This document shows positions 1-41,455 of a DNA stretch of 41,455 bases, in pieces. Under the pieces are notes generated by a model, which was given only the letters and a program-made list of their open reading frames with translations, was not told where the DNA came from and made no database searches. This DNA comes from a virus. Position 1 is the stretch's first letter, and each line of letters starts with the position of its first letter. Location: IMG/VR virus record IMGVR_UViG_3300021976_000036, positions 1-41,455 of that record. One strand, given 5' to 3'. The translations under genes were made by a program, and so were the position numbers.

Positions 1-1316
1 AGGTTAGCCGCAACGGTGTATGCCTTGTATGCAGCCGTCAGCCCACCGAGCGCAATGGCTACCGGCCCAATCCAGCCCATGTTATCACTGAGGAACTGAG
101 CGAACTTCTCCAGCAACGGTCCGGCTATTTGAATGGCCGGAACTAGGACTGCGGCTAATTGAGTGGCTAGCTCCGCCACGCCCGGTGCCAGCGCCACCAG
201 GATCGGCGCCAGCGCTTGCAACAGGGCTAGGAATACCTGTCCGGCCGCACCGGAGATAGCCGCCATAGCCTCGCCGATGGCCTGGAGGGCTGCCTGCCCT
301 TCCGCTGACTCCAGGAAGTCGGCGAGCTTGCTGGCCAACTGTCCAATTACACCAAGAGCGCTTTCCCCGTCCACATTAAATACTGAGAACAGTTCTCTAG
401 CGATGGTCAATACGTCACTGAGGAATCCGCCTAGTTGCTGTAGGACAACCGAGGCCCTTTCGAAAAGAGCGGCAACGTCCACCCCACGAAGATACCGGGT
501 GAAGGCAGCGAGCGCGTTTGCTACCTTGCCACCCAGAGTATCCCCGAACACGGAGGCTTGCGCACCAATGTCGATAAGCGCGGCTATCACCGGACCGATG
601 GAGTCCTGAATGCGCAACAGGAACCCATTAACCCCCGAAAGGATTACTCGGAAGTTCTCAATTGACTTGTTCGAGGCTCCCCACTGCGCTACGTTCTTGA
701 CGATTCGGTTGAGCGCAGCGGCCACTCCAACCGCTTGCGCCCGTAGGGTGGAAACCCGCTTCACAATGGTGGTCAGTAGCGGTCCTAGCCCACTGAAGAA
801 CGCATCCTGAATGGCTTGTTGAACTGGTTTGAGAACTGCAAGAGCCTCTCGCCAAGCCTGTGCAAATTCTCGTGCTTGCGGTGAGAGTTTCTCCAGAGTT
901 TTGTTGAACGCCTCTACGTCTCCACCGGCTGCTTTCAGGGCATCGCCAACACCAGCCGTAGCCGCTTTCAGGATGACCAGCGCTGCCACCCCACCCAGAA
1001 TGATCGCGGGTAGGGCGGCGAGCGCGGCACCGACAACTGGAGTTAGAGCCGCCAATCCGGCTATCGTGGCGGCTACCAGGTTTAGCGATCCGTTCAATGC
1101 CAAGCTGGAAGCGCCCATGATAGCCGCTGTCTTGGCTACCTTGCCCAACGTGGAGCTCAGCTTCTTGGCACTGGCATCAAAACGCTTGAAAGAGTCATCT
1201 GACTTATCAACACTTGCCCGTAACTTGTCAATGTCCTCCTCAGCCTTGGCAGCCTCACGACCGCCCTCATAGTCCAGGTCGATCTTTCCGTGTGCCGTAC
1301 CAAGGTTGTAGCTCAC
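1..1316 (-). CDS. Tape measure protein, N-terminal part (cut by window edge)
   Basis: This is the first ~438 residues of the phage tape measure protein, which sets tail length and is threaded through the tail tube during assembly. I read it from the GTG at 1316, preceded by a TAGGAGG ribosome site that overlaps the end of the upstream chaperone frame. It opens VSYNLGTAHGKIDLDYEGG, the usual start of actinophage tape measures, then a Lys/Asp/Ser-rich helix. Long Ala/Leu/Val/Gly-rich stretches follow (around residues 55-110 and 290-430), typical of the hydrophobic segments of this family. It has no stop before position 1, so the C-terminal part, often carrying peptidase or transglycosylase domains, lies outside. 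It sits directly after the tail assembly chaperones, the canonical place. Family call is strong; exact length unknown. Confidence 0.9.
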   Translation of the reverse strand, partial: MSYNLGTAHGKIDLDYEGGREAAKAEEDIDKLRASVDKSDDSFKRFDASAKKLSSTLGKVAKTAAIMGASSLALNGSLNLVAATIAGLAALTPVVGAALAALPAIILGGVAALVILKAATAGVGDALKAAGGDVEAFNKTLEKLSPQAREFAQAWREALAVLKPVQQAIQDAFFSGLGPLLTTIVKRVSTLRAQAVGVAAALNRIVKNVAQWGASNKSIENFRVILSGVNGFLLRIQDSIGPVIAALIDIGAQASVFGDTLGGKVANALAAFTRYLRGVDVAALFERASVVLQQLGGFLSDVLTIARELFSVFNVDGESALGVIGQLASKLADFLESAEGQAALQAIGEAMAAISGAAGQVFLALLQALAPILVALAPGVAELATQLAAVLVPAIQIAGPLLEKFAQFLSDNMGWIGPVAIALGGLTAAYKAYTVAAN

Positions 1317-1327
1317 TTGCCGACCTC

Positions 1328-2186
1328 CTACCTACGGGCGGGGTCGGCATATCCCGCCGCCCCTACGTCTACCCAGCGGCGTAGAACCCGCCCTTGTGCC
1401 GCTTGCCTTGCCTGTGGCGTCTTGGCGCTTTCTACGGCCTTGTGCACGTCCGCTTCAAATGCCGTACCCCACGCGACAATAGCCGTGTCGAAGCAGTACG
1501 CGGCATAACTGCCGTGCTGACCATCGACGTTGTAAACGGCACTAGGGCGACACTTCATCGCCCGGCTCATCTGCCACGCCTGGAGGCAGTTTGACGGACT
1601 CTCCACGAAACCGTTCGAGCTCCTTCACCGCCCCCAACGCCTCAGTGAAGATCTCCATCTTGTCCATGAAGCCGATGGTGTCCACGTACACGACGCCATC
1701 CTTGCGAAGGCCATCGTCAGGCAGCGGATGCACCTTCGGGACGGTGACCACCATGCAGACCACCTGATCCACGACATCGGCGAACTGCTTACTGGTCTTC
1801 TTGTCTTGCAACAGTTTCATAGCGTCTAGAGGCGGCTGTCCCTGCCCCTTACGTACACCCTTGCTCACGACGCCTTGCAGCGTGTTGAGGGTGTCCAGCA
1901 ACCCGCCAGCCATCACCTCGTGGAACTGGAGTTGCCGTACCCGGCATCGCTGGCCGCTCGGGCAAGTGAAGTCCTTGTCGAACTGACCCCACGCCGTTAC
2001 CGCGTACTGATCTGGGTTCTGCACGGTCTCAGCAGCAGCCATCGCCGTCGCCTGTACTGCGGGAGGGAGGGGTTTGGAGGCCTCGGAAACGCCTTCTACG
2101 TCTCCTCGGGTCTTCGGGGTGCCGTCTGACCATTGGCCGAACGTGGTCGCACCCTCGACGGGCTGGTTATGCTCGGAGCTTGTCAT
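1328..2186 (-). CDS. Tail assembly chaperone, frameshifted long form (gpGT-like)
   Basis: The likely +1 frameshift product of the preceding gene. The first 214 codons are shared. At the end of the zero frame the ribosome can move from CCC to the overlapping CCT and continue AGT-GCC-GTT, adding about 71 residues that end GYADPARR at 1328. The added part starts SAVYNVDGQHGSYAAYCFD and contains AIVAWGTAFEADVHKAVESA, a plausible helical T domain, giving a ~285-residue fusion. The second frame on its own could start only at a weak internal GTG (1606) without a good ribosome site, which favours recoding over a separate gene. In lambda-type phages the GT product is made at a low ratio to G and joins tape measure to tube protein. 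The downstream tape measure ribosome site overlaps the stop of this frame. Confidence 0.65.
1542..1550 (-). promoter_or_regulatory. Candidate +1 programmed frameshift site (TCG CCC TAG T)
   Basis: On the minus strand the zero frame reads TCG-CCC-TAG. A +1 slip of the P-site proline tRNA from CCC to CCT places AGT in the A site, the frame that stays open to 1328. A slow stop codon beside a slippery CCC is the kind of context used for +1 recoding; Listeria phage PSA is a precedent, recalled from memory. The geometry is exact, but the frequency cannot be judged from sequence. Confidence 0.6.
1542..2186 (-). CDS. Tail assembly chaperone, short form (gpG-like)
   Basis: A 214-residue protein between the major tail protein and the tape measure gene, where lambda-like siphoviruses encode gpG, a chaperone that coats the tape measure during tail assembly. 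It begins MTSSEHNQPVEGATTFG and ends GVADEPGDEVSP. The N-terminal third is polar, Gly/Thr/Pro-rich and probably flexible; the middle (VRQLQFHEVMAGGLLDTL) and C-terminal half are helical. No enzymatic motif is visible. The call rests on position, size and the overlapping downstream frame. The zero-frame stop is a TAG directly after a CCC proline codon, which looks like a recoding site (separate entry). Chaperone assignment is strong by synteny and weak by sequence. Confidence 0.8.
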   Translation of the reverse strand: MTSSEHNQPVEGATTFGQWSDGTPKTRGDVEGVSEASKPLPPAVQATAMAAAETVQNPDQYAVTAWGQFDKDFTCPSGQRCRVRQLQFHEVMAGGLLDTLNTLQGVVSKGVRKGQGQPPLDAMKLLQDKKTSKQFADVVDQVVCMVVTVPKVHPLPDDGLRKDGVVYVDTIGFMDKMEIFTEALGAVKELERFRGESVKLPPGVADEPGDEVSP

Positions 2187-2231
2187 CCTTGTGATCCTGT
2201 CCGTGTGTAGTTGATTTGGTAGTGCCGGATG

Positions 2232-2760
2232 TTACGCGATCGGGTCTTCGGTCTCGTTGGCCACCATGTCCCAAACGGCGCCGAGGTTAGCGGCGGTCAG
2301 GGTTCCGATGCCGGTACCTTCGGCGTTGCTGATCCAGAACTCCTGGTCCTGGTGGGTGCCGTTCATCTGGGTGGCCTTGGCCCGGTGGATAACCGTGTGA
2401 TGGTCGCCGCCGGACTCGCTCATTGCCTGCCCCTCCGCGAAGAAGTCCGGGTAGGATTCCCCCTCCAGTCGGCGCCATTGCTTCTTGAGATCTGGAGTGA
2501 TGCCAGTGCTGGAGATCACCCCTCCGAACATCACCACCATCGCCTCGAAGTTGATGCCGCCGGCCGCGAGCGACCACGGTGGTGCGGTTCGCCACGATCT
2601 TGTCGTCGCCCCGAAGCTCCTGGGTACTGGTGGTCTCGGTGAATTCCAGGGTCTGCGCGTTAGGCAGATCCACGAGCGTGCCCTTGACGCCTGCCGACGT
2701 TAGGGTCGCCACCTTGACATCACGAAGACCGTACGGGAGACGGGTGTCCGATAGTGCCAT
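2232..2760 (-). CDS. Major tail protein, reading frame broken near 2560-2585
   Basis: The tail tube subunit, split over two frames. Frame A starts at ATG 2760 behind a strong AAAGGAGG site and reads MALSDTRLPYGLRDVKVATL to KIVANRTT. Frame B then continues WSLAAGGINFEAMVVMFGGV through GTLTAANLGAVWDMVANETE to the stop at 2232. Both halves match what tail tube proteins look like: a QTLEFTET strand, an RTTV segment, a WSL..GG strand and then mixed beta structure. Frame A alone runs on into Arg/Gly/His-rich sequence without protein character. Joining the halves needs a +1 change of frame around codons 60-65, in the stretch whose minus strand reads ACCACCGTGGTCGCTCGC. A sequencing or assembly error of one base (or two missing bases) is the simplest explanation; recoding would be unusual in mid-protein. 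The product is about 170 residues. Confidence 0.75.
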
Positions 2761-2956
2761 TGCCGTTCCTCCTTTGCTGTACTGGATCCCTGTACCTATT
2801 GGTCTCTACTAGCTTCCCGGTATCAACCGAGAACCTGTGCAACACCACCACTCCCGGCCCGGCACCGCAGCGAGCGCTACGACACTTCACTTCTACCAGT
2901 CCTCCAGGGAGGACCAGGCCGAACAGGATGCCTTCCGGGCAACGAAGTTCGACTAC
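2720..2956 (-). CDS. Small Com-like zinc-finger protein, start codon unresolved
   Basis: The frame encodes VVELRCPEGILFGLVLPGG followed by VEVKCRSARCGAG and VVVLHRFSVDTGKLVETN. The pattern (ELRCP..LFG, VEVKC, C-terminal VVLHRF) resembles small Com-like phage proteins with a treble-clef zinc site; three cysteines are visible. The coding character begins exactly where the upstream gene stops (TAG at 2953-2955), but no ATG, GTG or TTG lies at that point. The nearest in-frame ATG is at 3097, and the residues from there look like a shadow of the upstream gene. It may be expressed by reinitiation on a non-standard codon (GTA at 2956), by a -1 shift from the upstream gene, or the sequence may hold an error. 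The 3' end overlaps the major tail gene by about 40 bases. Function is inferred only from resemblance. Confidence 0.5.
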   Translation of the reverse strand, partial: VVELRCPEGILFGLVLPGGLVEVKCRSARCGAGPGVVVLHRFSVDTGKLVETNRYRDPVQQRRNGNGTIGHPSPVRSS

Positions 2957-3279
2957 TCCGTGACCACTTTGAACATCGGATCGTCCGCCAGGAACTCCAC
3001 GAGCTCCGGGGACATGCCCTCCGTTGGCACCAGCATCCGATCCTTCTTGCGCCGGTCCTTTGTCCAGACCAGATCCGCCGGAATGGTGATCTCCCATGCG
3101 TCCCTCGCCTGCTTCCGGGTGATGGTGTGTGCGGTGATGAACTCCGCCCCGTACGGCTCCGTTCCCACGAACTCCACGTACTCGACCGGCTCCGGCATCG
3201 GCTCCGAAGCCTTGGTGGCACCGGGGTCTTGCATCTCGGAAGGCGTGCCTTCTGGCCTCGCCTTACTGGTCGGCGTCAT
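2953..3279 (-). CDS. Small hypothetical protein in tail connector region
   Basis: A 108-residue protein starting MTPTSKARPEGTPSEMQDP behind an AGGAGG ribosome site six bases upstream, which decides the start over the ORF's earlier codons. The N-terminal 30 residues are polar and Pro/Glu-rich. The rest has alternating strands (VEYVEFVGTEPYGAEFITAH) and a segment ITRKQARDAWEITIPADLVW, then VPTEGMSPELVEFLADDPMF. The order (a short protein between the tail terminator and the tail tube) is common in actinophages, where such proteins are annotated as hypothetical; I recognise no domain. It starts three bases after the previous gene's stop, so translation is probably coupled. Confidence 0.75.
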   Translation of the reverse strand: MTPTSKARPEGTPSEMQDPGATKASEPMPEPVEYVEFVGTEPYGAEFITAHTITRKQARDAWEITIPADLVWTKDRRKKDRMLVPTEGMSPELVEFLADDPMFKVVTE

Positions 3280-3281
3280 GA

Positions 3282-3698
3282 CTATCCTCCTGGTAGTAGT
3301 TTCCAACTGCTGAACATGAACCCCGTCTTGCCTTCGGGGTCGGTAAGGTCCCCGCTTGTTCCGAGATAGTCTGCCTGCACAAGGCTTCCCGGCACTCCTG
3401 GATGGGCGTAGTGCGTTGTATTGGCGAGCACCTCGTAGATCCCGCCACCAAGGAGAGGGCCTCCCAGAACCGTGTCTATCCTGGTGTAATCCCCAACCCG
3501 ATCATGCACGTACACGTCTAGCAATTGGGGGACGGCCCGACCGCTCGTGGTCAGGGTTCCTAACCACGCCAGAACGACGTAGGGCGTAGGAGGCGTGTCG
3601 AGGGTACCTCCGCGCGAGTACCACTGACCTAACGGCACCAGAGCCGTTAGGGCGGGCTTGGTGGTCAGCAGTCCGTAGGTAATGCGACGCAAGCTCAT
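3282..3698 (-). CDS. Tail terminator / head-tail connector protein
   Basis: A 138-residue protein, MSLRRITYGLLTTKPALTAL, with the layout of the minor tail / tail terminator family (lambda gpU-like or DUF3168-like): an N-terminal helix with LLTTKPALTALVP, then a Tyr-containing strand (PYVVLAWLGTL), VPQLLDVYVHDRVGDYTRID and a late strand with WKLLPGG. Such proteins cap the tail tube and join it to the head. Family membership is inferred from position (the fourth connector-type gene after the capsid) and the VYVHD..GDYTRID segment. It lies three bases downstream of the previous gene. Confidence 0.65.
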   Translation of the reverse strand: MSLRRITYGLLTTKPALTALVPLGQWYSRGGTLDTPPTPYVVLAWLGTLTTSGRAVPQLLDVYVHDRVGDYTRIDTVLGGPLLGGGIYEVLANTTHYAHPGVPGSLVQADYLGTSGDLTDPEGKTGFMFSSWKLLPGG

Positions 3699-3700
3699 GG

Positions 3701-4075
3701 CTACGGCCCTCCCGTAGGATTGTCCAGGCGGTCCATGATCTTTGTCAGCGTCTGCATCACCTTCGGTGCGTACACCTGGATAGTCGGCAGGATAGTAGCG
3801 TACTTACCGTCATCCTTCGTTTCCAGGTACACCCCGTAGAACACGCTATGGGTGCACAAGATCCAGTGTCGAAACTTCTCCACCTCTACGTGCTGCGCGG
3901 CCAGCCCGTTACGGGCATTGGTGGTTCGGTCAGTCCAAGGCGCATCCAACTTCATGGCAGCCTCAATCGGCCCGTCCCAATACTTACAGACGCCGGCGAT
4001 AGCCCTGTCCATCCGGTCATTGAAATGCTTGGCACCCTTGAAGCTGGAAGTATCGATGGAGAAGCCGCTAGCCAA
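3701..4075 (-). CDS. HK97 gp10-like tail completion protein
   Basis: A 124-residue protein beginning MASGFSIDTSSFKGAKHFND. The segment PWTDRTTNARNGLAAQH followed by HSVFYGVYLETKDDGKYATI matches the conserved core of HK97 gp10-like proteins (a W/TG-rich strand, then H-x-V-x-YG-x-YLE). These act in head-tail joining or tail completion. The C-terminal helix PKVMQTLTKIMDRLDN is also usual. It overlaps the upstream gene by eight bases and precedes the terminator-like gene, which fits the adaptor, stopper, gp10, terminator order. The YxxYLE motif makes this one of the better supported connector calls. Confidence 0.75.
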   Translation of the reverse strand: MASGFSIDTSSFKGAKHFNDRMDRAIAGVCKYWDGPIEAAMKLDAPWTDRTTNARNGLAAQHVEVEKFRHWILCTHSVFYGVYLETKDDGKYATILPTIQVYAPKVMQTLTKIMDRLDNPTGGP

Positions 4076-4433
4076 CGTAAGCCACCTCCGCTTTCACTTG
4101 GTACTGCTGGTTCTCAACAAGGAAGACGATCTCATACTCCCTGCCATCCTTGAAGAACCTGTCGAGCCGCTCCACATCGGCGTCATGATAGCCAATCAGC
4201 ATATACGCCGGACGCAATTTTCTTCCGTCTGGCGTAACCCGCTCGGTCGTGGCGTCCTGCAACGGATTCATGCGTAAGCGTTGTTGATTCAGGGGGACGT
4301 CTTGCATGATGTACCCACCTGCTCCATTGCTCACCTCCGTTGCGCGTATCAGCACGCAGTCAAACGCATCTGCGTCTACATACCACTTGGTGGCGGCTCG
4401 TTGTGCGGCGAGCTCCCCCGGCGCGAGGCCCAT
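4068..4433 (-). CDS. Head-tail stopper protein
   Basis: A 121-residue protein, MGLAPGELAAQRAATKWYVD. Beta-rich segments (DCVLIRATEV, YEIVFLVENQQYQVKAEVAYVG) fit the small barrel fold of head closure or stopper proteins (SPP1 gp16-like), which plug the connector after packaging. The assignment comes mainly from position, second after the capsid-side adaptor; sequence support is modest. It overlaps the upstream adaptor gene by one base (TAATG). Confidence 0.6.
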   Translation of the reverse strand: MGLAPGELAAQRAATKWYVDADAFDCVLIRATEVSNGAGGYIMQDVPLNQQRLRMNPLQDATTERVTPDGRKLRPAYMLIGYHDADVERLDRFFKDGREYEIVFLVENQQYQVKAEVAYVG

Positions 4434-4768
4434 TACCGACCCACCCTCCGGATCGGCACAGTAAACGGCGCACCTGCACTCGGGTCTTCCTCTACGGTTT
4501 CCTCTTCCACACCTCGCTTGCGGTATAGGACAGCCATCTTCATAGCGTTCTCAAACAGGGTGCCTAGTTTTCGGCTAGAACCGCTCTCGGTGACGTCGAC
4601 AGCAGTGGAGTAGGAACCTGCCTTGGCTTCCCAGATGTCAGCGGCCGCATTCCAGTTGTTTGACGCGGCATCAATAAACAATCCGATCTTCTCGTCTGTC
4701 CATCCGTTGCTGTTGTCGCTCTCGCTGACTAGGTTGCGAACATAGGCGATGTCACCCGGTTCAGCCAT
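4433..4768 (-). CDS. Head-tail adaptor protein
   Basis: A 111-residue, largely helical protein, MAEPGDIAYVRNLVSESDNS. The pattern of an N-terminal VRxLV helix, NGWTDEKIGLFIDAASNNWNAAADIWEAKAG and the helix KLGTLFENAMKMAVLYRKR is typical of connector adaptor proteins (HK97 gp6 / SPP1 gp15-like), which bind the portal ring. The acidic linker EEETVEEDPSAG is followed by a short basic tail. The ribosome site is GGGGAGGGAGGAACC before the ATG. Start and family are well supported by helix pattern and place. Confidence 0.75.
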   Translation of the reverse strand: MAEPGDIAYVRNLVSESDNSNGWTDEKIGLFIDAASNNWNAAADIWEAKAGSYSTAVDVTESGSSRKLGTLFENAMKMAVLYRKRGVEEETVEEDPSAGAPFTVPIRRVGR

Positions 4769-4792
4769 GACAGGTTCCTCCCTCCCCGTTGC

Positions 4793-5272
4793 CTACTGAG
4801 CTTCCTGGATTTCCTTGTCGTCCCGGCGAAGCCGCTCGATAAGCTCGGCCTTGCTTCCGGTGGTAGCCAACGGCTCCAGGTTGTCCTTGACGCGCTCCTC
4901 GTTGCGCCGCACGACCTCCTCTCGGAGGCTGCCGGCCGTCCACTTCTTGCCGTCCTCGTAGTCGTCAGACTGCGCCTCAGGCGCACCCTCTGGCCGCTGT
5001 CCGTCGACCACGGTGTTGTCCTGGACGCCACCACCGATCCCAGCGAGGGGATTGGCAACGTTCGGGTTGTCCTCCCGGGCGTTCTCGTGCTCCAACCGCT
5101 CCAGTTCGGCGCGAAGCTCGACGATACGCTCGTCACGCTGCGCCCGACTGAGGCCGCTCTGCTTTCCATGCTTGGCCTCGTTGGCCTCCACCTGATCCGC
5201 CCGACCCCGGTCGAGCAGGTATTGGCGAGCCTCCGGCGACAGAGGCTTGTCCATATCAATCTTCATGGCCAT
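4793..5272 (-). CDS. Coiled-coil protein with C-terminal SAP-like domain
   Basis: A 159-residue charged protein. Residues 40-65 (RAQRDERIVELRAELERLEH) are a coiled coil. A Gly/Asn-rich linker follows, then W-T-A-G-S-L-R-E-E-V-V-R-R-N and LATTGSKAELIERLRR. The last part is a SAP/LEM-like helix-extension-helix (LxxxGSKAELIERL). In actinophages small SAP-like or Rho-N-like proteins are often encoded between capsid and adaptor genes, and head-tail joining or DNA contact has been proposed. It is separated from the capsid gene by a large hairpin (5311-5371), so it may be expressed at a lower level. Start at ATG 5272; a second ATG two codons later is possible. Confidence 0.7.
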   Translation of the reverse strand: MAMKIDMDKPLSPEARQYLLDRGRADQVEANEAKHGKQSGLSRAQRDERIVELRAELERLEHENAREDNPNVANPLAGIGGGVQDNTVVDGQRPEGAPEAQSDDYEDGKKWTAGSLREEVVRRNEERVKDNLEPLATTGSKAELIERLRRDDKEIQEAQ

Positions 5273-5310
5273 TACGTCTCACCTTCTTCCGTTGGCATTG
5301 CTGCGGAGTG

Positions 5311-5371
5311 GGAGGGGTGGGCGGGAGTCCACTGTGGCTCGGGGGTCTTGAGCCCTCCTACCCACCCCTCC
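5311..5371 (-). terminator. Strong hairpin after the major capsid gene
   Basis: Eleven perfectly paired bases (GGAGGGGTGGG at 5311-5321 with CCCACCCCTCC at 5361-5371) enclose a second 5-bp stem (GGCTC 5336-5340, GAGCC 5350-5354). It starts seven bases beyond the capsid stop codon on the minus strand. No clean U-tract follows, so it may act as an attenuator or 3' stabiliser, raising capsid expression over downstream genes. Confidence 0.6.
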
Positions 5372-5377
5372 GGTCTA

Positions 5378-6658
5378 CTACGGCTGGATCGCGTAGGTGG
5401 TCGGCGGAGTGTACGACGCCGCGTTCACCTTCATGATGGCCGCTGCGCCACGATGCCGGATGCCGGTCCCAAAACCCCGGAGGTAGTAGGCCTCCTGGAG
5501 CGGGTAGTCCGGAACCCGACCCTTGATGAGTCGGAGGCCTCGGTACTCCGACCGCGCGTGCTCCCGGATACCGATGGGGTTGTCCACGCTTTCCGGACCG
5601 CCGGTCGCGAAGGCCACCATGTAGCCAACCGGGAAGTACTCGTTGGTCAGGATCAGGGTATCCCCGTACCGTCCGGCGACCGTGATTCCCCGGTAGCTGT
5701 TGCTGGGTCGGCCATCCCCGTCGTTGGCGACGATGAAGTTCACCGGCAGCAGGAAGTTCGGCGTGCCTTGCGACGGGATGAAGTCGAACTTGGCCGAACC
5801 GCCGTTCTGCACGCTCTTGAACGTGCGGATGACGTCCAGTTCCGCCTCGTTGACCAGTGTCACCAGGTCGTAACCGTTGGCCGTCGTGTAGCCGTGCTCG
5901 GTCACGTTCTTGATCAGGTCGTCCAGGTCCGTGCTCGTGAGCGCTCCGACGCCAGCGAACATGTAGTGATTGTGCGTGTCCAGGAACGTGTTCGGACCGT
6001 ACGGAGGTGGAACCGTCGGAGGGATGTCCGCGCCGTTGTACAGGCTATAGACGGTGTACGGGTTGCCCCGGATCTCGGCGGATCGGTTGGTGTTGTTGAA
6101 GAGCGTCCACATGACCGTGTTGAAGATGAGCCGGTTGTCCGCCTCCACGATCGATGCGTTGACGGCCTCGACTTGCTGTTGCGCCGCTTCGGCCAGGAAG
6201 CGCCAGGTGTACCGGATACCCGTGTCGAACCAGTCGAACGAGAACCCCATGTTGAAGTAGTCCACCTCGGCCCGAACGGCCTTGGGCAGACCGAACTCCG
6301 ACGCACGCTCGAACTCCGAGTTGTTGCCGACCTGCGGCACCTCTTCCACGTCCCGAGGGACAGTGTACGAGAGAAGGTCGATGATGGGCTGCCGTCGTGC
6401 ATTGGCCAGCTTGAGGAACGTCTGGAACTCGTTCCATAGCCGGTTTAGATCGACGCCATCCGTTGTCTGGACTACCACGTCACCTTCGGTGTGGAAACCC
6501 TGGAGGGCAGCCGACCCACCGGACACGCCCGGCAGGAGTCCAGTCAGATGCCGAAGCGCCTTGCTGGCCAAGATGTTCCGGGCGCCACCCCGGGAGTCCA
6601 GCCCGAACGCATTGGCCGGAACGATCAGCTTCTCGCGAGGCTTTGTCAAGGTGCTCAT
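5378..6658 (-). CDS. Major capsid protein
   Basis: A 426-residue protein starting MSTLTKPREKLIVPANAFGL at ATG 6658, with GGGGAGG eight bases upstream. It is an HK97-fold-sized shell protein placed after scaffold and decoration genes. Segments consistent with the fold: a long N-terminal region with LLSYTVPRDVEEVPQVG, a helix-rich stretch AEAAQQQVEAVNASIVEADN (spine helix), an A-domain with VGALTSTDLDDLIKNVTEHG, and C-terminal FNFIVANDG... and PVGYMVAF strands. There is no protease gene and no obvious cleaved delta domain, since a separate scaffold is encoded. The stop is followed by the strong hairpin. The ATG overlaps the upstream decoration gene stop as ATGA. Confidence 0.9.
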   Translation of the reverse strand: MSTLTKPREKLIVPANAFGLDSRGGARNILASKALRHLTGLLPGVSGGSAALQGFHTEGDVVVQTTDGVDLNRLWNEFQTFLKLANARRQPIIDLLSYTVPRDVEEVPQVGNNSEFERASEFGLPKAVRAEVDYFNMGFSFDWFDTGIRYTWRFLAEAAQQQVEAVNASIVEADNRLIFNTVMWTLFNNTNRSAEIRGNPYTVYSLYNGADIPPTVPPPYGPNTFLDTHNHYMFAGVGALTSTDLDDLIKNVTEHGYTTANGYDLVTLVNEAELDVIRTFKSVQNGGSAKFDFIPSQGTPNFLLPVNFIVANDGDGRPSNSYRGITVAGRYGDTLILTNEYFPVGYMVAFATGGPESVDNPIGIREHARSEYRGLRLIKGRVPDYPLQEAYYLRGFGTGIRHRGAAAIMKVNAASYTPPTTYAIQP

Positions 6659-7044
6659 GCCGGAACCTCCCCGGTGACGTTGCATCGGACGATCAGGCGA
6701 GTGGCCTCAACCGTCCAGCCGACCTTGTGGAGACCACCCGCACCCGTGGCCGCGAACAGCCCTTCGCCACTGGCTACCGCGAAGTAGTCCTGTCCGGCGA
6801 CCAGGCCAGTCAGTTCCACTATCTCCCCGGACGTCATGACGTCCACGACCGCAGCGGCCGGCCGGATCTTCGTGAGGCACAATACCCCGACGAATCCGGA
6901 CTGCCCGGTCACGCCCTTGATGAGCTTGCCGGTTGTGTTGAGGCTGACCGCGCACACCTTGTTCAGGTCCGCCAACAACCAGTCCGCGTTCAACGGCGCG
7001 CGGAACCCGCCGACGTTCGGCTCGTACTTGTCGTAACGTGCCAT
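6655..7044 (-). CDS. Capsid decoration / head fibre-type protein
   Basis: A 129-residue protein, MARYDKYEPNVGGFRAPLNA. Short beta strands with many small residues (VGVLCLTKIRPAAAVVDVMT, GEIVELTGLVAGQDYFAVAS, GGLHKVGWTVEATRLIVRCN) resemble capsid-stabilising or decoration proteins that sit on the outer shell. It lies immediately before the capsid gene and shares an ATGA overlap, so the two are translationally coupled. Function is inferred from location and beta-rich composition; another minor head protein is possible. Confidence 0.6.
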   Translation of the reverse strand: MARYDKYEPNVGGFRAPLNADWLLADLNKVCAVSLNTTGKLIKGVTGQSGFVGVLCLTKIRPAAAVVDVMTSGEIVELTGLVAGQDYFAVASGEGLFAATGAGGLHKVGWTVEATRLIVRCNVTGEVPA

Positions 7045-7073
7045 TTACTACACCCCTTCCAGACATGTTGCGT

Positions 7074-7412
7074 TCACAACGTAGGTGTATCTCTCAGGCT
7101 GGTAGAAAGGCCCGAGAATTGAACCTCCCAGGTGTCCTGATCCACCTTGGAGCCGGGATAATAGTTGTATACACTAATCCCACCAGATTCTGAGACAAGG
7201 CCACCATGTCCCGTGAGCACTTCCCATCCTGCCGGACAGTCTGTCTGGATGGTGTACGCAGTGATCCCACCAAGAGTTCGGTCAGTAACCTGAACGTTTT
7301 TGATCTCTAGAGAGAAGCTGCCAACGTCAGTGCCCGGAGTCGCCTGTGCGACACCGAACCCTGCTAAGACAAACACTGCGGCTGTAACAACAACCATCAT
7401 CATCTTTTTCAT
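7074..7412 (-). CDS. Small secreted protein of unknown function (moron-like)
   Basis: A 112-residue protein with a textbook signal peptide: MKKMMM, a hydrophobic core VVVTAAVFVLAGFGV and a likely cleavage after AQA. The mature part (~88 residues) contains FSLEIKNVQVTDRTLGG, DCPAGWEVLTGHGG and WEVQFSGLSTSLRDT and looks like a small beta protein with a single cysteine. A GAGAGGAGG ribosome site precedes the ATG. It sits inside the head module, between scaffold and decoration genes, an unexpected place for an exported protein. Local base composition is more AT-rich than its neighbours, suggesting insertion. It might alter the host surface or medium; nothing identifies the target. Confidence 0.75.
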   Translation of the reverse strand: MKKMMMVVVTAAVFVLAGFGVAQATPGTDVGSFSLEIKNVQVTDRTLGGITAYTIQTDCPAGWEVLTGHGGLVSESGGISVYNYYPGSKVDQDTWEVQFSGLSTSLRDTPTL

Positions 7413-7447
7413 TCGGTCCTCCTCTCTAGAAAATAAGGCACTGAAAT

Positions 7448-8176
7448 TCAGCGCAATTGGCGACCGTACTTCTTCTTGACTGCGTCCTCGATCTCTTTCT
7501 CGGGCGTCACCTTGCCGTTCTTGCCGCCGCTACCCACTCCCCCTCCCGTGGGTCCCGGACCGGCACCATTCCCCTCGGTCTTGAGAAGCTCCGGGAATGC
7601 CTTGGCGAACTCCTTGATCTTCTTGGAGAACACCTTGTCATCCACTGCGCCTTCGCTGTCGCGCACCTCGTCCAGATATCCCTCCGCTTGCGCAACTCGG
7701 AGGGCTGTCTTTGGCTTCTTCCACGTATACTCGGGCAGGTTTGCGAAGGCCAATCCGAGGCCAAGATCCTCAACCGTAGCCTTCAGTTTCTTGTTCTCCT
7801 CGGTGGCCTCACCCAGCTTTCGCTCAGCCACCTCCAACGCGGATTTGTCCTTGTCCTCGAGCTCCTCGAGCTTCTTCTTGTATGCTGCCGCTTCGGATTC
7901 GGCCTTGCGCTTGGCCCGGTCGGACTCTTGCATCCGCTCCTTGGCCTTGGCATTTGCCTTGGACACCTCGTCTTCGGAACCGTCTCCGTCTTCCTCCCCG
8001 TCGTCCGAGCCGGAATCGTCATCGTCATCACCGTCGCCACTGGAGCCGGTGTCGCCATCGCCATCGGCACCACCGGAGCCGCCGACGTTGGCCCTACGAC
8101 GGGTCATCCACCCTCGCCCGAGCCAGATAGGCGCTTCGCCTACGGCCGGGAAGGGGTTGGCCAGCCTACGAGTCAT
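7448..8176 (-). CDS. Scaffolding protein
   Basis: A 242-residue protein, start MTRRLANPFPAVGEAPIWLG at ATG 8176 with AAGGAG upstream; the longer frame before it has no ribosome site. After a short N-terminal region comes a Gly/Asp/Ser tract (residues 30-65), then a long Glu/Lys-rich coiled coil (KANAKAKERMQESDRAKRKA to EENKKLKATVEDLG), a short hydrophobic helix FANLPEYTWKKPKTALRVA and a basic C-terminus KKKYGRQLR. This acidic linker, coiled coil and basic tail are characteristic of scaffolding proteins that template procapsid assembly and leave through the shell. It lies between the minor head protein and the capsid genes. Confidence 0.85.
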   Translation of the reverse strand: MTRRLANPFPAVGEAPIWLGRGWMTRRRANVGGSGGADGDGDTGSSGDGDDDDDSGSDDGEEDGDGSEDEVSKANAKAKERMQESDRAKRKAESEAAAYKKKLEELEDKDKSALEVAERKLGEATEENKKLKATVEDLGLGLAFANLPEYTWKKPKTALRVAQAEGYLDEVRDSEGAVDDKVFSKKIKEFAKAFPELLKTEGNGAGPGPTGGGVGSGGKNGKVTPEKEIEDAVKKKYGRQLR

Positions 8177-8303
8177 TGCTTTCTCCTTGCTGATTGGTTT
8201 CACCGGGCCACAGGACCGATGCATGGCGCCGCTGGAGCCATTGGACGCATTGTATGGCATGCCAGAGCGGTATGGGCAAACCCCTTATCGTAAGCCTAGC
8301 AAG

Positions 8304-9821
8304 CTACACTTGCTCTACGACAATTGCCCCTCTGTTGAATACGATGTACCAAACCTCTCCTTGTCTATTACGCCTTATGGCGTCATATCCTTTAGCCGCT
8401 GCATAGCGGCCAAGGTCAGCCGATATAGCTTCAGGGAGCTCTCCCTCCACGTCATCCAAGGTGTGATTCAGCTCCCTATACTCTCCGATCTTAGCACCAG
8501 GAGCTAAAGCTGCCCTAACAAGAATGGCGTTACCTTTCCCCGAGATAAACGACTCAGGGTACTCTCGGCTGTTGCTAAAGTAGATGCCGTTTCCATAGAA
8601 GCCCGTAGACCCGAAGTACTCTCCATTCAGAAACGCCTCCATATGGCTACGGTCGGCACCCCGGAATATCTCTACACCACCCTGATCAACGGTTTCCGAC
8701 AGGTCGTCTGTTCGCATTGGTAGTGCGTCGAACCCCTGCCTGCGGGCTATCTCCTCCAATACATAATCTCGACCCTCCGTGCTAGTATTCGGAAGGGTCT
8801 TGACTATGCTGTCCCAATCCAGTTCAGTGATATCCTTTCCGATACCAACGGGTGGGACAGCCGGTTCTGGTACATGGTCAGGAGTTGGCCGGACAGACTT
8901 GATGATCTCCGAGCTCTCCGCCTCACCAAAATTGGACCCCAGATTATCGTCATAGTCCCCGTTCAGCAAACCCTCAATGAACTCATCCTCACCGATCTGC
9001 TCAGCCGTTAGGAAGCACAAGCAATTCGGGTGGCTATTGGGCCGTTGCCCTACTGGGTAGATACCGGCGCCTAGTTCGTGCCGGTCCTCTTCAGCCAGCA
9101 GATTGCAGATGTCCGGGACGGGATGGCTACCGCTCAGGTTCCACCGCATGCCCTTGGTCCAAGGCTCGTCTACGTACCGCTCTTCCTGCGCGGTCTTGAA
9201 CGCGTTGTTGAGCTCGGTACGGGCTAACCGGAACGCGGCGTAGCTGACGCCTCCAGGTGTGCTCGGGTTGATGAACTTCTTGACGTCCCTAGCAAGTTGC
9301 TTGGCGCTCTTCTGGAGCAACATGCCAGACTGTATGACCCGAGATACCTGTCCAGTAGCCAACACGCCAGTTCGGTATACCTGATCGGCTAGTGGGATGT
9401 CGTTCGCTGCCTTGGCGAACACCGCTTCCATACCGCGCCGTGCTTGCGCCACCAAGGTTGCTCGCATGGTCGCCGTGTCGTATCTATGTCGACTCAGGTA
9501 GCGGAATAGCACGTCCTCGGCCTCTAGGTAGGCCGTTGTCATGACATCCGAGATGCCCTCCCGCACGGACTCGCCGATGGTTTGCCACATCCGCCCCTGC
9601 GCTCGCTGCATCTGGTCCAAGATGATGCGTAACTGCGCCACCTGAGCACTGGTGCTCCCGGTTGGTGTCGCCATAGCCTGCAAGATGATGCGCTCTGCCT
9701 CCTCACTGGCCTGCCGCAGTATCAGAGCTATCTCTCGCTCAGTTGGCCGCGCCGCTCGCAGGTAGTCGCGCAAGGGCTTGCCCTTGTTTCCCCGGGGAGG
9801 ATTGCGGTTCGGCTGTGCCAT
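8304..9821 (-). CDS. MuF-like minor head protein with C-terminal ADP-ribosyltransferase domain
   Basis: A 505-residue fusion. Residues ~1-290 form a MuF-type minor capsid protein: helical N-terminus, then ARTELNNAFKTAQEERYVDE, MRWNLSGSHPVPDICNLLAE (232-240 region) and HPNCLC (264-269), the usual His/Cys motif. Residues ~300-340 are a linker. Residues ~380-505 look like an ADP-ribosyltransferase fold: VEIFRGA (R387), YGNGIYFSNS (409-418, resembling the YG.GIYF strand of ART toxins), a segment LAPGAKIGEY, an AAKGYDAI helix, and EVWYIVFNRGAIVV at the end. Such domains attach ADP-ribose to host proteins. MuF proteins are in the capsid in few copies near the portal and can be injected with the DNA, so the ART could act at the first moment of infection. 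It overlaps the portal-side gene as TGATG. Confidence 0.8.
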   Translation of the reverse strand: MAQPNRNPPRGNKGKPLRDYLRAARPTEREIALILRQASEEAERIILQAMATPTGSTSAQVAQLRIILDQMQRAQGRMWQTIGESVREGISDVMTTAYLEAEDVLFRYLSRHRYDTATMRATLVAQARRGMEAVFAKAANDIPLADQVYRTGVLATGQVSRVIQSGMLLQKSAKQLARDVKKFINPSTPGGVSYAAFRLARTELNNAFKTAQEERYVDEPWTKGMRWNLSGSHPVPDICNLLAEEDRHELGAGIYPVGQRPNSHPNCLCFLTAEQIGEDEFIEGLLNGDYDDNLGSNFGEAESSEIIKSVRPTPDHVPEPAVPPVGIGKDITELDWDSIVKTLPNTSTEGRDYVLEEIARRQGFDALPMRTDDLSETVDQGGVEIFRGADRSHMEAFLNGEYFGSTGFYGNGIYFSNSREYPESFISGKGNAILVRAALAPGAKIGEYRELNHTLDDVEGELPEAISADLGRYAAAKGYDAIRRNRQGEVWYIVFNRGAIVVEQV

Positions 9822-10114
9822 CAGTCCTCCTCCGACCCGCCCTCTTCAGTGCGCTGATACCTGCCAGTCTGTCGGACGATATCCTGGCCTACTTGCAACA
9901 ACCCCAATGCTGTATGGTCTGGGAGAGACCCTCCGCTATACACCAAGGGGTATCCGTTCGTGCTTTCACCGTCCTCATCGAAGCCAGCCTGGCTCGCCAC
10001 CAACACCCATCCGGTCAACACCAAACCATGGTTCCAACCAGACTTCTCGATGAACGCCTCTACGGCCCCATCTAACGCCTTCTGCGCTTCCCTGGCCTCC
10101 TGTTCGGTGCCCAC
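9821..10114 (-). CDS. Small hypothetical protein between portal and MuF
   Basis: A 97-residue protein, starting at GTG 10114 (overlap TAGTG with the portal stop). It opens with a helix (EQEAREAQKALDGAVEAFIE), then WNHGLVLTGWVLVASQAGFD, TNGYPLVYSGGSLPDHTALG and an acidic tail. WxLVxxxxGFDEDG and LPDHTALGLL resemble a small actinophage protein family found beside portal genes, with no known role. It looks like a compact alpha/beta domain. Confidence 0.7.
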   Translation of the reverse strand: MGTEQEAREAQKALDGAVEAFIEKSGWNHGLVLTGWVLVASQAGFDEDGESTNGYPLVYSGGSLPDHTALGLLQVGQDIVRQTGRYQRTEEGGSEED

Positions 10115-11658
10115 TACCCCTCGCCCCCTTCAGAACCCGTACCGTCGGCCTCAGCACCGATATCGCCTCCCCCTAGCTCGCCGGCAGCACGCGCGCCGAA
10201 CGGGTCGGCTTGTGCCGCGACGACAGCCTGCTCGGCCGCGACCAGATCGGCTTCGTTATCCGCAAAAACAGCCATCCCTTCTCGAGCTAGCCATACCCGA
10301 GCGGACGCTGCGGAAAGGACGGGTGGGGCGGTTGCCATCAGGGCGACAACCATATCGACCAGGCCCTTGTGATTCTTCGGGAGCTTATCCCCGAAGGTAG
10401 GCACCACCGTAACGTCTTCGATGTTGATGCCTTCGAACTCCGCCAACCAGAAGCGCAAGTCGTAGATCATCTGCGCATGAACGTCCTTGATGACCTGATC
10501 TTTCTCAACCGCCTTGGCGAGCATAGGAGCCAAGTGCAGTAACAGCGCTACGCCGCTTTCCGCGACCTGAACGTCCACCCGACCAGTAGCCGCGTCGTTG
10601 GCGCCGGTAGCGTCCTTCAGCGCACTGGTCATACGCTCGATGTGGTCCCCGTACGGCACTACCGAACTAACACCTTGTATCCGCCGGAAGTTGGCTGCAT
10701 TGTGCACCACTCGACCGGGGTAGACAGTCCAGTTCGTCACTTCGCCGGTTGTCGCATCCCGAGGCCGCGCGGCACTGTCGGTGGCGTACACGCCAAGGCC
10801 CTCCAGGGCTAGGGTGATGTCCTCGTCAGTGTAGCTCTGGTTGATAGCTGCCATCAGCCGCTCGAAACCACGGAGCTCACTGCTACCAAACGGGTTTCCC
10901 GGCTCGTCGAAGTTCTTAATGTGATAGACCGGGATCGTGGTGATGCTGGCTGGCAATACGGTTAGCGGACTGATGACCCGGATGGCTCTTTCGCCTTCCA
11001 CGTACCACTTGTCGAGCTCGAATACCGATAGCTCGCTCAGGATGGTGGTAACGCCGTTCAGGGTTATCTTCTCGTATGTCTGACGGCGCACGACGATGTC
11101 GTCACCCTCTACCATCTCTTCAGCGAGATGCACCTTGACGATCTTGTCCGGGCTTCCACCTTCCACCACGTCGCTCTCGAATACTGGAAAGTAGTTACCC
11201 GGATGGACCGGCATGATGCTGATACGGCTACCCTCTGGCTTCAGGGGGTCTGCCATTACATGCCAGAGCCAGTCCCCGCGCACGAGGCCGAACCGCTTAT
11301 TGGAGTTGTACTTGCTGAAGAAACGCTCCCGAGCGAACAGGTTGTCGAAGGCCAACTGAGTCTCGACACGGCTAGCCGGACTCCCGGTGGTCTCCAGCAC
11401 GCTGAAGCCTATGCCGTTGCCAACATACCTGTTGATCGTCTCGATGATGGTGCGCGGATTTGGGATGTAGATAACGTCATCTTCCGTGTCCCCGCCACGC
11501 ATGAGGATTTGATAGGTAGTGCTCTCGTTCCAATAGATGGCGTCGTAGGTGTTGTAGCTACCGATACGCTCGCTATCCGCATCTGGAACCCAGCTTGCCT
11601 TAGTCCCGAGCAGTGCGGACACCGAACTGTACGGGGTGGTGACTCCTGGTTGCGTCAT
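10114..11658 (-). CDS. Portal protein
   Basis: A 514-residue protein, the dodecameric ring at the capsid vertex for DNA entry and head-tail joining. It starts MTQPGVTTPYSSVSALLG at ATG 11658 with AAGGAGG upstream. Features: YWNESTTYQILMRGG, a stem-like region TIIETINRYVGNGIGF, YPVHPGNYFPVFES-type loops, IPVYHIKNFDEPGNPFGSSE, LRGFERLMAAINQSYTDEDI (helix before the clip or crown), and VYPGRVVHNAANFRRIQGVS. The Pro/Gly/Glu-rich C-terminus (ELGGGDIGAEADGTGSEGGE) is flexible. It follows the large terminase gene, as usual. Confidence 0.85.
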   Translation of the reverse strand: MTQPGVTTPYSSVSALLGTKASWVPDADSERIGSYNTYDAIYWNESTTYQILMRGGDTEDDVIYIPNPRTIIETINRYVGNGIGFSVLETTGSPASRVETQLAFDNLFARERFFSKYNSNKRFGLVRGDWLWHVMADPLKPEGSRISIMPVHPGNYFPVFESDVVEGGSPDKIVKVHLAEEMVEGDDIVVRRQTYEKITLNGVTTILSELSVFELDKWYVEGERAIRVISPLTVLPASITTIPVYHIKNFDEPGNPFGSSELRGFERLMAAINQSYTDEDITLALEGLGVYATDSAARPRDATTGEVTNWTVYPGRVVHNAANFRRIQGVSSVVPYGDHIERMTSALKDATGANDAATGRVDVQVAESGVALLLHLAPMLAKAVEKDQVIKDVHAQMIYDLRFWLAEFEGINIEDVTVVPTFGDKLPKNHKGLVDMVVALMATAPPVLSAASARVWLAREGMAVFADNEADLVAAEQAVVAAQADPFGARAAGELGGGDIGAEADGTGSEGGEG

Positions 11659-11685
11659 TGTGGTCCCTCCTTCGTGTAGGTAAGC

Positions 11686-13191
11686 CTACCGGCGCCCGGT
11701 ACGGCGTGGTGGCTTGCGACGGCCCGTACGAACGGTGTCCTGCGTTGGCACAGCCCCGACGCCTAGGTGGCCGGCGAACCAACGGCCTAGCGCTTCCGGG
11801 GTATGGTTGTCTTCATCCTTGGGATTGTCTTTCTTCGGTAGTTGCTCTCCCTTAGTTGGGCTGATGCGCTTTCCTGGCCAGCTATACGCATCCATCTCCC
11901 GAGCCATGTTGACACAGCTACGATCTATCCGCAGCCTCGGAAGCCGCTCAGGGTGCCCGTACGGCAGATGCCGGTTCTGTACTCGTAGTGCGAGCTCAAT
12001 GGCGTCACGACGATCCTTTAGCAACCCGCCAGTTCCGCCGACCGGAGGAACCTTCCACCTCTCGCTGAGGACACGAGTGGCACCTGGATCTTCGGGGTCT
12101 GGGTATAATCCGAGCGCGTACGGAACCAGGAACTTGAGACGACTGTCCTCCAACACATCTCGGGCGAACTCCTCGTCGGTCCGGTGTGTCTTGTAGTACT
12201 CGGCGATGATGTGGATGTCCCCAAACGGACCCATCTGAATGAACAGCGCGACGTTCGGGTGGGTGTATCCGTAGTCCGTAGCTATCCACAATGGCCAGTT
12301 CGGATTGTATGGCAGATCCGCTACATGGATCTCCTCGTCCCAATTCTTGAACACCCGGCCGACCATCTCGCTGAAGCTGCAAGCCACCTCTTGTTCGAAA
12401 GCAGCCGTTGTCAAATCCAGCGCCATAGCCGCGATCTCTGGGTCCACATCTAGGTCTGGCAGGTGTATCTCCGAGTCATAGTCACCGGATTCAATTAGTG
12501 CCAGCAACTCATCCACGCCCGCTCGGGTGGTCTTCTTTCGAAACACCCTACGGTTGACCCAGGACGGATGACGAAAGCTCTCCCACTCCCGATTCTTAGG
12601 GTTCAGCCCCGACCGCCACTTGTCGTAGAACCAGTTCTTTCCCTCCGGCGTACTGTTCCACACGCTCTCACCCATGAAGTCCGCCAGCATGGGCCGGACG
12701 AACCGTTCCCACACAGACTCCTTCATCTTGGCTGCTTCTGCCATGATGACGCGGTGAAGCCCTTCCCCGACAAGCGTCTCAGGGTAGGCTGCGCTCTTGC
12801 CATGCAAGATGAAGGCACCGTCCCATAGGCTGACGATCATGTCACCCTTGGTGTAGTACGTGCCAGGCTTGTCGAACGGCATACCCATCCGCCGGCAGTC
12901 GTTGTAGAACACCCGGAACTCCTTCTCGGAGTCCGTGTAGTTAGGGCCGACAATCCACTCCTCATGCCGGATGCCTAAGTCCTCCAGTAGAGAGCGGTTG
13001 GCATGCGCCTCCAAGGCACTCACCATGAGCTCTTTGCCACTACCAGTGGACTTCCCCGTCCGCCTCCCGGCAGCGTTGACCCGGTGCCGTGCCATACTGC
13101 CGTGAACCTTCTGCTGAGCAGCATTCGGATTGTAGCGCAGTCGACGCCAGACCTCCTGTACGTCGATCACCAACCCTGTCTCGGCGCCCAC
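11686..13191 (-). CDS. Terminase large subunit
   Basis: A 501-residue packaging motor. The N-terminal ATPase has GRRTGKST at 42-49 (Walker A), GLHRVIMAEAAKMKESVW (Walker B region with Glu following the strand; the usual Asp is Ala), and MLADFMGESVWNSTPEGKNW (motif III area, S/T-TP). The C-terminal RNase H-type nuclease begins WPLWIATDYGYTHPNVALFI (first Asp), then GDIHIIAEYYKTHRTDEEFA. The very basic C-terminus (GRRKPPRRTGRR) is often seen. It starts at GTG 13191 directly after the stop of the metalloprotease-like gene. Confidence 0.9.
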   Translation of the reverse strand: MGAETGLVIDVQEVWRRLRYNPNAAQQKVHGSMARHRVNAAGRRTGKSTGSGKELMVSALEAHANRSLLEDLGIRHEEWIVGPNYTDSEKEFRVFYNDCRRMGMPFDKPGTYYTKGDMIVSLWDGAFILHGKSAAYPETLVGEGLHRVIMAEAAKMKESVWERFVRPMLADFMGESVWNSTPEGKNWFYDKWRSGLNPKNREWESFRHPSWVNRRVFRKKTTRAGVDELLALIESGDYDSEIHLPDLDVDPEIAAMALDLTTAAFEQEVACSFSEMVGRVFKNWDEEIHVADLPYNPNWPLWIATDYGYTHPNVALFIQMGPFGDIHIIAEYYKTHRTDEEFARDVLEDSRLKFLVPYALGLYPDPEDPGATRVLSERWKVPPVGGTGGLLKDRRDAIELALRVQNRHLPYGHPERLPRLRIDRSCVNMAREMDAYSWPGKRISPTKGEQLPKKDNPKDEDNHTPEALGRWFAGHLGVGAVPTQDTVRTGRRKPPRRTGRR

Positions 13192-13632
13192 CTAAGACCA
13201 GTCCTTCTCACGGCGTACGGTCGGGATAGGAGCGGCTAGCGGCCCGGGATACTGCGGGAGGTGCGGGGAGAGGGTGGAGGCTAGATGGTCCACCATTCTC
13301 TCCTCGGCACTGTCGATGTCCATACCAGCCATCAAAGCCACACTAGGCGTCCGGCGATATAGGAGGCCCCGGAAAGCCTCGATGCGCAACCGTAGGTCCC
13401 GAGTGATCAGATGTAGCATCTCGTGCACCAGCGTGTCCCTCTTTACCTCCTCGGTATACTTCATCCAGTTTGGACTCACCCGTAGGATGGCGCAATACCG
13501 ATCGGTGTGCGAGTCGATAGATGCGGTAGGTGCGTGGTCCTGATCCTCATCCTTGTCTGTTGGATACGAGCTTACCAGTACCGTCCATTGGTGGAGTCGG
13601 AAGTGCTGTATCAGATGGCTGACGTATCGCAT
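13192..13632 (-). CDS. Zinc metalloprotease-like protein (HExxH)
   Basis: A 146-residue protein with KRDTLVHEMLHLITRDLRLR: the HExxH zinc motif (H70, E71, H74) is clear, and this single-domain layout resembles SprT/WLM-like minimal metalloproteases. The strands CAILRVSPNWMKYTEEVKRD precede the active helix. I chose ATG 13632 (MRYVSHLIQHF) because GGGGAGGAGG lies about eight bases upstream; GTG 13677 with AGGGGG is an alternative adding 15 residues. It sits immediately upstream of terL, but no established packaging role exists for it. Function could be regulated proteolysis during assembly, or an inactive zinc-binding module. Confidence 0.7.
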   Translation of the reverse strand: MRYVSHLIQHFRLHQWTVLVSSYPTDKDEDQDHAPTASIDSHTDRYCAILRVSPNWMKYTEEVKRDTLVHEMLHLITRDLRLRIEAFRGLLYRRTPSVALMAGMDIDSAEERMVDHLASTLSPHLPQYPGPLAAPIPTVRREKDWS

Positions 13633-13749
13633 GACCTTGTCCTCCTCCCCATTTACTAGATGCTTAGGCTCTGCCACTGTGACCCCCTGTAAGAGCACGG
13701 ACGCCCCGTTGCCAGGACGCCCGCACTTACCGCTCTGCCTTGCCTGCCG

Positions 13750-14019
13750 CTACCTTGCCTCGATGCGGAGCTCCTCGGTCGGTACCGTTGCCGGACCGTG
13801 CGGGTGTTCGGCCGCCCATTCCTTCATGCGCTGTGCATGCTGGTTGACGGCGATGAGGGTGTCACGTTCCACCGCGAGATCCTGGCTGGCCCGGACCCAC
13901 GCCGCGAGCGCGGCTTGTGCGGCCGGATCCTGCCCTCGAATGAGGAACACTGGCTCGTCGTCCGGGATCTTGCTGTCCGGGTCCTGGATGTGGTCGTAGT
14001 CCTTGCGTGCGTGCTGCAT
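13750..14019 (-). CDS. Small conserved-type hypothetical protein
   Basis: An 89-residue protein, MQHARKDYDHIQDPDSKIPD, with an AAGGAG site five bases before ATG 14019 (a GTG two codons earlier is less likely). The N-terminus MQHARKDYDxIQDP and DEPVFLIRGQDPAAQAALAA followed by a helix to QHAQRMKEWAAEHP resemble a small family common in Streptomyces phages and plasmids, of unknown function. It is predicted to be soluble and mostly helical. About 117 bases without a gene separate it from the metalloprotease-like start; I see no hairpin or ORF there. Confidence 0.75.
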   Translation of the reverse strand: MQHARKDYDHIQDPDSKIPDDEPVFLIRGQDPAAQAALAAWVRASQDLAVERDTLIAVNQHAQRMKEWAAEHPHGPATVPTEELRIEAR

Positions 14020-14031
14020 TGCCACTCCTTG

Positions 14032-15339
14032 TCAGTGCGTTGTGTGAAAGCAGCCATCCGGACATCTGCCTAGCTTCGGCGCTTCCTGGTCCGGTCCGCC
14101 TTCTTCGCCATCCGACTGCGCTGTGCCTTCGTCCGGCCCGCGTTCGCTATCCGCGCTGCCTTCTCCTTGCTGGCTCCCTTCTTCCGTATCGACCGATAGG
14201 CCGAGTGTCTGCTCCGATACACGAAACCCTTCCGACCGCCCTTGCTGCTGACCATCGCCTACACCTCCATCCGCCGACTGGTCGTTCGGAACTTGCATGA
14301 CATCCGCTGGTGACAATAGGTTACTGCTTCGATACCCGAGAATCAGTCCGCCATCCGGCGCTCCTCGGGCTGCTACCGACACGCCCTCTCTGCCAGCCTC
14401 CACGTAGTGACTGCCCTCCAACACGAGCTCGAACCACTCTCCATCCCGAGCAGTGTGCTGATACGTGCCGTACTGGCTAACCGCTGCGGCCAACGACTGC
14501 ATGAGGCCGCTATTGCGTTGTGGTCCAACCCGCAATAATGCGTTGCCCTCCAACACATCGATGATGGACTCGATGTCGATGGAGCTCTGGCCAGCCTCCC
14601 GATAGTAGCGCAGGATCTCCAATGCCTTATCGGCGGATTCTCCGGTAGTGCCGGTGAGGGGTCGGCGCTGAATTACCGAACGCTGCCCTTCGTCCCACTG
14701 GCGCATCTTCTCCTCGGCCTGCATCTCAGACTCCACCCGACGCAAGTACCGGAGCATTGCTTGATGATGCCGGGCGTCGTGAAGCGCGTTATGCGCGACG
14801 AACGGGTCCATGCCCAACTTCTCATGCGTCAGCGTGCTTGTGCTCACGCCTAGCTCGTCGGCCAGTTGCTTGATGTCCTTGGTCAGCATGGGCAGGAACG
14901 CAGGCTTGCGGACCATTGGTCCCCATAGCTGCATCAGGGCCACATGATCGTACGCCGCGTAATAGCTCCAGAGCTCGGCGACAGTGCCGTCCTTGATCAT
15001 GCCATCGTTGTCGGCCAACCCGTTCTCGAAGTAGGCTCCGAGCTCGTTCCGGATCACCCACAATGGCCGATAGTCGTTGTTCGTGAGATCTGGACGCCAC
15101 TCCTTGAACATCCAGTCGTCTATGCCAGCAGAATTCAAACTGTCCCATCTGGGAGGGGTTTCGAACGGCAGATGCGGCAGTACATTCTGACGCAGCCAAC
15201 GATGCTGGCGAATGCGAGGCCAATCGGCGTCGCTGTTGATGGCGTAGTACTCCCGGCCGTTATCATCCAATACACCAATGCTGATGGGATGGATGGTATG
15301 GCCGTCCTCCAGGAACTCCCAGTCGTAGCAGTACCTCAT
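14032..15339 (-). CDS. RNase AS-like 3'-5' exoribonuclease with C-terminal extension
   Basis: A 435-residue protein. The first ~190 residues match the DEDDh exonuclease fold of mycobacterial RNase AS (Rv2179c): MRYCYDWEFLEDGHTIHPIS gives D6 and E8, REYYAINSDADW follows, AAYDHVALMQLWG supplies the middle Asp, and HNALHDARHHQAMLRYLRR the late His/Asp. Such enzymes trim adenylate-rich RNA 3' ends. Beyond residue ~230 is an extension (IESIIDVLEGNALLRVGPQR, DGEWFELVLEGSHYVEAGRE) without a recognised domain. The last ~74 residues, Glu/Gly/Ser/Gln-rich, are encoded over a second gene (14070-14255) in another frame, so their sequence may be constrained by that gene. It overlaps the upstream gene by ATGA. 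Confidence 0.75.
   Translation of the reverse strand: MRYCYDWEFLEDGHTIHPISIGVLDDNGREYYAINSDADWPRIRQHRWLRQNVLPHLPFETPPRWDSLNSAGIDDWMFKEWRPDLTNNDYRPLWVIRNELGAYFENGLADNDGMIKDGTVAELWSYYAAYDHVALMQLWGPMVRKPAFLPMLTKDIKQLADELGVSTSTLTHEKLGMDPFVAHNALHDARHHQAMLRYLRRVESEMQAEEKMRQWDEGQRSVIQRRPLTGTTGESADKALEILRYYREAGQSSIDIESIIDVLEGNALLRVGPQRNSGLMQSLAAAVSQYGTYQHTARDGEWFELVLEGSHYVEAGREGVSVAARGAPDGGLILGYRSSNLLSPADVMQVPNDQSADGGVGDGQQQGRSEGFRVSEQTLGLSVDTEEGSQQGEGSADSERGPDEGTAQSDGEEGGPDQEAPKLGRCPDGCFHTTH
14070..14255 (-). CDS. Small basic protein nested in the exonuclease gene
   Basis: A 61-residue, very basic protein, MVSSKGGRKGFVYRSRHSAY, then KKGASKEKAARIANAGRTKA and RSRMAKKADRTRKRRS. The SKEKAARIANAGRTK..R..MA.KA.RTR pattern is a short family I recognise from actinobacterial genomes and phages, of unknown function, probably nucleic-acid binding. 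It lies wholly inside the 3' end of the exonuclease gene in a different frame, yet has its own strong GGAGG site eight bases before ATG 14255. The conserved pattern argues that this is the ancestral coding frame and that the exonuclease C-terminus reads through it. Confidence 0.7.
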   Translation of the reverse strand: MVSSKGGRKGFVYRSRHSAYRSIRKKGASKEKAARIANAGRTKAQRSRMAKKADRTRKRRS

Positions 15340-16010
15340 GCCTCGTCTTCTCCCTCGATCTCTACTGTGCGCCGGTCGTATCTGTTGCTGCGATCCACTA
15401 CCCCGTCCGAGCGGATGACAGCCGCAAGGAATCCTTCGTGCTTTGGAGTAGTGCTGATCTCCACCGTCTTGGGGATAGGCCCAACGGTGCGCTCCATTAC
15501 GTATCTAAGCATCTGCTCGCGCAGTTTGGGGTCATCCACATGGCGACTCATCTCAATGTACTCATCGGTAGCCGCCAATAGCCTCGTCTGCATCTTCTCA
15601 TTGAAGCGCCTACGGAGCTCGCGTTGGCATTGCACATGGAACTCACGCGGCACCATCGCCGGCGGTCGGCCCTTGAACATACCCCTATGATCCATCAGTT
15701 GTGCCCTCGCGAGCTCCTCAGGGTCCAGCCCCTCACAGAACTCCTCCCAGGTGTATTGCCCGGTCCGAACGCCATGGACAATCTCGCTCCAGCGCTTGCC
15801 AAGAGTGAAACGTATACGCGGCCTACCGTCATTGGCATTCCGCGCACCACCCTCGGGTACCCGCCGTTTGGCACGCCGCTCCGTCGATGCCTGGTCTGGC
15901 ATGAGCGCAGTCAGTTCCTCGGTGTCCTTGGCTAGTTGTTTCCCTCGCTCTTTTCTTGCAGCCCTAGCCCTGGTCCGGGCATCCTGTTTTAGTGGTCTTC
16001 CTGCGCTCAT
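15336..16010 (-). CDS. Probable terminase small subunit or DNA-binding protein
   Basis: A 224-residue protein. I use ATG 16010 (MSAGRPLKQDARTRARAARK), since the ORF's earlier ATG abuts its ribosome-like GGTAGG without spacing. The N-terminal 60 residues are strongly basic (RAARKERGKQLAKD, ERRAKRRV). Then comes a helical part with IRFTLGKRWSEIVHGVRTGQ, YTWEEFCEGLDPEELARAQL and a Lys/Arg-rich helix near QCQRELRRRFNEKMQTRLLA. Position at the head of the packaging genes and a basic, helical nature fit a small terminase, which recognises phage DNA, but I see no definite helix-turn-helix. Alternative: an unrelated DNA-binding protein. Confidence 0.5.
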   Translation of the reverse strand: MSAGRPLKQDARTRARAARKERGKQLAKDTEELTALMPDQASTERRAKRRVPEGGARNANDGRPRIRFTLGKRWSEIVHGVRTGQYTWEEFCEGLDPEELARAQLMDHRGMFKGRPPAMVPREFHVQCQRELRRRFNEKMQTRLLAATDEYIEMSRHVDDPKLREQMLRYVMERTVGPIPKTVEISTTPKHEGFLAAVIRSDGVVDRSNRYDRRTVEIEGEDEA

Positions 16011-16039
16011 GCCGACCATCCTACCGCGTATAGCTGCGG

Positions 16040-17014
16040 CTAGCTAACTCGGCGATATGTAGCCGGTTCTTCCCCATCCCTGATGGCCAACCGAACCGTA
16101 CTGTTCATTGCCGTGTCCACCAGCGGGCTATATACCAGCAAGGCACGGCACACGACATCGGTCTCGTTGTCGCCGGTCACCTCGATGGCCCGCAAGAGCC
16201 CTTGGTATGCAGGATCTGTCAGCAACGCCCGAAGAGGATACATCCGCTTCGATGGCTTGCGCCGCTGCAAGGGAGCCGGAGCGATGTCGCCATCGTTGAA
16301 ACTTATGCGCGGCCTACGCTCCGGCATGGTGCCAGCCCTCAGGACATCAAGGATTCCCATAGCCCGACTACCGTCTTTGAGCTCCTTGGCCTCGCTCACC
16401 ATATCTGCCAGACCGGAGATCCCGCGCTTGGTAATAGTCAGGGCATAGATAGCCGAGTCCACCGGACCCTTCGGAGAAGGGTTTAGGCTCGGCATATTGG
16501 CCAGCAACCACTCCTCCAGCCGGTCCAGTTGCCCGCTCGCCTTGGCATACGCCTCGGACATCTCTCGAAACGCTTCTGGATGATAGGGATTGTCGATAGC
16601 TTCGAGGGCAGCGTCAATCAGTGCCGCGTCTGAGTCCTCGGGGGGGTTCGTCGGCACCACGACGCCCCGTTCGGCTAGCCCTTCTTGCAGGCGTACTAAT
16701 TGCCCGGCGAAGCACCTCACGGCCTCTGCGTCGGTCTCAGACGTGTTTACCGGCACTTGCCGCTCGCTGGCAGTCAGCCACTCCCGCAAGGCTTGCGGGA
16801 TACCCCTGTCGATCAGGTAGTCGGGGGTTAGCTCGCAGTGCCGAACGAGCACCTGCGCCACCTCCTCCAGCCGAAGGGCGTCTCGGTTGGCGGCAACCCG
16901 GACAGCCTGCTCCGCACGACGGGCCTCGTCCCGCTCCTCCTCCGCTATGCTCAGGTCCGTAAGTGCCTTAGCTAACTGCTCTCCGAAGATTTTACCCACG
17001 CCGTCAGTCCCCAT
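16040..17014 (-). CDS. Hypothetical helical protein, first gene of the late operon
   Basis: A 324-residue, predominantly helical protein starting MGTDGVGKIFGEQLAKALTD. A coiled-coil start (LSIAEEERDEARRAEQAVRV) is followed by several amphipathic helices; PLRALLTDPAYQGLLRAIEV and a short C-terminal strand region end it. I recognise no domain. A GAGGGGTAGGGA ribosome site precedes the ATG, and a promoter candidate is 30-60 bases upstream, so it probably leads the late transcript. Roles in packaging or late gene control are possible but unsupported. Confidence 0.65.
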   Translation of the reverse strand: MGTDGVGKIFGEQLAKALTDLSIAEEERDEARRAEQAVRVAANRDALRLEEVAQVLVRHCELTPDYLIDRGIPQALREWLTASERQVPVNTSETDAEAVRCFAGQLVRLQEGLAERGVVVPTNPPEDSDAALIDAALEAIDNPYHPEAFREMSEAYAKASGQLDRLEEWLLANMPSLNPSPKGPVDSAIYALTITKRGISGLADMVSEAKELKDGSRAMGILDVLRAGTMPERRPRISFNDGDIAPAPLQRRKPSKRMYPLRALLTDPAYQGLLRAIEVTGDNETDVVCRALLVYSPLVDTAMNSTVRLAIRDGEEPATYRRVS

Positions 17015-17042
17015 TCCCTACCCCTCACTATTGGCTACACTA

Positions 17043-17072
17043 ATCGTATTGAACAGTATCGCACCTGATCAA
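17043..17072 (-). promoter_or_regulatory. Candidate promoter for the late operon
   Basis: On the minus strand TTGATC (17067-17072) and TACGAT (17043-17048), 18 bases apart, each match four of six sigma-70 consensus positions. It faces the first late gene (start 17014), in a gap where the surrounding sequence is unusually AT-rich for this genome. Confidence 0.4.
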
Positions 17073-17102
17073 TGTCATCCGGGCTTCTATTTCCACGAGA
17101 GA

Positions 17103-17131
17103 GCCCCGCTAGCCACCAGGGCCAACGGGGC
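17103..17131 (-). terminator. Hairpin terminator candidate after gene 17149-17766
   Basis: GCCCCG (17103-17108) pairs with CGGGGC (17126-17131) around a 17-base loop, about 18 bases past the stop of the upstream minus-strand gene. The following minus-strand bases are pyrimidine-mixed rather than a clean U-tract. Position between two operons supports a terminator. Confidence 0.45.
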
Positions 17132-17148
17132 ACGCTCATTCGCTGCGG

Positions 17149-17766
17149 TCAGTCCTCTTCGTCGTCGTCTCCGTCTTCGAGCTCTTCTTCCTTTTCAAAA
17201 TCCTCGTCTTCTATGTCGGCGGTTGTCGGAGGCTGGACAATCAGCTTCCGCTTTGCCTCGGCTGCAACGACCTCAGTCTCCCCCTCGGTCAGTTCGGCGC
17301 CCCATCCCGAGAAGATGAACTCGGGGTCCTTTCCGGTTATGCTCAGATACGCGCGATAGACCGCCTCCCGCATGGGTTGGTCAGCACCTGGAGGAACCGT
17401 ATTGGCATTGCCGATCTTGCATTCCCATATCCGGCCGACAATCTTGTCGTCTTGCTGCGGCGGAGGGGAGGCCGGTTCGGACTTCGCATCCATCACGGTC
17501 TTCAGGCTTACCGGAAGGTCGAACTCCGGGAACACATACTCGGCGGTCTTCTGGAGCGCCGGCTCCCGCTCATGCAGCCTCAGGAACAACGACCCAAGCC
17601 GCGACAACGCATCGGCCCGCCCGACATTGACCCGTATGGCGATATGCAGATTTGTTCGATTGGATGGTATCTCTTGCAGCCCTTGGAGTATCCCTCGTGC
17701 CTCTCTGGCGCACTTGATAGCTTCCTCGTGCCAGTCTTCCTGTCGCACTTCTTCTCCCGTTGCCAT
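17149..17766 (-). CDS. Hypothetical protein with acidic C-terminus
   Basis: A 205-residue protein, MATGEEVRQEDWHEEAIKCA. The N-terminal half is helical and contains NLHIAIRVNVGRADALSRLG; a Pro/Gln linker (SEPASPPPQQDD) leads to a second part with IWECKIGNANTVPPGADQPM and REAVYRAYLSITGKDPEFIF. It ends in about 25 acidic residues (EDEDFEKEEELEDGDDDEED). The acidic tail recalls DNA-mimic or ssDNA-binding-partner tails, as in the DUF669-like gene of this phage. No family recognised. TAATG coupling with the upstream gene; it is the last gene before the terminator. Confidence 0.65.
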   Translation of the reverse strand: MATGEEVRQEDWHEEAIKCAREARGILQGLQEIPSNRTNLHIAIRVNVGRADALSRLGSLFLRLHEREPALQKTAEYVFPEFDLPVSLKTVMDAKSEPASPPPQQDDKIVGRIWECKIGNANTVPPGADQPMREAVYRAYLSITGKDPEFIFSGWGAELTEGETEVVAAEAKRKLIVQPPTTADIEDEDFEKEEELEDGDDDEED

Positions 17767-18008
17767 TACCAGTCCTCTCGCCTTGGTCGTATCACCGGAC
17801 CCCTGTCCGGTCGTTGTGATGGCTCGTGCTCACCCGAATGACCATCGGTCAGAACACAGTGTCCCCCGAGGAAACGAGCCGGACAGAGCCCCTTCAGATC
17901 AGGCGTAGGCACCACTCCCGGACACCAATACACCTCCCATTCATGAGCGACATGCGTCGTTACAGAGAAGCAGAGAAGGTGTTCCACCGGCTCGTTTCCC
18001 TCTCTCAC
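17766..18008 (-). CDS. Small Cys/His-containing protein
   Basis: An 80-residue protein starting at GTG 18008, overlapping the upstream stop as GTGA. Contains WCPGVVPTPDLKGLCPARFL and GGHCVLTDGHSGEHEPSQRP; the C-x(n)-C and C..DGHSGEH elements suggest a metal-binding knuckle similar to small actinophage proteins carrying a C.L..GH.G.H motif. No function can be assigned. The C-terminus is basic. Confidence 0.6.
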   Translation of the reverse strand: MREGNEPVEHLLCFSVTTHVAHEWEVYWCPGVVPTPDLKGLCPARFLGGHCVLTDGHSGEHEPSQRPDRGPVIRPRREDW

Positions 18009-18193
18009 GAGACTCTTCCGTCCTCGCCTCTGAGACGAATGTCCTCAGCTGATGAATCGGGGTCCCCTGGATCCGTCTTCTTGATGAGGCTCATTTCCTC
18101 ATGCGGTTTGAGCTCGTGCGGGGGCGGTTGGATACGGCCCGGTGCCCCACCAAACTCGCTCTCGTCATCCGGCCTTTGCGTTGGCTGACTCAT
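18005..18193 (-). CDS. Very small polar hypothetical protein
   Basis: A 62-residue protein, MSQPTQRPDDESEFGGAPGR, Pro/Glu/Asp-rich and probably disordered, ending KTDPGDPDSSAEDIRLRGED. I prefer ATG 18193, seven bases after AAGGG, to the earlier ATG in the same frame, which lacks a ribosome site. It overlaps the upstream gene by 29 bases. No recognised family. Confidence 0.55.
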   Translation of the reverse strand: MSQPTQRPDDESEFGGAPGRIQPPPHELKPHEEMSLIKKTDPGDPDSSAEDIRLRGEDGRVS

Positions 18194-18599
18194 GCGCTTG
18201 CCCTTCTTCTCCATCTACCGTGCGGTAGTCCAACATTGAACCGGGGAGAGAGTCCAACAGGTTACCCGCTCCAATGGCCATAGCGGTACCCTCCCCTTCG
18301 TAATAGTTCTCCACCTCCCCACGCACCTTCAGCTCGGTAAGCATTTCCCGAGTGGTCGCCAACCCGAGATTAGACTTGTCTTCTGATACGGCAACCGGCA
18401 AAGCCCGATCCCCATCGTTTCCCCAATTGAGCTCCTCTACCGTTGGGTTGGCCAATGCGTGTATGAAGGCATTGTAGCCTTCCTCCCCCAACATTAGCGA
18501 GCAGCCAATCCGCGCACTGTCATCCTGCACGATGACGTTGAATACGCTCACCCCCGACACCGAGTCCTGCGTCCGGACAACCTCTACCTGAACAGCCAT
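18165..18599 (-). CDS. Hypothetical protein
   Basis: A 144-residue protein, MAVQVEVVRTQDSVSGVSVF, with alternating strands (VFNVIVQDDSARIGCSLMLG) and a helix GEEGYNAFIHALANPTVEEL, then ATTREMLTELKVRGEVENYY. It looks like a compact alpha/beta domain with a disordered end. No domain recognised. Coupled by TAATG to the gene before it. Confidence 0.65.
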   Translation of the reverse strand: MAVQVEVVRTQDSVSGVSVFNVIVQDDSARIGCSLMLGEEGYNAFIHALANPTVEELNWGNDGDRALPVAVSEDKSNLGLATTREMLTELKVRGEVENYYEGEGTAMAIGAGNLLDSLPGSMLDYRTVDGEEGQAHESANAKAG

Positions 18600-18763
18600 T
18601 ACTCTCCAGCCCCTTTACCCGCCGTGGGAAATGCTCTGTTGAGCACATCCCGTAGGTCCTTCAGCTCCCGGACCGATACCCGAAGCGTCATACCAGAGAC
18701 CTTCAGCTCCCGACCGCCGTTCTTGGTTATCTGAGACACCGAGACACTACCCTGCCGTATCAC
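18599..18763 (-). CDS. Very small beta-rich hypothetical protein
   Basis: About 54 residues, from GTG 18763: VIRQGSVSVSQITKNGGREL, VSGMTLRVSVRELKDLRDVL, NRAFPTAGKGAGE. Strand-strand-helix. The frame is open further upstream, but those residues overlap the regulator gene and look like a shadow; AGG lies a few bases before this GTG. The start is uncertain. No family. Confidence 0.5.
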   Translation of the reverse strand: MIRQGSVSVSQITKNGGRELKVSGMTLRVSVRELKDLRDVLNRAFPTAGKGAGE

Positions 18764-18785
18764 ATTCCTGTCCCTTCCGTCTGCC

Positions 18786-19010
18786 TTAATCCAGTAGCCG
18801 GTTAGGCCCTCGGACTTCTTCCTCCGTGAGGTACCCCTCCTGGATGAGATCCCGCAGGATAAGCGCCCGAACATATTTGTACCTGCTCACTCCCCGGTCC
18901 CCTAGTAGCTCGTTTAGTGCATCCCTTTCCCCCTCTGTCAGGTGTGTGCTAACCACCTTGCTCTTCAACGCCAATGGCGTTCCCGTCTGACCAACCCTCG
19001 GCTTAGGCAT
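18786..19010 (-). CDS. Ribbon-helix-helix type regulator (small)
   Basis: A 74-residue protein, MPKPRVGQTGTPLALKSKVV, with STHLTEGERDALNELLGDRG and VSRYKYVRALILRDLIQEG. A strand (KSKVVSTHL) followed by two helices with a turn containing GVSRYKYVRALI is the CopG/Arc ribbon-helix-helix arrangement, so it probably binds DNA as a dimer. The ATG follows a run of six G's almost directly; a GTG 13 codons upstream is an alternative start. It follows an AT-rich purine leader (19050-19110) and may regulate it. Target operator unknown. Confidence 0.65.
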   Translation of the reverse strand: MPKPRVGQTGTPLALKSKVVSTHLTEGERDALNELLGDRGVSRYKYVRALILRDLIQEGYLTEEEVRGPNRLLD

Positions 19011-19048
19011 ACCCCCCAATATACCACTAGAAATACTTAGCTCCCTCA

Positions 19049-19110
19049 CCCTTATTGACTTACAATATCTCTTCTCTCTTCTCTCTAATCTCTCATTAAC
19101 TATTAGTAGT
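19049..19110 (-). promoter_or_regulatory. AT-rich, purine-rich leader with a palindrome
   Basis: Minus strand: TAACTACTAATAGTTA (6-bp arms, 4-base spacer) followed by an AGAGAGAAGAGAGAAGAGA tract. A similar purine tract lies upstream of the gene at 36484-36753. It is the most AT-rich gap in this half of the window and heads a run of small genes. Possibly an operator/leader for the adjacent regulator; no clear -35/-10 pair seen. Confidence 0.4.
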
Positions 19111-19118
19111 TATGAGCA

Positions 19119-19334
19119 CTAGCTACAACACCCTTCCGGGCATTCTGGATAGTGCACAACCGGATAACCGTTTTCTTTCCAATCCAACACATCGGCAGGT
19201 ATGTCTTCTCGGTCGGCCCACTGCTCCGCCCGACCTTCAGCCTCCTCACTTTGCAACTCCAGCAACCGACGTCTGCTCCGATTTGTTTCCTTACGCACAA
19301 ACGCCGTCGGTCGACGCGGCCTCCCCCTAGCCAC
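19119..19334 (-). CDS. Small charged protein with Cys-rich C-terminus
   Basis: A 71-residue protein from GTG 19334, MARGRPRRPTAFVRKETNRS, with AAGG spaced before the start. A basic N-terminus, then a helix (RRRLLELQSEEAEGRAEQWA) and a short C-terminal part HYPECPEGCCS with three cysteines. It overlaps the resolvase gene by eight bases. Probably nucleic-acid associated from its charge; no known family. Another frame (19103-19396) covers the same stretch but lacks protein character. Confidence 0.6.
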   Translation of the reverse strand: MARGRPRRPTAFVRKETNRSRRRLLELQSEEAEGRAEQWADREDIPADVLDWKENGYPVVHYPECPEGCCS

Positions 19335-19917
19335 GACGTGTCCTTCGATACCTCGGCCGAGGCACTATCGACGGGGGCGGTGGTGGTGGCGACCAACCAA
19401 CCCGTAACCGCACCCGACGGTCGGCCACGAACCTACGAGCCAGCAATAACGCATGCCGAACCGCGTCCCGCCCATGGTCCGGCACATGCCGCGTGGCATC
19501 CAGCAGTCCCCATAACGCGAGACGCTGGTCGGTAATAGCCGTCATGGCTTCTACCGGGTGTTGCCACTCCACCCCTTGCGCCGTTCCCCGCAGCCTGTCC
19601 TTCAACACCGCGTTGAAGCACACTGGCTCCAGTAGCGTCGGATCCATACTGAGCATGCGCAAGGTAAACCACTCGCTGGTCATGACGAAGTAGTCCTCGT
19701 CATCAGTTGCCTCCTCGTACACAGCGCGGCCGACAGCCAGAAACCGATCCACGTTCTCGCTGGTATTGCTCATGTTGAACTGACCGCACTTGAGCCGCAT
19801 GCGCTTGATGTTCGGCACCAACCCCTCCGCCAATAGCGGTTCGGTGGGGATATGCATAACAGCCCATCCGGTGGTGACTCCGGGATCCGCTGAGACCACC
19901 ACCAGACGGCCGCTCAT
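19327..19917 (-). CDS. RuvC-like Holliday junction resolvase
   Basis: A 196-residue RNase H-fold nuclease. SADPGVTTGWAVMH carries the first catalytic Asp (D11), TSEWF the Glu (E82), and DHGRDAVRHALLLARRF the late Asp/Asp/His cluster (D147, D151, H155). This is the arrangement in phage RuvC-like resolvases that cut four-way junctions and branched DNA before packaging. The C-terminal 35 residues are basic and Pro-rich. It starts with an ATGA overlap with the small membrane protein gene. The catalytic pattern is clear; substrate choice is inferred. Confidence 0.8.
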   Translation of the reverse strand: MSGRLVVVSADPGVTTGWAVMHIPTEPLLAEGLVPNIKRMRLKCGQFNMSNTSENVDRFLAVGRAVYEEATDDEDYFVMTSEWFTLRMLSMDPTLLEPVCFNAVLKDRLRGTAQGVEWQHPVEAMTAITDQRLALWGLLDATRHVPDHGRDAVRHALLLARRFVADRRVRLRVGWSPPPPPPSIVPRPRYRRTRRG

Positions 19918-20105
19918 TGCTCGTGCTCCTTGCTCACCCGCACGAACACCTCGTCGTCACGACGAACAAACCAGGCAGAGAGCAACCTGCTACACACCCC
20001 GACCAGTGCCATCCCGCCGAAGACCATTACCGGCACCCACCAGAGGCCAGCGAACGCCATCCCTACCGACCACAGCGTTGCGAAAGCCAGCGCCAACACC
20101 CGCAC
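19914..20105 (-). CDS. Small membrane protein
   Basis: About 63 residues from GTG 20105: VRVLALAFATLWSVGMAFAG, then LWWVPVMVFGGMALVGVCSR and a soluble tail SAWFVRRDDEVFVRVSKEHE. Two hydrophobic segments suggest a hairpin membrane protein with the charged tail in the cytosol. The start is uncertain, since the frame extends upstream over the preceding gene. It is coupled to the resolvase by ATGA. Function unknown; inner-membrane exclusion or holin-like roles are possible but not indicated. Confidence 0.55.
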   Translation of the reverse strand: MRVLALAFATLWSVGMAFAGLWWVPVMVFGGMALVGVCSRLLSAWFVRRDDEVFVRVSKEHEQ

Positions 20106-20118
20106 CAGCCAAAGGCCC

Positions 20119-20583
20119 TTACGAGCCGTCCTGGTCGGTCTGAGGCCCGATGTCGGTACCCTGCCCAAGTGGCTTCGGCCACCTACCGAAGGGCCATCGG
20201 GCGGCCTCGGTTGCCTGCCCATCCGTGCGCTGTGCCGGGACCGTGCTGCCCATCGAGCCACCAGTACCTCCGTTGCCGTTATCTTGCTGCATCCTATCGA
20301 GCACTTCGTCTTCCCGTAGGTCCAGGTACGCACCCCACGTGACCAACACCACTCGGTACTCCAGGGCGAAGCTACCGTCTCCGGAGTGCGCCCGATACGC
20401 CGTAACGGCGAACTCCTCGCCGATGTGAATGAGGGTCCGCAGGAACCCCACCAACACTCCGCCGGTACTGCCGTCCGGAAGAACGAACTTGCGCCAAGGC
20501 CAAGGCCCGTCCAGCACCTCGCCATGCGGCGAGCGCAACTCCTGGCAGGCAAGCTCCCAGGGACGTTTCCAAACCGTCGACAC
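20119..20583 (-). CDS. Hypothetical protein with Gly/Asn-rich C-terminus
   Basis: A 154-residue protein starting at GTG 20583 (MSTVWKRPWELACQELRSPH). The N-terminal two thirds have Trp-rich strands (PWPWRKFVLPDGSTGGVLVG, VVLVTWGAYLDLREDEVLD). The last 45 residues are Gly/Asn/Thr/Gln-rich and probably disordered. No domain recognised. GGAAG precedes the start. Confidence 0.65.
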   Translation of the reverse strand: MSTVWKRPWELACQELRSPHGEVLDGPWPWRKFVLPDGSTGGVLVGFLRTLIHIGEEFAVTAYRAHSGDGSFALEYRVVLVTWGAYLDLREDEVLDRMQQDNGNGGTGGSMGSTVPAQRTDGQATEAARWPFGRWPKPLGQGTDIGPQTDQDGS

Positions 20584-20585
20584 AG

Positions 20586-20828
20586 CTACTTCCCTTCCGC
20601 CAGCAACACCAACACCACGCCACCAAGGGCGGCGAGGTTGGCATGCCGCTCCTCCGGGGTCTGAGACCAGAGCACGGCCTCGGTCAGGTTGAGTAACCCC
20701 TCATGCATCAGATCACCAACCGTGGCGTATACGTGATCGCCAGTGCCAATCGGGTTACCGAGTTCCACCCGTTGGGCGTTCTTCACACATACGTCAATGG
20801 CCTTCTGACGCTCCTCATGCGTAGCCAT
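20586..20828 (-). CDS. Small hypothetical protein
   Basis: An 80-residue, soluble, mainly helical protein, MATHEERQKAIDVCVKNAQR, with VYATVGDLMHEGLLNLTEAV and ANLAALGGVVLVLLAEGK. Its ATG overlaps the stop of the upstream 80-residue gene as TAATG, and the two are the same size and may have related folds, although I do not see clear similarity. No function recognised. Confidence 0.6.
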   Translation of the reverse strand: MATHEERQKAIDVCVKNAQRVELGNPIGTGDHVYATVGDLMHEGLLNLTEAVLWSQTPEERHANLAALGGVVLVLLAEGK

Positions 20829-21070
20829 TACCCCTCCGCCCGGTTGTCCGTCATCAGGTTTAGGCAGACACCAGCCAAATCAGCCAACGCCGACTCCGTT
20901 ATGCTCCGCCCCTCCACCATCACTCGTGCGCCGTGCTGTACCTGACGACCGACACGGAGCGCGACCCGCTTCAGAACGGCAGCTTCCGTATCAGGGTCTT
21001 CTGTCTCAACCTGATTGGTGTCCAGCCTCGAACGGTCCAGGATTAGCTCCAGTGCCTCTTGGGTTTTCAT
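20828..21070 (-). CDS. Small hypothetical protein
   Basis: An 80-residue protein, MKTQEALELILDRSRLDTNQ, helical at the start, with a basic-acidic middle (TEAAVLKRVALRVGRQVQHG) and TESALADLAGVCLNLMTDN. No domain. It overlaps the upstream gene by four bases and the next by one; translation is coupled. Confidence 0.6.
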   Translation of the reverse strand: MKTQEALELILDRSRLDTNQVETEDPDTEAAVLKRVALRVGRQVQHGARVMVEGRSITESALADLAGVCLNLMTDNRAEG

Positions 21071-21288
21071 GCTAACCGCTCCGCTTCCGCCGCTTCCGCA
21101 GCAATGGCCATGCTAAGGACCCCGCGTCGGGCGTCAGTAACGGCCTTCCCGGTGAGCCGTACCAAGCCCTCGACGCTATTACCCCGAACAACCCGCGCCA
21201 CTTTGTACGTGGTGATGGGGTCACCGTGCAGAGTGGTTACCTGAACCTCGGTACTGACGAGGACGCTATAGTTTTCCAGTGTCGGCAT
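21067..21288 (-). CDS. Small beta-rich hypothetical protein
   Basis: A 73-residue protein, MPTLENYSVLVSTEVQVTTL, reading on as HGDPITTYKVARVVRGNSVE and GLVRLTGKAVTDARRGVLSM. Strand-rich N-terminus, helical C-terminus. The start is set by AGGAGG nine bases before the ATG; the frame upstream is a ThyX shadow. No known family. Confidence 0.6.
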   Translation of the reverse strand: MPTLENYSVLVSTEVQVTTLHGDPITTYKVARVVRGNSVEGLVRLTGKAVTDARRGVLSMAIAAEAAEAERLA

Positions 21289-22247
21289 TACGCCTCCTGG
21301 GTACGCGCTGCGCCGGGAGTGGCTGCCCACTCGCGGTCGTGGATGGGCGGGAGGGCAGTTACACCCAAGTAACCAGGGGGACCCCACTCTCCCCATTCAC
21401 TGCTCGGCCGACCGGCTCTCTCGTTAGCGTCCACCCGCTCCCGGATGTTGCACGTCCGGTCGAAGCTTGCCTTGAAGGCGCACGACCCCGTTTGGTAGCA
21501 CACCGGACGGATAGCGTTGGCCAGGAACTTGAACTGCCACCGATCCGCGCCTACGGCATAGTCCTCGTCTACCGTACTCCACTCCCGGAGCGCCCTAGCC
21601 ACCTCGGCGAAGACGATACGCCAGATGAACTGTGCCTGTGTGCAGGTGCGCAAACCAGCCACATGCAATAGCTCACGGAGGCTGACCACCCAATGGATAC
21701 GGGTCTGAATAGCGTTCGGCAACAGCCCTCGCGCCTCCTCAGCCGGTACGCCGTTGTTCACCAGAGCGGCATAGGCATCCTCAATGCTGTTGAGGGTGCG
21801 TTGCCAGATACGGGCCTGAGCACTGTCCGGTTCTGCGGCAAGGGAAGGGGGGAGGGGGATGCCGCCAGCCCAATCCTCCGGCACGGCGAACCGCAGCGAC
21901 TCCTGCACGTACATGGCGTTACGACCTCGGACATGCTGATGCGTGAAGGCCCGGTCCACCCCTTCGAACAGGATGACAAAGTTGACGGACTCGAGGGCAC
22001 TGTTGAGCGCGGTTGCCTGCATGTCGGCAAACGCCTTCCGCCGTTCATCGTCGGTGATCTCGCTCAGGCTGCGCACCACCCGACCCTTATACAAAGTCGT
22101 GATAGCGGCCAGCGTGCCGAGCGGATCCGGGGTGGCGTTGAGGATACGCACCGTAGGTCCCTTGCGGGCTTCCTCCGGCATCGGCTCCTGGTGGTACTGC
22201 TGTGCGTCGGCCCAACGTTGCATTGCCTTGCCTGGCTCTTCTCCCAT
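21288..22247 (-). CDS. thyX: Divergent flavin-dependent thymidylate synthase (ThyX-like)
   Basis: A 319-residue protein, MGEEPGKAMQRWADAQQYHQ (start ATG 22247; TAATG overlap). ThyX makes dTMP from dUMP with FAD and methylenetetrahydrofolate. The segment FTHQHVRGRNAMYVQESLRF (101-120) matches the RHRxxSxNExSxRY signature in outline: His/Gln/His/Arg then E-S-x-R-F. EGVDRAFTHQ and RWQFKFLANAIRPVCYQTGS (late substrate-binding motif with R-x-L-P/C-type residues) also fit. It differs from the consensus: the usual Ser after the Arg is Gly/Arg-Asn, so activity or product may be altered. The C-terminus has extra sequence. The SDR and zinc protein genes nearby are not known ThyX partners. Confidence 0.75.
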   Translation of the reverse strand: MGEEPGKAMQRWADAQQYHQEPMPEEARKGPTVRILNATPDPLGTLAAITTLYKGRVVRSLSEITDDERRKAFADMQATALNSALESVNFVILFEGVDRAFTHQHVRGRNAMYVQESLRFAVPEDWAGGIPLPPSLAAEPDSAQARIWQRTLNSIEDAYAALVNNGVPAEEARGLLPNAIQTRIHWVVSLRELLHVAGLRTCTQAQFIWRIVFAEVARALREWSTVDEDYAVGADRWQFKFLANAIRPVCYQTGSCAFKASFDRTCNIRERVDANERAGRPSSEWGEWGPPGYLGVTALPPIHDREWAATPGAARTQEA

Positions 22248-22432
22248 TACTTCTCCTTTGCGCAACTCTCGCATACGACACGGATGACCATCCGTTCGTT
22301 TACTTTGGTGCCAACAACCGTGATCTCTCTGTATTCCTGTTCGTAGGCTACGTCTCCCGGATGTAGCTGCTTGCCGCACTTAGCTTGGCAGGGCTGTCCC
22401 GGTGCAACCCCACCATGCCCTTTCCCCTCCAT
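22247..22432 (-). CDS. Small zinc-ribbon protein
   Basis: A 61-residue protein from ATG 22432, MEGKGHGGVAPGQPCQAKCG, then KQLHPGDVAYEQEYREITVV and CESCAKEK. Two Cys pairs (C15-x3-C19 and VVCESCAKEK) bracket a beta stretch, as in small treble-clef/zinc-ribbon proteins. The frame extends upstream into the tRNA gene, where it reads as an artefact. AAGGGG lies before the start. Role unknown. Confidence 0.6.
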   Translation of the reverse strand: MEGKGHGGVAPGQPCQAKCGKQLHPGDVAYEQEYREITVVGTKVNERMVIRVVCESCAKEK

Positions 22433-22474
22433 GTCTAATCTTCCCCTTGTCGAACGTGTTGCCCTGACGATACG

Positions 22475-22558
22475 CGCTCCGGGCGGGACTCGAACCCACA
22501 CACTGACTCACCGATGAGGGGCGGCAAGCCTTGCTCTAACCATTTGAGCTACCGGAGC
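22475..22558 (-). tRNA. tRNA-like gene with extended anticodon arm (identity uncertain)
   Basis: An 84-base gene. Acceptor GCTCCGG/CCGGAGC (7 bp), D arm GCTC..GAGC with AAATGGTTA loop, T arm GTGGG-TTCGAGT-CCCGC and a short variable AGTGT are canonical. The anticodon arm is not: GGCTTGCCG pairs with CGGTGAGTC for nine positions (three G-T wobbles), closing an eight-base loop CCCCTCAT. No U33 is present. The triplet read could be CTC (Glu) or CCT (Arg); loops of eight bases occur in four-base decoding suppressor tRNAs. CCA is not encoded. I cannot assign an amino acid; a degenerate or non-decoding tRNA mimic is possible. Confidence 0.65.
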
Positions 22559-22562
22559 GAGT

Positions 22563-22595
22563 GGCTGCCTGCCCGGTTGCCGCGAGCAGGCAGCC
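22563..22595 (-). terminator. Hairpin between surface-protein gene and tRNA
   Basis: GGCTGCCTGC (22563-22572) and GCAGGCAGCC (22586-22595), ten perfect base pairs and a 13-base loop, five bases beyond the surface-protein stop (22601) and five before the tRNA. No U-tract. Could terminate, or mark the tRNA for processing. Confidence 0.55.
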
Positions 22596-22600
22596 GGTCT

Positions 22601-23524
22601 TCACGCTGTTGCGGTCGTGTGCCTGCGGTAAGCCACCGTCAACAACGCTCCGCCGAGTGACAGTAGCGCCACACTGACGAACACCATCGACCACGGGAAC
22701 CTACCGCCCGTTGTCGGTAGGTCGTCGCTGTTACCGACGGGGACCGCCGGTTCGGTGGTAGGAGTGGCGTCAGGGGTTTCTCCCGGCGTTGTCGGGGTTA
22801 TGGGGCCGGGGGTCGGCGTCTGTGTCGGGCTGTTGCTGGCGGAAGGGGAAGCGCTGGCCGTCGGGCTGACGATTTCCGAAGGCGTCGACGTCGGGTCTGC
22901 CGAAGGAGTCGAGCACACCTTGCCGGTGATGTTGTTTCCCTCGCCACCAGCCGTCCCGGTGCTGGACTCGGTCCGTGACTCGCACGCCGTCTCGTACTTC
23001 CACGTCCAGGAGTCGAACGTCAGGGTGGCGTCGGTGAAGTATCGCAGCGGCCACTTGCTGGTCGTGCGCTCCACCGGCACGTCTGATTTGCAGTCGAATT
23101 CGCTGTTGTCGTACTCCACCTCGAGAATGGCCAGACTGACGGCGTCCTTAAGCGCTCCAGTCACAGTGAACTCACCATCGCCTTGGAGGTCACCCGTGAC
23201 CGCCATACTGATCGGCACGGCCGAATCACCGGGGGACGCGGCGCCGACCTGAGTGGTGAAGGTGCCCTCGTCAGCGATGGCGACCTTGTATGTTCCGGCA
23301 ACGTCGCCGGCCGTGATGGTGGTGGTGCGCTTGAAGGTGTCCCGTGCCCACGGCTCGGGGCATCCGTCGTCCGGCGTGTTGGTGATCTCCACCGTAGACG
23401 TGTGTACGGCATCGGCTTGCGCCGGACTGGTGACCAGGAACCCGAGCCCGATCAGGGCAGCCAACAGGGCCACAAGACAGGCGAGACCCCTACCGTACCG
23501 GGGTCCCTCGTTGTGTCCGTTCAT
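22601..23524 (-). CDS. Secreted LPXTG-type surface protein
   Basis: A 307-residue exported protein. Residues 11-37 are a signal peptide (CLVALLAALIGLGFLVTSPA then QA-DA). Residues ~40-180 form the exposed domain with Thr/Asp-rich beta strands and Cys pairs (C55, C145, C181, C204). Residues ~205-265 are Ser/Thr/Pro-rich, a cell-wall spanning stalk. LPTTG (269-273) is followed by a hydrophobic segment and YRRHTTATA: a sortase sorting signal. Sortases of the host would link the Thr to peptidoglycan. Thus a phage protein may become a covalently anchored host surface protein during infection. It has a ribosome site AAAGGAGCAAT before ATG 23524 and its own hairpins on both sides, so may be a separately transcribed gene. 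Confidence 0.8.
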   Translation of the reverse strand: MNGHNEGPRYGRGLACLVALLAALIGLGFLVTSPAQADAVHTSTVEITNTPDDGCPEPWARDTFKRTTTITAGDVAGTYKVAIADEGTFTTQVGAASPGDSAVPISMAVTGDLQGDGEFTVTGALKDAVSLAILEVEYDNSEFDCKSDVPVERTTSKWPLRYFTDATLTFDSWTWKYETACESRTESSTGTAGGEGNNITGKVCSTPSADPTSTPSEIVSPTASASPSASNSPTQTPTPGPITPTTPGETPDATPTTEPAVPVGNSDDLPTTGGRFPWSMVFVSVALLSLGGALLTVAYRRHTTATA

Positions 23525-23600
23525 ATTGCTCCTTTGTGTTTAGGGCTTGGCCAACTAACCACACTGGCCTCAGCCGCAATAGCAAACCACACCCGTAACA

Positions 23601-23648
23601 CTAGCGGCCAGCCGTTCGAGTGTCCAATCACGAACAACTGGCCTCTAG
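23601..23648 (-). terminator. Large hairpin downstream of the SDR gene
   Basis: GGCCAGCCGTTCG (23606-23618) pairs with CGAACAACTGGCC (23631-23643) over 13 positions including two wobbles when read as minus-strand RNA, extended by CTAG/CTAG arms. It begins 13 bases past the SDR stop (23661). No U-tract follows; likely terminator or 3' end stabiliser. Confidence 0.55.
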
Positions 23649-23660
23649 CAGCAGAAACTG

Positions 23661-24389
23661 CTACTGTTCCCCGCTGTCGATTCGATGCATGGTGCTGTTG
23701 AGCTCTCGGCCGCCATTGGCGATGTTGTATGCGATGAGGCCAGCCAAGGTGTCCGGGCTGATGCCCTCCTGGTCAATACCAGGCATACGATGAAGGGCCA
23801 GCCTTTCTTTCGGAGCCCACTCCTTGTCTGCCCGGTCCTCAACATCTCTGGTCATCGGGGTGCCAGCCAGAAGACCCGGTTCGTAGCCGTAGGCGATAAC
23901 ACTGAGGCCCTTCCGCCCAATCTCCCGTGCCTTGCAGCGGATGGCCATACTGAGCGCTGCCTTGCTGGCGCAATAGGCAGCCGACCCGGTACGAGCTATG
24001 TGCGCGCTGTTGCTAGAGATAGCTACAAAGTGACCTGGAGGGGCGAGCGGCTTTGCGCCAGCACGTACCTCAAGCCATGCCTCCAGCAAACGCATCGGTC
24101 CAGTGCAGTTTGTGACAAAGTGATCGCCGTACCAATGTAGGGGATCCCTTGCTCCGGCAAACATGTCTGCATTTGGCGGCATGTTGATACCAGCCGTAAC
24201 CACGATGTGGTCCGCCCCTACCTCCCGCAGTGTCCGCATTAGTACCGGATACGGGTCTGTCACATCCAGGATTGTAGGCTCTCCGGAGATACCAGCCGTC
24301 GCCACCAAGAACTCCCGGTCCGCGAGACAATCCACAATAGCCGATCCAAGGCTGCCCTCCTTGGCACCGACTACCAATACACGCGCCAT
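23661..24389 (-). CDS. Short-chain dehydrogenase/reductase
   Basis: A 242-residue SDR-fold oxidoreductase, MARVLVVGAKEGSLGSAIVD. The glycine-rich cofactor loop is G8-A-K-E-G-S-L-G, followed by TAGI (residues 66-69, structural NAG-equivalent), FVAISSNSAH (catalytic Ser125-127) and YCASK (Y139, K143). Cofactor preference (NAD or NADP) cannot be set. C-terminal residues include PGLLAGTPMTRD (PG motif). In phages such enzymes are rare; they could act on nucleotide or sugar intermediates, or metabolise a host compound. No partner gene is adjacent. It ends in a hairpin, and the following gene is the surface protein. Confidence 0.8.
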   Translation of the reverse strand: MARVLVVGAKEGSLGSAIVDCLADREFLVATAGISGEPTILDVTDPYPVLMRTLREVGADHIVVTAGINMPPNADMFAGARDPLHWYGDHFVTNCTGPMRLLEAWLEVRAGAKPLAPPGHFVAISSNSAHIARTGSAAYCASKAALSMAIRCKAREIGRKGLSVIAYGYEPGLLAGTPMTRDVEDRADKEWAPKERLALHRMPGIDQEGISPDTLAGLIAYNIANGGRELNSTMHRIDSGEQ

Positions 24390-24415
24390 ATTCTTCTCCC
24401 TTTCGTTGCTTGGGT

Positions 24416-25147
24416 TCAGCTAATCCTGGTCAGGGGTGGCAGCCGAACCGGGGTTACGCTCTGCAGACCTGATTTCATCTCAGGTTTGCCGGACACCTCC
24501 TCTTCTGTCACGTGCCAGTCACCATTGTCCCGCATGTTGACACGCGGCTTTAGGTACACCAAGTGCGGCATGTTGTACGGCAACCAATACGAGAACCCGC
24601 CATACCGGCTGGTGCACGTCTGTGCATGCTGCGCCATGGTGCTCAGCGCACTGACAACCTCATCGTACTCCGCCGGGTCATTGCACTTGAACGATGCGTG
24701 CACGATGGGTGCGCCGGACAGCTTCTGTCCGACATCCCACATGGCCTCGTGGAGCGGGCTGAACCCGGTGAAGGCACGATTGTTGCCTTGGCTCATGTTC
24801 AGGTTCATCAGTTCCACTCGGAAGCCATGTGACGTGCGAAGGAAGCTGTACGAGACACGGTACCTAGTCTGGAACGGCTCTGTGTACACCGTGTCATTGG
24901 CGTGATTGAAAAGCTCGACCCCGTCCACCTCGACAGCTTTACTGGCGATGTACATCGCCTCCTCTGGCGTACGTACCATTACCGCCAGTTCGTCAATACG
25001 ATACATCTCGAAGCCGTTCAGGCGTAGCCAACGGTCGTACACCATCTTCAGCTCATTTAGTGCTTCCAGGTTATGCAGGGTAGCGTCGGGTAGTGCCCAA
25101 CGTAGCGGCGTGGCTCTCGTCGGTCGGGTGAACGGTAGTTTTGTCAT
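24416..25147 (-). CDS. Hypothetical protein
   Basis: A 243-residue soluble protein, MTKLPFTRPTRATPLRWALP. It has a mix of helices and strands: NLEALNELKMVYDRWLRLNG, RYRVSYSFLRTSHGFRVELM, then QKLSGAPIVHASFKCNDPAE and MPHLVYLKPRVNMRDNGDWH. The pattern of repeated aromatic and His residues (HASFKC, HNANDTVY) could form an active site, but no family is recognised. GGGAG lies upstream of ATG 25147. It lies between the SDR and the HNH gene and may be part of the same transcript. Confidence 0.65.
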   Translation of the reverse strand: MTKLPFTRPTRATPLRWALPDATLHNLEALNELKMVYDRWLRLNGFEMYRIDELAVMVRTPEEAMYIASKAVEVDGVELFNHANDTVYTEPFQTRYRVSYSFLRTSHGFRVELMNLNMSQGNNRAFTGFSPLHEAMWDVGQKLSGAPIVHASFKCNDPAEYDEVVSALSTMAQHAQTCTSRYGGFSYWLPYNMPHLVYLKPRVNMRDNGDWHVTEEEVSGKPEMKSGLQSVTPVRLPPLTRIS

Positions 25148-25194
25148 GCGCTATCTCCCATTCGTAATACGTGCAACTCAGTTGCGTAGATGGC

Positions 25195-25683
25195 TCATAC
25201 ATGCTTCCACGTTTTGCCAGTTACAATCAGATGAATTGTCCGTTGAGAAACACCATACTCTTTCGCGATGTCTCTCTGGTCTCGGACACCCCGCCCATAC
25301 TCCTTTCTGATTTCTTTAACGCAGGAAGCCGTTAGGCGTACTCCTGAGACATTCTCTCCTCTCAGCTTGGTTCCATGCCGTTCCTTATCTGCTTCATTTT
25401 CCTTCGGGGTAGCCCATCGTAGATTGTCCGGGCGATTATTCAGTTTGTTTCCATCAATATGAGCTGCATGATGTTTAAGGCTCGGTTTTACCCCATGGAA
25501 GGTCTCACATATAACTCGATGGAAAGGAATCGAATGTATGCGATCCCCTATGCGATAGCTAGTAGTGCGATATCCCTTCGGGTTAACATACCCTTTGATA
25601 ATAACGCCATAAATTCCACGTAGTTGGCCTCCGTCACTGGCATAAAGCCCCATGAACTTAGTCTCTTTCCATATAGCCTTCAC
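25195..25683 (-). CDS. HNH homing endonuclease (free-standing)
   Basis: A 162-residue protein, from GTG 25683, overlapping the polymerase stop as GTGA. FHRVICETFHGVKPSLKHHA-AHIDGNKLNNRPDNLRWATP is the HNH_3-type signature (H, N, N residues on a beta-beta-alpha metal fold), and the C-terminal part GVRLTASCVKEIRKEYGRGV with RDIAKEYGVSQRTIHLIVTG is a helix-turn-helix of the kind found in homing enzymes. It lies directly behind the DnaE gene and has lower GC than its neighbours, so it is probably a mobile insertion that copied itself into the space between dnaE and the next gene. It likely cuts cognate intron-less or unoccupied sites in related phages. Confidence 0.85.
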   Translation of the reverse strand: MKAIWKETKFMGLYASDGGQLRGIYGVIIKGYVNPKGYRTTSYRIGDRIHSIPFHRVICETFHGVKPSLKHHAAHIDGNKLNNRPDNLRWATPKENEADKERHGTKLRGENVSGVRLTASCVKEIRKEYGRGVRDQRDIAKEYGVSQRTIHLIVTGKTWKHV

Positions 25684-28600
25684 CCCTGTCCCCCCATTCG
25701 AAGGACATGCAATTCGGTTGCATAAATCGCCCTCCTATACTCACTGCGCTTGTATCCCTTGACAAGCAATAGATCGGTTGCCGGGTTCATGTCCCAGATC
25801 ATGTCTTTGTACCGCTCGTAAAACCCCCTCCACCTATGCACAGTAACCACCAACGGTCCGGTTTCGTCTTCGCCGGTAATCACAACATAGTTAACATACT
25901 CTGGCTCTTTTACCTTCTCCGGGTCCAGTTCTTCGCCAGTGCGAGAACGATGAAGCTCGTAGATGTCCTTGAGGTTGCGGTTGACCACATAGCCGACCCA
26001 AGTGTGCTCACCCCGGATAGCCTCGTACGGTACGTCCTCGCTGCGGGAGGCCGGGAAGGGAAGGCCGTTCTGGTCCCCGTTGTCGAATAGCCAACGGCGC
26101 ACCTTGGCTAGCGTCTTGCGCATAGTGTGAATGCCGAACGGGTCTTCCTCAGATACAAACTCCGTTATCATCTTGAGCTTGCCAGGCCCGAAGTGCTTCA
26201 TGTCAAGCCAGTGCTCCCAGGACCATTTCTCCTGAGCGGATGCTGGAGTGTTCAGCCACTCCTCGCGGTAGGCCAGCATGCCCTCAGCCATGGTGTCACC
26301 AATACCACGCACTTGCACGAGACCGGCTCGTAGCGCTGGCTTGCCCTTCACCTTGGTACGGCTCCATTGGATGTCACTCCGAACTGGATGCGGAGGCAGG
26401 ATCTTGATGCCCTTGCTGGTAGCCTCCTTCAGGATATCCAGTGCCTTGGCCTTATGTGCGGGCTTGCTGAACTTCTGAAGGGCAGCGCAATAGAACTCGA
26501 GGGGATGGTTTTGCTTCAGCCACATGCACCAGTAGGCCAACATGCCGTAGCTCACGCAATGAGCCGCGTTGTTCGCACTTACAATTCCATTGCCAACGTA
26601 GTTATGGTTCTCGTCTTCCATCTCCACATCACATACCCAGCCGACGCCGGCTCCCTCGATTAACTCCACCTTCTCTAGGTGGGTTTCCCGTCCTAGAGAC
26701 CAACGCTTCTTACGCTCTCCCTTTCCGTAGTCGAACTTCTTGTGGCAGGAGTTGCATAGATGAAGAACGTTACGGGGATGATCGTAGTCGGCCCGACTCT
26801 TTAGTTCGTACAGGCTCAGTACGTGAGAGAATTCTAGGGTGTGTGCGACCCCATCATCAGGCTTACCGCAATGCTCGCAGTTGTCGCCGCTACGCCTACG
26901 TACAGTAGCCTCGAAAGGTTTGTTGCGAGAACTGTTCTTCGGAGCCAACTGACGTGCCTTCGGCTTGTCTCCTATGCACACTAGTTCGTCGTCAATCGTC
27001 AGGTTCTCTATGGCGACATACCCCCGTTGCGTCAGGACAGGGTGCTCGGGACTTCCGAAGATCTCTTTTCCGATCTCCGTTCTCACCCGAACCATCGGCT
27101 TCATCACGCGCGGACTGACGTCACCCAGATGGCGCGGTCTCACCATTCCATCTTCGTCCATGGAGTATATCTGGAGACCTCTTAGGCGAAACTGGTCTCG
27201 CCAACTCTTGCATCTACGACATCTTCCAGCATAGTAGAGCCGCCGCTTCTCGCCTACATAGTGCCATTCCTCGACGTGTCCACAAACGACGCATCCGTCA
27301 GTGGAATTATCTCCTCTCTTATGGATAAGATCGCTCAGCTCTCCGAGTGTGATTGTGTTGTTTCTGCCAGCGGTCATGCCGTCTTCCGGAACGCCACCAA
27401 GACCGCCTCGGTAAACGAGGGTGTTCTCATTTAGGCAAAAGGCGTACGCGCCAGCCGTCACAAGTTGCTTCCAGATACGCAATGCGATTGCATGCGGGAC
27501 ACCGAGCTCTGCGGAGCCGGATAAGAACTTTCCCTGTAGCCGGTTGAACGCCTGCTCGCCTCGCTTCTTGCTAATCAGCTTTCTAACGTTGGCAGCCTCT
27601 TCCCAACTGAACCCGCCCAACTCCCGCACCGTCCGGTGAATCTGCTCCTGGTAAACGATCTGCCCCTGGGTAAATTCTGTGATATCAGTTACTACCGGGT
27701 GCAATCGTTCGACCTTCTTCTTTCCGTGCTTGGCCATGATGTAATCGGCCGCCGCACCACTGTGTAACGGACCAGGACGGGCTAGCGCATTGATGTCACA
27801 TATCTCTGCGAAGTTGTCTGGCTTCACTTCACGGTTTACGCTCCGCATTGCACGCCCGTCAAACTGAAAGATACCAACGACCTCGTTGCGGCGGAAGCCT
27901 GCGAACACCTTCTCGTCGTCGAGGGGTATCGCATACAACCCCTCGAGAGTCATGCCAATCATATCCAACGCACGGCCGATGAGGCCCATGTTGGTAAGCC
28001 CTAGGAAGTCCATCTTCAATGCGCCGATGTACTCGGCGTCATACTTGTCAATGGACAACACCGAGGCCCGTATCTTCTGGCCGGTCTCCTTGTCCTTTGT
28101 CTCCCTAGTGTATACCGCTAGGCTGTTCGTGAGAGGCTCTTCAGCTACTACCAGACCGGCCGCGTGCACGCTGAAGCCCTTCAGGTTACCCTCGAGCCGT
28201 TGCGCGTCCCGTAGTTTGGGGTGGTCCTCAAATACCTTGGCCACCTTGGGGAACATAGCGATGCTGTCCTCAATGGTGCTCGCTGCCCGTAGGTCACCAG
28301 AGGAGCGCTCAATCAACCCCTCCTTCACCTGGTCTACCGCCCACACTGGTATCCGGTGCACTCGGGCGGCATCGTCGAGGCTGTTCTTGCCTTTGTACAT
28401 GTTGAACGTTCCGATGTTGCCAACCCGGTCCGCTCCGTACATACGCACCAAGTAGTCCCGGATTCTCCACCGCTTCTCATCATCGAAGTCCAGGTCTACG
28501 TCTGGCAAGTCGTGACGGTTCTCGTCAATGAACCTACCGAAGATGAGGTTGGAGAAGTGCATGGGGTTGATCTCAGTTATACGCAACAGGTAGCACACCA

Positions 28601-29744
28601 ACGAGGCCGCTGCGCTACCGCGAGCCGGGCCTACCGCAATGCCTTCCTCCTTGGCCCAACGCACCACATCCCCAATGACCAGGAAGTAGTCGAGGAATCC
28701 TTTGCGCTCCATCAGGTCTAGCTCGTGCTTTACCCGGCGTTTGTATTCCCGGCGCAGATCCCTAGGCAGGATATTGAACCCTCGGTAGCGCCACCCCTCG
28801 CTCAGCAACTTACGGAATAGCTGCGGGGCGGGAAGGTGGCCGGGGAAGACCAGATCCTTCAGCTTCGGGAGCGTGACCTGACAGCGACTAGCGATTTCCA
28901 CCGTTGAGTCAATCGCCCATCGTGAATCACGTAGTGACATCCCGGTGTCCCGCAAACCCCGAAGGATAGTGTTGGCGGATTGGTGCGCCAATACGAGGCC
29001 ATACTCCCACGACTGCGCCTGAGCCTCCACTGTGTTATTCCTACCGCCCCGGTCAATGGCGTGTAGGAGAGGGTATATGCTCTGATCCTCGGGGCTTGGA
29101 TAGTGCACGTCTCCAGTAGCCACCAGCGGCACGTCGATTTTGCGCGATAGCCGCGATAGCGCTTGGTTGTACGCAACTTGTTTGTCAAGGAGAGGGTGCG
29201 GTTGTACCTCCAGATAGTATCGGTCTCCGAAGATGTCCTTGAAGCGGTTCGCAACTCGCGCAGCACTCCGTAGGTCAGCCGCATGCTCTTCTTCTCCCTT
29301 GCCACCAAGCATGGTGGTAGCTAACCGGCCACCAAGGCATCCGCTCAAAACGATGAGGCCCTCGTTGTAATCGGCTAGCATCTCGCCGGTTGTCGTTGGC
29401 TTGTATCTGAAGTTCTCCCACGACGCGCTCACCAAGCGATACAGGTTACGCAGTCCGGCCTTGTTGCTCGCCAATACCGTCAGGTGATGCTTCAACTGGC
29501 CGCGCGCATCCCCGGTATCGCAATACAGTTCGCATCCAAATACTGCCTTGGCGCCAAACTCCGTCGCAGCCTTCTCTCCCTTTGGATGGCTGCTCACGTT
29601 GCCGTGCTCGGTAAACGCAGTGCCTAGTCGACCAAGCTCAACGGCGGATTGCATGTGTAGGCGTGGCTGACGGTATCCGTCTCCAGGGCTGAAGGTGGTG
29701 TGCTCATGAAGCTCGAAGTAGTCTTCCTCCTTCAGCCTTTCCAT
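25680..29744 (-). CDS. dnaE: DNA polymerase III alpha subunit (DnaE-type), containing an intein
   Basis: A 1354-residue precursor, ~1065 residues after splicing, starting MERLKEEDYFELHEHTTFSP at ATG 29744, eight bases after GGGGGAG; an upstream in-frame codon 14 residues earlier lies in the previous gene. The N-terminal PHP domain has HEHTTFS (13-19), ATGDVHYPSPEDQ (209-) and HGNVSSH motifs. The palm has GPARGSAAASLVCYLL and the catalytic PDVDLDF (414-420), followed by YLVRMYGADRVGNIGTFNMY. C-terminal to the intein: AAHCVSYGMLAYWCMWLKQN and helix-hairpin-helix DNA-binding regions. It replicates phage DNA. The helicase-primase, UDG and resolvase genes in the same strand block are its natural partners. 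Its length fits short phage DnaE enzymes. Splicing is needed for a functional polymerase. Confidence 0.9.
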   Translation of the reverse strand: MERLKEEDYFELHEHTTFSPGDGYRQPRLHMQSAVELGRLGTAFTEHGNVSSHPKGEKAATEFGAKAVFGCELYCDTGDARGQLKHHLTVLASNKAGLRNLYRLVSASWENFRYKPTTTGEMLADYNEGLIVLSGCLGGRLATTMLGGKGEEEHAADLRSAARVANRFKDIFGDRYYLEVQPHPLLDKQVAYNQALSRLSRKIDVPLVATGDVHYPSPEDQSIYPLLHAIDRGGRNNTVEAQAQSWEYGLVLAHQSANTILRGLRDTGMSLRDSRWAIDSTVEIASRCQVTLPKLKDLVFPGHLPAPQLFRKLLSEGWRYRGFNILPRDLRREYKRRVKHELDLMERKGFLDYFLVIGDVVRWAKEEGIAVGPARGSAAASLVCYLLRITEINPMHFSNLIFGRFIDENRHDLPDVDLDFDDEKRWRIRDYLVRMYGADRVGNIGTFNMYKGKNSLDDAARVHRIPVWAVDQVKEGLIERSSGDLRAASTIEDSIAMFPKVAKVFEDHPKLRDAQRLEGNLKGFSVHAAGLVVAEEPLTNSLAVYTRETKDKETGQKIRASVLSIDKYDAEYIGALKMDFLGLTNMGLIGRALDMIGMTLEGLYAIPLDDEKVFAGFRRNEVVGIFQFDGRAMRSVNREVKPDNFAEICDINALARPGPLHSGAAADYIMAKHGKKKVERLHPVVTDITEFTQGQIVYQEQIHRTVRELGGFSWEEAANVRKLISKKRGEQAFNRLQGKFLSGSAELGVPHAIALRIWKQLVTAGAYAFCLNENTLVYRGGLGGVPEDGMTAGRNNTITLGELSDLIHKRGDNSTDGCVVCGHVEEWHYVGEKRRLYYAGRCRRCKSWRDQFRLRGLQIYSMDEDGMVRPRHLGDVSPRVMKPMVRVRTEIGKEIFGSPEHPVLTQRGYVAIENLTIDDELVCIGDKPKARQLAPKNSSRNKPFEATVRRRSGDNCEHCGKPDDGVAHTLEFSHVLSLYELKSRADYDHPRNVLHLCNSCHKKFDYGKGERKKRWSLGRETHLEKVELIEGAGVGWVCDVEMEDENHNYVGNGIVSANNAAHCVSYGMLAYWCMWLKQNHPLEFYCAALQKFSKPAHKAKALDILKEATSKGIKILPPHPVRSDIQWSRTKVKGKPALRAGLVQVRGIGDTMAEGMLAYREEWLNTPASAQEKWSWEHWLDMKHFGPGKLKMITEFVSEEDPFGIHTMRKTLAKVRRWLFDNGDQNGLPFPASRSEDVPYEAIRGEHTWVGYVVNRNLKDIYELHRSRTGEELDPEKVKEPEYVNYVVITGEDETGPLVVTVHRWRGFYERYKDMIWDMNPATDLLLVKGYKRSEYRRAIYATELHVLRMGGQG
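26571..27437 (-). other. Intein with HNH domain in DnaE; noncanonical +1 residue
   Basis: A 289-residue insertion (polymerase residues 770-1058) interrupting GAYAF / NAAHCVSYG. It begins CLNENTLVYRG (C1), has block-B-like SPEHPVLT (129-136, H132), and ends HNYVGNGIVSAN. Between lies a Zn-binding pair set (C49-x2-C52, C73-x2-C76) and an HNH endonuclease domain (C187-x2-C190, FSH, N223, C228-x2-C231). The Ala before the terminal Asn is tolerated (as in cyanobacterial DnaE inteins ending AAN), but the next residue is Asn, not Cys/Ser/Thr. HNH-type inteins are fewer than LAGLIDADG types. The insertion site is two residues downstream of the cyanobacterial split DnaE intein site, which strengthens the call. 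Confidence 0.85.
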
Positions 29745-29962
29745 CAGTAGCACTCCCCCGCATGCACCAGGAAGCACGACCCGCACATCGTCGCACGAGC
29801 CTTGGCCCGGACAGCTTCAGATAGCTCCTGGCCTTCCGCTTCAGGGCACTCCGCCTCCACAAGATCACCGTCTTTGTCATACGTCACTTTGGTGCCAGCC
29901 TGGAACCGCTCATTGCAAGTGGCGCACACTCCGGGGAAGTTAGCTGTGAACACCTTCGCCAT
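29744..29962 (-). CDS. Small zinc-finger protein
   Basis: A 72-residue protein, MAKVFTANFPGVCATCNERF, with two CxxC pairs (C13-x2-C16 and C60-x2-C63) around a charged middle. PGVCATCNERFQAGTKVTYD resembles the first half of many small actinophage zinc-ribbon proteins, often annotated as unknown. It is translationally coupled to the polymerase gene (stop TGA overlaps the ATG). It could load or regulate the polymerase, but this is only inferred from the coupling. Confidence 0.7.
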   Translation of the reverse strand: MAKVFTANFPGVCATCNERFQAGTKVTYDKDGDLVEAECPEAEGQELSEAVRAKARATMCGSCFLVHAGECY

Positions 29963-30606
29963 CAGGTCTCCCGAACCAGGCTTGGGGCCTCCAGCAGCAT
30001 CTGGAACTCCTTGAGCAGTAACGGACGCATGCTGTGCCGGTATCGCCCTACCGCCGGGTGATACAAGGGGATCACGTCAAACGAGGCCTCGTTGCCTAAC
30101 CCCTTGGCTCGGCCGACTAACGGCATAGGAACAGTCGCTCGATGCCAGACGGCACGCGGCAGGTTACCGGGCAGGAAGGCACCCCTAGCGTGTGAACCCA
30201 ACGCAACCACCGGAGGCCAATCCAGGATCATAAGCTCTCGGTGTAATGCGTTACGGCACGCGGCCTTCTCCAATGCCGTTGGTGGACGGGTTTGGCCCTT
30301 GGCCTCGTTCCCCTCCGTCGGCCACCACTTGACCACGTTGGTCACGTAAACCTGAGGGCGACCAAGCCCAACAGACCACAACAGCTCGTCAAGCAACTTC
30401 CCGCTAGGTCCGCAGAACGGCTTACGCAAGATGTTCTCAGTACGCCCTGGAGCCTCTCCAACGATTACAAATCTAGGGATCGCGCTTCCGCAACCCGGAA
30501 CGTAGTTCTTTCCGTTGGCAAGGCACGACAACACCTCCCCCTGCGCCGCTCGCAGCCGATCGTTCAGTGCTCGCATATTGATACGGCGTCTCTCCATAGC
30601 GTTCAC
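29962..30606 (-). CDS. Uracil-DNA glycosylase, family 4-like
   Basis: A 214-residue base-excision enzyme, starting at GTG 30606 (MNAMERRRINMRALNDRLRA). It has FVIVGEAPGRTENILRKPFC (GEAPG, 50-54; then PFCGPSG, 63-69), the conserved ligand region, and the late YHPAV motif (182-186). Family 4 UDGs carry four cysteines for a 4Fe-4S cluster; here C28, C39, C65 and C117 are visible, but the usual KCRP is KWWP, so the cluster may be incomplete. It would remove uracil from DNA, complementing the ThyX-like gene. It overlaps the small membrane gene (GTGA) and the next gene. Confidence 0.75.
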   Translation of the reverse strand: MNAMERRRINMRALNDRLRAAQGEVLSCLANGKNYVPGCGSAIPRFVIVGEAPGRTENILRKPFCGPSGKLLDELLWSVGLGRPQVYVTNVVKWWPTEGNEAKGQTRPPTALEKAACRNALHRELMILDWPPVVALGSHARGAFLPGNLPRAVWHRATVPMPLVGRAKGLGNEASFDVIPLYHPAVGRYRHSMRPLLLKEFQMLLEAPSLVRET

Positions 30607-30782
30607 CCGAACACCACCTTGAGGGTTAGAGCAAGCACTGCGAGGACCAGGAACCAGTTAACGAGATGTATTCCTGAGATAGACCGGGAATGCCGGAACT
30701 CTTGCACCTCCAGATGCTTCACCCGCCGCTCCAGCCCTGCCACAAAGCGCTCTATGACCTCCTTGTCCTCAGGGTCAAGCAT
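30603..30782 (-). CDS. Small single-pass membrane protein
   Basis: A 59-residue protein not long enough for ordinary ORF cutoffs. It reads MLDPEDKEVIERFVAGLERR, a helix VKHLEVQEFRHSRSISGIHL, then NWFLVLAVLALTLKVVFG, one membrane segment at the C-terminus. The charged N-terminal part looks like a cytoplasmic coiled coil. GGGCAGCG precedes ATG 30782; its start overlaps the upstream DUF1599-like gene by eight bases, and its TGA overlaps the UDG start as GTGA. The tidy fit into the operon argues it is real. A membrane-anchoring role for nearby proteins is possible. Confidence 0.7.
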   Translation of the reverse strand: MLDPEDKEVIERFVAGLERRVKHLEVQEFRHSRSISGIHLVNWFLVLAVLALTLKVVFG

Positions 30783-31203
30783 CGCTGCCCCAACGATTTC
30801 TGTCCTCGAAGTTTTGGTGCATGAACGCGGTCAGGTTCGCCAGATCCCGGAGTGTGTCTTCTATCGTCTCTACACCTTGTAGGCTGCCCTCCGGTCCGTC
30901 TGTCCACAACATGTTCCTAAGCCGAGCCACCTTGCTCAGGATGCGGGCTAGGTTGCCCATGTACCCCTGCTCTCGCCAGGCGTCCCGGTAGTCCGCGTTC
31001 TTGGTGTTGATTAGCCGCACGCACTCATCGAAGAACACGATGGCGCCTTGCATCGTGGTAGGTGGCTGGTCTACGGTCACGTTGGTTCCCAGATAGGTCT
31101 CGTGTGCCCAACCACCACGCTCGTTGAGGTACGCCCGTACCGGACTGATCGGTCGGGAGTCTTCTAGCTCTGATTGGCGCTGTGTCGGGACTGCATCAGT
31201 CAT
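30775..31203 (-). CDS. Nucleotide modification-associated domain protein (DUF1599-like)
   Basis: A 142-residue protein from ATG 31203, MTDAVPTQRQSELEDSRPIS. The C-terminal part contains KNADYRDAWREQGYMGNLAR, ILSKVARLRNMLWTDGPEGS and ESIEDTLRDLANLTAFMHQN-like ETIEDTLRDLANLTAFMHQN, which match the NMAD1/DUF1599 pattern (KN.DYG.aW, then K..R, and late E.IEDTL.DLA). Proteins with this domain are found in phages and have been linked by context to modified bases and dNTP-pool enzymes. It sits between the UDG and the HAD phosphatase gene. Good family match; activity is unknown. Confidence 0.7.
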   Translation of the reverse strand: MTDAVPTQRQSELEDSRPISPVRAYLNERGGWAHETYLGTNVTVDQPPTTMQGAIVFFDECVRLINTKNADYRDAWREQGYMGNLARILSKVARLRNMLWTDGPEGSLQGVETIEDTLRDLANLTAFMHQNFEDRNRWGSDA

Positions 31204-31679
31204 AACAGGATCACCCAGAGCAACGCCTTGCCGAAGATGACCAGAGCCGTGAGCACGAACGACCACATGAGAAGGGTGCCTGCCGTATGCCGCACCGTCC
31301 GGTGCCATTCCGGGTCGCTAACCCGTACGTACGCCAGGAAGAACGCCGTGACGGCGTTCCACAGTCGCAACCACCACGGCGGACGGCGAGGAGGGGGCGA
31401 CGGCGGCGGATACCCGCCCATCCGTAGCTGACCCTCTATCGCCTGCATGGCCGCATGGAGGCCAGCAGGGTTAAACCAGGGTGCTGCCGTAGGTGTTGAG
31501 GCCGTAGCCTCGGTCTGGGTGGCCTTGGGTCGGCGCACCTGTCGTAGGCGCACCAGAGCCTCGCGGGCGTTACGCAACTTGCGACTTGCTCGATGACGTA
31601 CTGGACCGATGTGTGTCCGAAGCCCGTCGCTGGTGAGGTAATGCTCGTGCCCTCGAATTATCAGGGTGTCCGTTGCCAT
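31200..31679 (-). CDS. Membrane protein with Pro-rich linker
   Basis: A 159-residue protein, MATDTLIIRGHEHYLTSDGL, with GGAGG before ATG 31679. The N-terminal half is basic and helical (SRKLRNAREALVRLRQVRRP); the middle is Pro-rich (GGYPPPSPPPRRPPWW); the C-terminal part has two hydrophobic segments (AVTAFFLAYVRVSD and TLLMWSFVLTALVIFGKALL). It therefore looks like a two-helix inner membrane protein with the N-terminus in the cytoplasm. It overlaps the HAD gene by 110 bases and the next gene by four. Function unknown. Confidence 0.7.
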   Translation of the reverse strand: MATDTLIIRGHEHYLTSDGLRTHIGPVRHRASRKLRNAREALVRLRQVRRPKATQTEATASTPTAAPWFNPAGLHAAMQAIEGQLRMGGYPPPSPPPRRPPWWLRLWNAVTAFFLAYVRVSDPEWHRTVRHTAGTLLMWSFVLTALVIFGKALLWVILL

Positions 31680-32298
31680 AGCTATCCCTCCACTTTTCCA
31701 ACCGCTCTTCTAAGCGGTAAGCAATGTCTTCGTAATTGTTCAGCGCTTGATAGGTAGACGGGTTAGCAGCCCACGCTCGCGCATTGTGTGGACGAACTGC
31801 CATCACCGGCCAAACGTCAAGAGCCTTTCCTGCCTGCACTAGCATCTCTGGTAGGTCATCTAGAACAGTTACTACCCGCTCCTTGCCGAGCGTACGAGCT
31901 AGGTCCCGGTACTTATGCTCGCCCCATACAATACCCTGGCACTGGATACCATTACGGCGCAACCAGTGGCGAGTATCCCCATCAATGTTATCGTGACTGA
32001 GATACGGCCGGGTAGTGCAAACCCACACATCCGTACCCCACGAGCGCAGCGTGCGGGTTAGATCGGCTGCCCATGGAAAGGCTGGCATGCTGCGCTTCAT
32101 ACCTCCCATCCGGTAAGCCAGCTTGCATTGCCGATACGTCTGTTTGCTCACGTGTAGGTGTTGAAACAATGGAAGCCGGATGTCATACTCCCGGTCTACT
32201 GGCTTACCAAGCCACCCCTCCGCAAAGTTAAGGAAGTGCGGATAGAAGTCACCCATTGTGCCATCAAGGTCTAACCCAAACACTGGCCGCTCACTCAT
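31570..32298 (-). CDS. HAD-superfamily 5'-nucleotidase / phosphatase
   Basis: A 242-residue enzyme. VFGLDLDGTMGDFYPHF gives the DxD nucleophile pair (D10, D12). A cap segment RMGGMKRSMPAFPWAADLTR is followed by VWVCTTRPYLSHD (motif II Thr) and RVVTVLDDLPEMLVQA (late acidic motif). This is the layout of a small HAD phosphatase of the dNMP 5'-nucleotidase kind. It could free nucleosides from host DNA breakdown or remove unwanted dNMPs. The last ~35 residues lie over the next gene in another frame and look disordered. It overlaps the small gene upstream by eight bases. Confidence 0.8.
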   Translation of the reverse strand: MSERPVFGLDLDGTMGDFYPHFLNFAEGWLGKPVDREYDIRLPLFQHLHVSKQTYRQCKLAYRMGGMKRSMPAFPWAADLTRTLRSWGTDVWVCTTRPYLSHDNIDGDTRHWLRRNGIQCQGIVWGEHKYRDLARTLGKERVVTVLDDLPEMLVQAGKALDVWPVMAVRPHNARAWAANPSTYQALNNYEDIAYRLEERLEKWRDSYGNGHPDNSRARALPHQRRASDTHRSSTSSSKSQVA

Positions 32299-32500
32299 TC
32301 CATCCCACCCGATCGTCTGTCGGTCCTTCCTCCTCGTCCTGGATCATAACCAGGATTGCAAGGGCCTCAATGGCCGGACAATCACATGTCGCATCATGCG
32401 GGTGATGCTTCATAGACTGCCGGATGGCCTGCGATACTCTCTTCAGAGTTTCCGGTGGATAGCGGTCCAGCACCTTCTCAACTATCACTCGCTTGGCCAT
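32291..32500 (-). CDS. Small hypothetical protein
   Basis: A 69-residue helical protein, MAKRVIVEKVLDRYPPETLK, then RVSQAIRQSMKHHPHDATCD and CPAIEALAILVMIQDEEEGP. Its ATG overlaps the TGA of the upstream oxidoreductase gene. The CDCPAIEAL part (two Cys and a nearby His) might bind metal. No family recognised. Confidence 0.6.
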   Translation of the reverse strand: MAKRVIVEKVLDRYPPETLKRVSQAIRQSMKHHPHDATCDCPAIEALAILVMIQDEEEGPTDDRVGWNE

Positions 32501-33357
32501 CACACCAGCCTCGGCTGGACATCGGTGAGTGCCTTCTGCACGTCCTGCATCACTTGGTGGACAAGGTATCCCTTCTCCCACCTACCGAACCGGCCAACCC
32601 GATGGAAGCGGGTGTCCTCTAAGAAGCAGTCACAGTTCGTACGGAGTGGCTTCTGGACTTGCACCACTCCGCTCAACGGTGGCTTGCGGCCGTCCCGCCA
32701 AGGGAACTCCACTGTTGTCCGGTCGAACACTCGAGCCTTTCGATACCACGAGGTTTCCGGATCCCCACTACAAATGACGGTGTTGTCCGGGCATGGCAAT
32801 GGAAGCGTCCGGCTCCCTGCCTGACCCATGACCCAGATAGGCTGGCGGAGGAAGGTATGTATCGGCTCGTCCGACCCAATGACATCTTTCCCTTGCTGCC
32901 GGCAGAGGGTCGGGGCGGGAATCGTGCTGATCACCACGTCTACTTCTGCCTTGCGCAGGATGGACTCCAGCATCATGGCGTCTATGTCGTAGTTCATCGA
33001 GAAGATACGGTGCTGCCAGAAGTTCCACAGCCAGTCGTAGGCACGCCGGATGTCCCACGCCATATGCCCCTCCTGCGGTCCGTACTCATCCGGGCTTACC
33101 ATCCCCTGCCAGTTGTCCCCGTACACTTTGCTCCGGTACTCTTGCGCCGTGCCTTGCAGTGTGTAGCTCACTTCGACTGGATCCCCGACAGGGAGCCGCA
33201 AGTGGTCGTGCAGGTATTGACATCCGTGGAGCTCGCTCTTGATGGGTTTACCATGTTGACCACGACTGAAAACCGCAACCGCAGCACCCATTTCGACAGC
33301 GGTATGGGCAGCGAGCAGTCCGGCAGGACCGGCGCCTAACACCATCACATTTATCAT
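32500..33357 (-). CDS. FAD-dependent oxidoreductase-like protein
   Basis: A 285-residue protein, MINVMVLGAGPAGLLAAHTA, with the Rossmann GxGxxG motif (8-13) at the start, as in FAD-linked oxidoreductases of the GidA/monooxygenase kind. The second part, VISTIPAPTLC at 160-170, resembles the FAD-binding Thr/Ile-Pro segment of this fold, and a Cys/Trp-rich end (RTNCDCFLEDTRFHRVGRFG). The protein is shorter than most monooxygenases, so the substrate domain is reduced. In some phages FAD oxidoreductase-like proteins act in DNA base hypermodification; here this is a hypothesis. An alternative is a host-metabolic enzyme. Confidence 0.75.
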   Translation of the reverse strand: MINVMVLGAGPAGLLAAHTAVEMGAAVAVFSRGQHGKPIKSELHGCQYLHDHLRLPVGDPVEVSYTLQGTAQEYRSKVYGDNWQGMVSPDEYGPQEGHMAWDIRRAYDWLWNFWQHRIFSMNYDIDAMMLESILRKAEVDVVISTIPAPTLCRQQGKDVIGSDEPIHTFLRQPIWVMGQAGSRTLPLPCPDNTVICSGDPETSWYRKARVFDRTTVEFPWRDGRKPPLSGVVQVQKPLRTNCDCFLEDTRFHRVGRFGRWEKGYLVHQVMQDVQKALTDVQPRLV

Positions 33358-33393
33358 CGTTCCCCCTTATATGGCAACGTTGTAGCCACTAGC

Positions 33394-36252
33394 CTAAGTG
33401 GTGCGTAGTGGCTCTCGGTCTTCCAGCTTTCTCACCAGGCTAATTAGCTCTGGCTGCATACGGATGTAGCCTCTGGTGTGCCTACGGACCATCTGCATAC
33501 GTAGCAAGATACCAACGGCTAGGTTGGCCTCATCTTGGCTCAGGCCACCGAACTCACAGAAGTCTCTTGCCCGGAACTCCTTGTCATTGACCACACTGCT
33601 AAGCGCCTCGAGAACGTGCGGGTTCTTGCGTAGGTATGTCCAGCAAGCCTTTCGACCCTCTTCCGCCTTATGCTTGGCACGGATCTCCTTCCGACTATGG
33701 TCTGCATAGCCGAACTGCGGTTGTCGATAAATCCTGTCCAGAAAGCGCCTAGCCGTGCGTACGTGCTCATGCAGGACGTACACCCGATGCCCGGTACCGT
33801 CATGACTGAACAGCCGAGCAGCAATAGCCACGCTGATACGGGCCAGCTTCACCCGTGCATTCTCGGCCTGTAGCAACGGCGGATCACTAACATACCGGCC
33901 ACCCATCTCCTCTGCCAACCGCAGCACTAGGCGCTCCGCGCCGCGCTCCCACACAACGTCCTTAGGACTCCGGCTCCAGGCCCATAGAACGAGCTTGCTG
34001 CATAGGTCGCTCGTATAGACATGCTCGACCTTCGGTGGCCTAGCAGCGTTGATGATACTGCTAGCTACGTCCGCCTTTGCAGCTACCATCGCCATGTCGA
34101 ACCGCGCGATGTCTTCGGGGGCGGGGATGAGCTCTACGATAGCGTCGATGGCACCACGCGGCATCTGACTGATCTCTCGTCTGTCAATTGGGTTGCTTAT
34201 CCAGATGAGCCTGGTGCGGGCGTTTGTCTGCTGGCTGACAATCTTGGTCACCTTGGCCACGCCGCTTGAGCGAACCTCGCTCATGTTCTCCAATACGTTC
34301 TTGTCCCTTAGCCCGCTCACTTCGTCGAGCACTACCAAACGCCGATCCTGTAACGGGATGGTCCCCCAAGTGATTGTCCAGTTGTTGTTCACCTGTTGCG
34401 CACCACCGACGAGGCCGGCCAGTGTGGCTCCCTCGCAGCTTGTCATGACGCCAGATTGGTAGTGTCTGGTTAACCGCATGGCGGCCTCGCTCTTGCCGGT
34501 ACGGGTGTCCCCTATGACCAGCAGTTCTAGCCAGCCTTTGCCAAGCTGAGCACGGCGGAAGCGGAAGTCCAGCAGGCTGTGCCAGACAAGGTCGTAAGCA
34601 ATGTGCATCTCCGGGCGTCCATAGATACGGGTTACGTTGGCACCAAGGTCCTCGGCAATCTCCCATAGCCTATCGGCCGGATGCTGGCCTTTGGCAGGTT
34701 GAAACACCGAGAGTTCCTTCAGCATTTCTGGTGTCACCTGGAAGTTGTCCAGGCTGGTGCGGGTTTCATCGCATTGCCATGTCTGCAACACCATCCGGCT
34801 ATTACGCGGATCACTGGTGTTCACGCCGGTCAACTTGACGGTTGTATTGACCGGGGTGGCGTGCGGTCCGACGTTATACACCTCCCGAGTGACGTTCCGG
34901 TCCGCAGTTGCATCGTCTACGTTAGGAGTCAGGATTAGCTGCTCTACCGACCAGGTATCTTCCTTGCCTAGCTCCACCACCGGACAGGTAACCGGGATCT
35001 GTAGTTCCTTGAGGATCTCTTGCTGTTGCTGGGATTCACTCTTGTCTACCAAGCGTAGCAATAGCCGATCGTCCGCCGGTATATCCATGGTGTGCTGCCC
35101 ACCGTGAATGGCATCCATCGGGCACTTGTTGCACTTGGCCTTGTTCCAGTCCTGGTCGCATGTCAGAACCAGTCTGCGGGGGAGAGCGTAGGGAGGCTGG
35201 ACCTTACCGGCAATCGTTGCTATGACTTCGATTGGCTTGTCAGTGAGCGCACTGTCCATAGTGCCCTGTAGGCTCACCGGGACAGCCTTGACCCGAGCCG
35301 TATTGCGGCTGATGGCCTTGGACTTGAACACGGTAGCTTCGTCAAGTAGCCGCTGGAAGTCCGTTGCCCCGTAGCCTTGCGCGACAAAGTAATCTGTGAC
35401 ATCAGAGCCCTTAGCCGTTAGCGGTAGCTTGATGACATACACCTCGGCGCCAGCCTTGGTGAGCCTAACCGCAACCTTCTTGGCGCCTTGCGTGCCTTGG
35501 TCGTCAACGTCGTATACGATGTAGACGCGCTTGCCCTTGAACCGTGGCGTCCACTGATCCGGCCACGTTCCGGCTCCTGCGGTGGTGGAGCAGGCTGGGA
35601 ACCCGTACTGCCTAGCGATGAGCGCATCGAGCTCGCCTTCGCACAGCACGATGTCACCCTCGGCCAGCACGTCGGGCAGATACAGGGTGGCGTCTCCGGC
35701 ACCTGGGATATTCCACATCTTGTTATTGGTGACGCCTAGCTTGTATCGGCGAACGTTAACCAGCGCACCGTTCTCATCGTAGACGGGGATGGTATACCGA
35801 TCCCCGTCGTAGCCGATCAGGTGCTCCTGTAACGTCTCTGCATTTAGCCCTCGCTTTGTCTGGAAGTTGCCCAACGCCATGGAAGACTTCATGAGGCGCA
35901 TATGCCACTTCTTGAGCAACACATCGTCTGGCAGCTTCACGGCCTTCGGCTGTTGCTTGCGCCGTGCGCTAGGTGCCGTGCCTATGCCACGAACGTTGCT
36001 ACGGCTGGGTTTTTCCTCGTCTTTGACCAGGTCCCACACTTGGCTGATCCGGTATCCGCTGCATCGGCTGAAGCACATGAACGTGCCCTTGACGGGGTTC
36101 AGGCTGGCGCTCGGGGTCTTGCTGGTTTCAGGGTCCTCGTGCAACGGGCAGTAGAGCCGGTGCTCGGTGGTCCCTTCCGCTCCCTCTTCGGTTGTGCCGG
36201 TTAGGAAACGGCTGAACCGCTCAAGCCATTGCTCCTCAGCCCTACTTACCAT
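33394..36252 (-). CDS. Primase fused to MCM-like helicase
   Basis: A 952-residue fusion starting at ATG 36252. The N-terminal primase part has a CHCC-type zinc knuckle (C35-x2-H38 and C60-x3-C64) and TOPRIM motifs: VLCEGELDALIARQ (E205) and VYIVYDVDDQGTQGAK (D248, D250). A middle segment with C365, C374 and C377 may be a zinc-bearing OB-like region. The C-terminal ATPase has Walker A GDTRTGKS (581-588), a VVLDEV Walker B (640-645), an arginine-rich segment and ISNP sensor. This layout (MCM-like AAA+ rather than DnaB type) makes a primase-helicase that unwinds DNA and primes lagging strands. It starts the second replication block, downstream of two small genes in the same promoter context. Confidence 0.8.
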   Translation of the reverse strand: MVSRAEEQWLERFSRFLTGTTEEGAEGTTEHRLYCPLHEDPETSKTPSASLNPVKGTFMCFSRCSGYRISQVWDLVKDEEKPSRSNVRGIGTAPSARRKQQPKAVKLPDDVLLKKWHMRLMKSSMALGNFQTKRGLNAETLQEHLIGYDGDRYTIPVYDENGALVNVRRYKLGVTNNKMWNIPGAGDATLYLPDVLAEGDIVLCEGELDALIARQYGFPACSTTAGAGTWPDQWTPRFKGKRVYIVYDVDDQGTQGAKKVAVRLTKAGAEVYVIKLPLTAKGSDVTDYFVAQGYGATDFQRLLDEATVFKSKAISRNTARVKAVPVSLQGTMDSALTDKPIEVIATIAGKVQPPYALPRRLVLTCDQDWNKAKCNKCPMDAIHGGQHTMDIPADDRLLLRLVDKSESQQQQEILKELQIPVTCPVVELGKEDTWSVEQLILTPNVDDATADRNVTREVYNVGPHATPVNTTVKLTGVNTSDPRNSRMVLQTWQCDETRTSLDNFQVTPEMLKELSVFQPAKGQHPADRLWEIAEDLGANVTRIYGRPEMHIAYDLVWHSLLDFRFRRAQLGKGWLELLVIGDTRTGKSEAAMRLTRHYQSGVMTSCEGATLAGLVGGAQQVNNNWTITWGTIPLQDRRLVVLDEVSGLRDKNVLENMSEVRSSGVAKVTKIVSQQTNARTRLIWISNPIDRREISQMPRGAIDAIVELIPAPEDIARFDMAMVAAKADVASSIINAARPPKVEHVYTSDLCSKLVLWAWSRSPKDVVWERGAERLVLRLAEEMGGRYVSDPPLLQAENARVKLARISVAIAARLFSHDGTGHRVYVLHEHVRTARRFLDRIYRQPQFGYADHSRKEIRAKHKAEEGRKACWTYLRKNPHVLEALSSVVNDKEFRARDFCEFGGLSQDEANLAVGILLRMQMVRRHTRGYIRMQPELISLVRKLEDREPLRTT

Positions 36253-36487
36253 CGTCGTTCTCTCTCTCTATTTCTTCCCAATCATCGATGTCTTCGTGAA
36301 CGTGACCGGCGCCTTCCTCGTGTAGGTCGTAGTGAAGGTTCATGCGCTCTATCGTTGTCTTCCCCTCAAGGTCTTCCTCCCAGCTAACCTCCCTTCGATG
36401 TCTCCTCCCTAGGTGAACGTTGATGGCCCGACGCTTCCGTGCCCGAAGTAGCTCACTGCGCCTATCGGCCTCGTTCTTAGCAGTCAC
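36242..36487 (-). CDS. Small charged protein
   Basis: An 81-residue protein starting at GTG 36487 (GTGA overlap with the upstream stop; GGGAG seven bases before), VTAKNEADRRSELLRARKRR. After a basic helix (ARKRRAINVHLGRRHRREVS) it turns acidic, ending in DIDDWEEIERENDDGK. The opposite charges suggest a DNA- or protein-tether. No family recognised. It overlaps the primase start by eleven bases. Confidence 0.6.
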   Translation of the reverse strand: MTAKNEADRRSELLRARKRRAINVHLGRRHRREVSWEEDLEGKTTIERMNLHYDLHEEGAGHVHEDIDDWEEIERENDDGK

Positions 36488-36753
36488 AGCCGTGCTCCCG
36501 GGAACTGGTTGTCTACACCGTCTTCCGCGCACTGCGCGGCATACTTCAGATACTCCCTGTGAATACGGTCCTCGTACCAACCTCGTAAGGCCAGTGCTTC
36601 GATAGCAAGGTTTCCCACCTCTGGCCCACCGCACAGTAGCTCCGAGTTGGCCCCGGACATGAGGAACAGCTTTGCTATAGCAAATCTCAGGTGCGGTTTC
36701 AAGACTACAGGTACGCGGTTCTGTAGGTAAATCGGCCTCAGGATCTTCGTCAT
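36484..36753 (-). CDS. Hypothetical protein, first gene of the primase operon
   Basis: An 89-residue protein, MTKILRPIYLQNRVPVVLKP, then HLRFAIAKLFLMSGANSELL and LAIEALALRGWYEDRIHREY. Mainly helical. GGAGGGG lies five bases upstream of ATG 36753. Downstream of the AGAGAGAAGAGAG leader. No domain recognised; it may be a regulator or a small replication factor by position. Confidence 0.65.
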   Translation of the reverse strand: MTKILRPIYLQNRVPVVLKPHLRFAIAKLFLMSGANSELLCGGPEVGNLAIEALALRGWYEDRIHREYLKYAAQCAEDGVDNQFPGARL

Positions 36754-36812
36754 CCCACCCCTCCTCTCTACTACTACTAACTACTACTCTCTTCTCTCTT
36801 CTTAAGAGAAGT
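36754..36812 (-). promoter_or_regulatory. Purine-rich leader upstream of the primase operon
   Basis: The minus strand reads AAGAAGAGAGAAGAGAGTAG then TAGTTAGTAGTAGTAGAGAG before the ribosome site. AGAGAGAAGAGA is shared with the leader at 19050-19110. It could be an untranslated RNA leader or operator for a common regulator. Confidence 0.4.
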
Positions 36813-36894
36813 CGTTATCTACCAGGGGTTATATCGGTAGGGCCACCAACCTACCACCTAACACTGCCGCTGTTGCTGGTCAGTTTTTCCAGGC

Positions 36895-36923
36895 TGTATA
36901 AGGGCTTCGAGCTCCGTTCACAA
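36895..36923 (-). promoter_or_regulatory. Candidate promoter for the primase operon
   Basis: TTGTGA (36918-36923) and TATACA (36895-36900), spaced by exactly 17 bases on the minus strand; each matches four of six sigma-70 consensus positions. It lies ~140 bases upstream of the first gene, in the long intergenic region (36754-37057). Confidence 0.5.
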
Positions 36924-36980
36924 TGGGCATGGGCTTCATGGCAACCGACGGTTTGCGTTGCCTTCCGCCAGCCAGAAATC

Positions 36981-37011
36981 GGGTACCCCCTCATGCGTAT
37001 AGGGGGTACCC
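36981..37011. terminator. Perfect 11-bp inverted repeat, probable bidirectional terminator
   Basis: GGGTACCCCCT (36981-36991) and AGGGGGTACCC (37001-37011), a nine-base spacer. The plus-strand side is followed by CAATTTTT; on the minus strand GATTTCT follows. It sits between the small basic gene (37058) and the primase promoter candidate, so it would stop the upstream transcript. No plus-strand gene is seen that would need the better U-tract; an operator or replication element is the alternative. Confidence 0.6.
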
Positions 37012-37057
37012 CAATTTTTCAGCCAGCGAAGTAGGTATGGCCGTCCAGCGCAGGACG

Positions 37058-37321
37058 TTAGATAACAACGGAACGTATGTCATCTCCGGGATTTAGTCGT
37101 TCGTGAGTGTGACCAGATTCTCTGGTCGGAAGGTGCGCTCCCCGATGTCTCCTCATGAGGCAGGATATATCAGACAGAAAGTTTACGACGTTACCATGGT
37201 CCCTCTCCAAATGATTGGCTAGCTGCCTGGCTTCCAACTGACCCCTCGTCAGCGGTCTTCCTGTGCCTCCCCTACGCCCGTCCCGCAGCTCTAGACGCCA
37301 ATCCCGCACGGGTTTGCCCAT
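37058..37321 (-). CDS. Small basic hypothetical protein
   Basis: An 87-residue protein from ATG 37321, MGKPVRDWRLELRDGRRGGT, then GRPLTRGQLEARQLANHLER and CLMRRHRGAHLPTRESGHTH. Basic and helical, with a His-rich C-terminus and one Cys. AAAGGAAG precedes the start. It stands between two terminator-like hairpins, so it may have its own transcript. No family recognised. Confidence 0.6.
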   Translation of the reverse strand: MGKPVRDWRLELRDGRRGGTGRPLTRGQLEARQLANHLERDHGNVVNFLSDISCLMRRHRGAHLPTRESGHTHERLNPGDDIRSVVI

Positions 37322-37357
37322 CGGGCTTCCTTTCGCTTGTGTGTCGTTCTGAGGGCC

Positions 37358-37390
37358 GAAAGAAGGGGCACCAGCCGTAGCCAGTGCCCC
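37358..37390 (-). terminator. Rho-independent terminator after the DUF669-like gene
   Basis: GGGGCAC/GTGCCCC (37365-37371 and 37384-37390), with the minus-strand hairpin followed by TTCTTTC. About 70 bases beyond the stop at 37460. It is the best terminator in the window. Confidence 0.7.
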
Positions 37391-37459
37391 TCCTGTTGCG
37401 GGATGCTGGGTTAGCGTGTCACCAGCCGCGTAAACGGGCAACGCTTGCCATCCCGCACA

Positions 37460-38260
37460 CTACCGAGCGCGACGCGTCCGCTTGGCAGGAGCGGCCTTCG
37501 CAGGAGCGGCCTTGGCGGCACGACGCGGAGCAGGAGCAGCTTTGGCTGGAGCAGGCTTGGCCCGACGGCGAGCAGGCTTCACCGGCTCAGGCTCGGGCTC
37601 TTCTTCCCCCTCGTCGTCATCTTCTTCGTCGTCGTCCTCTTCATCGTCGTCGAGGTCTTCGTCGTCTTCGTCGTCTTCCTCGTCACCTTCTTCCTCGGTG
37701 TCCTCGCCGTCTTCTTCTTCGTCGTCGTACTCGTCGTCCTCGTCCTCAACTTCCTCGTACTCGTCGTCGATGTCTTCGTCGATGATTGGGACGGTGGACT
37801 TGATAGACGGGTCGTCGGGGGTCACAGTGCGCAGCTTGGCCCGCATGTCCCCGGCGTACTCCTCCATGACAACCCGACCGAGAACAACCTTGGCCTTCTT
37901 GAGGAACAGCGTGGGGTCTTCCAGGTCCAGCTTGACCGCCTTCTCGGCGCCACCCTGGAGCGCCCGGACGGTGTGTTGGGTGCGAAAGAAGTTCTCGCTA
38001 CCGGGGAGTCCGGTGTACATGAAGCCGGCCCAACCCGCGTAGGCGCCGTCCTGGCACTCGAAGATCCACCGGATGGATTCATTGCCGTTGTCGGTCAGGT
38101 GCCGCTTCACATCCGTTGCCTTGAAGCGGTAGACACCCTTGCGGGGTTCCGGCCCCATGTACTCACTTCGTGGCGGCTCGTACCCCTCGAAGTCGACCTC
38201 GATGACGTCGCCGGCCTTCTTGGTACTGGCCCGACGGGTGGTGCTCCTACGCGTTACCAC
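37460..38260 (-). CDS. DUF669-like (putative ssDNA-binding) protein with long acidic and basic tails
   Basis: A 266-residue protein. Residues ~1-150 form a compact domain: DVIEVDFEGYEPPRSEYMGP, GVYRFKATDVKRHLTDNGNE and SIRWIFECQDGAYAGWAGFM; the gene order (Cas4-like, Sak4-like, then this) and the domain pattern fit phage DUF669 proteins, proposed to bind ssDNA. Then about 70 residues are almost pure Asp/Glu with Tyr (residues ~155-220). The last 45 residues are Pro/Ala/Lys-rich (ARRRAKPAPAKAAPAPRRAA) and basic. Such acidic-basic tails can contact protein partners, as acidic tails of SSBs do, or compact the protein on DNA. It starts at GTG 38260 with GAGGAG upstream, and its gene overlaps Sak4 by 14 bases. 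A terminator follows. Confidence 0.7.
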   Translation of the reverse strand: MVTRRSTTRRASTKKAGDVIEVDFEGYEPPRSEYMGPEPRKGVYRFKATDVKRHLTDNGNESIRWIFECQDGAYAGWAGFMYTGLPGSENFFRTQHTVRALQGGAEKAVKLDLEDPTLFLKKAKVVLGRVVMEEYAGDMRAKLRTVTPDDPSIKSTVPIIDEDIDDEYEEVEDEDDEYDDEEEDGEDTEEEGDEEDDEDDEDLDDDEEDDDEEDDDEGEEEPEPEPVKPARRRAKPAPAKAAPAPRRAAKAAPAKAAPAKRTRRAR

Positions 38261-39119
38261 TGGCAGTTCTCCTCTTCCTTCGGACGGGACGGCTTCCTGA
38301 TGCCAGCCGCTCCATTACATCCTTCTCCATTGCCGTGACATCTGGATTGACCACAGACCGGCCGAACGTATCGTGCCGGTCCTTGGCTACCCATCTATCA
38401 CTGTCTTCCGTGTGCAACCGGCGTACCTTCTTGCCGGTTTCCTCGTTGCGTTTTCCTCGGTAGTACCCGACGAGGGTCATCTTGCCACAGATCTTCATGG
38501 CCAGATCCCCGCGCTTGGTACTGCCCACCAACGGTAGCGCAAGGGTGGTATCCTCGCCCTCGTCCGTCTCCACGTCAACTCGCATGGTCTTTGCGGTGAT
38601 GAGAACGTTGGTGGGCAACCGAACCAGCCTATCCACCTGGTCGGCGATAGCTGCCCACACGAGCGGATAGTCGTTGCGGCTACGGCTGCGGAAGGCGCCT
38701 CCGACACTACGGGCGGTACCCTTGACCGACCCCATAATGCTGTTCCAGGCATGCTCCTCGAGCTCATCCAGGCTGTCCAGGCCAACCCAATGAAACTCTT
38801 TGTGGCCACTGTGCTCCAGCCAATCCATGTAGGCCAGCCATTCCTCCCAACTGGAGACCTTGAGCTCGTCGGCCTTGCTGCCGCGTGCTTTGGCACTGAT
38901 GGCACCTTCGGCCTCGGTTGTCATGAGCAGTCCGCCGTGCGTGCCCTGGAGTACGGACTTACCGATGCCGCTCTGACCGAACACCAACCAGTTACACCGG
39001 ACGGTGTATTCAGCGTCCTGGAGGTTGACGATCGCCTTTGGTCGCTGCGGAACGCGGCGCGGGACGGCGCGGCGTACCGGCGCTCGTTGTCGTGGTCTTC
39101 GTACGGGTGTTGGTGCCAT
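38247..39119 (-). CDS. Sak4/RecA-like single-strand annealing ATPase
   Basis: A 290-residue P-loop ATPase, starting MAPTPVRRPRQRAPVRRAVP at ATG 39119 (AAGGGAG before it). A basic tail of ~30 residues is followed by NWLVFGQSGIGKSVLQGTHG (Walker A GQSGIGKS), FHWVGLDSLDELEEHAWNSI (Walker B, with Asp) and the Rad51/RecA-core order. This is the Sak4 kind of recombinase that anneals or exchanges strands with SSB in phages. The start overlaps the Cas4-like gene by 110 bases, which is unusually long. Next to DUF669-like and Cas4-like genes, it forms a recombination module. Confidence 0.75.
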   Translation of the reverse strand: MAPTPVRRPRQRAPVRRAVPRRVPQRPKAIVNLQDAEYTVRCNWLVFGQSGIGKSVLQGTHGGLLMTTEAEGAISAKARGSKADELKVSSWEEWLAYMDWLEHSGHKEFHWVGLDSLDELEEHAWNSIMGSVKGTARSVGGAFRSRSRNDYPLVWAAIADQVDRLVRLPTNVLITAKTMRVDVETDEGEDTTLALPLVGSTKRGDLAMKICGKMTLVGYYRGKRNEETGKKVRRLHTEDSDRWVAKDRHDTFGRSVVNPDVTAMEKDVMERLASGSRPVRRKRRTASGNA

Positions 39120-40200
39120 TCTTCTCCCTTGCACTTGCGGTAATGCTGAGGCCATTCTGCTCCATCGCTTCTCGATGGGCAGCATATGGGTCCCTGCGTA
39201 CGTACAGGTTACGCGCCATGTGCGCCGCTGCGGCCGGGTCACTTTCATCGAGCTCGCATACCTCGAAGAAGGTGCATGAGGGACACTGCTCTGTCGGGTG
39301 TTTGAGCAGGGGTGCCTTGCCAGAGAGAATTCGATGCATGTGATACGCCTCAGCTATTACGTGCCGTGCCTGCCGTACCCGTTCCTGCGGGCTCCTATGG
39401 CTTGTGTGGCGGTAGAACAGCGGTCCGGGCTGCTTCAGGCTCACTGAGCCATCCTTGTTCAAGCATTGGCCCTCACGGTCTCGAGGTCTCTCGTCCGGCA
39501 TGGCCTTCTTGAGGCAGTTGAAGATGATGCCGTCCAGCCTGTCCTTCGGGCCGAAGATTCCCTTGTGGCGCAACACTTCCGGTGCAACCCAGAGGTAGCT
39601 ACCACCCTGAAAATTCAGGTCGTAGAACGTCCATAGCTTGGGGAAACTGCGCCGTGTTTTGTGATCGACCACCCGATAGCACTTGTCAACAAGATCCCAA
39701 ACCACCATGTCCCAAGTTCCACAAAGGATCGCAATGATCTGCTCGCTGCGGGAACGGGGGTTGGGAACGTCAATCTGGAATGTCTGCTCACTGTGTACGA
39801 TCTGCCAGTGCCTGTCCTGGCCATAGAACTTCATGTATCCCTTGAGCATGGCGACACCTAGCTCAATGCCGTCGACCACCTCTTCCTCGTCGAGCTCTCC
39901 GCCCATTGTGTACACTCGACGCTCTTCGTTGTCTACGGCCTCTTTGAAGGCATCGATCACGTCAACGGGGTGGCCACGCTTGCGCCCGACCGGGTAGCGC
40001 ACCTCGAGGCCCTTGTGGATGGCGCCTCCGAACCAGGCCCATGTTGGAACCCGTTGCCCGGTAAGCCCTTCGATCCAACTCTTGTGCCACTTCCACGGGC
40101 ATTCAAGGAAGTCACCGCGCTCGCTCGGCCGGATTAGTTTGGTGGCCACGGCTACCGGCTCGGGCAATTGGACATTGGTCGAGACTTGCCATGTAGCCAT
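39010..40200 (-). CDS. Cas4/RecB-like PD-(D/E)XK exonuclease
   Basis: A 396-residue nuclease. KLIRPSERGDFLECPWKWHK starts the domain (first conserved Cys), GTWDMVVWDLVDKCYRVVDH (D, then VDHK, the PD-(D/E)XK core) supplies the metal ligands and Lys, and a QGGSYLWVA helix follows (QxxxY motif). The C-terminal Cys cluster (CPSCTFFEVCELDE) likely carries the 4Fe-4S of Cas4-like enzymes. It would make 3' overhangs for the Sak4 annealase. ATG 40200 has no good ribosome site, and the tiny gene 40152-40295 covers its start; translation may be coupled to it. The tail of ~35 residues is basic and overlaps Sak4. Confidence 0.8.
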   Translation of the reverse strand: MATWQVSTNVQLPEPVAVATKLIRPSERGDFLECPWKWHKSWIEGLTGQRVPTWAWFGGAIHKGLEVRYPVGRKRGHPVDVIDAFKEAVDNEERRVYTMGGELDEEEVVDGIELGVAMLKGYMKFYGQDRHWQIVHSEQTFQIDVPNPRSRSEQIIAILCGTWDMVVWDLVDKCYRVVDHKTRRSFPKLWTFYDLNFQGGSYLWVAPEVLRHKGIFGPKDRLDGIIFNCLKKAMPDERPRDREGQCLNKDGSVSLKQPGPLFYRHTSHRSPQERVRQARHVIAEAYHMHRILSGKAPLLKHPTEQCPSCTFFEVCELDESDPAAAAHMARNLYVRRDPYAAHREAMEQNGLSITASAREKNGTNTRTKTTTTSAGTPRRPAPRSAATKGDRQPPGR

Positions 40201-40295
40201 ACGGCATGGCAACCGGCATTGACGCAACGCTTGATCGGCTGGCCATTCATCGTGTCATTCTGACTGAACTTATGGCGCTTGGCTTCACTAGCCAT
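40152..40295 (-). CDS. Tiny zinc-finger-like protein overlapping the Cas4-like start
   Basis: A 47-residue protein shorter than ordinary cutoffs: MASEAKRHKFSQNDTMNGQP, then IKRCVNAGCHAVWLHGKSRP and MSNCPSR. It has three cysteines (CVNAGC, then NC) and a His, a possible metal site. The ATG at 40295 has GGAGGAGGAG directly ahead, the strongest ribosome site in this region. It overlaps the Cas4-like gene by 49 bases in another frame. It may couple translation of the exonuclease. Confidence 0.65.
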   Translation of the reverse strand: MASEAKRHKFSQNDTMNGQPIKRCVNAGCHAVWLHGKSRPMSNCPSR

Positions 40296-40369
40296 TTCTC
40301 CTCCTCCACCTTGCCCCATCAACGGCTCGGGGCCGACACCCTACTGGATGCCGACCCCTTGCACGTCGG

Positions 40370-40948
40370 TCAGAACGCGGCCCGGCGACGGGTTGGCTTC
40401 GGCTTGGTCTCAGCCGGAGCCTCTTCAGCGGCTTCCGCCTTTTCCGGATAGATGTCGCTGGTGGCGGCTTTGGCCCGACGGGTACGAGTGGCCTTCTGTA
40501 CCGGGTCGGGTTCGACGGCCGTACCACGCCGACGGGCCTTGGTACGGGTGGTTTCGACCGGCGCCTCTTCGGCCGGCTCGACTGCCTTGGGCCGACGGCC
40601 TCGGCGAGGTGCTGGCTTCTCTTCCGGTTCCGGATCCGGCTCGAGATCCTCCTCGGCCGCCTTGCGTGCCTTGCGCCGCTCCTCCTTCTCGGCCTCTGCT
40701 TTCTCCTTGGCCTCGTCAGCCGTGGCGATGGCATCTTCGTACGCCTGGGAATCGCGGAACTCCCGACGCTTGGTCTGCGCGAGGGACACCTGCTCGGCGG
40801 TGATATCCGCGTCGTAGGTCTCGTTCAGCCAGTCGGCCATCGCCTCGGCCAGGATGGACGGACCACGGCCGGTACTGGTGGCCTCTTCGACGGGCTCGGG
40901 CTCGGGTGCCGGTTCGGGCTTGCCCCGACGGGTACGGGTTGTTGCCAT
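40370..40948 (-). CDS. Low-complexity basic/acidic protein, possible nucleoid-like factor
   Basis: A 192-residue protein from ATG 40948, MATTRTRRGKPEPAPEPEPV; GAGGAG upstream. It contains a helical middle (SILAEAMADWLNETYDADIT with AEQVSLAQTKRREFRDSQAY), a long charged helix (EAKEKAEAEKEERRKARKAA) and several TRTRRxKA-type repeats (TRTRRGK, TTRTKARRRG, TRTRRAKAAT). Such alternating acidic and Arg/Lys-Thr repeats resemble histone H1-like or AT-hook-like tails; it may bind DNA. The repeats differ from the DUF669-like tail, but both are of similar make. No defined domain is recognised. Confidence 0.6.
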   Translation of the reverse strand: MATTRTRRGKPEPAPEPEPVEEATSTGRGPSILAEAMADWLNETYDADITAEQVSLAQTKRREFRDSQAYEDAIATADEAKEKAEAEKEERRKARKAAEEDLEPDPEPEEKPAPRRGRRPKAVEPAEEAPVETTRTKARRRGTAVEPDPVQKATRTRRAKAATSDIYPEKAEAAEEAPAETKPKPTRRRAAF

Positions 40949-41058
40949 GGCTCTTCTCCTCTTGGTTTGGGGATGGTAGTGCCTGAAATACTTCGCCGCA
41001 ACCAATGATGTCATACCGGGGTGGCTATCCGCCAACCATTCTCTATCTTTTTATCATC

Positions 41059-41394
41059 CTATCTGCGGCGTCGGGCACGGCGCATTCGAGTGTGGTTCAG
41101 GAAGCCAAGTTCTGGTTCGTCTGATGGGGTTGGTGCCATAAACCGCTCAGGGAGCTCAGGTGGCCATAAGACGTCGCCCCTGTGCACATGTGGCACGTCA
41201 AGACCCGTACACGTACACCGTTGCCCTTCTAGCGCTCTATCGGCCTGGCTAGGCGCTGGCGCCTTGCGTTGGCGCTCCCTATGCCAGGCTGCCCATAGCC
41301 CATCGCGCCATGCGCCGCTCTCCACGTACCATAGGATCGCAAGGGTGGCCAGGCAGGCAACGTATCCGCCTATGAAGGTTGCCAGTTTATCCAC
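41059..41394 (-). CDS. Small membrane-anchored protein
   Basis: A 111-residue protein from GTG 41394 (VDKLATFIGGYVACLATLAI), with one membrane segment at the N-terminus (residues ~5-25), then a basic part RHRERQRKAPAPSQADRALE-like WHRERQRKAPAPSQADRALE, CTCTGLDVPHVHRGDVLWPP (Cys/His, possible metal) and a basic C-terminus. The ORF has an earlier TTG at 41424, but GGGA lies before the GTG, which overlaps the upstream stop. Gene-free stretch 40949-41058 after it contains no ORF and no clear hairpin, only an AT-rich patch near 41040-41060. Confidence 0.6.
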   Translation of the reverse strand: MDKLATFIGGYVACLATLAILWYVESGAWRDGLWAAWHRERQRKAPAPSQADRALEGQRCTCTGLDVPHVHRGDVLWPPELPERFMAPTPSDEPELGFLNHTRMRRARRRR

Positions 41395-41455
41395 GGTGGT
41401 TCCCGATGGCAGTACGGCTAGCAAGCTCTGCCGAGAGGGCGGCCGAATACATGTT
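41387..41455 (-). CDS. C-terminus of an upstream gene (cut by window edge)
   Basis: The last 22 codons of a minus-strand frame that enters at the right edge: NMYSAALSAELASRTAIGNH then RG and TAA at 41387-41389. It overlaps the start of the next gene by eight bases, the pattern seen throughout this genome. Too short for any functional call. Confidence 0.5.
   Translation of the reverse strand, partial: NMYSAALSAELASRTAIGNHRG

Follow-up and report, generated by a model that had tools for sequence, protein, structure and literature searches.

Debate over what phage tRNA genes do is decades old and has centered mainly on codon supply and the replacement of cleaved host tRNAs. The +1 frameshift suppressor tRNAs have an eight-base anticodon loop and keep the five-pair stem and U33. 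Phage tRNAs with mutations in the anticodon loop evade host anticodon nucleases (PMC10264068), and phage tRNAs have also been found to overcome retron or PARIS defense (PMC11555353). Non-standard cloverleaves, some with a longer (6-pair) anticodon stem, are formed by tRNA-Sec, allo-tRNA, and tRNA-Pyl; these tRNAs keep the decoding loop and alter the acceptor/T or variable arms, and none of the examples considered has a 9-pair anticodon stem (PMC7609411).

The window analyzed in this work, i.e., the entire 41,455-base virus record, encodes a tRNA-like gene that is similar to the defense-countering tRNAs (PMC10264068, PMC11555353) in being phage-encoded. However, those tRNAs, which are linked to tRNA-targeting defense, are described as working molecules that replace cleaved host tRNAs, whereas the window gene has no usable anticodon arm. 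The gene and its parts are as follows.

22475..22558, minus strand: tRNA-like gene, 84 nt (ARAGORN; Rfam RF00005, 44 bits; MFE fold)
22552..22558 and 22476-22482, minus strand: acceptor stem, 5' strand GCUCCGG and 3' strand CCGGAGC, 7/7 Watson-Crick pairs (sequence, fold)
22533..22549, minus strand: D arm GCUC-AAAUGGUUA-GAGC, 4 pairs, with A14 and G18G19 and preceded by U8 A9 (sequence, Rfam alignment)
22532-22531, minus strand: AA spacer before the anticodon arm
22505..22530, minus strand: remodeled anticodon arm, stem GGCUUGCCG (22530-22522) / CGGUGAGUC (22513-22505) (fold, alternatives, shuffles)
22521-22514, minus strand: 8-nt loop CCCCUCAU of that arm (fold)
22500..22504, minus strand: variable region AGUGU, short, of class I size (fold)
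22483..22499, minus strand: T arm GUGGG-UUCGAGU-CCCGC, 5 pairs, one of them G-U (fold, Rfam)

When run on the whole window, ARAGORN reported a single tRNA, c[22474,22558], labeled 'Gly gcc', and the match to Rfam RF00005 covered the full length of the gene (44 bits, E value of 2.9e-6). The original prediction had the coordinates of the gene right, 22475-22558, but its strand had to be corrected to minus, with the RNA running from 22558 to 22475; the plus-strand RNA of this region folds worse, at -30.6 kcal/mol versus -37.1 kcal/mol for the unconstrained RNAfold structure of the minus strand. That structure has the canonical acceptor, D, and T arms that had been claimed, with 7/7, 4/4, and 5/5 pairs, respectively. 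The gene thus has the body of a class I tRNA, namely, a 7-pair acceptor stem, a 4-pair D arm with G18G19, and a 5-pair T arm with UUCRA. No CCA is encoded, and the discriminator base is G (22475).

The anticodon stem in the predicted MFE fold comprises 9 consecutive pairs (6 Watson-Crick and 3 G-U), and the loop has no U33, with a C at that position. The nine-pair stem, the eight-base loop, and the lack of U33, all noted from the letters alone, were reproduced by an unconstrained fold of the minus strand. Five-pair or canonical-register arms evaluated for the same gene reached only -22.6 to -27.5 kcal/mol. With the body fixed, the nine-pair fold was better than trimmed versions of its own stem by 2.4 kcal/mol and better than the evaluated canonical or five-pair alternatives by ~10 kcal/mol or more. 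In the ARAGORN drawing, only 3 of the 5 anticodon-stem positions are paired. Shuffling of the middle segment produced a placed helix of at least 9 pairs in 0.24% (mononucleotide) and 0.11% (dinucleotide) of the cases.

This arm does not fit the tRNA types with which it was compared. The 5-pair stem, 7-base loop, and U33 of the canonical class I anticodon arm are all missing. The 8-base loop is shared with the +1 suppressor tRNAs, unlike their 5-pair stem and U33, which are absent here. The combination of a canonical anticodon arm with a long variable arm that defines type II tRNAs is not found either, and instead of the 8/5, 8/4, or 9/3 branch with a long variable arm of tRNA-Sec and allo-tRNA, there is a 7/5 branch with a 5-nt variable region. 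Archaeal-type intron-bearing tRNAs have a 5-pair stem, C32 U33, and extra bases after position 37; in the window gene, the first five pairs are followed by GCCG, and such an intron was excluded owing to the lack of C32 U33.

A tRNA-like element with a number of the same properties was found between gp13 and gp14 of the Streptomyces phage phiC31, as well as in its relatives Lilbooboo, Vash, Euratis, Samora, phiBT1, RemusLoopin, Sebastisaurus, and Heather. No feature is annotated over this RNA in the records of phiC31 and phiBT1, where it occupies the following positions.

L301 2501-2587 (AJ006589.3, 31424-31510): phiC31 element
L302 1501-1574: phiBT1 element

The phiC31 element and the window gene share the acceptor stem GCUCCGG/CCGGAGC, a class I body, and the absence of a canonical anticodon arm. 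Both are intergenic, co-oriented with their neighbors, and located in actinophage genomes of roughly 41 kb. They differ in the arm itself, which in phiC31 consists of a 4-pair stem, a 6-nt palindromic segment, and a capped inner hairpin and in phiBT1 of 5 pairs with a 9-nt loop, as opposed to the 9-pair rod of the window gene. The T-stem sequence of the phiC31 family is different, too, and the likeness need not reflect common descent.

Among the 12 members of the phiC31 family that were compared, a cloverleaf with the non-canonical arm had 98.9% of its cells paired, and 10 of the 24 pairs had changed on both sides; none of the 500 shuffles was as good, and no slid control came close. Within the arm, compensated pairs accounted for 2 of 4 in the non-canonical outer stem and 1 of 4 in the inner hairpin. 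Compensatory changes occur in the acceptor stem, the T stem, and the non-canonical anticodon stem alike, so that this element is, on comparative grounds, an RNA that is maintained as RNA; the compensatory evidence is that of the phiC31 family, the window gene being known from a single copy. In phiBT1, an almost identical body lies between the same two genes, but its arm, CCCCC/GGGGG closing a loop of 9 nt, is quite different. Given that phiBT1 keeps the body in place with another arm, it appears that in this family the body is constrained and the arm is replaceable. The 6-nt palindrome of the phiC31 family varies and yet stays palindromic (CCCGGG, CCUAGG, and UCCGGA), and a possible role for it is a kissing or dimer contact. 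Most members of the family also have an inner hairpin with a GNRA-type cap.

Similar genes were sought in viral contigs with a pattern that fixed the common class I D-arm and T-loop bases and called for a middle that exceeded the combined length of a normal anticodon arm and a short variable region. At least 120 stretches matched. Since the pattern itself selected the D-arm and T-loop bases, the conserved elbow cannot serve as separate evidence here; the acceptor stem lies outside the pattern, and only acceptor pairing, T-stem pairing, and the arm helices count as independent. Among the matches listed, 90 were usable and lacked a canonical arm, and 65 of these had 7/7 and 15 had 6/7 acceptor pairs, compared to 0.2% and 1.9%, respectively, expected by chance. 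Two scans of viral contigs together yielded at least 99 distinct sequences with 6 or 7 of the 7 acceptor pairs and no canonical anticodon arm. An outer helix of at least 4 pairs was seen in 62 of the 99 listed non-canonical middles versus 20.7 expected, and one of at least 7 pairs in 15 of the 99 versus 1.5 expected (a maximum of 5 in 300 shuffle rounds). Several of these arms are as clear as that of the window gene, such as the 11-pair stem with the loop CUUG in L280/L300 and the 10-pair stem with the loop GCAA in L115. Loop sizes in the listed class range from 4 bases (in L280 and L115) to more than 20. A tRNA was called by ARAGORN in 76 of the 99 listed sequences, most commonly with no isotype, and 62 of the 99 are, like the window gene, the sole tRNA on their own loci; the representative loci gave tRNA matches only.

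The window gene, with its canonical body and structured, non-canonical anticodon arm, fits this working class. The class is defined by what its members lack and may be a mixture: some of the viral matches may be intron-bearing tRNAs of archaeal viruses or tRNAs with long variable arms. In cellular genomes, the same pattern retrieves mostly archaeal intron-bearing tRNAs, which, unlike the window gene, have a normal 5' half that includes C32 U33. Some other recurrent arrangements were noticed. A common loop motif, GCAUUUGCG, occurs in the rebuilt arms of L037, L075, and L103. Several class I-bodied tRNAs (L027, L030, L066, L140, L166, L195, L205, and others) have a UUAUAC-type loop with a UAU anticodon; tRNAs with this loop have a long variable arm with GAUUA/GAUAA and are found in viral contigs and in bacterial genomes, e.g., of Actinomyces and Marinobacter.

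Genes of a similar kind in Gordonia phages bear the labels 'tRNA-OTHER' or 'Undet', or else isotypes (Ala, Leu, and Val) that conflict even though the genes are evidently alike. Examples include those in the phages Smoothie, Culver, Miskis, WilliamBoone ('tRNA-Ala'), BrutonGaster ('tRNA-Leu'), and CherryTomatoes ('tRNA-Val'). Their annotation is inconsistent. They resemble the window gene in having canonical acceptor, D, and T arms, a length of 80 to 89 nt, and no 5-pair/7-base arm. In contrast to the window gene, their arms contain a GGUGCACC-like segment and AAAACA, and the genes are mostly located inside tRNA clusters. Rebuilt arms with a palindromic 6-10-mer (GGUGCACC, GGGAUCCC, AGGGCCCU, or GUGCGCAC) followed by AAACA were seen in Gordonia phages, a Paenibacillus genome, and viral contigs (L178 and L239, from genome contigs, and L096, L253, and L260-L263). 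Palindromes in rebuilt arms numbered 23 versus 13.9 expected among the listed sequences, a weak excess from which no general enrichment is claimed.

The explanation that we favor, and to which we would assign roughly even chances, is that the window gene encodes a tRNA-like RNA that does not decode and that, through its tRNA body, acts as a decoy by binding some host factor that handles or attacks tRNAs. The steps that we infer for it extend from transcription and processing to the inability to decode, the decoy action, and the target of the decoy. Host enzymes for tRNA maturation would excise the RNA, and a CCA end would be added to it, as can be expected because the acceptor stem, the elbow (D and T loops), and the T stem are intact. 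The RNA would then fold as an L, with a nine-pair rod and an off-register loop for its anticodon limb, and could not act as an adaptor in the ribosome. The window gene retains the parts recognized by elbow-binding proteins and by the enzymes of tRNA maturation and CCA addition, and it lacks those that the ribosome needs for decoding; going by the modeled fold, codon reading by the nine-pair arm is almost certainly ruled out. Such an RNA might engage, as a decoy or inhibitor, a host factor that recognizes the tRNA body or 3' end, such as a translation factor, an enzyme of tRNA modification, or a defense enzyme or toxin that attacks tRNAs, and its anticodon arm would meanwhile be free to change. 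This use is judged most likely because phage tRNAs are known to counter tRNA-directed defense (PMC10264068, PMC11555353). Of the three readings offered in the original prediction, the non-decoding mimic thus fits best, in view of the intact body, the rebuilt arm, and the many similar cases in phages; the recoding tRNA is disfavored for want of U33 and a 5-pair stem, and a decoy is possible, although not preferably one aimed at an anticodon nuclease, since it is precisely the anticodon loop that this RNA lacks.

More tentatively, and with the odds slightly against it, the class in phages as a whole could represent widespread, undescribed tRNA-derived noncoding RNAs that keep the body for processing and recognition, have a fast-changing structured arm, and act outside decoding, probably against host tRNA-directed systems. 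In a search of the open-licence literature, no account of phage tRNAs with a non-decoding arm came up. Non-decoding phage tRNA genes that keep their folds by compensatory mutation, as in the phiC31 family, would show that some phage tRNAs are tRNA mimics. Given the recurrence in many phages, phiC31 included, some phage 'tRNAs' may serve a job other than translation, and the presence of a member in phiC31, a phage in standard laboratory use, makes this question directly testable. The window gene is accordingly more interesting as an example of a recurrent phage RNA class than as a lone oddity. Annotation software assigns an arbitrary isotype to such genes (here, 'Gly'), which distorts phage tRNA counts and codon-usage studies.

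Alternatively, the gene could be a decaying tRNA, i.e., a canonical gene from the host or a phage that received an insertion of ~9 to 11 nt in its anticodon arm and is drifting, with the nine pairs as a by-product of the insert. We consider this unlikely, even though several observations are in line with it. No ortholog of the gene was found by BLAST of the locus against phages and plasmids or by DNA and pattern searches, exact-pattern scans of viral contigs for its arm or the whole tRNA gave no match, and no tRNA was seen at the homologous site in the relatives found via ThyX, portal, and DnaE. In the nearest relative (L012/L014), whose DnaE is 69% identical to that of the window phage, the syntenic site (in L012) has a different small gene and no tRNA; the only tRNA detected in this relative lies elsewhere and has a 5-pair anticodon stem with a 5-base loop. 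In addition, the helix includes three G-U pairs, and with shuffles reaching such a helix in about 0.1 to 0.2% of the cases, a single instance in a large scan could do so as well. Against decay, all three body stems are perfect, the only deviation lies in an arm with good pairing of its own, many phages have the same pattern, and one family shows compensatory evolution. A BLAST hit in a Bordetella phage turned out to be an ordinary-looking tRNA-Arg, and a hit at an unannotated place in a Morganella phage was an ordinary tRNA-Met.

The genomic neighborhood of the gene brings in another alternative. The tRNA-like gene sits in a gap between the gene for an LPTTG protein on one side and a small ORF, followed by thyX, on the other, all of them on the minus strand.

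22601..23524, minus strand: upstream gene for a predicted secreted protein; a membrane segment and, at the C terminus, the sortase-type motif LPTTG (translation)
22563..22595, minus strand: GC-rich hairpin that ends 4 nt upstream of the tRNA 5' end (-29.1 kcal/mol, z -5.6)
22247..22432, minus strand: downstream small ORF, 61 aa, with a Shine-Dalgarno-like AAGGGGAAG, abutting thyX
21288..22249, minus strand: thyX, flavin-dependent thymidylate synthase (Pfam Thy1, 3.7e-30; PHROG thymidylate synthase); the mechanical ORF extends to 22379

The hairpin is terminator-like without a U tail and may be an actinobacterial-type terminator; the 61-aa product of the small ORF had no family match. In this setting, the element could be a cis-acting punctuation mark at which RNase P and RNase Z cut the polycistronic transcript between the LPTTG gene and the small ORF/thyX, with the released body having no function of its own. 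Its place between co-oriented genes, the strong hairpin 4 nt upstream, and the gene start with a Shine-Dalgarno-like sequence after it agree with such a role, for which acceptor and T arms suffice, and the phiC31 and phiBT1 elements are also found between the co-oriented genes gp13 and gp14. However, punctuation leaves unexplained both the complete D arm and the compensated non-canonical arm of the phiC31 family, and other members of the class are located inside tRNA clusters, all of which makes it quite improbable.

A regular tRNA-Gly(GCC) that carries a long variable arm, the form drawn by ARAGORN, is very improbable. In that register, UUGCC does provide U33 and the GCC anticodon, but only 3 of the 5 anticodon-stem pairs form, and the structure is less stable than the 9-pair fold by ~10 kcal/mol or more; G at position 37 and a discriminator G are not typical of tRNA-Gly. 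Least plausible of all is a recoding tRNA that, similarly to the +1 suppressors, would read four bases at a phage frameshift site: the 8-base loop does contain CCCC, and frameshifting is common in phage tail-chaperone genes (the window has a tail assembly chaperone at 1542-2186), but there is no U33, the four extra pairs of the nine-pair stem would push the loop away from the decoding site, and the loop size, once taken as a hint of four-base decoding, is insufficient alone in a class whose loops of 4 to more than 20 bases fit no common decoding scheme.

Two further readings were considered and rejected. An attP remnant of a host tRNA does not agree with the complete 5' half and acceptor pairing of the gene, and no integrase match was found in ~30 scanned window ORFs. 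Involvement in tRNA-dependent lysogeny requires a working tRNA of the host's isotype (PMC10865867).

Besides the tRNA-like gene, the window encodes a DnaE-type polymerase, ThyX, uracil-DNA glycosylase, portal, terminase, and capsid. The best relatives of its DnaE are found in phages of Streptomyces, Gordonia, and Mycobacterium. The 31570-32298 (minus strand) protein matches a PHROG named polynucleotide kinase; by its Pfam matches, it may be a phosphatase of the HAD/NT5C type. The window proteins that were scanned included no recognizable RNA ligase. The protein with the LPTTG motif (22601-23524, minus strand) combines this motif with a membrane segment and a basic tail and is a predicted phage-encoded sortase substrate. 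In the product of the dnaE gene (25680-29786, minus strand), an insert at residues about 896 to 1072 matches Pfam Intein_splicing (below the threshold) and HNH families, and the homologs from other phages align as two pieces flanking this insert, which is probably an intein with a homing endonuclease.
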